A DNA stretch of 35,880 bases from an uncultured Colwellia sp. Its GTDB lineage: Bacteria > Pseudomonadota > Gammaproteobacteria > Enterobacterales > Alteromonadaceae. Shown in pieces: positions 1 to 35,880 of this stretch (its first letter is position 1; the number at the start of each line of letters is the position of its first letter). A program made the position numbers and the translations under genes. Below the pieces are notes generated by a model that saw only the letters and a list, made by a program, of their open reading frames with translations, was not told where the DNA came from and did no database searches. The stretch spans positions 1 to 35,880 of the forward strand of contig CAJXUT010000007.1 of assembly GCA_913061365.1 (NCBI GenBank). The letters run 5' to 3'.

Positions 1-49
1 ACGAGATTCCTCTACGTCTCGTGGGCTCGGAGATGTGTATAAGAGACAG
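1..49 (+). other. Nextera i7-side sequencing adapter (not genomic)
   Basis: The first 49 bases are the end of the Illumina i7 adapter (ACGAGAT), an 8-base index TCCTCTAC that matches Nextera index N712 as I remember it, the read-2 primer and the 19-base Tn5 mosaic end finishing in AGAGACAG at 49. Genomic DNA begins at 50. Any reading frame entering this segment acquires the artificial peptide MYKRQ. Confidence 0.97.
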
Positions 50-58
50 GGTAAATAT

Positions 59-355
59 ATGGCAAAAATAACCTTAAATATAGCGACTTCTGCAGCAGAG
101 CTAGTAGGTGAATTGACTCGCCATTCCATAATGCAAATTACGAATAAAAGCATTAAAGAATTATTTAAACCGTCATCGACTATACTTGATTTAGCAAAGC
201 TTACACATGCAGATACTGCTGGCTTAGCCTGGCTTTTTTATTTATTAGAACGAGCAGAAAAAGATAATTGCCAATTAACTTTTGTAAATATACCTACTAA
301 ATTAGATAAATTGATTCGCTTAAGCGGCGTTGAAGGCTTTTTGCCTGTTAAATAA
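59..355 (+). CDS. mlaB: MlaB-type STAS-domain protein
   Basis: This 98-residue protein fits the small cytoplasmic STAS subunit MlaB of the MlaFEDB ABC transporter, which moves phospholipids between outer and inner membrane together with MlaC. The STAS core is visible as a hydrophobic strand (STILDLAKL), then the conserved D-T-x-G-L segment (HADTAGLAWLFYLLERA) and a C-terminal helix. Length matches E. coli MlaB (97 aa), and the order mlaB-ibaG-murA is the same as in E. coli. ATG at 59 is the first genomic start. A longer frame starting with GTG at 35 is an artefact, because its first five codons lie in the adapter. Only nine genomic bases precede the ATG, so its ribosome site cannot be judged and a start further upstream is possible. 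mlaFEDC would be expected upstream, off the contig. Confidence 0.85.
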   Translation: MAKITLNIATSAAELVGELTRHSIMQITNKSIKELFKPSSTILDLAKLTHADTAGLAWLFYLLERAEKDNCQLTFVNIPTKLDKLIRLSGVEGFLPVK

Positions 356-413
356 TAATATTAAGTGATGAATAGATTCACTTGATGTAACTACCCTAAT
401 AGAGGAATTACTC

Positions 414-665
414 TTGGAAGTACAAGAAATTGAAAAACTTATTAACGACACTCTTACACTCGATGAACTTCATGTAAAGTTTGACGGTTCACAATGTAGT
501 GTTATGGCTGTAGCGGATATGTTTGCTGATTTATCTCGAGTTAAGCGCCAGCAAGTGGTTTTTGCAGCATTAGCAGGTCCAATCAAAGATGGCAGTATTC
601 ATGCTGTAACAGTTAAAACTTTTACTAAAGAGCAATGGCAGCGTGATAAATTGTTTAATATGTAA
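414..665 (+). CDS. ibaG: BolA family protein IbaG
   Basis: An 83-residue BolA-like protein of the IbaG/YrbA subfamily. These proteins bind monothiol glutaredoxins and Fe-S clusters and influence acid tolerance and envelope lipid homeostasis. The fold signature is visible: an N-terminal helix (EIEKLINDTL), a beta hairpin with the Cys-containing strand, the segment DLSRVKRQQVVFAAL where BolA proteins carry the helix-turn-helix-like motif, and the terminal strand AVTVKTFTKEQW. It starts with TTG, supported by GAGG eight bases upstream. It lies 58 bp after mlaB and 65 bp before murA in the conserved mla-ibaG-murA order. Confidence 0.9.
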   Translation: MEVQEIEKLINDTLTLDELHVKFDGSQCSVMAVADMFADLSRVKRQQVVFAALAGPIKDGSIHAVTVKTFTKEQWQRDKLFNM

Positions 666-724
666 AGGCATGTAATACTGATTGTATAGTCAATTTATTT
701 TAATTAATCATAAGAAAGAAGTAA

Positions 725-2008
<1,284 letters not shown>

Positions 2009-2038
2009 TTTCTAGCTTAGTATTTTATTGTAAAAAAT

Positions 2039-2085
2039 AAAGCCACAATTAATAATAGTATTTTCTATTGTTAATTGTGGCTTTT
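2039..2085 (+). terminator. Intrinsic terminator after murA
   Basis: A long inverted repeat with arms 2039-2057 (AAAGCCACAATTAA then AATAG) and 2065-2085 (CTATT then TTAATTGTGGCTTTT) around a short loop. The stem ends in a short T-run on the + strand and an A-rich run at 2032-2040, so it could also work on the other strand. Confidence 0.88.
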
Positions 2086-2179
2086 CCATTTTAAATATGG
2101 AAAAAACCTAAAAATAACCAGCACATTCTGCTGAGTTCAAATTAAAATCCTTCTTAAACTTATTCATTAAAAAGCTAAC

Positions 2180-2248
2180 TATAATAGATATAGGTAGCTT
2201 CAGACCAATTTCGAAAGCCTATGCTTGTATCGAGCATACTTAATTGGT
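2180..2248 (+). promoter_or_regulatory. putA promoter -10 and structured 5' leader
   Basis: TATAAT at 2180-2185 is a perfect -10 hexamer; no convincing -35 is seen upstream. Downstream lies a nested inverted repeat: outer arms ACCAATT 2204-2210 and AATTGGT 2242-2248, inner arms TATGCT 2220-2225 and AGCATA 2233-2238. It would be in the 5' untranslated RNA or act as an operator. putA is commonly proline-regulated, but because this PutA lacks the DNA-binding domain another regulator would be needed. Confidence 0.45.
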
Positions 2249-2271
2249 TATACGTATTTTGAGGATTGACT

Positions 2272-5200
2272 ATGCTTTTTACAGGCTCATTACTGACGGA
2301 TTGTCCTATCCGCCAAAAAATTCGTGAATTTTATCGTATCGACGAAAATGTCGTTGTTGATCATATTCTTCCCTATGCAGAAGTAAATGTTAGTGCGAGA
2401 AGTAGGGCGTGGGAACGTGCGCGTAAAATCGTATTAAAAATTCGTGAAGATCAATCTGGAAATGGAGCAATTGATGCTTTATTGAATGAATACTCACTTT
2501 CATCTGAGGAAGGTGTCGTGCTGATGTGCTTAGCTGAAGCATTATTACGTGTTCCAGACAAACACACTCAAGATGTACTGATACGAGATAAAATATCACA
2601 AGGTCAGTGGAGTTCTCATTTAGGTTCAAGCGACTCTCTTTTTGTTAATGCTTCTTCATGGGGATTATTGATCACCGGTTCCATGGTTAATTTTGCTGAT
2701 AAACAAAAACAAGATCGCTTCGGTTTATTGAAAAAAACACTCGGACGATTAGGTGAGCCTGTTATCAGAAAGTCGATGAACCTAGCTATGAAGGTTATGG
2801 GTAAACAATTCGTCATGGGTGAAACCATTACTGCTGCAACGACTCGGGCAGCCACTAAAGAGCAACAAGGTTATGTGTACTCTTATGACATGCTCGGCGA
2901 AGGCGCTAGAACCATGGACGATGCAGACCGTTACTTAAAATCTTATCAAGATGCTATTGATTCAATAGGGCAAGTAGCTGTTGCGTCAGGTAAAAATGAT
3001 CCACGTAGAGTACCTGGTATTTCAGTAAAACTATCAGCTATTCATCCCCGTTATGAGTTTACACATAAATCTAGAGTAATGGTTGAGCTGGTACCAAAAC
3101 TAAAAGCTCTTTGTCTGCAAGCTAAGCAATACAACATTGGTTTGACCGTTGATGCAGAAGAATCTGAGCGGTTAGATATTTCATTAGATATCATTGAAGC
3201 AGTTTTTACTGATACAGATTTAGGTGAGTGGCAAGGTTTTGGTATCGCATTGCAAGCGTATCAAAAGCGAGCAATATTTGTTGTTGAATGGCTCAGAGAT
3301 TTAACATTGAGAACAAATCGTCGTATGATGGTGCGCTTAGTTAAAGGAGCATATTGGGATACAGAAATTAAAAATGCTCAAAAAGATGGTTTGAGTCATT
3401 TTCCAGTATTTACTAGAAAATCTTCAACAGATGTCTCTTATCACGCATGCGCTAATAAATTACTGGACTATCGTGACACAATTTATCCTCAATTTGCTAC
3501 GCATAATGCGTATACTGCGGCCACTATAGTTGAATTAGCAGGCGATGATAAACAAGGCTTTGAGTTTCAATGTTTACATGGCATGGGAGATTCTTTATAC
3601 GATCAAGTTGTTGCAGGCGAGGGGATTCAATGTCGTATTTATGCACCTGTTGGCCACCATGAAGATTTACTTGCTTATTTGGTTCGAAGATTACTAGAGA
3701 ATGGTGCAAATTCTTCATTTGTTAACGCTATTGTGGATGAGTCTCAACCGGTAGAGTCGCTTCTTGAAGACCCAGTAGAAAAAACACAGCGCCTTCAGAG
3801 AAAATACAATGGGCAGATTATTATGCCAATTGATTTATATCGAGATGAAAATAAACGTAATGGCTGTAGTTCTATAGGAAGTAGAAATAATTCTAAGGGA
3901 TTAGATCTAACTGATATTAATGAAATATCACCATTAAAACAGGATTTAGATAATTGGTTTGTTGAACACTTACTTAACAAAAACGAAGTGCCAGCTGGAG
4001 CTATACCAGTAAAGAACCCTGCTGATCATAGTGAAATAATTGGTTTTCATTATCATCATTGTGAAAGTGATATGCGTGCAATGATGAATGAAGCAGAAAG
4101 TGCGTTTATTTTATGGTCGAAAACAACAGTAGATGAGCGAGCAGCTCTACTCTACCGAATTGCTGATTTATTAGAACGCCATACGAGTGAATTAATTGCC
4201 TTATGTATTAAAGAAGCAGGGAAGGTTACTCAAGATGCTATTGATGAAGTACGTGAAGCGGTTGATTTTTGTCGATATTACGCTGCACAGGCTATTGAAT
4301 TAGACAAAGATGAACGTATTGAAGCACGTGGAGTCGTTTTATGTATTAGTCCTTGGAATTTTCCGTTAGCTATCTTTTTAGGGCAAGTGGCAGCTGCAAT
4401 TGTTACGGGCAATACAGTCATTGCAAAACCAGCAGAACAAACGGGTTTAATTGCTTTACGCGCTATTGAGTTAATGCGCTCAGTAGGCTTACCTGAAAAC
4501 GTTGTGCAAGCCGTCATTGCACAAGGACAAGTTGTAGGCTCTGTAATTGTACCTGATAAACGTATTGCTGCTGTTATGTTTACAGGATCAACTGAAACAG
4601 GAACTCGAATTTCACAGACCTTGGCAGAGCGAGGTGGTGACCAAGTACCATTGATTGCTGAAACAGGTGGGCAGAACTGCATGATCGTTGACTCAACGGC
4701 TTTACCTGAGCAAGTGATAGATGATGTTATTTCTTCTGGCTTTCAATCGGCAGGTCAACGGTGTTCTGCTTTACGTGTTTTATTTCTGCAAGAAGATATT
4801 GCCGATAAGGTCATCACAATGCTTAAGGGAGCTTTAGCAGAATTGCATATTGGTAATCCTGCAAAGTTAAGTACAGATATTGGACCTGTTATTGATAAAA
4901 AAGCACTTGATGCGCTGAATGCTCACAGTGAGTATATGAGAACTCATGGTAAAGTGTTGTATGAATGTTCGATATCAAATGAAATAGTTAATGGTGTAAT
5001 TGCTGATAACGTAAAGAATAAAACTGAGCATTACTTCTTTGCTCCTCGTTTATATGAAATCAATGATATTGATGTATTAACGAAGGAAGTTTTTGGCCCG
5101 TGTGTTCATATTGTTCGCTTTAAAGGAAATGAGATTGAACAAGTTATTGAAAAAGTGAATGGTACAGGTTTTGGTTTAACCATGGGAGTTCATACTCGCA

Positions 5201-6153
5201 TTGAGCATAGAGCGATGGAACTAGCTAAGCTTTCACGTGCAGGTAATATTTATATAAACCGCAATATGATTGGTGCCACTGTAGGTGTTCAACCATTTGG
5301 TGGACGTGGTCTTTCCGGTACAGGCCCTAAAGCAGGGGGACCAAATTACTTAACGCGTTTGGTAAAAGAAAAATCTACACCAAATAAAGAGCAGGTTGAT
5401 CTCTTATCTTCCCCGCAAAATGAATTAGCAGGCAATGATACGGATCAAAGAGAAGCTAATCGCTTAATGAACCAAGCTGAAATTTCAGAAAAATATTGGC
5501 GTTTAACAGAGCTTAATACACGTATCTCTTATGTACGTCAGTTACTCGCAAAAGTTGCTCATGTCGACATAGTTGATGATTTGGCTGATGATTTAAATCG
5601 CACATTAACTTCTTCAAGAGACCAATTAATTACGATTGAAAAGCTACTTAAAAACCCAAAAGTACTCCCTGGACCAACAGGAGAGTCTAATATACTTTAT
5701 CTAGAAAATAGAGGAGTGATTATTTGTTTTGCTGATGTAAATGTTAGCTTTCATTTTTGGGTTATGTCATTAGTAACGGCATTGGCAACGGGTAATAGTG
5801 TTGTCACCGTTGTTTCTGATCTGTTTTATGAGGAAGCGTTGGCGTTTAGAGATAAGTTCATAGCGACAGGAGCTGATAAGCATGTTTTTCAAGTAGCGAA
5901 GTTATGTCATTTTGAAACCATGCTTGCACACCCTGCGTTAGCCGGTGTTGTGGTTGAAAGCCATTGTGATCGTAAGCATTACATGAGTGAAAAACTCGCT
6001 TTGCGAAGTGGAGCAATATTACCAGTAATTACCTCTGAATATTTTGATAAATTAATTCAAAGGCTTTTAACCGAAAAAACGGTCAGTATTGATACTACAG
6101 CATCAGGTGGTAACACTTCCTTGATGACACTTGTAGAAGAAGAGGAAATATAA
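2272..6153 (+). CDS. putA: Bifunctional proline dehydrogenase / L-glutamate-gamma-semialdehyde dehydrogenase PutA
   Basis: PutA oxidises proline to glutamate in two steps: an FAD-dependent proline dehydrogenase barrel (roughly residues 90-500) and an NAD-dependent aldehyde dehydrogenase (roughly 560-1080). Visible motifs are KLSAIHPRYE and VKGAYWDTEIK in the barrel, and PWNFPLAIFLGQ, IAETGGQN (Glu797) and SAGQRCSALR (catalytic Cys831) in the dehydrogenase. About 200 further residues form a C-terminal region like the ALDH-superfamily domain that caps long PutAs. The N-terminus lacks the ribbon-helix-helix DNA-binding domain of E. coli PutA, so this looks like a non-repressor (type B) enzyme. 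I chose ATG at 2272 because GAGGA at 2261-2265 is correctly spaced from it; an in-frame TTG at 2266 abuts the ribosome site. The product is 1293 aa, close to E. coli PutA (1320 aa). Confidence 0.95.
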   Translation: MLFTGSLLTDCPIRQKIREFYRIDENVVVDHILPYAEVNVSARSRAWERARKIVLKIREDQSGNGAIDALLNEYSLSSEEGVVLMCLAEALLRVPDKHTQDVLIRDKISQGQWSSHLGSSDSLFVNASSWGLLITGSMVNFADKQKQDRFGLLKKTLGRLGEPVIRKSMNLAMKVMGKQFVMGETITAATTRAATKEQQGYVYSYDMLGEGARTMDDADRYLKSYQDAIDSIGQVAVASGKNDPRRVPGISVKLSAIHPRYEFTHKSRVMVELVPKLKALCLQAKQYNIGLTVDAEESERLDISLDIIEAVFTDTDLGEWQGFGIALQAYQKRAIFVVEWLRDLTLRTNRRMMVRLVKGAYWDTEIKNAQKDGLSHFPVFTRKSSTDVSYHACANKLLDYRDTIYPQFATHNAYTAATIVELAGDDKQGFEFQCLHGMGDSLYDQVVAGEGIQCRIYAPVGHHEDLLAYLVRRLLENGANSSFVNAIVDESQPVESLLEDPVEKTQRLQRKYNGQIIMPIDLYRDENKRNGCSSIGSRNNSKGLDLTDINEISPLKQDLDNWFVEHLLNKNEVPAGAIPVKNPADHSEIIGFHYHHCESDMRAMMNEAESAFILWSKTTVDERAALLYRIADLLERHTSELIALCIKEAGKVTQDAIDEVREAVDFCRYYAAQAIELDKDERIEARGVVLCISPWNFPLAIFLGQVAAAIVTGNTVIAKPAEQTGLIALRAIELMRSVGLPENVVQAVIAQGQVVGSVIVPDKRIAAVMFTGSTETGTRISQTLAERGGDQVPLIAETGGQNCMIVDSTALPEQVIDDVISSGFQSAGQRCSALRVLFLQEDIADKVITMLKGALAELHIGNPAKLSTDIGPVIDKKALDALNAHSEYMRTHGKVLYECSISNEIVNGVIADNVKNKTEHYFFAPRLYEINDIDVLTKEVFGPCVHIVRFKGNEIEQVIEKVNGTGFGLTMGVHTRIEHRAMELAKLSRAGNIYINRNMIGATVGVQPFGGRGLSGTGPKAGGPNYLTRLVKEKSTPNKEQVDLLSSPQNELAGNDTDQREANRLMNQAEISEKYWRLTELNTRISYVRQLLAKVAHVDIVDDLADDLNRTLTSSRDQLITIEKLLKNPKVLPGPTGESNILYLENRGVIICFADVNVSFHFWVMSLVTALATGNSVVTVVSDLFYEEALAFRDKFIATGADKHVFQVAKLCHFETMLAHPALAGVVVESHCDRKHYMSEKLALRSGAILPVITSEYFDKLIQRLLTEKTVSIDTTASGGNTSLMTLVEEEEI

Positions 6154-6164
6154 AGGGGCACTTT

Positions 6165-6212
6165 GTCAAACTATGCGCTAAATGATCGTTAATGTTTACC
6201 GTCTAGTTTGAC
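6165..6212. repeat. Inverted repeat between putA and cca
   Basis: Perfect 9-base arms GTCAAACTA (6165-6173) and TAGTTTGAC (6204-6212) are separated by 30 bases. The element lies between the convergent ends of putA and cca, so it could help terminate transcription in both directions. There is no clear T-run, so this is tentative. Confidence 0.4.
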
Positions 6213-6339
6213 ACCTTAATGTAATACTTTCTTACCATCATCACTTATGGGCTGTAATAGTAATAAGTGTTAGGAAATTAAGATAACAGCCGTACTTGGC
6301 TATTCCTTTACTCCAGACTATTTGAACAATAAAAGTAAT

Positions 6340-7662
6340 TTATTGATATTGTTGTTTTATCTCTTTAATCGCTTGTAAGCGAGAATTAGCAACAGCGTCT
6401 TTTATAGCAAGCCCTTTTAAGCCTTGCTCTACAAATTCTTTCGCATTTACCTTCAAAGCAGCTTGCATAGCATCTTTTAAATATTGCTCTTGAGGGTATG
6501 CTTTATTCTCAAAACCAAGTCGACCGCGAAAATCACTTTTACAGGCAATAATAAAGTCTTCAAATTCCTGAGGTTTTCGCCAAACATCTAACTGATTAAA
6601 AATCCTCAACAAGGTGCTGGCTTTTAACTGAAAGGCTTTATGGCAATGTAAATGATGTTCGCATACTTTTAGGGCTAGTTGTTTGCAGTAATTTGGCACC
6701 TTAAGTTGTTTAGATATTTTTTCTACTAAAGGAAGACCTGATTTTTCATGGCCTCTGTGGCTAGGCCAATCTTTACTTACGGTTAAACCCTTACCAAGGT
6801 CGTGGCATAAAGCCGCAAAACGAATAGCTGTTTTATTTTGATTGTTAGGTGTTAATAAGACAGCTTGTTGTAAAACCATCATAGTATGATCACCACTGCA
6901 TATTTCAGGGTGCCATTGTGGAGGATTAGGAATTCCCCATAAAATATCGAGTTCTGGCCATAGTACTTTCAATGCCTGACATTCATGCAATACTTGGAAG
7001 AATACTTCAGGGTGCTGCTTTATCGTATTACCTTTATTTTCGTTTTCATATTCTCCCTCTTCACATAGAGCACGTTGTATTTCTTGCCATACTCGTTCAG
7101 CACTTAACGTAGCTAGTTCGCCACTTTGACTAATCTTTGTCATTAAAGTTAGAGTTTCATCAGCAATGGTAAATCCTTGGCTGTGATAACGAGCAGCAAA
7201 TCGAGCTACACGTAAAACCCTTAGAGGATCTTCAGTAAAAGCATCACTGACATGACGTAGCACCTTGTTATTCAAATCTTGTTGGCCATTATATGGATCA
7301 ACTAGTGTGCCATCTTCACTCATTGCCATCGCGTTAACTGTAAGATCACGTCGTAGTAAATCTTGCTCGATAGTAACATCAGCCGCAGCATAACAATCAA
7401 AGCCAGTATAACCTTGGCCTTGTTTACGCTCGGTACGTGCTAATGCATACTCCTGCTTGGTTTTGGGATGTAGAAAAACAGGGAAATCTTTCCCTACCTG
7501 ATTAAAACCCAGTGCTAGCATTTGCTCAACACTTGCGCCTACTACTAAATAATCTTTATCTTTTACCTTTCTATTTAATAGTTTGTCACGCACTGCGCCA
7601 CCAACAAGATAAATATCGAGAGTTGATGCGTCGCTTGGTGATTGAGTCGTGTTAGCTGACAA
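6340..7662 (-). CDS. cca: Multifunctional CCA-adding enzyme (tRNA nucleotidyltransferase)
   Basis: Adds and repairs the CCA end of tRNAs. The class II nucleotidyltransferase head is clear: IYLVGGAVRDKLL, the DKDYLVVG segment with the catalytic D-x-D, RRDLTVNAMA, and DPLRVLRVARFAARY. The C-terminal part has an HD phosphohydrolase motif (ALCHDLGKG), as in the E. coli-type enzyme with phosphatase activity. The start is uncertain. ATG at 7746 would add 28 residues, including a hydrophobic stretch, with no ribosome site. TTG at 7662 has AGG seven bases upstream and leaves a short tail before the conserved head, so I prefer it (440 aa; E. coli 412). The gene is divergent from the ATPase gene at 7808. 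In E. coli cca neighbours ygiM, which here is about 15 kb away. Confidence 0.93.
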   Translation of the reverse strand: MSANTTQSPSDASTLDIYLVGGAVRDKLLNRKVKDKDYLVVGASVEQMLALGFNQVGKDFPVFLHPKTKQEYALARTERKQGQGYTGFDCYAAADVTIEQDLLRRDLTVNAMAMSEDGTLVDPYNGQQDLNNKVLRHVSDAFTEDPLRVLRVARFAARYHSQGFTIADETLTLMTKISQSGELATLSAERVWQEIQRALCEEGEYENENKGNTIKQHPEVFFQVLHECQALKVLWPELDILWGIPNPPQWHPEICSGDHTMMVLQQAVLLTPNNQNKTAIRFAALCHDLGKGLTVSKDWPSHRGHEKSGLPLVEKISKQLKVPNYCKQLALKVCEHHLHCHKAFQLKASTLLRIFNQLDVWRKPQEFEDFIIACKSDFRGRLGFENKAYPQEQYLKDAMQAALKVNAKEFVEQGLKGLAIKDAVANSRLQAIKEIKQQYQ

Positions 7663-7807
7663 AAATAAGCCTAATATATGTACTGAAAAAGTGAAGTTTA
7701 TCACAACTTTTGTGTAAGTATGAACGCAATTCGTAGACATCCCCATAGCAAAAGGTTAGTTTCATAAACGTGTTTTTTAATTTAGCTTTGAGTTGTTATT
7801 AGGTCAT

Positions 7808-9412
7808 ATGTATACAAATTTTTTTTCGTTAAGTGAACTACCTTTCTCAATCGCCCCTGATCCTAAATACTTATTTATGAGCGATCGCCATCGTGAAGCG
7901 TTAACTCATTTAACTCATGGTTTAGGTGGTTCTAGTGTGAGTAGTAATGGTGGTTTTGTTTTACTCACTGGTGAAGTGGGTACAGGTAAAACGACTGTTA
8001 GTCGCTGTTTAATGGCTGATTTACCCGACAATACACAACTAGCTTTTATTTTAAATCCAACGTTATCTAGCCAAGAGCTTTTAGCAACTATTTGCGATCA
8101 GCTTAAAATACGTTATCGCAAAACGGGTGCAACGTTAAAAACACTCACGGATAAAATATCAGAGAAATTATTAAAAAATCATGCTAATGATATCAATACA
8201 TTATTGATCATCGATGAAGCACAGCATCTAGAACCGCAAGTCTTAGAGCAATTACGTTTGTTAACAAATTTGGAAACAAATACTAAAAAACTATTACAAG
8301 TGATTCTTATTGGGCAACCTGAATTACAGCAATTATTAAAACGTCGTGATTTACGTCAATTAGCACAACGAATTACGGCTCGCTATCACTTACTTCCATT
8401 AGATAAGAGTGAATTAGCTTTGTATATTAAGCATCGTTTATCTGTTGCTGACTGTCATAGATCGCTGTTTAACAAGAGTGCATTAACGGCAATTCATAAG
8501 TTATCACAAGGAATTCCCAGATTAGTGAATATCATTTGTCATAGTGCATTGATGGAGTCATACAATAATAATAATACGATAGTTGATAAAAAAACTGTCT
8601 ATAAAGCGGCACGAAGTGCATTAGGTGATGACTTTCTGCCTACTGTTTGGTGGCAGCATAAAAAGACAAAACTAGCGTTAATTAGTGTTCTGCTTTTTTT
8701 AGGAATGGTATTCGGGTTTTGGTTTGGACAAATGGATCCTTCCCTTATTGTTAATAATGGAGTTGCTCCTAGTAGTACATTTAAAAAAGCAGTTAAACAG
8801 GAAGTTGCTGAAATAGAGACAACCCATGTAAGTAATGAAGTCACAGAGAGTGAACCACTTTCAACTAGTAAGAATGAGGTGGTTGCACCGTTGAAATTGG
8901 TAAAAACTAAATTAGAAAATAAAGAACGTTCTCAGCAAAAAGTTATAGAAGTTACCGATAAAATTGAAAAGCTACAGAAAGTTATTTCAGTTCAGCCTGA
9001 AATGAAAAAAGCTAAGAAAAATACAATCGATGATAATTACCAATTAGAATCGATGGAAGGGGTTTCTGATGATTTATTGGCTCGTTTTAAGACGGCAATA
9101 AATGAAACTAAAGGCTCATCAACTGAACCAGTTAATACTGAAATTAGCAATAGCAATAGCAATAGCAAAGCAAGCGAAATTAAATCAATAACACAAATGC
9201 CCGAGTGGGTACAAAATGGTGTACCTAATTTACTTTTTGAACAACATATCTATGCATCAGATGGAGAGGGTTGGGTGAAAGTTAATGGCAGAGACAGATA
9301 TCAAGGGGATATGATAACGAAAGAATTGCAATTGTTTGAAATATTGCCACAAAAAGTGGTGTTAATTTATCGTGGGGAAAAATTCAGTTTACCAGCACTC
9401 ACTAATTGGTAA
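7808..9412 (+). CDS. ExeA/GspA-type AAA ATPase fused to a GspB-type C-terminal domain
   Basis: Residues 1-270 are an ExeA/MshM-like AAA ATPase: the start MYTNFFSLSELPFSIAPDP is typical, with Walker A GEVGTGKTT (K61) and Walker B LLIIDEAQ (D136, E137). A single membrane segment lies near residues 286-308 (LALISVLLFLGMVFGFWFG). A charged, low-complexity linker follows, ending in an Asn-Ser repeat. The last 60 or so residues (VNGRDRYQGDMITKELQLFE and onwards) resemble the periplasmic C-terminal domain of GspB/ExeB. ExeA and ExeB form a complex that helps the type II secretion secretin cross peptidoglycan. Here both activities seem to sit in one 534-residue chain, without the peptidoglycan-binding domain usual at the ExeA C-terminus. 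ATG 7808 is chosen over an in-frame TTG at 7793 because it matches the family start. No other secretion genes are in view. Confidence 0.85.
   Translation: MYTNFFSLSELPFSIAPDPKYLFMSDRHREALTHLTHGLGGSSVSSNGGFVLLTGEVGTGKTTVSRCLMADLPDNTQLAFILNPTLSSQELLATICDQLKIRYRKTGATLKTLTDKISEKLLKNHANDINTLLIIDEAQHLEPQVLEQLRLLTNLETNTKKLLQVILIGQPELQQLLKRRDLRQLAQRITARYHLLPLDKSELALYIKHRLSVADCHRSLFNKSALTAIHKLSQGIPRLVNIICHSALMESYNNNNTIVDKKTVYKAARSALGDDFLPTVWWQHKKTKLALISVLLFLGMVFGFWFGQMDPSLIVNNGVAPSSTFKKAVKQEVAEIETTHVSNEVTESEPLSTSKNEVVAPLKLVKTKLENKERSQQKVIEVTDKIEKLQKVISVQPEMKKAKKNTIDDNYQLESMEGVSDDLLARFKTAINETKGSSTEPVNTEISNSNSNSKASEIKSITQMPEWVQNGVPNLLFEQHIYASDGEGWVKVNGRDRYQGDMITKELQLFEILPQKVVLIYRGEKFSLPALTNW
9145..9168 (+). 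repeat. Hexanucleotide tandem repeat AGCAAT inside the ExeA-GspB linker
   Basis: Four consecutive AGCAAT units encode alternating Ser and Asn in the predicted disordered linker. Slippage by one unit keeps the frame, so linker length could vary between strains. Confidence 0.7.
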
Positions 9413-9427
9413 TTAACTTAGTTGAAA

Positions 9428-9474
9428 AATGTCGAGTAACGAAAATAGCCTTTTAGCTTTCGATGCTCGACATT
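9428..9474. terminator. Hairpin between convergent exeA-like gene and leuD
   Basis: Arms AATGTCGAG (9428-9436) and CTCGACATT (9466-9474) are perfectly complementary, and inner CGAAA/TTTCG segments extend the fold. It sits in the 87-bp gap between convergent gene ends and probably terminates both, although T-runs are weak. Confidence 0.65.
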
Positions 9475-9499
9475 AATAAATTAACTATTCGTGCTTTTC

Positions 9500-10111
9500 T
9501 TATTGCCAGCTTGGCATTTTACTTTCAAATGCTTCGATAGTTTCGAGCTTGTTTAGTGTCCAACCAACGCTATCAACACCTTCTTCTAAGCAATACTTAT
9601 GAAATTTACCTAATTCAAAGGTAAAGCTTATCTCTGTACCATCATCTTTAGTGAAAGAAACATTATTATTACCTAAATCAACGGTTAATGTTAGGTTTGC
9701 ACCTTGAGCTTGAACAAATAATTGCTCTATTTCATCTTCGCTTAATTTAATTGGTAAAAGTCCAATATTTATACAGTTTCCATAAAAAATATCGGCAAAG
9801 CTTGGTGCAATAATCACTTTAAAGCCAAACTCTTCTAATGCCCATGGTGCATGCTCACGGCTTGAGCCACAACCAAAGTTTTCACGAGCAAGTAAAATAC
9901 TGGTATCTTTGTATTCAGGTTTGTTTAATACAAATTCAGGGTTTGGCTCTTTGCCACTGTGATCAAGATAACGACTATCATGAAATAAATGTACACCGAA
10001 ACCAACACGTTCTGTTTTTTGTAAAAATTGTTTTGGAATTATTTGATCAGTATCGACATTAGCGACATCTAAAGGCACAACTAAGCCTGTATGTGTGGTA
10101 AATTTTTCCAT
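9500..10111 (-). CDS. leuD: 3-isopropylmalate dehydratase small subunit
   Basis: LeuD forms with LeuC the isopropylmalate isomerase that converts 2- to 3-isopropylmalate in leucine synthesis. The 203-residue protein matches E. coli LeuD (201 aa). Visible hallmarks are [17 protein letters not shown] near the N-terminus, [19 protein letters not shown] (the swivelling-domain signature) and [17 protein letters not shown]. The start ATG at 10111 has an AGGAAAG ribosome site. It is the last gene of leuABCD, 73 bp after leuC, with a hairpin in between. Confidence 0.97.
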
Positions 10112-10148
10112 TTGCTTTCCTAAAAAGTTTACGTAGCGATTCTTTTAA

Positions 10149-10173
10149 AGCTGTTTAATTATATTAAACAGCT
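10149..10173. repeat. Perfect palindromic hairpin between leuC and leuD
   Basis: AGCTGTTTAAT (10149-10159), loop TAT, then ATTAAACAGCT (10163-10173): an 11-bp perfect stem in the leuC-leuD gap. On the transcribed strand it is followed by CTTTAAAAG, so any termination would be weak. It could instead stabilise the leuC message or mark an RNA cleavage point. Confidence 0.55.
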
Positions 10174-10184
10174 AAAGAAAATTA

Positions 10185-11609
10185 TTATGCGTTTAAATCA
10201 ACAAAGTGACCTGCAATTGCTGCTGCAGCAGCCATTTCAGGACTAACTAAATGAGTGCGACTACCGCGCCCTTGTCGACCTTCAAAGTTACGATTACTTG
10301 TTGAAGCACAACGATCACCTTCTTCAAGTACGTCATCATTCATGCCTAAACACATTGAACAACCAGGTAAACGCCACTCAAAACCAGCTTCTGTAAATGC
10401 TTTATCTAAACCTTCACTTTCTGCCTGCTCTTTTACGCGATATGAACCAGGAACAACAATCGCATCAATAGAGCTTTGAACACTTTGCCCTTTTGCTGTG
10501 TAACTTCTAACAACACTTGCTGCTGCTCTAAGATCTTCTATACGGGAGTTAGTACAAGAACCGATAAAAACTTTGTTAACACTAATATCAGTAATTTTAG
10601 TACCTGCTTCTAAGTCCATGTAAGCTAAAGCGTTTACACATGACTCTTTTTCAATAGGATCATTAAAATCATCAGGAGAAGGTACAATGCCGTCAACACT
10701 GATTACTTGGCCAGGATTTGTGCCCCAAGTAACTTGTGCTTTAATATCTTTTGCTTCTAGTGTAATAACACTATCAAATACAGCGTCATCATCTGATTTT
10801 AATTGTTTCCAGTCGTTGACTGCTTGTTGCCAAACATCATCTTTAGGTGCGTACTCTCTACCTTCAACATAATCAAAAGTCGTTTGATCAGGAGCAACTA
10901 AGCCGGCTTTTGCGCCAAATTCTATGCTCATATTACAAACGGTCATACGCTCTTCCATGCTCAATGCTTCAATGGCTTCGCCGCAATACTCAACCACATA
11001 ACCAGTAGCGCCAGCACTTCCTGTTTCACCAATAATGGCAAGAATAATATCTTTTGCACTAATGCCTTGACCAACATGACCTTTAACTTCAATTTTCATG
11101 GTTTTGGCTTTTGTTTGACGTAAAGTCTGTGTAGCAAAAACATGTTCAACTTCAGAAGTACCAATACCGAAAGCTAATGCACCAAAGGCACCGTGAGTTG
11201 CGGTATGTGAATCACCACATACGATGATAGTGCCAGGCAACGTTAAGCCAAGTTCAGGCCCCATAACGTGTGCGATACCTTGGTTTTTATGACCCATGCC
11301 AAATAGTTCAATACCAAAGTCTTTACAGTTTTTTTCTAATGCACGTAATTGATTTGCAGCACCTTCACCAGCAGCATCAATTTTAATTGAGCGAGTTGAA
11401 ATGTTGTGATCCATTGTTGCAATAGTACGCTCAGGATGGCGCACAGGGCGATTATGAAAACGTAAATTAGCAAATGCTTGTGGTGAAGTTACTTCGTGAA
11501 TTAAATGGCGATCAACGTAAAGTAATGGTGTTTCACCTGATTTTTCTTCTACTAAGTGCGTTTGCCATAATTTTTCATATAATGTTTGCGGTGCTGTACT
11601 CGTGGTCAT
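10185..11609 (-). CDS. leuC: 3-isopropylmalate dehydratase large subunit
   Basis: LeuC is the catalytic, 4Fe-4S-carrying subunit of isopropylmalate isomerase (aconitase superfamily). The 474-residue length fits the family (E. coli 466). The start [20 protein letters not shown] leads into the conserved [42 protein letters not shown] is present, and cluster-ligand cysteines lie in [10 protein letters not shown] and in [10 protein letters not shown]. The ATG at 11609 has an AAGAGAG ribosome site. It follows leuB by 14 bp, so the two are clearly co-transcribed. Confidence 0.98.
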
Positions 11610-11623
11610 GTTAAAGCGCTCTC

Positions 11624-12786
<1,163 letters not shown>

Positions 12787-12791
12787 TTTTC

Positions 12792-12815
12792 TCCCCAATA
12801 CTTACTTATTGGGGA
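12792..12815 (-). promoter_or_regulatory. Hairpin hiding the ribosome site of the leuA-leuB short ORF
   Basis: Arms TCCCCAATA (12792-12800) and TATTGGGGA (12807-12815) with a 6-base loop form a perfect 9-bp stem. On the transcript the 3' arm contains most of the GGGGAG ribosome site of the short ORF starting at 12786, so folding would reduce its translation. Confidence 0.6.
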
Positions 12816-12895
12816 AATTATTCTTATTACTAAAACTAACTCATCAAGAAACTGCGCTCAGGATGATGAATGATTCAAATACCGTTGAGTTATAG

Positions 12896-14464
12896 TTAGT
12901 TTGTTATTGTTTGTTTTAGCTCTGCGATAGTCATTGCACGACGAATGCTATTTAGCGCATAAATAAGTGCTTGTCCTGATGCTTCAATTACATCAGTTTC
13001 TAAACCATAACCATGAAAATTTCGACCTTGCCAGGTGATAACTAAGTCCGCTTGGCCTAAACCATCTTCACCAGAACCTTTATTCGAAATTTTGTAGTCA
13101 CTTACGTCAAAATCAATATCTACAGTTTGTTTGATTGCTTGGTATAAGGCATCTACTGGTCCATTACCTGTGGCTGCATGAATTTTACCTTCGCTTTCAT
13201 CACCTGAAATTAATTTAATACTTGCTGTGGCAAAATCACCATCACCACATTGCACTTTAATATTTTTTAATCGGTAGTAATCTTTCAAATCTTTTTGTTG
13301 TAATTTAAATACTAACGCTTCTAAATCATCATCAAAAACTTGACCTTTTTTATCGGCTAAAGCTAAGAAATCAGCGTATAGTTCTTCAATATCATAATCA
13401 CTGTCTTTATAACCTAAGCTTTCCATGCGGTGTTTAATTACATGGCGACCACTGCGCGAAGTAAGGTTTAGCTTAGTTTTCGCAATACCGACACTTTCAG
13501 GCGTCATTATTTCGTATGTATTGCTCGCTTTTAGCATACCATCTTGATGTATACCTGATGAATGGCTAAATGCATTACCACCAACAATCGCTTTATTTAG
13601 TTGCACTGGCATATTGCATAATGTACTGACTAGTTTTGAAGTACGTGCAATTTCTTGATGATTGATGTTTGTTTTTACACCTAATAATGCTTGACGAGTT
13701 TGCATTATCATGGCTATTTCTTCTAGAGAACAGTTACCCGCGCGTTCACCTATACCATTAATTGTACATTCAATTTGACGAGCGCCTGCTTGTACTGCAG
13801 CCATAGAGTTTGCAACGGCTAAGCCTAAGTCATTATGACAATGAACAGAAATAATGGCTTTATCAATATTAGGTACGCGGTTAAATAGGTTGGTAATAAT
13901 CCCTTGAAACTCAAATGGCAATGTATAGCCAACGGTATCTGGAATATTTACCGTTGTTGCACCAGCATTAATCGCTGCTTCAACCATACTACATAAATTA
14001 TCAATAGGTGTTCGTCCTGCGTCTTCACAAGAAAACTCTACATCATCAGTAAATTTACGTGCATATTTTACCGCATGAACAGCCATGTCTTGCACATCAG
14101 AAAAGTCTTTGCGAAGCTTTTGTTGTACATGAACATCAGAAGTTGAAATAAAAGTATGAATACGAAATTGATCGGCTACTTTTAATGCTTGAGCACAAGC
14201 ATCAATATCTGCTTCAACAGCACGAGCTAAACCACAAACACGGGCGTTTTTTATGGTACGAGCAATTTGCTGTACTGACTCAAAATCACCGGGAGAAGAT
14301 ACAGGAAATCCAACTTCCATAATATCAACGCCTAAACGTTCAAGTGATTGTGCAATCTGTAATTTTTCGTGTACTGATAAGCTTGCATTTAGCGCTTGCT
14401 CACCATCACGTAGGGTGGTATCGAAAATAATGACATTGTCAGTTGATGCTGCTGTGTTACTCAT
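12896..14464 (-). CDS. leuA: 2-isopropylmalate synthase
   Basis: LeuA condenses acetyl-CoA with 2-ketoisovalerate, the committed and leucine-inhibited step of leucine synthesis. The 522-residue protein matches E. coli LeuA (523). [20 protein letters not shown] carries the metal-binding Asp and catalytic Arg of the DRE-TIM metallolyases. [14 protein letters not shown] supplies the metal-ligand histidines, and [13 protein letters not shown] and [10 protein letters not shown] follow. The last 130 or so residues are the allosteric leucine-binding domain ([14 protein letters not shown]). The ATG at 14464 has AAGGAT six bases upstream. It is first in the operon, directly after the leuL attenuator, and 180 bp before leuB. 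Confidence 0.98.
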
Positions 14465-14532
14465 GTTCTTATCCTTTATATGCCTAATTATTGTTTGCTG
14501 ATATATGTTAAAACTAACAAACGCATAGGCGT

Positions 14533-14562
14533 AAAAAAACCTGCGTTAGTTAGCGCAGGTTT
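14533..14562 (-). terminator. leu attenuator terminator
   Basis: Arms CGCAGGTTT (14554-14562) and AAACCTGCG (14537-14545) with an 8-base loop, followed on the minus-strand transcript by seven U (14539-14533). It lies between the leuL stop and leuA, the expected place for the 3:4 terminator of a leucine attenuator. Confidence 0.93.
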
Positions 14563-14619
14563 CATTTGAAGCTCTTATTTCGTTTATCTTTAAAAAATGA
14601 TGTAATTAAATAAGCAATA

Positions 14620-14660
14620 AAACCTAACCGCGCATGATGAGTGCGAGGAGGCTGAGGTTT
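14620..14660 (-). promoter_or_regulatory. Alternative attenuator pairing segments 1 and 2
   Basis: On the transcript, AAACCT at 14660-14655 (segment 1, within the Leu codon region) can pair with AGGTTT at 14625-14620 (segment 2, over the leuL stop). Segment 2 can pair instead with AAACCT at 14562-14557 (segment 3, 5' arm of the terminator), helped by a GCGC/GCGC pair. This gives the classical switch: stalling on Leu codons frees segment 2 to block the terminator. Confidence 0.7.
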
Positions 14661-14683
14661 GTGTGCTGAATTAATTTGGTCAT
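14624..14683 (-). CDS. leuL: leu operon leader peptide
   Basis: A 19-residue ORF MTKLIQHTNLSLLALIMRG precedes leuA, with Leu codons at positions 4, 10, 12, 13 and 15 (TTA, then four CTC). The layout resembles E. coli LeuL, whose Leu run is also followed by a short hydrophobic part and Arg-Gly. CTC codons would report on the matching tRNA-Leu. It starts about 34 nt after the predicted transcription start and ends about 60 nt before the attenuator terminator, which is normal geometry for ribosome-mediated attenuation. The Shine-Dalgarno sequence is weak. Function is inferred from position, codons and the folding segments around it. Confidence 0.88.
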   Translation of the reverse strand: MTKLIQHTNLSLLALIMRG

Positions 14684-14723
14684 ATTTGGGTAAACAATTT
14701 GTTCAAAAATTACTATATGGTTA

Positions 14724-14753
14724 TTAATAGCGCATATACTCTAACTATGTCAA
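14724..14753 (-). promoter_or_regulatory. Promoter of the leu operon
   Basis: On the minus strand, a perfect -35 TTGACA (14753-14748) and -10 TATTAA (14729-14724) are separated by 18 bp. The predicted start near 14717 gives a leader of about 33 nt before leuL. Apart from this promoter, the leader peptide and the attenuator, I see nothing in the 336-bp stretch 14465-14800. Confidence 0.7.
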
Positions 14754-14800
14754 ATGAAATATTTTTAGGCGCTAGATAAATTAGTTATATGTGCCTTTAT

Positions 14801-16312
14801 TTAGAGGTTATATTCAATCATAAATGAAGCATTAAAATCAGTTTCATCATCAATATCATTTTTAAAACTCGACTGACTGATATCTGTTGCTAAAGTGAAG
14901 CGCCAATTTTTATAATCGTGACGAATACTTCCTGAAATCATCCAAACTTGCTCAGCAATGCTGGTGACGGTATTTCCTATAATAGGGTTATTAGGTGCTT
15001 TGTCTTGGTTATCATAATTTAAATCTAAATAGCGTAACTTAGTGGTGAGTTTTGTATTAATATCGAGTTGTGATATGGCACCTAGTACATAAGTTTTAGC
15101 GTCATTATCGTAAGTGCTACCAATATTACGACCATTATAACGCATACCTGTTTGATAACTTGAATGTTCATAGTAGCAATCACCAATGTTATCTCGAACA
15201 CCACAATCAGCTAAACTGTCAGCAAGTTCTATAAAAACAGTACTTGGTTTATCGAAAATAGCTAAATGTGCGTCTAATCCAATTTGCGGTTGTGCTTTTG
15301 TGACATAGTTAAATGTGCCTTCACTGCCATCTTCAGCAAATTTTTGTCCATAAAAGCTCATTGGTGTGCCAAATAAATTAAAACTATAACGTAAATCATA
15401 GCCTGCTTGCTGGTTAGCAGGATTCTTTGTATTCTCGTCACAAACTACATCATCAATTCCACAGTTGCTTTTACCAAGCAGTATGTCTCCGAAAGTCGAT
15501 AAACTATGAGAGCGGCCATCACCGCCCCATTGTGCTAAGCGTGTTATTCCTAACTCTAGATTTTTAAATGGTTTGAGGTTTAATCTAAAGCCCCATAACA
15601 GAGTGTTTTTAACTATACGTTCATCATTCATTCGTCCCATAAAGCTTGTAACAGTCCAAGGGATATCAATTTCAGTAAAAGGTACGGTAAATGGTTCTGC
15701 AGATTTTCGCGTAATTGAGAATGCTGTTATAGGACGAGCATTATTGGTTAAACTTAAGCTTGTATCCCAAGTCGGGCCGTACCAACGATTTTGTTGGCCA
15801 AAAGATAGCACCCAATTGCCAACAAATGCGGCTATATAGCTTTCATCAAAACGTACTTTATCGCCATCAATTGGATCATGGCTGTAAGTTGGAGCAAATT
15901 TAGCTGCAAAGTTTTCAAACATAAAACTGGAATGAATACTAAAATTATTTCTATCGCTGGTTTGGTCGCCAAAACTAGTAAAGCGGCTATCATCATTGCT
16001 TATTTTTGCTTTTATTCGAGTTTGATTTTTATTAGCAAGCTTAAATTGGTGATTAATATAATGGTAAGCATCTTCTTGATTAGCAGATAAATTACTTAGC
16101 TCTATTGTTTTAATATCTCGAATAATGTCATGCCACATCAGCGGATAAGTTGTTACGGGAGTTGTTATGTGGCCAGTATCAGCAAGGAGCTGAATGTTGG
16201 CTTTTAAATAAATATCAGAGGTATCAATCCAAGGTTCAGCGATTGATTGGGTACTTAACGAGATACTCGCTAACACAGCTAGCGCTGAATAAGTTGATTT
16301 AAAAGATAACAT
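14801..16312 (-). CDS. Wzi-family outer-membrane capsule/polysaccharide assembly protein
   Basis: The product resembles Wzi-family beta-barrel proteins, which help anchor group 1 capsule or related polysaccharides at the outer membrane. A signal peptide (MLSFKSTYSALAVLASISLSTQSIA, described from Met at 16312, with cleavage before EPW) leads into the family's N-terminal helical segment (DIYLKANIQLLADTGHITTPVTTYPLMW). Typical alternating barrel strands follow, along with the recognisable VLSFGQQNRWYGPTWDTSL and FTEIDIPWTVTSFMGRM, and the C-terminus ends in an outer-membrane style strand (NASFMIEYNL). An ATG at 16327 would add MDTFY. I prefer 16312 because it gives a normal signal-peptide start, but neither has a clear ribosome site. 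It is divergent from the glycerophosphotransferase-like gene. Confidence 0.85.
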   Translation of the reverse strand: MLSFKSTYSALAVLASISLSTQSIAEPWIDTSDIYLKANIQLLADTGHITTPVTTYPLMWHDIIRDIKTIELSNLSANQEDAYHYINHQFKLANKNQTRIKAKISNDDSRFTSFGDQTSDRNNFSIHSSFMFENFAAKFAPTYSHDPIDGDKVRFDESYIAAFVGNWVLSFGQQNRWYGPTWDTSLSLTNNARPITAFSITRKSAEPFTVPFTEIDIPWTVTSFMGRMNDERIVKNTLLWGFRLNLKPFKNLELGITRLAQWGGDGRSHSLSTFGDILLGKSNCGIDDVVCDENTKNPANQQAGYDLRYSFNLFGTPMSFYGQKFAEDGSEGTFNYVTKAQPQIGLDAHLAIFDKPSTVFIELADSLADCGVRDNIGDCYYEHSSYQTGMRYNGRNIGSTYDNDAKTYVLGAISQLDINTKLTTKLRYLDLNYDNQDKAPNNPIIGNTVTSIAEQVWMISGSIRHDYKNWRFTLATDISQSSFKNDIDDETDFNASFMIEYNL

Positions 16313-16429
16313 ATAAAAAGTGTCCATTTAAAAGTTTTACAATTCCATCTGATTTACTATAGTTCATCAAGAAAAGTGCACAATAACGCAGAAAAATTAA
16401 ATTATACGTGTTTTCATCGCTGTTATATA

Positions 16430-16470
16430 GAGGTAAAATAATGATTATTAACAGGCCATTACTTTACCTC
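16430..16470. promoter_or_regulatory. Hairpin in the leader of the glycerophosphotransferase-like gene
   Basis: GAGGTAAAATAATG (16430-16443) and CATTACTTTACCTC (16457-16470) form a 14-bp stem with one G-U or mismatch position and a 13-base loop. It ends 16 bases before the start codon of the following gene, in the divergent intergenic region with the Wzi gene. It could be an RNA structure limiting translation or a protein-binding operator. Confidence 0.5.
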
Positions 16471-16486
16471 ATAAGTTGAATGTTTC

Positions 16487-17530
16487 ATGTCTGCAAAACG
16501 CTATTTGTTTTATATTTCTCAAAATTATTCTTATGCTATTTTACGACCTTTACAAGATATTATTCTAGCTAGGGGGGATTATGCTGCTTGGTTTTTAGAA
16601 GGGAAAGAAGTTAACGAGAGTTACTTATTAGCTAATGAAAGTCAGCTTAAATCTATTAATGCCGTGCAAGAATACCACGCTGATGTGGTTTTTATTCCTG
16701 GTAATGTCGTTCCTGATTTTATTTCAGGTATTAAAGTTGGTGTTTTTCATGGCTTTAATTCGGGAAAATTGAACCGACGTGGTTTTGAAGATCACTTCAA
16801 TATCAGAGGTTGTTTTGATTTGTACTGTACACAAGGGCCAAATACGACTTTACCTTTTATAAAGCTTGCAGAGCAACATCAGCACTTTTCAGTGAAGCAA
16901 ACAGGTTGGCCGGCACTAGATCCTTTATTTGATTCAGGTAAAGTGCACAAAAAGACCAAACCTACCATTTTAATGTGCTCTACTTTTTCTAGAGCCTTAA
17001 CTTGCGCACCGCACTTATTTGAAACAGTGAAACGATTGAGTGAGCAAGGTAAGTGGCAATGGTTGATACAGTTTCACCCTAAAATGCCTAAAGAAATTGT
17101 CGAGCAATATAAAAGTTTAGAAAGTGAAAACCTTTCTTTTATTGAAACCGATAATGTTATTCCCTTGTTACAACAAGCAGATGTCATGGTATGCGATACT
17201 TCTTCAGTTTTAATGATGTTCTTGATGTTGAATAAGCCTGTTGTAACTTTTAATAATATTTCACCAAAAGACTATATGGTTAATATAAGTGATGAAGATA
17301 AATTAGAAGAAAGCATTGAATACGCACTTTCTTATCCAAAAGAGTTAAAAAGTAAAGTTGAGTCTTTTATTGCTGATACTCACCCCTATGTTGATGGGGA
17401 GTCTTCACAACGAGTTTTAGCTGCTGCTGATGAGCTATTGTCAGGAAAAAATGTGGCTAAAAAAAGCAAACCGCTTAATTTGTTAAGACGGTTTAAAATG
17501 CGCAAGAAATTAGGTTATTGGCAGCTATAA
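16487..17530 (+). CDS. CDP-glycerol glycerophosphotransferase-family protein
   Basis: A 347-residue protein like the CDP-glycerol:poly(glycerophosphate) glycerophosphotransferase family, GT-B enzymes that transfer polyol-phosphates to glycans. Recognisable parts are ADVVFIPGNVVPDF and KVGVFHGFNSGK in the N-terminal half, KQTGWPALDPLF between the halves, WQWLIQFHPKMP, and the donor-binding segment QADVMVCDTSSVLMMFLMLNKPVVTFNN. The tail is basic (LLRRFKMRKKLGYW), suggesting membrane-surface association. In Gram-negatives such genes usually sit in capsule or O-antigen loci, which fits the Wzi and rml genes on either side. The true donor and acceptor cannot be told from sequence. Confidence 0.8.
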   Translation: MSAKRYLFYISQNYSYAILRPLQDIILARGDYAAWFLEGKEVNESYLLANESQLKSINAVQEYHADVVFIPGNVVPDFISGIKVGVFHGFNSGKLNRRGFEDHFNIRGCFDLYCTQGPNTTLPFIKLAEQHQHFSVKQTGWPALDPLFDSGKVHKKTKPTILMCSTFSRALTCAPHLFETVKRLSEQGKWQWLIQFHPKMPKEIVEQYKSLESENLSFIETDNVIPLLQQADVMVCDTSSVLMMFLMLNKPVVTFNNISPKDYMVNISDEDKLEESIEYALSYPKELKSKVESFIADTHPYVDGESSQRVLAAADELLSGKNVAKKSKPLNLLRRFKMRKKLGYWQL

Positions 17531-17575
17531 GGCGAACAAACTACGTATCGTAAATCTCAACCAAAAGGCAAAAGT

Positions 17576-18454
17576 ATGCGAAAAGGAATAATCTTAGCAG
17601 GCGGAAGTGGAACTCGCCTATATCCGCTGACTAAAGTAGTAAGTAAGCAATTAATGCCTATTTATGATAAACCTATGGTGTATTATCCGTTAGCAACGTT
17701 AATGCAAGCAGGCATAAAAGAAATACTGGTTATTTCAACACCGGAAGAAATTCATCGATTTGAAAACTTATTAGGTAATGGTGATTGCTTTGGTGTCACT
17801 ATATCTTATGCAGTACAGCCTAGTCCTGATGGTTTAGCACAGGCTTTTATTATAGCTGAAGAGTTTTTAGCTGGTGGTGCTGCTGCTTTAGTACTCGGTG
17901 ACAATATGTTCTATGGACATGACCTTACTAAATCACTAAAAAATGCTTGTAAGCAATCATCAGGTGGCACCGTGTTTGGTTATCATGTGGCTAATCCTTG
18001 CGCCTATGGTGTAGTTGAGTTCAATAGTGAGGGGGTAGCTATATCTATTGAAGAGAAACCATCCGAGCCTAAATCAAATTATGCCGTACCGGGTTTGTAT
18101 TTTTTTGATCAACGTGTTGTTGAATTTGCTAAAAATGTTAAGCCTTCCGCTCGAGGGGAATTAGAAATAACGGATGTTATTGATCAGTATCTACAAGCAG
18201 GTGAGTTAAAAGTAGAAATTATGGGGCGAGGAACCGCTTGGCTTGATACAGGAACTCATGATGACTTACTTGCCGCAGCAAATTTTATTGCCACAATTGA
18301 GAAGCGTCAGGGCCTAAAAGTTAATTGCCCTGAAGAAGTTGCTTATCGTCATGGTTGGATTACAGCAGGCAAGCTGAAAGAAATTGCCGAGCCTTTACGA
18401 AAAAGTGGCTATGGTGAGTATTTACTTAAATTAATAGATGAACGAGTATTTTAG
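17576..18454 (+). CDS. rmlA: Glucose-1-phosphate thymidylyltransferase
   Basis: RmlA makes dTDP-glucose from dTTP and glucose-1-phosphate, the first step to dTDP-L-rhamnose. The 292-residue protein matches the family (E. coli RmlA/RfbA 293). The nucleotide-binding start is [15 protein letters not shown] followed by [30 protein letters not shown] carries the metal-binding Asp; [19 protein letters not shown] and [16 protein letters not shown] are also conserved. The ATG at 17576 has AAGG eight bases upstream. Its stop overlaps the rmlC GTG by one base (TAGTG), so rmlA and rmlC are translationally coupled. Confidence 0.98.
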
Positions 18455-19011
18455 TGAAAATAATTGAAACAAGTATTTCTGATGTAAAAATATTAGAACC
18501 AAAAGTATTTGGTGATGACAGAGGTTTTTTCCTAGAGACATTTCGAGAAGACTGGTTTAAGGAAAATGTTGCAGATGTTGATTTTGTTCAAGACAATCAT
18601 AGTAAATCTAGTCATGGCATACTGCGCGGAATGCATTACCAATTAAAACAAGCACAAGGTAAGTTGGTACGTGTTGTCTCGGGTGAAGTTTATGATGTTG
18701 CTATAGATATGAGAAAAAGTAGTCCAACATTTGGTCAATGGTTTGGCACTCTATTATCTGCTGAGAATAAGCGTCAACTCTGGGTACCTGCAGGTTTTGC
18801 TCATGGCTTTTATGTCACCTCTGAATTTGCTGAGTTCGTTTACAAGTGTACTGATTACTACGCGCCTAACTTTGAACACAGTGTTGCTTATAATGATCCT
18901 GAGCTTGCAATTGAATGGCCTTTTCTTAATCTTAAGAGCAAAGAAGCACCCTTGTTATCAGCTAAAGATGAAGCAGGTATTTTATTTAAAGATGCCCATT
19001 ACTATCCTTAA
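18454..19011 (+). CDS. rmlC: dTDP-4-dehydrorhamnose 3,5-epimerase
   Basis: RmlC epimerises dTDP-4-keto-6-deoxyglucose at C3 and C5. The 185-residue cupin protein fits the family. [33 protein letters not shown] (with the catalytic-base His), [25 protein letters not shown] and [12 protein letters not shown] are visible, followed by [20 protein letters not shown] with the conserved active-site Tyr. It starts with GTG overlapping the rmlA stop and precedes rmlB by 20 bp. Confidence 0.98.
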
Positions 19012-19031
19012 GCAATATAGTGAAGAAAATT

Positions 19032-20093
19032 ATGAAAAAAACTATTTTTATTACGGGGGGAGCAGGTTTTATTGGTTCTGCCTTAGTCCGTTATTTGATT
19101 AATGAAACGGATAACATTGTTGTTAACTTTGATAAGCTTACATATGCCGGTAACTTAGAGTCGCTTAAAGCCATAGAGGATAATGAGCGATATCATTTTG
19201 TTTTAGGAGATATTTGCGATCAAGCTAAAGTAGCGAGTACTTTAGCTAAATATAAACCTGATTACATTATGCATTTAGCAGCTGAAAGTCATGTTGATCG
19301 TTCTATCGATGGCCCAGGAGAGTTTATTCAAACCAATGTTGTGGGCACTTATGTTTTATTAGATGAAGCTCGCCGCTACTATACAAGCTTAACAGAAGAG
19401 CAAAGTACAGCCTTTAGATTTCATCATATTTCAACCGATGAAGTCTATGGAGATTTAGGTGAAACAGGGTTATTTACCGAAGATACTTCTTATGATCCAA
19501 GTTCACCTTATTCAGCTTCTAAAGCGGCATCTGATCATTTAGTAAGAGCTTGGTTTCGCACATTTAATTTACCTGTAGTGTTAACAAATTGCTCTAATAA
19601 TTATGGCTCATATCATTTCCCAGAAAAGCTAATTCCTTTAATTATTTTAAATGCACTTGATGGCAAAGCGTTACCTATTTATGGAGACGGTAAGCAAGTT
19701 AGAGATTGGCTTTATGTTGATGATCATGCGCGTGCTTTATATAAAGTGGTTTCAGAAGGTACGTTAGGTGAAACTTATAATATTGGCGGCTTTAATGAAA
19801 AACAGAATATTGAAGTTGTTAATACTATTTGTGAGCACTTAAATCAGTTGATTAGTGACAAGCCAAAGGGAATTACTAATTTTAGTGATTTAATTACGTA
19901 TGTTACAGATAGGCCTGGTCATGATGTTCGCTATGCGATTGATGCGAATAAGATTAATAAGGAATTAGGTTGGTACCCACAAGAGACTTTTGATTCAGGT
20001 ATAAGAAAGACTATTGAATGGTATTTAGCAAATTTAGATTGGTGTAAACAAGTGCAAGACGGTAGTTATCAACGTGAACGCTTAGGTAAATAA
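19032..20093 (+). CDS. rmlB: dTDP-glucose 4,6-dehydratase
   Basis: RmlB is the NAD-dependent short-chain dehydrogenase/reductase making dTDP-4-keto-6-deoxyglucose. Visible motifs are the Rossmann glycine motif [40 protein letters not shown] with the Thr-Asp-Glu active-site triad, and [11 protein letters not shown] with the Tyr-x3-Lys pair. The ATG at 19032 gives [10 protein letters not shown], the usual family start, with GAAG upstream; an in-frame GTG at 19020 would add four residues and is less likely. The product is 353 aa. It is third in rmlACBD, with 40 bp before rmlD. Confidence 0.98.
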
Positions 20094-20133
20094 GCTTTAG
20101 AAAATATTTTGTTGTCATACGGTAGGATAAATA

Positions 20134-20991
20134 GTGAAAGTACTTATTATTGGGAAAAGTGGTCAATTAGCAAATGAATTAGTCGCTGAAGCGCCTGCAG
20201 GTATCGATGTTCAGTCTTTCGGTCGAAATGATGTCGATATTACCTCTGTTAGCTGCTTTGCTGATGTTGTAACACGAATTAAGCCCGATGTTATTATTAA
20301 TGCTTCAGCATATACTGCTGTAGATAAAGCTGAAACTGATGCTGAGAGTGCCTACGCTTTGAATGAAAAAGCAGTTGAAATAATGGCTAAAGTTGCGAAA
20401 GAACAAAATATTCGTCTGCTTCATATTTCAACTGATTTTGTTTTTGATGGACAAAGTAATACCGCTTATAAAACTGCTAATACAACCAATCCTCAAAGTA
20501 TTTATGGCGCTTCAAAGTTAGCTGGTGAGCATGCAATTCAAGCAATTTATCCTGAAAATAGTGCCATAATTCGTACTTCTTGGGTCTACTCTAGTTATGG
20601 TAATAACTTTGTTAAAACTATGCTTAGGTTGATGAATGATAAAGAAGAGCTAGGCGTGGTCACTGATCAATTGGGTTGTCCAACGTACGCTAAAACGCTT
20701 GCTACATTTCTCTGGCTTTTAGCAGAACAAGAGTCAATAAAATTGATTTATCACTGGAGTGATGCGGGTGTTGCTTCTTGGTATGATTTTGCAGAAGCAA
20801 TTCAAGAGATTAGTTATGAATTAGGGCTACTAAATAAACAGATTCCGATTACGCCAATTCCGTGCTCAGCATATCCTACACCAGCAAAAAGACCGACATT
20901 TAGTTTACTAAATAGTCAGTTGTCTGTTGAAATTCTTAAGCCTATTCATTGGCGCAAGCAACTCAAAAGTTGCTTGCTAAACTTTAAATAA
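20134..20991 (+). CDS. rmlD: dTDP-4-dehydrorhamnose reductase
   Basis: RmlD reduces dTDP-4-keto-L-rhamnose to dTDP-L-rhamnose using NAD(P)H. The 285-residue SDR protein shows LIIGKSGQLANEL at the N-terminus, DVIINASAYTAVDKAETD, STDFVFDG, YGASKLAGEHAI (Tyr-x3-Lys) and IIRTSWVYSSYGNNFVKTM. The start is GTG with GGTAGGAT upstream. A terminator-like hairpin lies inside its last codons (20954-20977), and only 13 bp separate its stop from the convergent rhamnosyltransferase gene. Confidence 0.97.
   Translation: MKVLIIGKSGQLANELVAEAPAGIDVQSFGRNDVDITSVSCFADVVTRIKPDVIINASAYTAVDKAETDAESAYALNEKAVEIMAKVAKEQNIRLLHISTDFVFDGQSNTAYKTANTTNPQSIYGASKLAGEHAIQAIYPENSAIIRTSWVYSSYGNNFVKTMLRLMNDKEELGVVTDQLGCPTYAKTLATFLWLLAEQESIKLIYHWSDAGVASWYDFAEAIQEISYELGLLNKQIPITPIPCSAYPTPAKRPTFSLLNSQLSVEILKPIHWRKQLKSCLLNFK
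20954..20977 (+). terminator. Terminator-like hairpin inside the 3' end of rmlD
   Basis: GCAAGCAACT (20954-20963) and AGTTGCTTGC (20968-20977) form a perfect 10-bp stem with loop CAAA, entirely within the last codons of rmlD. It is followed by TAAACTTTAAAT. With only 13 bp to the opposite gene, the terminator seems to have been accommodated in coding sequence. Confidence 0.6.
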
Positions 20992-21004
20992 TTCGAGTTT
21001 ATTT

Positions 21005-21850
21005 CTAGTTAATAATAGACGACATTTTACGGTTGAAAAGTTTAAAATAAACTTTCCATAATGTTTTTAATTGTTGTTTTGAACTTTGTTTCTTCCAATC
21101 ATTGAAAGGAATATTTTTCTGTTTTAAGTTACTTTCTATATTGGCATCAATATGGAACGCTTTGATTTTCTGCCAATCAATATCGCCATACCCAAGGAAG
21201 GTATTGGTTGCATTTTCAAAATGTATTATAGACATCCACATTCTTTTATTTTGCACAGGTAGCACTTTCTTAACTTTACTCCAGTGACCATGGCGTTTAC
21301 GAGACCACACAGTAACGAAATCATCAGATTTTTCGATTAAACTAATGAAAGGGTTATGAACATGTGAGCGCTTAGCAAATCGTACTACGGGCTCTATTTG
21401 GAGGGTATACCCGTCAATAAAGTCTATCGCCATAAAAGGCTGTTGGGCAAATTGCGCTTGAACCTCTTTCATATAATCTTTGTGTAAACAGTCATCGTTA
21501 TCCAACCTTGAAGTAATAAGATAAGGTTGATCTAATCGTTTAGCGACTTCTGATTTTATAGAAGGTAAATAAGCATTCATTCCGTCAATATAGATAGGTG
21601 TGAAATTACTAAATTCAGCTGCATATCTGTCTATTATAGTTCTGAATACTTGAGGTGTACTTATGTCGAAGAATACTAACCATGTAAAATTTAATTCAGT
21701 CTGATTTTTGATGGATGAATAGCAATAATTTTCAAATAACTCAAGTCTGTCCTCCATCCATTTGTCATCTAGCAATGGCTTATTACCATTGGCTTTTTCT
21801 AGGGCAGGATCTCGTAAATTAAAACGAGTAATTACAAAATGTTGGAACAT
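21005..21850 (-). CDS. Putative rhamnosyltransferase
   Basis: A 281-residue protein resembling the putative rhamnosyl transferase family (Pfam Rhamno_transf type). The start HFVITRFNLRDPALEKANG, DKWMEDRLELFENYCYSSIKNQTELNFTWLVFFD and the DxD-like motif SRLDNDDCLHKDYM are typical. The last suggests a GT-A fold with a metal-bound nucleotide sugar. The adjacent rmlACBD genes make dTDP-L-rhamnose, which supports rhamnose as donor sugar, but the acceptor is unknown. No signal peptide or membrane segment is visible; the tail is basic. Its gene is convergent with rmlD. Confidence 0.8.
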   Translation of the reverse strand: MFQHFVITRFNLRDPALEKANGNKPLLDDKWMEDRLELFENYCYSSIKNQTELNFTWLVFFDISTPQVFRTIIDRYAAEFSNFTPIYIDGMNAYLPSIKSEVAKRLDQPYLITSRLDNDDCLHKDYMKEVQAQFAQQPFMAIDFIDGYTLQIEPVVRFAKRSHVHNPFISLIEKSDDFVTVWSRKRHGHWSKVKKVLPVQNKRMWMSIIHFENATNTFLGYGDIDWQKIKAFHIDANIESNLKQKNIPFNDWKKQSSKQQLKTLWKVYFKLFNRKMSSIIN

Positions 21851-21934
21851 AAATCACCATGAATATGAAATGCCAGACGCGGAAAAATCGGACATTATAA
21901 TTATTAATAAAGGAAATTGTTTTTAAGTTATCAG

Positions 21935-23029
21935 CTAATTTTTAGCTAACATTTCTATAAAGTAAGCTTCCATTTTTTCAATTGTTTTATCATGCGACAT
22001 TTTTGTTTTAATTATTTCTGTTGCATTATCAGCGAGCTTGGTTAGTAATTGTCTATCTTGGTATAGCATTCTAATTTTTTCGGCAATCGCAGAAGCGTCA
22101 CCAATGGGAACAAGATAACCATTGAAACCATTTGTAATTGTTTCAACTACACCATCATTGGCAGAAGCAACAACAGGGGTGCCGTTAGAAAGTGCCTCTA
22201 AGACTGTTCGAGTTAAACCTTCTTTACTTAAGGATGGAAGAATTAGCAGTTCACAGCCTTTGGCAATTGCTGGAACGTCATTTCGAAAACCTGGCTGAAT
22301 GATACGTTCACTCATACCTGAATCTCTTATTTGAGTAATGAAAGGCTCTTGCTGTAATTTATCACCAACAAGTATTATTCTTAAATCGGTAATATCACTT
22401 AGTTCTTTTGCGGCTTCCAATAAAATATGTGTGCCTTTGTGCGTGCGTGGGCTGCCAACACATAGAATATTAAAGTAAGTATTGTCGCTACCTAATGATG
22501 CTAAATCAACACTAGGTTCTTTATACCAAGATAAATCATGTCCTTTATATATTGTTTGAACATTTGTCTTTATTGCTTTTCTTACTTTATCTTTAACATT
22601 AACTGTAACCGCACTTGAAACACAAATTACGCCGTTTATTCTAGGATGAAGCATGCAAAGATAATTACTAGGATCTGTTTTATACATACCGCCAGAAGTA
22701 CCGCGATAAGCAATCATTTTGGCTTTAGTTCCAACACAACCAAAAGCTGCATTAGGAATACCTTGTGATTCCGTCGCATAAACAATATCAATATCATGTT
22801 GTTTGATATACTGATTTACTTGCTTTATTACTTCCCAGCTATGCTTCTTAAGTGACTTTAATTCAATTACATTTAAGTTTTCTTGTTTATATTTTTCTAT
22901 GTATGCGTTGGTATCGCAAGTCATTATGGTGATTTCATGACCAAGTTTAGCTAAACCTATATAACACTCAGCTTCTGGACGTACAGCATTATAAGAACGT
23001 CCTCTATTGGGAATGATTAATATTTTCAT
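21935..23029 (-). CDS. Family 4 glycosyltransferase
   Basis: A 364-residue GT-B glycosyltransferase of the GT4 type. The N-terminal domain starts MKILIIPNRGRSYNAVRPEAE and contains IDIVYATESQGIPNAAF and RGTSGGMYKTDP. The C-terminal domain has ILCVGSPRTHKGTHILLEA, ILVGDKLQ, and the retaining-enzyme E-x7-E motif in SKEGLTRTVLEALSNGTPVVAS. I chose ATG 23029, which has AAGAG at good distance; an in-frame upstream start at 23077 would run into the end of the ygiM-like gene. It follows that gene by 10 bp and shares the block with the rhamnosyltransferase, so a role in assembling the same polysaccharide or a lipid-linked glycan is likely. Substrates are unknown. Confidence 0.88.
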   Translation of the reverse strand: MKILIIPNRGRSYNAVRPEAECYIGLAKLGHEITIMTCDTNAYIEKYKQENLNVIELKSLKKHSWEVIKQVNQYIKQHDIDIVYATESQGIPNAAFGCVGTKAKMIAYRGTSGGMYKTDPSNYLCMLHPRINGVICVSSAVTVNVKDKVRKAIKTNVQTIYKGHDLSWYKEPSVDLASLGSDNTYFNILCVGSPRTHKGTHILLEAAKELSDITDLRIILVGDKLQQEPFITQIRDSGMSERIIQPGFRNDVPAIAKGCELLILPSLSKEGLTRTVLEALSNGTPVVASANDGVVETITNGFNGYLVPIGDASAIAEKIRMLYQDRQLLTKLADNATEIIKTKMSHDKTIEKMEAYFIEMLAKN

Positions 23030-23039
23030 TGTTGTACTC

Positions 23040-23672
23040 TTAATTCCAGCTATCCATTGAAGTGCGACGACGAGCAAACAATCGAGGTAAAATTAAACCT
23101 AATAATAAACCAATGCCTAATACTATTGCACCATTATAAAAACGTTGTGTTAAAATTTTAGTGTCTTGATCTTTAACTTTGGTCAATGTTACTTTAAGTT
23201 GCTTCTCTACCTGTTGTAATTGAGTTAATAATTCTTTTTTATCTTTACTTAGAATGGCTACTGAGCTTTTTAATTGATTAACCTCACCATCAAGTTGATT
23301 GGTATATTCACTATTATTGGCAATTTTACCGTTAAGTTCAGCAACTACAAAGCGTAGGCCTGGTTTAGTGCTCAGGTATTTTTTCTCAACCCAGCTTACT
23401 CGATTTTTATTATCAACAATTTCACGGTAACCTTTTTCTGATTTACCTGTAACTCTTACTTCTGAACCTGCATTAATAGAGCCTAATATACGATAATTGG
23501 TACCGGGGCCAGCATGAATAAAGATAGATAAATTATCAATAATGAAACCTTTTTCATTTTTTTCTGTTTTATTTTCTTGTGCTTGGCTTGATATAACAAC
23601 ACAGAGAAAAATGGTAAAGCTAGTAAATATTTGCTTAATTTTTTGTTTTGCGGCCTTAGAAAAAATCTTCAT
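23040..23672 (-). CDS. ygiM: SH3b-domain membrane protein, YgiM-like
   Basis: A 210-residue TIGR04211-type (YgiM) protein. A signal peptide (about residues 1-32) leads into a bacterial SH3 domain (about 42-105: DNLSIFIHAGPGTNYRILGSINAGSEV, then GYREIVDNKNRVSWVEKKYL). A coiled-coil region follows (about 112-170), then one C-terminal membrane helix (GAIVLGIGLLLGLILPRLF) and a basic RRR stop-transfer. The SH3b domain should lie in the periplasm, probably binding peptidoglycan. E. coli YgiM has the same size and layout. It is divergent from the triphosphatase gene; the GT4 gene follows 10 bp downstream, so the two may be co-transcribed. Confidence 0.9.
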   Translation of the reverse strand: MKIFSKAAKQKIKQIFTSFTIFLCVVISSQAQENKTEKNEKGFIIDNLSIFIHAGPGTNYRILGSINAGSEVRVTGKSEKGYREIVDNKNRVSWVEKKYLSTKPGLRFVVAELNGKIANNSEYTNQLDGEVNQLKSSVAILSKDKKELLTQLQQVEKQLKVTLTKVKDQDTKILTQRFYNGAIVLGIGLLLGLILPRLFARRRTSMDSWN

Positions 23673-23817
23673 GAAATAACCATTGAATAAATAAACTATT
23701 GAAGATCAGATATTATGTGTTTGACGCTTTGATAGCAAGTTAAGATTGAGTATCGAGCCTTACTGAGTGTATGCTGTTAGTGACTGAATCATGTGATAAA
23801 AATGAAGCTTATAAAAA

Positions 23818-24471
23818 ATGACCACAGAGATAGAGCTGAAGTACCTTTTGCCAGCGGCAGAAGAAGGAAATAGTGCCATTGCAAATAGAATAACTGAAAT
23901 GTTAAATGCACAAGAAAAATTATTTGTATTTGAGAAAAAACAGTTAAATGATAATTACTTTGATACTAAAGATTTTGTGTTAAGAAAATTAGATATTGGG
24001 TTAAGAATAAGAGAAAAAAATCAAGAATATGAAGAAACAATTAAAACAGCAGGAAAAGTAACAGGGTGCTTACACCAAAGGCCAGAATATAATGTGGCTC
24101 TTAAGACAAACCAGTTAAACTTGCTTTTGTTCCCAAAAGCTATTTGGCCAACAAAACTTAATTTATCTGAGTTACAGCAAAGATTACATACTATCTTTAA
24201 TGTGAACTTTACTCGCCAAACATGGTTAATTACTCAAGAAGAGAGTGTCATAGAATTAGCTTATGATAATGGTGGTATTTCTACTTTATCGAATAAAACC
24301 TCATTAAAAGTACATGAACTAGAAATAGAGTTAATTCGAGGTGATAAAGAAATGCTCTATATATTAGCTGAGCAATTAAAGGTTATAATTCAAATGGAAC
24401 CCGGTAAGTTAAGTAAAGCAGCTAGAGGCTACGCTTTATACAATAAAAGAGATTGTTACAGTGCTAATTAA
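23818..24471 (+). CDS. CYTH-domain inorganic triphosphatase, YgiF-like without CHAD
   Basis: A 217-residue CYTH domain protein. The diagnostic ExExK motif is at the start (TEIELKYLL; E4, E6, K8), with RKLDIGLRIREK and later acidic/basic strands (VHELEIELIRGD and KLSKAARGYALY) completing the tunnel fold that binds triphosphate and divalent metal. E. coli YgiF (433 aa) hydrolyses inorganic triphosphate and has an additional C-terminal CHAD domain; here the protein ends after CYTH. It is divergent from ygiM and overlaps the L,D-transpeptidase gene by 11 bp. In E. coli ygiF is next to glnE; here 7.7 kb of other genes separates them. Confidence 0.88.
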   Translation: MTTEIELKYLLPAAEEGNSAIANRITEMLNAQEKLFVFEKKQLNDNYFDTKDFVLRKLDIGLRIREKNQEYEETIKTAGKVTGCLHQRPEYNVALKTNQLNLLLFPKAIWPTKLNLSELQQRLHTIFNVNFTRQTWLITQEESVIELAYDNGGISTLSNKTSLKVHELEIELIRGDKEMLYILAEQLKVIIQMEPGKLSKAARGYALYNKRDCYSAN

Positions 24472-25375
24472 AAGAAAACTTTTAAATAATTTTACGTATT
24501 TTAGCTTTATCATCGTAATTATTTTTGGTTCTTCAGTGTATGCCACAGAATATGATTTACCAACGCAAGGTTTTCGGCTTATTGGGCATGATCAAAATCA
24601 TCAGGTAGTAAAGGGTGATTATTTTCAAAAAATTGCGGAGCAGTACAATGTAGGTTTTTTGGCATTAATGGCTGCAAATCCTAATACAGACCCATTTTTA
24701 CCTAAGGTTGATAGCGATATTGTTATTCCTAGTGCAATGTTATTACCTTATGTTAAACGGGAAGGAATAGTCATTAATTTACCTGAGTTACGAATGTACT
24801 ACTTTTTACCGGAAGTAAACAAAGTACATGTTTTCCCTGTGGGGATAGGAAGAGATGGCTTAGCTACACCAAAAGCTACAAGCTATATTAGTAGTAAAAG
24901 AAAAGACCCTATTTGGCGACCAACTGATGAAATGCGTCAACGGTATTTCGACGAACATGGAAAACATTTAGCTAAAGAAGTTCCCCCTGGGCCTAATAAC
25001 CCTTTTGGCAAATATGCATTACGGTTAGGGACTAGTGAATACTTAATTCATGGGACTAATCAACGTTTTGGCATTGGTATGCGAGCTAGTTCAGGCTGTA
25101 TCCGTATGTTTGATGATGATATTAAGTGGTTGTTTGAAAATATACCTTTAAATACGAAAGTACGTATTATTGAGCAGCCAGTTAAGATGTCGTATGAAGA
25201 TAGAGGTAGGCGGTTAATTGAGATACATTCACCGTTAACAGTGAACAATACTACTCAGAAAAACACAATTACATCATCGATAAAGCAATTTATTGGCGAA
25301 GGTGATACTGCTTGGCAACAATTAATCCCTATGTTTGATAAACCACAAGGATTAATTATTGAATTGGAACAATAG
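24461..25375 (+). CDS. L,D-transpeptidase (YkuD domain) with LysM
   Basis: A 304-residue periplasmic enzyme of the ErfK/YbiS/YcfS/YnhG group. A signal peptide (FTYFSFIIVIIFGSSVYA) precedes a LysM-like segment (HQVVKGDYFQKIAEQYNVGFLALMAANP, residues 48-74 in part) and a YkuD catalytic domain (about 100-240) with HGT (His197) and the catalytic S-x-G-C-I-R motif at Cys213. Members either attach Lpp to peptidoglycan or form 3-3 crosslinks. The convergent neighbour is an Lpp-like lipoprotein, which favours the Lpp-linking role. The GTG at 24461 lies within the triphosphatase gene (11-bp overlap), with AGAGA eight bases upstream, implying translational coupling. Confidence 0.93.
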   Translation: MLIKRKLLNNFTYFSFIIVIIFGSSVYATEYDLPTQGFRLIGHDQNHQVVKGDYFQKIAEQYNVGFLALMAANPNTDPFLPKVDSDIVIPSAMLLPYVKREGIVINLPELRMYYFLPEVNKVHVFPVGIGRDGLATPKATSYISSKRKDPIWRPTDEMRQRYFDEHGKHLAKEVPPGPNNPFGKYALRLGTSEYLIHGTNQRFGIGMRASSGCIRMFDDDIKWLFENIPLNTKVRIIEQPVKMSYEDRGRRLIEIHSPLTVNNTTQKNTITSSIKQFIGEGDTAWQQLIPMFDKPQGLIIELEQ

Positions 25376-25379
25376 TTAT

Positions 25380-25655
25380 TTACTTTTTATATGAAGCAAC
25401 AACGTTATCAATGCGCTCATTTGCTTTACTTGCATTTTCAGCGGCTTGTTCTGCTGCTCTCTTAGCCGCTTGAGCTTTGTTGCTTGTTGATTGCTGTTCA
25501 GCTTTAAGTGATGAAACGTCGCTTGATAGTGAATCTACTTTATTAGATAAACCAGCAATACTTGCTTCTAAACTTTCCGTATTTGCACAAGCAGTTAAAC
25601 CTAATGCAAAGCTAACAGTAAGTACGCTTTTTAAAATTGATTTTTGTCTTAACAT
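25380..25655 (-). CDS. lpp: Lpp-like major outer-membrane lipoprotein
   Basis: A 91-residue Braun-type lipoprotein. MLRQKSILKSVLTVSFALGL leads to the lipobox L-T-A-C, with lipidation expected at Cys23. The mature part is a heptad-patterned helix rich in Ser, Ala and Lys (SLEASIAGLSNKVDSLSSDV, then AAKRAAEQAAENASKANERI), expected to trimerise. It ends SYKK, giving a C-terminal Lys suitable for linkage to peptidoglycan by an L,D-transpeptidase. I chose ATG 25655, which has AGGGAT upstream; an in-frame ATG at 25685 would add ten residues before the signal peptide. The stop is four bases from the stop of the convergent transpeptidase gene. Confidence 0.88.
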   Translation of the reverse strand: MLRQKSILKSVLTVSFALGLTACANTESLEASIAGLSNKVDSLSSDVSSLKAEQQSTSNKAQAAKRAAEQAAENASKANERIDNVVASYKK

Positions 25656-25746
25656 AGTGATATCCCTAGAGTTGTGTTTATTCATGTTAAAGAATAGTAT
25701 GACACAACTAAGACTATTTTTACAAAGTTCAATTTAATGGGTTTTC

Positions 25747-26109
25747 TTATTTGTTGGTTATATTGACAGAGTCAATGAGCTCTTCCATTAATTTTCTTTT
25801 TATATCAAGTTGTTGCTCTGCTTCTAATCCATATTTTTGGGCTAATATTTCATAGTCACTCAGTGCCAAACTAACGGTAAGACGAGGGCGCTTGGGGCGC
25901 TTATTAATAGGTAGGCCTAAAATATCACGGATTTGATCGGATGGACTAAGACCTGCATCAAGCGCTTGTTTTCGAATTGATAACTGAATTTTTTCATCCA
26001 TATCAAAAGCTACTTGTACAGCTTTCATCGCTTTTACAGAAGATTGCCATTTATCGGGGATTTTTCTATCTTTTTTGCTTTTGACTTCGGAAGTATTAAC
26101 TTTTGTCAT
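25747..26109 (-). CDS. Unknown 120-residue protein, possibly with two ribbon-helix-helix-like units
   Basis: I do not recognise a named family. The protein is soluble, basic at its N-terminus and lacks a signal peptide. Two similar units are visible: residues 31-67 (VQVAFDMDEK, then helix IQLSIRKQALDAGL and SPSDQIRDILGLP) and 76-113 (RLTVSLALSDYEILAQKYGL and an acidic/basic helix). Each is a short strand plus two helices, like ribbon-helix-helix DNA-binding folds. A basic KRPKRPR linker lies between them. It is the last gene of the yjfI-yjfJ-yjfK-like unit, 15 bp after the previous gene, with GAGAATAAG before the ATG. It might regulate the palindromes in front of the two Yjf units, or simply be a protein partner. 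Function is a guess; presence as a real gene is well supported. Confidence 0.75.
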   Translation of the reverse strand: MTKVNTSEVKSKKDRKIPDKWQSSVKAMKAVQVAFDMDEKIQLSIRKQALDAGLSPSDQIRDILGLPINKRPKRPRLTVSLALSDYEILAQKYGLEAEQQLDIKRKLMEELIDSVNITNK

Positions 26110-26124
26110 CTTATTCTCTCAGTC

Positions 26125-26766
26125 TTAACTTGCAGGATACATATCAATAATATCAGTTAGTGGTCTGAACAAAGTTAAAAAAACATCAGTATCGCCGTCT
26201 TGCCATACTTCAATATCTAAACCTTTACTCTGATCTTCATTATATAAGGCATATAATTCAAATTGCTCGCCACAATCTTTGCCTTCATAAGCCGAAAGGT
26301 CGACACTTCGATGATCTTTTCGATGAAAGTAACCAACTTTTGCAAAAGTATTTTGTTGATACTGTTCACTACTCCATGTTGAAGTTATGTCATTGTCACC
26401 TTGACGATTTAAAAAAGCCTGTCCTGGCTCATCAAATACTTCTGAAAAACTATCGAGGTCGAATAATTCTTCCACATCAGTGTGTTCAATCTTTAATGAG
26501 AATTTTAATTCTGTGGTGTCATCAATTTCTAGAGATAAAAAAACAGCTTGTTCATTAGTACCTTGTAAAGCCCACTCTGTTTGTGTGTTATGTTCATATT
26601 CATAACTATTGACCGCAGTAACTTGAAATTGCTGAGCTCGTAATGCTTGGGGTAAAGCAAAACTATCTGTCAATATTATAATATCGCCAACTAAAAGTTG
26701 GTTAACGTGGGTTAATTTACGTTCTGCTTGTGACTCTTTATTAAATATATTTTTAAAAAAGCTCAT
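26125..26766 (-). CDS. YjfK-like protein (DUF2491/DUF4178-type)
   Basis: A 213-residue acidic cytoplasmic protein without signal peptide. It begins MSFFKNIFNK, similar in style to the short amphipathic start of the neighbouring PspA protein, then LTHVNQLLVGDIIILTDSFALP, a beta-rich region with EWALQGTNEQAVFLSLEID, and an acidic C-terminal half (DIEVWQDGDTDVFLTLFRPL). By length and place directly after yjfJ it corresponds to E. coli YjfK; I cannot separate a DUF2491 from a DUF4178 assignment by eye. It lies 82 bp after yjfJ, with a perfect 13-bp hairpin in that gap, and 15 bp before the unknown 120-residue gene. GAGATAGAT precedes the ATG. Confidence 0.72.
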   Translation of the reverse strand: MSFFKNIFNKESQAERKLTHVNQLLVGDIIILTDSFALPQALRAQQFQVTAVNSYEYEHNTQTEWALQGTNEQAVFLSLEIDDTTELKFSLKIEHTDVEELFDLDSFSEVFDEPGQAFLNRQGDNDITSTWSSEQYQQNTFAKVGYFHRKDHRSVDLSAYEGKDCGEQFELYALYNEDQSKGLDIEVWQDGDTDVFLTLFRPLTDIIDMYPAS

Positions 26767-26802
26767 TATCTATCTCAATTTACGCATAAGTTGATGTGAA
26801 AT

Positions 26803-26832
26803 AAGTAGCAAGTTACTCATAACTTGCTACTT
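26803..26832 (-). terminator. Perfect hairpin between the pspA-like and yjfK-like genes
   Basis: AAGTAGCAAGTTA (26803-26815), loop CTCA, TAACTTGCTACTT (26820-26832): a 13-bp perfect stem. On the minus-strand transcript it is followed only by ATTTCAC, so it is probably a weak terminator or an RNA-stability element lowering expression of downstream genes relative to pspA. Confidence 0.6.
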
Positions 26833-26848
26833 AAATAGTCACACTTTA

Positions 26849-27538
26849 TTACTTCTGCTTGGCTTTAATACGATCAAGTACTGAGTTAGCACTATTTTCT
26901 TGTGATCCAATTCCAGCAGCTTTTAATTGTGCAGTTAATGATGAATCAGAGTTTTCAGATTCAAGTATTTCAGCCGCTTTCATTTTGTCATCAAACTTTT
27001 GCTGTTTAGCTTTAATTCGTTCTAAAGAGTCTTTAGCACTCAATAATTTTGAGTTACTTGATGAAAAATTATCCGTAATAGCAGAAGTCGCTTTTTGTAC
27101 GCTTTCTGTTGTTTTTACCATAGACAATTGACGTTTATGCTCAGTGACTTGACGTTCACTTTTCTTGACCAACTCTTTAAGTCTGTCTGCATTGCCACTG
27201 AAACTACTAAGTGCTTGTTGTTGAGCAGCTAAGTCGTTTTCTAAAGTAGAAATTTTTTCAGCAACTGCTAATGCGAGTGTCTCATCACCTTTTTCTAAAG
27301 CTTGAGCAACATAACCTTCATGTTCAGTTATTTCACGTTGTAAACGAGTTACTTCACGATCGGCAGACATTTGTTCTGCCATAACACCGGTTAAGTCACG
27401 TTTTGCTTTAGTTAAGTGATTCTCAGCATCACGAATTTCTTGTTCAAAAATACGGGTAGCATTTGCATCTACAATGGCTTCACCAGCTTCTGAAGCACCA
27501 CCACGAATTGCGGTCATAATCTTTTTAAATATACTCAT
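26849..27538 (-). CDS. yjfJ: PspA/IM30 family protein, YjfJ-like
   Basis: A 229-residue PspA/IM30 (ESCRT-III-like) protein. The short N-terminal helix MSIFKKIMTAIRGGASEAGEAI may bind membrane. A long coiled coil follows (about residues 30-150; AENHLTKAKRDLTGVMAEQM, REITEHEGYVAQALEKGD), then a further helical part (LLSAKDSLERIKAKQQKFDDKM) ending with SVLDRIKAKQK, as in YjfJ-type members. PspA proteins stabilise stressed inner membrane. No pspF, pspB or pspC is nearby. The neighbours are yjfI and a yjfK-like gene, so this is the Yjf-type paralogue and not the classical Psp response. TAGGAGAAA before the ATG is a strong ribosome site. Confidence 0.93.
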   Translation of the reverse strand: MSIFKKIMTAIRGGASEAGEAIVDANATRIFEQEIRDAENHLTKAKRDLTGVMAEQMSADREVTRLQREITEHEGYVAQALEKGDETLALAVAEKISTLENDLAAQQQALSSFSGNADRLKELVKKSERQVTEHKRQLSMVKTTESVQKATSAITDNFSSSNSKLLSAKDSLERIKAKQQKFDDKMKAAEILESENSDSSLTAQLKAAGIGSQENSANSVLDRIKAKQK

Positions 27539-27596
27539 TTTTTTCTCCTAATAAGATGACATCTTAGTTTAATTTCTTGGTCGTAATTTGTACGAC

Positions 27597-28010
27597 TTAA
27601 AGCAAGTAGTCACTCATATCATCAATTACTTCTATGGCATTATTACTTAATACTGCCAATTCATGTTCAATATCATCAAACGTTGAGTTGATAGATAATG
27701 CACCGAAAACTACATATTTATCACCAATTTTTGAAAAGGACGATAAAGGCATTGGAATGTTCATTTCTAACATGCTCTCATGCATGGTATTTACACATTC
27801 AGTTTTTACTTCTTCAGAACCCCAGAGGTAGCTGATACATAAAATTTGGTCATCGGTTACCGATAGAAATATAGGTAATTCTTCTCGGCCTAGTAGTGTT
27901 ATTTGTAATACATCGACTTCACCAGAGATTGGTTGACAGTCAAAGTCCATTCCAGTTTCTGAATTGTCGGCCAAACTATTCAAATGATCGGCTATAGTAT
28001 GAATATTCAT
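27597..28010 (-). CDS. yjfI: YjfI-like DUF2170 protein
   Basis: A 137-residue soluble protein of the YjfI/DUF2170 type (E. coli YjfI is about the same size). Visible parts are MNIHTIADHLNSLADN, VDVLQITLLGREELPIFLSVTDDQIL, CISYLWGSEEVKTE and ALSINSTFDDIEHELAVLSNNAIEVIDDM. YjfI is regularly encoded next to the PspA paralogue YjfJ; its biochemical role is not established. ATG 28010 is chosen because AGGA is six bases upstream. A longer in-frame start at 28073 would place two palindromic operators inside the coding region. First gene of the unit; pspA-like yjfJ follows 58 bp downstream. Confidence 0.88.
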   Translation of the reverse strand: MNIHTIADHLNSLADNSETGMDFDCQPISGEVDVLQITLLGREELPIFLSVTDDQILCISYLWGSEEVKTECVNTMHESMLEMNIPMPLSSFSKIGDKYVVFGALSINSTFDDIEHELAVLSNNAIEVIDDMSDYLL

Positions 28011-28039
28011 GTATTTCCTATCCTTATCAAAAATATATA

Positions 28040-28054
28040 TGACATAATATGTCA
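28040..28054. promoter_or_regulatory. Palindromic operator copy 1, before yjfI
   Basis: TGACATA-A-TATGTCA, a perfect 15-base palindrome just downstream of the predicted yjfI transcription start (about 28057). The same sequence recurs at 28075-28091 and 32107-32121. Confidence 0.75.
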
Positions 28055-28058
28055 GCGT

Positions 28059-28072
28059 TGTTAAATTTAACA
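28059..28072. promoter_or_regulatory. AT-rich palindrome over the yjfI -10 region
   Basis: TGTTAAATTTAACA is a perfect 14-base palindrome lying between the two TGACATA operators and covering the predicted -10 (TAAATT on the minus strand, 28069-28064). It may be a site for a second regulator. Confidence 0.45.
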
Positions 28073-28091
28073 CCTTGACATATTATGTCAA
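28064..28091 (-). promoter_or_regulatory. Promoter of the yjfI unit
   Basis: On the minus strand, a perfect -35 TTGACA (28091-28086) and -10 TAAATT (28069-28064) are separated by 16 bp. The -35 is part of operator copy 2, so a protein bound there would compete with RNA polymerase. Confidence 0.6.
28075..28091. promoter_or_regulatory. Palindromic operator copy 2, over the yjfI -35
   Basis: TTGACATA-T-TATGTCAA, a perfect 17-base palindrome with centre at 28083, 36 bp from the centre of copy 1. Confidence 0.75.
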
Positions 28092-28141
28092 GCTCTTTTT
28101 GTTTTCTATGTAAGTTTTTTATTTACTATTTATAAAAGGGG

Positions 28142-29854
28142 CTAATTGAGACCCTGTTGTGTTTTCCATGCTTTTTGATGCAGCTGGTAAAGTGTATGAC
28201 TTCCCAAGGTATTGATATCAACTTTTTCTTTGTTTATATAAAAGTTATTTGGAAAAATAAAAGCGGCTTTTAATATGTCTAAATTAAGCCAACTATGTTT
28301 TACCGGTAACTCGTTTAAATCATTTAGACGTGCAAGCGGGCTTTTTCCGGCTTTAGAGGCAATAGTCCAACCCCACTCGCCAAAGCTAGGAACATTGTCA
28401 TGGTATTGTTGCACATGTGGGAAACTTGCAGCTTTTAATGTTTTACCTATGGAAATAAAGGAGTCTTTCGCATGGTAAGGGCTTGTTGACTGAATGGCAA
28501 TTAAACCATCTCCAGAGAGTAGCTGCTTTAATTTAGCATAAAAATTAACGGTATATAGTTTATTAAGATCGGGGTGGCTTGGATCTGGTAAGTCGACGAT
28601 AATGGCATCAAATACTTCCCCAGTTTCAATCAACTTATTAACCATTATAAATGCATCATTACGTAAAATAGTTACACGCTTATCTTGTAAACTCTGACTA
28701 TTCAAATGACTAATTTTTCGGGCTAAGTTACTATTTAAATGCTTCTCTGGAGTTTTAAATATATCTATTAACTCGCTGTCTAGATCTATTAACGTAACTT
28801 GTTTAGGTTGATATTTCAGTACATCTCGTAATGCTAATCCATCACCACCGCCAACAATAAGTATTTTCTCTTGGCGAGCAGAAGCGGCTAAAACAGGTGC
28901 GACTAAATAATCGTGGTATACATGTTCGTCAAAGGATGAAAATTGTAAGCGGCCATTAAGGTAAAAATTAATGATGCTGTTTTGCGATGTGCCAGCATTT
29001 ACTCCTAAATGGCGCTCGGTGAAAGTAAGTTGCTGATAGCGAGTTTTTTGAACATGAACAACCTTGTCTAAATATAACAAGCTATTCATTTGATTAAGCC
29101 AATGATTACCGTAATTGAACATAAGTACAATAATGAATGCTAATACGAAATGTAAACCGATAAAGGTTTTACGCCAAACTAGTTTATGCCAATACCGTAA
29201 AACAAAAAAGGCACCCGCAATAAGGTTTAAGCTTGCCGTTAATGCAGCAGCTTTACTGATATCTATGCTGAGTAAAAAAACTACCCAAATAGCTGCACCA
29301 ATACCTGCTCCAATGTAATCTGCACCATAAATTGTGCCTAGGTTATTGGCGAGGTGTTTATTGTGTATTTCTTCACGAATTCTGGCAATAAGAGGAATTT
29401 CCATACCGATAAGGAAGCCTAATATAACACCAAAAAAATACGGACTATTTATCGCAATAAAACTGAGCTGCTTAAAGAGTCCTCCTTTGGGAATCATGTC
29501 AGGAGGAAGAGAAAACATATCAGCAATCAGGTGTGGCATCATTTGCGTTATGGCAATCAGGCCGCCGATAATTAAAATTGAGCAGGCACCAAGTAAAGCA
29601 ATAATTAACTCTAAATAAACAAAGCCATTAAAAGCACATCGTACTTTACGCGCAGCAAAAGCACCTAGACCCATTGACACTATCATTAAGCCAATCATTG
29701 TGTAAATAGTGCTTTCCATTACACCAAGCACTCGACCTGCATAATGAGAGAGAAGATATTCGTAAATTAAACCACATCCAGCAAGAATTGCCATCGCGAG
29801 AATAAGTAAAGTGTCATCAATGAGGTGGGATTTTTTTTCGGGCATAAAGGACAA
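28142..29854 (-). CDS. Membrane-bound polyamine aminopropyltransferase-like protein
   Basis: A 570-residue fusion of about seven transmembrane helices (residues 15-250) with a spermidine synthase-like, SAM-family domain (about 270-540). The catalytic part shows YLNGRLQFSSFDEHVYHD (about 298-315), the nucleotide-binding VGGGDGLALRDVL (334-346), LIDLDSELI, and the D-L-P-D-P motif (D421, D424) used for the amine substrate, then LYTVNFYAKLKQLLSGDG. Aminopropyltransferases transfer an aminopropyl group from decarboxylated SAM to polyamines. Which amine is used here, or whether a membrane-associated compound is the substrate, is unknown. It is the last gene of the lipoprotein-DUF350 unit, 139 bp after it. 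The TTG at 29854 has AGAG upstream; ATG 29845 is an alternative start. Confidence 0.88.
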   Translation of the reverse strand: MSFMPEKKSHLIDDTLLILAMAILAGCGLIYEYLLSHYAGRVLGVMESTIYTMIGLMIVSMGLGAFAARKVRCAFNGFVYLELIIALLGACSILIIGGLIAITQMMPHLIADMFSLPPDMIPKGGLFKQLSFIAINSPYFFGVILGFLIGMEIPLIARIREEIHNKHLANNLGTIYGADYIGAGIGAAIWVVFLLSIDISKAAALTASLNLIAGAFFVLRYWHKLVWRKTFIGLHFVLAFIIVLMFNYGNHWLNQMNSLLYLDKVVHVQKTRYQQLTFTERHLGVNAGTSQNSIINFYLNGRLQFSSFDEHVYHDYLVAPVLAASARQEKILIVGGGDGLALRDVLKYQPKQVTLIDLDSELIDIFKTPEKHLNSNLARKISHLNSQSLQDKRVTILRNDAFIMVNKLIETGEVFDAIIVDLPDPSHPDLNKLYTVNFYAKLKQLLSGDGLIAIQSTSPYHAKDSFISIGKTLKAASFPHVQQYHDNVPSFGEWGWTIASKAGKSPLARLNDLNELPVKHSWLNLDILKAAFIFPNNFYINKEKVDINTLGSHTLYQLHQKAWKTQQGLN

Positions 29855-29936
29855 TTTACTCTGTCGTTATGAAATCATTATCTAGTGTTGTTAATATCGA
29901 GATATTGAAGAATGTTAGTATGGTATTTTGAGTTAA

Positions 29937-29968
29937 GTTACGATCGCACTTATTGCGCAGATCGTAAC
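29937..29968. repeat. Hairpin between the DUF350 and aminopropyltransferase genes
   Basis: GTTACGATC (29937-29945) and GATCGTAAC (29960-29968) form a perfect 9-bp stem with a 14-base, GC-containing loop just after the DUF350 stop. On the transcript it is followed by TTAACTC, so termination would be incomplete. Confidence 0.5.
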
Positions 29969-29993
29969 GCTAAATTGAAGTGACTAACTTTGC

Positions 29994-30896
29994 TTAAGCC
30001 ATCAATGCCGTTAGTATGAGAGCAATTGAAATACTGGTTGCCATCTCTATGCTAGCAACGCCAATATTATGTTGTTGATCTACTTCTTCTACTAAGTTGA
30101 TTCCCCAAAGAACAATTCGTTTAGCAATGGATGTCAACAGTGAAACTAATATGGTCATGGTAATACCAAAAACTAACCATCCTAGTAAATTAATAATTAG
30201 TGTATCTGGACTATAAACAAGAAAGTGACTCGCCGCGGTAACAGCAAGCGCCGTACTAATAACTTGACCACTATAGCGAATAGCAAGTGCTAAATGCCCA
30301 TCGCTAAGTGCTTCTTGCAAGCAATCTTCTTGATTATTTTTAGCATACTTTTTCTCTCTAATGCGAGTGACTAAAACTAATACCGCCTGTGCAACAATAA
30401 AGCCGCTGGTAATTGCTATGAAAGTAGAGATATCTAAACCATCAACCCAAAGCAGAACGGCACGAATAATAATCGCTGTAGCAATTGCACCTGCAGCATC
30501 AATAATGCCTATAGTGAGATTTTTATCTTTTATTAATGCTGTTTTATCTAAATGTTGTAATGCAACTTTATCTTGTATGATTCGACCCACTTTAATCAGT
30601 ATCAACCCATAAATACCGTAGGCCAACATGCCGATAATTTCCATCAAATAACTTGGCGCATTTTCTCCGGTAATAGCACCAGTTAACACTATACCTAAAG
30701 CTAAAATGCTACCAGCAACACTTACTCCAAAAGCAAAATTATCTTTTTGAGCTAATTCTTCTGTACTATTTACTTTGCTTGTTAAGCCTAATAAAAACCG
30801 CATTGCGCCTAAAAGTACGATAGCAATAGTGATATCTATGGCTAAATAAATGAGTAACTCTTGATTAACACCAACAAAATCTATCAATGTGTTCAT
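29994..30896 (-). CDS. yjfL: DUF350 (YjfL) membrane protein with two tandem repeats
   Basis: A 300-residue protein with about eight hydrophobic helices in two similar halves. Half 1 has FAFGVSVAGSILALGIVLTG and SYLMEIIGMLAYGIYGLILI. Half 2 has LALAIRYSGQVISTALAVTA and TLIINLLGWLVFGITMTILV. Each half is a four-helix DUF350 unit. E. coli YjfL has a single unit, so this is a duplicated form. The family's activity is unknown; it is often found beside PspA and aminopropyltransferase genes. It lies 21 bp after the lipoprotein gene and 139 bp before the aminopropyltransferase gene, in one unit. Confidence 0.87.
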   Translation of the reverse strand: MNTLIDFVGVNQELLIYLAIDITIAIVLLGAMRFLLGLTSKVNSTEELAQKDNFAFGVSVAGSILALGIVLTGAITGENAPSYLMEIIGMLAYGIYGLILIKVGRIIQDKVALQHLDKTALIKDKNLTIGIIDAAGAIATAIIIRAVLLWVDGLDISTFIAITSGFIVAQAVLVLVTRIREKKYAKNNQEDCLQEALSDGHLALAIRYSGQVISTALAVTAASHFLVYSPDTLIINLLGWLVFGITMTILVSLLTSIAKRIVLWGINLVEEVDQQHNIGVASIEMATSISIALILTALMA

Positions 30897-30917
30897 AACT
30901 ATTTTTCCTATTTCCTG

Positions 30918-31958
30918 TTACTTACCACGTCGAAAACTGCGTGATGTATTGGTATTAGAGTTTCTAAAGCTTGAGCTTTTTTTAAACTTAGATTGCGTCT
31001 TTGACTTACTTGCATAATTACTTTTTTTAGCCGTATTGCTTCGAAAGCGATTAGCACTTGATTGTGCTGTTTTACTTTTAGAAGATAAGCTAGATGAACC
31101 AGTACGGTTTTTACTGTAAGGGCTACTAAATTTTTGACCTCTGCTAGCGAATGACTTTTTAGTACGCTGATCAAGCTGAGTTTGTTTTTTTAACTGATTA
31201 GGTGAGCTATAACGAGTTCTACCATAGTCATTATAATAACTGTAGTTTCTACTTCTTCCCCAATCATTATAGTAAGCAGGTCGACCTAGCATATTCCCCA
31301 TAAGAGAATACACACCATACCATGCCCAAAATGACATACCGTTACTAGCTGTTTGCCAATTACCATAACTTGGATTACCGATAAGTTGTTCACCAGTACC
31401 AAAGTCTTGCGCATTATTTGCTTGTTGAGATTGTGATTTAGAAAGCGAATTTACTCGAGGAAGTTGGCCATCGGACATATCGGCTAATACATTTAAAGGA
31501 TCACTTAGGGCATCTGAATAAAGCACCGGATCTGCAGCTTGATAAATATTAAGTAATTCATCATAAAGTGCTTGGCTAGAGGCAAATATTTGTGGCTGAT
31601 TTTTAGCGGTATTTACTCTATCTAGTAAAGCGCGATACATTGGGCCTTGTGTTGTTGCATCTTTACTAAATTCAGCAACTAAGGTATTTAGGTCTGGCTT
31701 TAATTTTGATACTTTTTCGGCATACTGACGTATTAAGTTAGCATTGCGTACTTGACCATCACTTAACGCCTCACCTAGTTGAGTAACTCTTTGTTCAGTT
31801 ATAGGGAGTTGTTGTAGAGCTTGCTCTTTAATGGGATCACCACCACAAGCAGATAACAATAAAATAGAGAGCACTAATGTTGATCTAGTGCATATTTCTT
31901 TAAGAAATTGTTTGATAAAAGAGTCTTTTAGCCTTTGCATTTCTGCTATTATCTCCAT
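30918..31958 (-). CDS. Predicted lipoprotein with a basic, Ser/Asn-rich tail (YjfM-like place and pattern)
   Basis: I do not recognise a characterised family. A hydrophobic signal with lipobox L-L-S-A-C (lipidation at Cys38 from this start) leads to a helical domain (about 40-165: QLPITEQRVTQLGEALSDGQ, VRNANLIRQYAEKVSKLKPD). Then comes SFWAWYGVYSLMGNMLGR, a Tyr/Asn/Arg region (YYNDWGRSRNYSYYNDYGR), and about 100 residues rich in Ser, Lys, Arg and Asn ending RRGK. The SFW...LMG...LG segment and disordered tail resemble E. coli YjfM (DUF1190) in outline, which supports calling it the YjfM counterpart only tentatively. First gene of its unit. ATG 31940 is an alternative start giving a more normal signal length. 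Confidence 0.7.
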   Translation of the reverse strand: MEIIAEMQRLKDSFIKQFLKEICTRSTLVLSILLLSACGGDPIKEQALQQLPITEQRVTQLGEALSDGQVRNANLIRQYAEKVSKLKPDLNTLVAEFSKDATTQGPMYRALLDRVNTAKNQPQIFASSQALYDELLNIYQAADPVLYSDALSDPLNVLADMSDGQLPRVNSLSKSQSQQANNAQDFGTGEQLIGNPSYGNWQTASNGMSFWAWYGVYSLMGNMLGRPAYYNDWGRSRNYSYYNDYGRTRYSSPNQLKKQTQLDQRTKKSFASRGQKFSSPYSKNRTGSSSLSSKSKTAQSSANRFRSNTAKKSNYASKSKTQSKFKKSSSFRNSNTNTSRSFRRGK

Positions 31959-32106
31959 AAAAATGCTATGTTAATATTATTCATTCAACAAACATTTTTA
32001 TTGAAATTTTATAATACTGGAACTTCATTGTTTTACGCCTGTTTCTCTATAACGACACTTGGAGAGCAACAGGTAGTGAATAGTTCAAGTTAATTAATAG
32101 CATTAA

Positions 32107-32121
32107 TGACATATTATGTCT
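32107..32121. promoter_or_regulatory. Palindromic operator copy 3, between the lipoprotein gene and glnE
   Basis: TGACATA-T-TATGTCT differs at one position from the perfect palindrome found twice before yjfI. It lies 149 bp before the lipoprotein gene and 70 bp before glnE, in a divergent intergenic region. Given that the other copies control a Yjf unit, the lipoprotein-DUF350-aminopropyltransferase unit is the likelier target. Confidence 0.65.
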
Positions 32122-32190
32122 ATGTTCAAATTATATTGTCTTGATTATACTATCTTGATGCATTTATTTTAAGTAATAAAAGGACTGCTT

Positions 32191-35127
32191 GTGTATACAT
32201 CTTCATCATCTGTAAATTTATCTCCTCTATTAACGCAACAAAAAGAAAAAAGCTGGGAACAATTTAGTCAGCAACATTCTGAATGTTATCAAGCGCTAAC
32301 ACCTGAACAGCTTGAAGACTTTAAGTTGGCCATTAGCTTGAGTGATTTTGTTTTAGCCAGTGCACTACAAGCACCAGACTTAGTGATGAGTTTATTTGTA
32401 AATAAAGATGTCTATGAAAAAACAGTACCATTATATGCAGAATTATTACGTGTTTTATTAGTTGACTGTGAAACAGAGGAGCAGTTACATCGGATATTAA
32501 GACGTTTTCGATTACAACAAATGGTTAATATAGCCATTGCTGACTTAGTACTCGACATTCCTCTTGAGCAATCACTAGAACGTTTATCATTACTAGCTGA
32601 TGCGCTTATTCAAAGTAGTCTTTCTTGGTTAACAACATTTTGTCAAACAAAATGGGGAACTCCAACAAGTAGAGAAGGTGAAGTTCAACCATTACTCGTT
32701 TATGGAATGGGGAAGTTGGGTGGATATGAATTAAATTTCTCGTCTGATATTGATTTGATTTTTGTATATCCTCACAGCGGTGAAACTCAAGGGCATAGAA
32801 GAAGTATTGAGAACCAACAGTTTTTTACCCGTTTAGCGCAAAAGTTGATTACCTCTTTACATCAACAAACGGCTGATGGATTTGTTTATCGTGTTGATAT
32901 GCGTCTAAGGCCTTTTGGAGAAAGTGGCCCGTTAGTTTTAACGTTTAGTGCAATGGAAGATTACTACCAAGAACAAGGAAGAGATTGGGAACGTTATGCC
33001 ATGCTTAAAGCACGTGTAATACCACCACTTAACGGTGAAGATGAATATCACCAACAACTTTCCAAACTATTAAGACCTTTTGTTTATCGACGCTATATTG
33101 ATTTTAGTGTAATTGATAGTTTGCGACGTATGAAAATGATGATCTCACAAGAAGTGAGGCGTAAGCAGTTAGTAAATAATATTAAATTGGGAGCCGGCGG
33201 TATTCGTGAAATAGAGTTTATCGTGCAAGTATTTCAGTTAATTCGTGGTGGAAGAGTTAAAGAGTTGCAACAACGCCGACTACTCACTGTATTACCTGAA
33301 TTAGTGATTTCAGGTGAGTTAGAAGAAGACAGTAAATTAGTGTTAGAAAATGCTTATTGCTTTTTACGTAGAGTTGAAAATATTTTACAAGCTTTAGCAG
33401 ATAAGCAAACGCAAACGTTACCAGATAATGATTTAGACAAAGAACGATTACTGCATGTACTGGAATTTAATTCTTGGGAAGATTTTTGTTTAGTGCTTGA
33501 CCAGCATATGCATGCTGTTCATGACAAGTTTGATCAACTTATTGGAATTGAAAGTCCAAATCATCAAGCACAAGATCAACACTGGACAACCTTGTGGCAT
33601 AGTCGGTGGAGTGATGAAGAGTCCATTGCTTGGTTAGAGCAAGAGCAAGGAGATAACGATGAAGTACATTGGAACAGTGAGAGTATTTGGCGTTTATTAT
33701 CAGACTTTAGAGATGATGTAAGTAAACGTAGTATCGGTAACAGAGGAAGACAAGTATTAGATAAATTAGTCCCGTTACTTATTTGTCATATTGAGCAAGC
33801 TAAGCAAGCAGAATTTGTACTTGAACGTGTTTTACATGTATTTAAAAAGATAGTGACCCGCACCGCTTACCTCGAACTATTGTTTGAAAATGAAGGTGCT
33901 TTAAAACAACTAATTCACTTATGCCAAGCAAGCCGTTGGGTGACAGATTATATTGCTAAATCTCCAATTTTATTAGACGAATTAATTGATCCTCGTTTAT
34001 TACATAACCCAACAGAAATTTCTGCTTATGGGCATGAACTGCGTGAGAGTATGCTACGCATTCCAGAGGAAGATCTTGAAGCACAAATGGACGGCTTACG
34101 ATTATTTAAACAAGCCCAACAATTACGTATAGCGGCGGCAGATATTTCTGAAGTACTAAGCGTAGAGCAAGTAAGCCAGCATTTAACTGCATTAGCACAA
34201 GCAATTATAGCTGAAGTAATTAACATTGGTTGGCAACAAGTCATCGCTCGCTTTGGTGCGCCAAAGTCTCTTGTTAATGCCGAAAGTAATGAACAAAATT
34301 TAAATCAAACGGTATTACATAATAAAGGTATTGGGGTAATTGCTTACGGTAAAATGGGGGGCAATGAACTGAGTTATGGCTCAGATCTTGATTTAGTCTT
34401 TGTGCATAATAGTCCAGAAGGAGATGTAACAACAGGGCTAAGTAATGGCGATAAAAGTGTGCCGGCTAGCCAGTTTTACATGAAACTAGCGCAACGCATT
34501 ATGCATATTTTTAATACGCGTATGACTAGCGGTATTTTATATGAGTTGGATATGCGCCTACGTCCTTCTGGGAACTCTGGTGTTTTAGTAGGGCATATAA
34601 ACACTTTTGAGCAGTATCAAAAAGAAGAAGCATGGACATGGGAGCATCAAGCATTAGTTCGAGCTCGTGTGGTTTATGGTAATAGTGTTATCGAACAACG
34701 TTTTAATGAAATTCGTCACCAAATATTAAGTGAACAACGTGACGTTGATAAATTAAAAGTAGATGTGGCAGAGATGCGAGAAAAAATGCGTAAGCATCTA
34801 GATAAATCTAAAGACGAACTCATTGATATTAAACAAGGGGTAGGTGGTTTAGTTGATATTGAGTTTTTAGCACAATATTTAGTACTGGCACATTGTCATA
34901 CGCACGAAAGTTTGAGCCAGCGTTGTGATAACTTAAGCACATTCAAAGTATTAGCAAATATTGAATTGTTAACTAAAGAAGATCAAAAACTCTTAGCTAA
35001 AAGTTATCAAGCGCTAAGAGGTTTAGGTCATAAAGCAACGTTACAAAATGAAGTGTTATTAATGAACAAAGATGCAGTAGAAGAGAGAAATCAAGTTATA
35101 TCAATATGGCAAAAGTTTTTAAATTAA
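32191..35127 (+). CDS. glnE: Bifunctional glutamine synthetase adenylyltransferase/deadenylyltransferase
   Basis: GlnE adds or removes AMP on glutamine synthetase according to nitrogen status (through PII and glutamine). The 978-residue protein is near the family length (E. coli 946) and shows two nucleotidyltransferase domains. The N-terminal deadenylylating one has YGMGKLGGYELNFSSDIDLIF and VDMRLRPFGESGPLV. The C-terminal adenylylating one has YGKMGGNELSYGSDLDLVFVH and LDMRLRPSGNSGVLV. Each contains the G-S-D-x-D metal motif, and each is followed by a helical domain (GAGGIREIEFIVQVFQLIRG and GVGGLVDIEFLAQYLVLAH). The GTG at 32191 is supported by AAGGA six bases upstream. It is divergent from the lipoprotein gene, and its end is 18 bp from a convergent gene. 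Confidence 0.97.
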   Translation: MYTSSSSVNLSPLLTQQKEKSWEQFSQQHSECYQALTPEQLEDFKLAISLSDFVLASALQAPDLVMSLFVNKDVYEKTVPLYAELLRVLLVDCETEEQLHRILRRFRLQQMVNIAIADLVLDIPLEQSLERLSLLADALIQSSLSWLTTFCQTKWGTPTSREGEVQPLLVYGMGKLGGYELNFSSDIDLIFVYPHSGETQGHRRSIENQQFFTRLAQKLITSLHQQTADGFVYRVDMRLRPFGESGPLVLTFSAMEDYYQEQGRDWERYAMLKARVIPPLNGEDEYHQQLSKLLRPFVYRRYIDFSVIDSLRRMKMMISQEVRRKQLVNNIKLGAGGIREIEFIVQVFQLIRGGRVKELQQRRLLTVLPELVISGELEEDSKLVLENAYCFLRRVENILQALADKQTQTLPDNDLDKERLLHVLEFNSWEDFCLVLDQHMHAVHDKFDQLIGIESPNHQAQDQHWTTLWHSRWSDEESIAWLEQEQGDNDEVHWNSESIWRLLSDFRDDVSKRSIGNRGRQVLDKLVPLLICHIEQAKQAEFVLERVLHVFKKIVTRTAYLELLFENEGALKQLIHLCQASRWVTDYIAKSPILLDELIDPRLLHNPTEISAYGHELRESMLRIPEEDLEAQMDGLRLFKQAQQLRIAAADISEVLSVEQVSQHLTALAQAIIAEVINIGWQQVIARFGAPKSLVNAESNEQNLNQTVLHNKGIGVIAYGKMGGNELSYGSDLDLVFVHNSPEGDVTTGLSNGDKSVPASQFYMKLAQRIMHIFNTRMTSGILYELDMRLRPSGNSGVLVGHINTFEQYQKEEAWTWEHQALVRARVVYGNSVIEQRFNEIRHQILSEQRDVDKLKVDVAEMREKMRKHLDKSKDELIDIKQGVGGLVDIEFLAQYLVLAHCHTHESLSQRCDNLSTFKVLANIELLTKEDQKLLAKSYQALRGLGHKATLQNEVLLMNKDAVEERNQVISIWQKFLN

Positions 35128-35145
35128 TTAATATAACTTTGTATG

Positions 35146-35829
35146 TTAATAAGCATCTTTAGGTCTTAAGAATATACATTCATCAATAAGATATTTAGGC
35201 GCTTCATTAACAAAAACTAAAGCCCGTTGACGATAACAAAAATAGCTATTAATGCCTTCAGGATAGTGCCCGGAAACCGCTTCACCAATGAGGTAAGCGG
35301 TTTTTAAAATATTTTTTTCAATACGAAACGGGTCTTTAACAATGAAATCTTTGTTGATCCACCAAATTATTTCAAGACCATCCTGTTCAGCGTATTCCGC
35401 TAATTTTTGATACAATGTTTGACCTTTTCTAAAAATTCTAGAGTCCGTTTTTCCTTGCCAGCTTTTTAGATAGGGCCTAACTGTCATCTCTCTTGCTTGC
35501 AATATTTTAATTAAATCTCCTCTGGGCTCTGGCAAGAAGATAACGTTATTTCGAATTTTAGGTCCATTTTTACTAATTCCATCACCATATATTTTAGCGT
35601 AAAAATTAGATAAACCATCGGCTGCTGCGTTAGTGTTTGTTCTTCCTTGCTGGTAATGAGATTTTTCTGGTGTAGCCTTTGCTACGGGCTCTTTTGGGGT
35701 AGCCTCTTTAAGCTCTACAACTTCGGCGGATATTTCTTGAGGGCTATCTGAAGAAAATAAAAAATCTTGATTAGCAAATAATGCGTATGCCAAAGCGATT
35801 AATATAATCGCAAAAATGATATTTCTAAT
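35146..35829 (-). CDS. TcpQ-domain-like envelope protein (5' end cut by contig edge)
   Basis: The 228 visible genomic residues begin IRNIIFAIILIALAYALFAN, a membrane anchor, then an acidic/Pro/Lys-rich linker (about 25-65). The C-terminal domain (about 110-225) has LKSWQGKTDSRIFRKGQTLY, LAEYAEQDGLEIIWWINKDF and RQRALVFVNEAPKYLIDECI. That pattern (Trp-initiated strand, glycine-linked helix, W-rich strand, final V-x-V-N) resembles the TcpQ/PilL C-terminal domain, found in type IV pilus and related envelope proteins. The match is by eye and moderate. Residues further upstream, reading MYKRQ, are adapter-encoded. The real start is off the contig, probably only a few residues away. It is convergent with glnE. 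Confidence 0.6.
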   Translation of the reverse strand: MRNIIFAIILIALAYALFANQDFLFSSDSPQEISAEVVELKEATPKEPVAKATPEKSHYQQGRTNTNAAADGLSNFYAKIYGDGISKNGPKIRNNVIFLPEPRGDLIKILQAREMTVRPYLKSWQGKTDSRIFRKGQTLYQKLAEYAEQDGLEIIWWINKDFIVKDPFRIEKNILKTAYLIGEAVSGHYPEGINSYFCYRQRALVFVNEAPKYLIDECIFLRPKDAY

Positions 35830-35880
35830 CTGTCTCTTATACACATCTGACGCTGCCGACGAAGAGGATAGTGTAGATCT
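35830..35880 (+). other. Nextera i5-side sequencing adapter (not genomic)
   Basis: From 35830 the sequence is the reverse mosaic end (CTGTCTCTTATACACATCT), then the read-1 primer complement, an 8-base index AGAGGATA (reverse of TATCCTCT, Nextera S503 as I remember it) and the start of the flow-cell adapter GTGTAGATCT. It should be trimmed. Confidence 0.97.

Follow-up and report, generated by a model that had tools for sequence, protein, structure and literature searches.

A conserved palindrome at the yjfI-pspA operon of an uncultured Colwellia sp. and its probable regulator, a small protein with two predicted ribbon-helix-helix modules

Genes and palindromes at the locus

The stretch of DNA analysed here (35,880 bp from an uncultured Colwellia sp., referred to as the window) harbours two gene units on the minus strand. 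The first is the yjfI operon, which starts with yjfI (27597-28010; DUF2170, PF09938, E 6e-39), followed by the gene of a PspA/IM30 family protein of the YjfJ type with a PspA_IM30 domain (26849-27538; PF04012, E 1.4e-38) and a gene for a DUF4178-like protein (26125-26766; PF13785, E 9e-5, narrowly below the cut-off). The fourth and last gene (25747-26109) encodes a protein of 120 amino acids with two predicted ribbon-helix-helix (RHH) modules, which is proposed here as the regulator. The upstream unit comprises the genes of a predicted lipoprotein without Pfam match (30918-31958), a DUF350 membrane protein of the YjfL type (29994-30896; PF03994, E 2e-33) and a membrane protein with a spermine/spermidine synthase domain (28142-29854; PF01564, E 6e-35), thus forming a lipoprotein-DUF350-aminopropyltransferase unit. 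The same set of genes is assigned to the second-group CesT/Tir(YjfI)-PspA operon, in which YjfI/DUF2170 is CesT/Tir-like, a spermidine-synthase-like membrane protein, DUF350, a lipoprotein and DUF4178 are listed, and a final RHH gene occurring "in some cases" is annotated as transcription factor (Ravi et al. 2024, PMC11237479).

A pattern scan of the window revealed three copies of a palindrome with the core GACAT-N3-ATGTC, all given for the minus strand. O1 (TTGACATATTATGTCAA, 28075-28091) is a perfect palindrome of 17 bp and O2 (TGACATAATATGTCA, 28040-28054) a perfect one of 15 bp, while O3 (TGACATATTATGTCT, 32107-32121) contains one mismatch around a perfect 13-bp core (GACATATTATGTC). These positions had been reported in a first-pass annotation and were all recovered; its remark that the window contains no other copy also held, as tolerating up to three mismatches added just two matches, both with three. 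With the window modelled as a first-order Markov chain, chance alone would yield 0.00018 exact copies, or 0.0079 when one mismatch is allowed. With up to three mismatches the five matches (2.08 expected) are not special, as 4 of 100 shuffled sequences reached an equally high number. In the source genome, seven copies with at most one mismatch occurred (0.84 expected) versus none of a control, the palindrome pattern read backwards. At two mismatches the numbers were 22 and 11, so that about half of the matches at this level look like background. The reversed pattern used as control resembles a LexA-like site and may thus exaggerate the background.

O3 is located 149 bp in front of the ATG of the lipoprotein gene, and also about 70 bp ahead of glnE on the opposite strand. 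A promoter-like sequence, TTAAAA-17-TATAAT (32172-32144), lies just upstream of it.

The yjfI promoter and conservation of the operators

In front of yjfI, a promoter candidate on the minus strand, TTGACA (28091-28086)-16-TAAATT (28069-28064), matches the sigma-70-like consensus in 10 of 12 positions, with a TG before the -10 hexamer, and is one of the two best such matches between 25300 and 32400. The earlier prediction of a yjfI promoter with its -35 hexamer inside this palindrome copy was therefore right. In this region, 26 sigma-70-like matches were counted versus 27.2 in shuffled sequence; there is thus no excess, and the case for the promoter rests on conservation. O1 includes the -35 hexamer, the -10 hexamer lies between O1 and O2, and O2 is situated at or just past the expected transcription start, with the ATG of yjfI 29 bp downstream.

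Among the best 80 of 285 yjfI loci, the operator pair (two copies within 400 bp upstream of yjfI, each with at most two mismatches from TGACATNNNATGTCA) precedes yjfI(DUF2170)-pspA in 79; the remaining locus (L269) possesses a single copy ahead of yjfI. A TTGACA hexamer (at least 5/6) overlaps O1 in all 79 pair-bearing loci, and a -10 hexamer (at least 4/6), with TAAATT conserved among loci, follows at 16-18 bp in 73 of them, compared with 34% expected in shuffled spacers. The spacing of O1 and O2 varies from 33 to 39 bp and is 36 bp in 48 loci. O3 is less constant than this pair: where its position was covered (77 loci), a copy with at most one mismatch was present in 41 and one with at most two in 62. 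In the genus, all 39 genomes contain the palindrome, with 247 copies versus 8 of the reversed control.

The sample is dominated by close relatives, which would favour chance or shared recent ancestry as the source of this conservation. The probability of this explanation is negligible, and for the pair it is already excluded. In the 48 loci with 36-bp spacing (from the best 80 of 285), the columns of the operators are 94% identical, those of the spacer 77% and those of the flanks only 56% and 52%; the excess over the control copies in the genus also argues against it, as does the reappearance of the motif in distinct families and beyond the order.

It is likewise very improbable that the palindromes are RNA or DNA structures (a terminator, an attenuator or a repeat element) instead of protein binding sites. 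A terminator-like pattern does exist on the plus strand over 28074-28092, but no plus-strand gene was seen to end there, and the region has hardly more terminator-like patterns than the background (6 versus 4.0). Moreover, O1 overlaps the -35 hexamer and hence lies upstream of the transcript, an Rfam search of the window gave no match, and sites occur at many unrelated promoters.

The position of O1 over the -35 hexamer and of the -10 hexamer between O1 and O2 fits the geometry expected of a repressor. As the operators bracket the -10 hexamer and one of them covers the -35 hexamer, binding should exclude RNA polymerase from the promoter; if the RHH protein is bound there, this would result in negative autoregulation of the operon.

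The RHH gene, its predicted fold and the distribution of the motif

In the best 80 of 285 yjfI loci the RHH gene is present in 78, and two contigs stop short of its position; the published description of this gene, in the part of the article concerned, speaks of "some cases" (Ravi et al. 2024, PMC11237479). Of 295 genomes searched, 66 possess at least two exact copies of the palindrome, and 64 of these have the RHH gene. E values of the genome searches apply to each genome separately. Regarding the two exceptions, the yjf contig of one genome (G149) ends right after pspA, and the other (G121) carries two single copies on different contigs. When one exact copy is sufficient, 13 of 82 genomes lack the RHH gene, 11 of the 13 being single-copy genomes. 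Among the 126 genomes with DUF2170, at least two copies were found in 64 of 91 with the RHH gene versus 1 of 35 that lack it. YjfI by itself is thus not enough to account for the occurrence of the motif, and it was rejected as the cause on these numbers.

Because the genomes are related, Fisher tests overstate the association, and comparisons within a family or beyond the order are more informative. In the family of the window, all eight genomes with the RHH gene have at least two copies, and all 16 without it have none or one. Outside the order, the exact motif occurs in 7 of 11 genomes with the RHH gene (the other four are without it) versus 0 of 39 others, which were picked by handle number and not at random and whose RHH-free status was deduced from 13 RHH positives listed in full. 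The 27 RHH genomes with fewer than two exact copies belong to two genera, f11 (22 genomes) and f25 (5 genomes). In f11, a variant pair (TGACATATAATGNCA-like and AGACATTAAATGTCT-like) is located at the yjfI promoter in the 8 genomes inspected of the 22, and in f25 only one degenerate copy is found there in the 2 inspected of the 5.

The RHH fold itself is weakly indicated. Model 1 of AlphaFold2 (pLDDT 68) contains strands at residues 31-34 and 78-81 and helices at 39-52, 56-64, 83-93 and 100-119, so that the strand-helix-helix module appears twice, with predicted modules at about 30-66 and 76-119; model 2 (pLDDT 77) has matching helices and no assigned strands. Foldseek matches include NikA (1.6 Å over 36 columns) and CopG (0.7 Å over 34), both with E > 1, as well as single-chain Arc and AvtR, but the best E value is 0.9, so that no match reaches 0.001, and non-RHH chains such as lambda-type repressors and sigma factors were matched as well. 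Sequence comparisons gave a PHROG match to an "Arc-like repressor" (E 0.043), Pfam matches for 3 of 11 members (one NikA-like, E 0.0023; two to a phage family, E 0.011) and NCBIfam matches to RelB/DinJ in 4 of the 11 (best E 0.021). For the 120-aa protein, no Pfam match at E < 0.001 was found, and of two PDB sequence searches, neither with an RHH match, one gave a single chance match (E 1.5) and the other nothing.

Exactly two exact copies occur in 22 of the 295 genomes, 11 of which were inspected. In six (G004, G039, G160, G281, G292 and G320) both copies form the pair before yjfI-pspA, as would suit an operon that carries the gene of its own regulator, and in G039, G160, G292 and G320 the RHH gene is, by eye, the only gene of the whole unit that looks DNA-binding. 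The other five (G310, G053, G306, G055 and G121) lack the exact pair at yjfI: G310 has it before another PspA-like gene and a TTT-centred variant pair at yjfI, G053 has one copy at yjfI and one at htpX, and G306 one at htpX and one elsewhere.

A 15-bp palindrome of the form 7-1-7 resembles the sites of Fur-family and Lrp-family regulators in shape, and in the family of the window an Lrp/AsnC gene lies divergent from nhaA or mnhA with a site between them. The palindrome could be bound by an unlinked factor (for example this Lrp/AsnC protein, a Fur-family protein or a neighbouring XRE or LysR factor) that just co-occurs with the operon. This is improbable in view of the units in which only the RHH gene looks DNA-binding and of the distribution of the Lrp/AsnC and Fur-family candidates. 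Close orthologues of the Lrp/AsnC protein (78-90% identity) exist in just eight genomes, all of f1 and including one (G110) without the motif, and the 37 genomes with any match comprise none of the motif-rich groups f6, f12 and f16. The distribution of this protein does not follow the motif, and it was rejected as the regulator. Fur-family proteins, with one to three members in each of 26 genomes, are present in motif-rich and motif-free genomes alike, and a genome with five palindrome copies (G116) has a single Fur-family gene. A third Fur-family paralogue was therefore also rejected.

Further palindromes and the possible reach of the proposed regulator

The palindrome was not restricted to the two units. 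Relatives have it in front of yccA as well, and also before the carbonic anhydrase gene can, nhaA or mnhA, htpX, SPFH/NfeD genes, a second pspA operon and genes which we presume to be yqiJ- and yqiK-like, although Pfam returned nothing for these but a weak flotillin hit (E 4e-5) that falls far short of the cut-off. The targets were surveyed in 13 of the 39 genomes of the genus with all 75 of their sites. Of these sites, 71 are intergenic with respect to the called genes, and for 70 a start codon was found within -40 to 250 bp; 7 fall outside every recurrent class by the distance rule, one of which (L049) is still located at a zinc-ribbon gene. The suggestion that the motif would be conserved only at the yjfI and lipoprotein units consequently failed, and relatives show a larger, coherent regulon instead of random copies. 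As a separate observation, two genomes (L169, L173) have a gene for an XRE-type membrane protein ahead of NfeD; the two-copy genomes directed attention away from it and to the operon itself.

The first-pass annotation had also postulated a dedicated repressor coupling the two units. Conservation gives good support to the coupling, and the layout of the promoter agrees with repression; the annotation overlooked the likely regulator inside the window (25747-26109), and the motif reaches beyond both units.

In one genome (G061) the RHH gene is located on one contig and the exact sites on others, before a separate pspA, nhaA, yqiJK-like genes and htpX, an arrangement which would speak for action in trans. 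The gene adjoining the RHH gene there looks DUF4178-type by eye, without confirmation by Pfam. The yjfI unit of this genome (L346) has no copy within two mismatches of the relaxed pattern. This bears on a further explanation, according to which the same protein activates transcription, works in both directions, or is a co-regulator that needs YjfI or PspA for contact with the DNA. It is possible but clearly less likely than simple repression. Sites away from the yjfI unit in G061 mean that YjfI need not be encoded beside a site. The distance from site to start codon is variable (up to 212 bp, with 250 bp searched), as would suit an activator, and the tandem-RHH protein AvtR represses or activates depending on its concentration, as far as described in the source (PMC5569661); the operators of the RHH protein's own promoter, on the other hand, overlap the -35 hexamer and flank the -10 hexamer with the constancy given above.

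Proposed circuit and known systems

Repression by the RHH protein is the preferred reading. Very probably, the small double-RHH protein encoded together with the PspA-type protector binds to the palindrome, and TGACATAWTATGTCA is inferred to be the putative target of the protein 25747-26109. Judging from the sequence evidence, it is likely that the palindrome is the operator of this last gene product of yjfI-pspA-DUF4178-RHH, serving negative autoregulation and scattered membrane-maintenance targets. One RHH chain might form a built-in pseudo-dimer reading one asymmetric half-site, TGACAT, with two chains per palindrome. Single operators would place the lipoprotein-DUF350-aminopropyltransferase unit under the same control, together with genes of inner-membrane quality control and ion homeostasis in relatives (yccA, htpX, nhaA/mnhA, carbonic anhydrase, NfeD/SPFH and the second pspA). 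Stress on the membrane or on ion gradients may cause release, and the YjfI and PspA proteins of the same operon might convey the signal. It is quite possible, though we would stop short of calling it probable, that in marine gammaproteobacteria a single-chain tandem-RHH repressor senses damage to the inner membrane or to the sodium/proton gradient via YjfI and PspA and frees a regulon of membrane genes. This regulon would comprise membrane proteases with their modulators (HtpX, YccA), antiporters, SPFH/NfeD scaffolds, the membrane aminopropyltransferase and carbonic anhydrase.

Membrane-stress regulons of the Cpx and sigma-W type have htpX, yccA, pspA and SPFH/NfeD genes as targets. The targets found here overlap with these, but the regulator class and the site are different. 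The classical Psp system (PspF, sigma-54, PspABC) likewise places a PspA-family effector under envelope-stress control; here, in contrast, a sigma-70-like promoter with flanking operators was found, and the source genome has a separate pspF-pspA locus without palindrome. Neither an adjoining enhancer-dependent regulator nor a sigma-54 promoter, as in PspF-type control, was found at yjfI, where the promoter has the form TTGACA-16-TAAATT. The idea that PspF was lost and replaced by a new circuit was rejected, as 24 of 26 genomes, the source genome among them, have PspF above the cut-off.

F-plasmid relaxosome chains, which we take to be TraY, were among the weak Foldseek matches. TraY and VirC2 possess a tandem RHH arrangement. 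TraY of the F plasmid and VirC2 of Agrobacterium share the RHH fold but, in the parts of the source concerned, serve conjugation or T-DNA transfer and not stress control (PMC6514445). MetJ is another RHH factor (MetJ regulon, PMC3228920). A close analogue may be AvtR of Acidianus filamentous virus 6 (PDB 4hv0), described as having two RHH motifs in one chain and repressing its own gene through several inverted-repeat sites (PMC5569661), as would be the case here in the proposed form. AvtR was the top Foldseek match of model 1, but with E 0.9; it is an archaeal virus protein with a different site and was absent from the PDB sequence matches.

For the yjfI-pspA operon, literature searches revealed no operator, regulon or autoregulation; a search with the palindrome letters gave one unrelated plant paper and nothing relevant, and a search with presumed Shewanella locus tags gave no match. 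The gene set of Ravi et al. (2024, PMC11237479) is identical and its RHH gene already annotated as transcription factor, but the passages of that article on this operon give no operator, autoregulation, targets or tandem RHH nature.

An annotated but functionally blank operon thus gains a likely regulator, an operator and concrete partner genes. What DUF2170, DUF350, DUF4178 and the membrane aminopropyltransferase do becomes testable via the co-regulated genes (HtpX, YccA, NhaA, SPFH), and a short DNA word provides a means to find further members of the regulon. The proposal would add a PspA-linked stress circuit apart from PspF in many marine bacteria.

Predicted operators at the yjfI promoter and in front of the lipoprotein unit

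The three palindromes described in the first-pass annotation were each found again in the window with the same mismatches, namely O1 (28075-28091, perfect 17), O2 (28040-28054, perfect 15) and O3 (32107-32121, one mismatch). It had also noted no other copy, and indeed all remaining matches were at least three mismatches away. Copies with at most one mismatch are expected by chance 0.0079 times per window and 0.84 times per genome; the organism's own genome contained seven, versus none for the reversed control. At two mismatches, 22 copies were found versus 11 in the control. About half of these look like background, and single looser matches are thus not individually trustworthy.

All genes concerned lie on the minus strand. 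The upstream unit begins with a lipoprotein gene (30918-31958), which is followed by a DUF350 gene (29994-30896) and a membrane aminopropyltransferase gene (28142-29854). The second unit, behind a new promoter, consists of yjfI/DUF2170 (27597-28010), a YjfJ-type PspA gene (26849-27538), a DUF4178-like gene (26125-26766) and a gene (25747-26109) whose 120-aa product has no Pfam match; these four are separated by gaps of 58, 82 and 15 bp. The last one is referred to as the RHH gene.

Named genomes were scanned with a YjfI alignment, and the best 80 of 285 loci were taken, which span Colwellia, Thalassotalea, Cognaticolwellia, Litorilituus, Catenovulum, Marinifaba, Gayadomonas, Psychrobium, Psychromonas and others. 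Two copies, each with at most two mismatches from TGACATNNNATGTCA, were present within 400 bp upstream of yjfI in 79 of these 80 loci, so that the conservation expected at orthologous units was borne out; the exception, L269, had a single copy. The spacing between O1 and O2 was 33-39 bp in the 79 loci and 36 bp in 48 of them. Across these 48, alignment columns were on average 94% identical within the operators and 77% within the spacer, compared with 56% for the upstream flank and 52% for the downstream one. As previously proposed for the window, a TTGACA box (at least 5/6) overlapped the upstream operator in all 79 pair loci, and a -10 element followed at 16-18 bp in 73 of them (shuffled spacers 34%). 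Outside the order, copies were 15 or 18 bp apart (loci L360, L361, L362, L367, L368 and L371) rather than 33-39 bp, and L360 carried a triplet at intervals of 15 and 31 bp; judging from these distances, helical phasing between two operators is not fixed.

For O3, conservation in front of the lipoprotein unit was only partial: among the 77 loci covering the position, 41 had a copy with at most one mismatch and 62 with at most two. In the window, O3 is located just downstream of a promoter-like TTAAAA-17-TATAAT, and promoter-like matches in the region 25300-32400 were no more frequent than in shuffles. About 70 bp separate O3 from the start of glnE (32107-32191), and glutamine synthetase adenylyltransferase may therefore also be affected.

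Co-occurrence of the palindrome and the RHH gene

Exactly two exact copies occurred in 22 of the 295 genomes of the order, 11 of which were read. The copies formed a pair before yjfI-pspA in six (G004, G039, G160, G281, G292, G320), suggesting that the operon encodes its own regulator. In G310, the pair preceded another PspA-like gene, and yjfI had a TTT-centred variant pair; G053 had one copy each before yjfI and htpX, G306 one before htpX and one elsewhere, and G055 and G121 two single copies. The last gene of the operon (25747-26109) fits as this autoregulator. It was present in 78 of the 80 best yjfI loci out of 285, and the contigs of the remaining two stop before reaching it. The RPRLT and A.Q.A.D positions are invariant in its family, and the first structure model gave two strand-helix-helix units; by E-value the predicted RHH fold is a weak call, with chains of other folds appearing among the matches too.

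A profile search identified the RHH gene in 91 of the 295 genomes. At least two exact 13-mer copies were found in 64 genomes with the gene and two without, and at least one copy in 69 and 13, respectively (Fisher 3e-40 for the co-occurrence, inflated by phylogenetic dependence). In one of the two exceptions, G149, the yjf contig stops right after pspA; in the other, G121, the copies are on different contigs. Fewer than two exact copies were seen in 27 RHH genomes, comprising all 22 of one genus and five of another. A variant pair occupied the same promoter position in all eight read of the former, and both read of the latter had one degenerate copy at yjfI. DUF2170 was present in 126 genomes, including all 91 with the RHH gene; at least two copies occurred in 64 of these 91 versus 1 of the 35 without it (Fisher 8e-13, likewise inflated by relatedness). 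Within the window's family, all eight RHH genomes had at least two copies, and all 16 without the gene had none or one.

In Colwelliaceae genera lacking the RHH gene (loci L342, L343, L344, L347), yjfI-pspA lies in another operon type, by eye with channel, DUF350-like and ATP-grasp-like genes. Three of these loci had no copy within two mismatches of the relaxed pattern; the fourth had three scattered two-mismatch hits and no pair upstream of yjfI. A small gene runs divergently from this operon and might encode another regulator for the same module; in the single locus tested, L343, it is DUF6471.

Among genomes sampled outside the order, the exact motif was present in 7 of 11 further RHH genomes versus 0 of 39 RHH-free ones (Fisher 3e-6, a value that phylogenetic dependence inflates). 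In six of the seven, the site(s) and the RHH gene share a contig, with the gene about 1.1-2.0 kb further downstream; in the seventh, G509, sites preceded a DUF2170 gene located on a different contig. G061 has its RHH gene on one contig, whereas its sites at pspA, nhaA, yqiJK-like genes and htpX are spread over others, which argues for the RHH protein acting in trans. These genome comparisons show that the predicted operators lie on the -35 and around the -10 element, are conserved and are linked to the RHH gene.

Further genes downstream of the palindrome

The motif had been expected only at the yjfI and the lipoprotein-DUF350-aminopropyltransferase loci. This did not hold, as yccA, can, nhaA, htpX and others also carry sites. 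Copies occurred in all 39 genomes of the genus survey (247 in total versus 8 in the control). Of the 75 sites in 13 of the genus genomes, 71 were outside called genes, 70 had a gene start within -40 to 250 bp, and seven fitted no recurrent gene class. Downstream were yjfI-pspA and yccA (13/13 genomes each), carbonic anhydrase (9/13), the lipoprotein unit (6/13), SPFH and yqiJK-like genes (three each), a second pspA operon and nhaA (two each), and a Mrp-type antiporter, a YidC-like insertase and a zinc-ribbon protein (one each).

In the organism's own genome, where neighbour names were partly assigned by eye, four further one-mismatch copies are found upstream of the pspA-pspC operon (G000:C321; L101 1618-2590), yccA and a zinc-ribbon gene, and in the interval from can to a ppiC-like gene. 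Upstream of nhaA there is a two-mismatch copy whose 13-bp core is perfect. No fewer than three genes of the PspA family are present: the one in this pspA-pspC operon, the YjfJ-type gene of the window (26849-27538), and a pspF-linked pspA (G000:C36; L341 3495-5574), which is without the palindrome. Peptides resembling RDSSTSRGLGDVYKRQ and SVSYTHLRAHET in translated contig ends (L101 start, G000:C321; L012 end, G000:C68; L198 end) are presumably adapter or assembly artefacts.

In other families, htpX was behind a site in 11 genomes (G043, G050, G053, G054, G061, G063, G075, G095, G133, G139, G306), identified by NCBIfam for G043 and by 54-67% identity to the G043 protein for the other ten. Sites also preceded NfeD plus SPFH, nhaA, yqiJK-like genes and pspA. 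Several target names were first given by eye, and domain tests covered representatives, which matched Bax1-I/YccA, Pro_CA, Na_H_antiport_1, Mrp/MnhB, NfeD, Band_7, 60KD_IMP, PspA, PspC and Ion_trans; no Pfam match was obtained for the YqiJ/YqiK-like pair. In G054 (L161 2132-5800), a copy precedes an Ion_trans channel gene adjoining, by eye, cpxP-like and response-regulator/kinase genes, which may be a link to the Cpx response. One and the same Lrp/AsnC gene runs divergently from nhaA in some Colwelliaceae and from a Mrp-type antiporter in G001 (loci L048 and L073), each time with the palindrome in between; here the antiporter is exchanged and the operator stays the same.

Proposed regulation

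The operon has already been listed, with an RHH transcription factor as final gene "in some cases" (Ravi 2024, PMC11237479). No operator, regulon or autoregulation was found in the parts of that paper that were available or in a literature search mostly outside subscription papers.

The dedicated repressor postulated in the first-pass annotation gains a candidate through the link of the motif to the RHH gene, and repression itself is inferred. The RHH protein would bind the palindrome directly, probably as one tandem-RHH chain on each half-site, given that TGACAT lacks internal symmetry and that the two RHH modules are not alike. According to the review PMC5569661, the tandem-RHH factor AvtR is a repressor of its own gene that binds in monomeric form, and it may serve as a working precedent for the autorepression proposed here. 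Binding would repress the target promoters, and membrane or ion-gradient stress would release them. YjfI is grouped with CesT/Tir-like proteins in the BacA paper (PMC10948618) and in Ravi 2024 (PMC11237479), so that a chaperone-type partner switch via YjfI would be a reasonable candidate route for such a signal.
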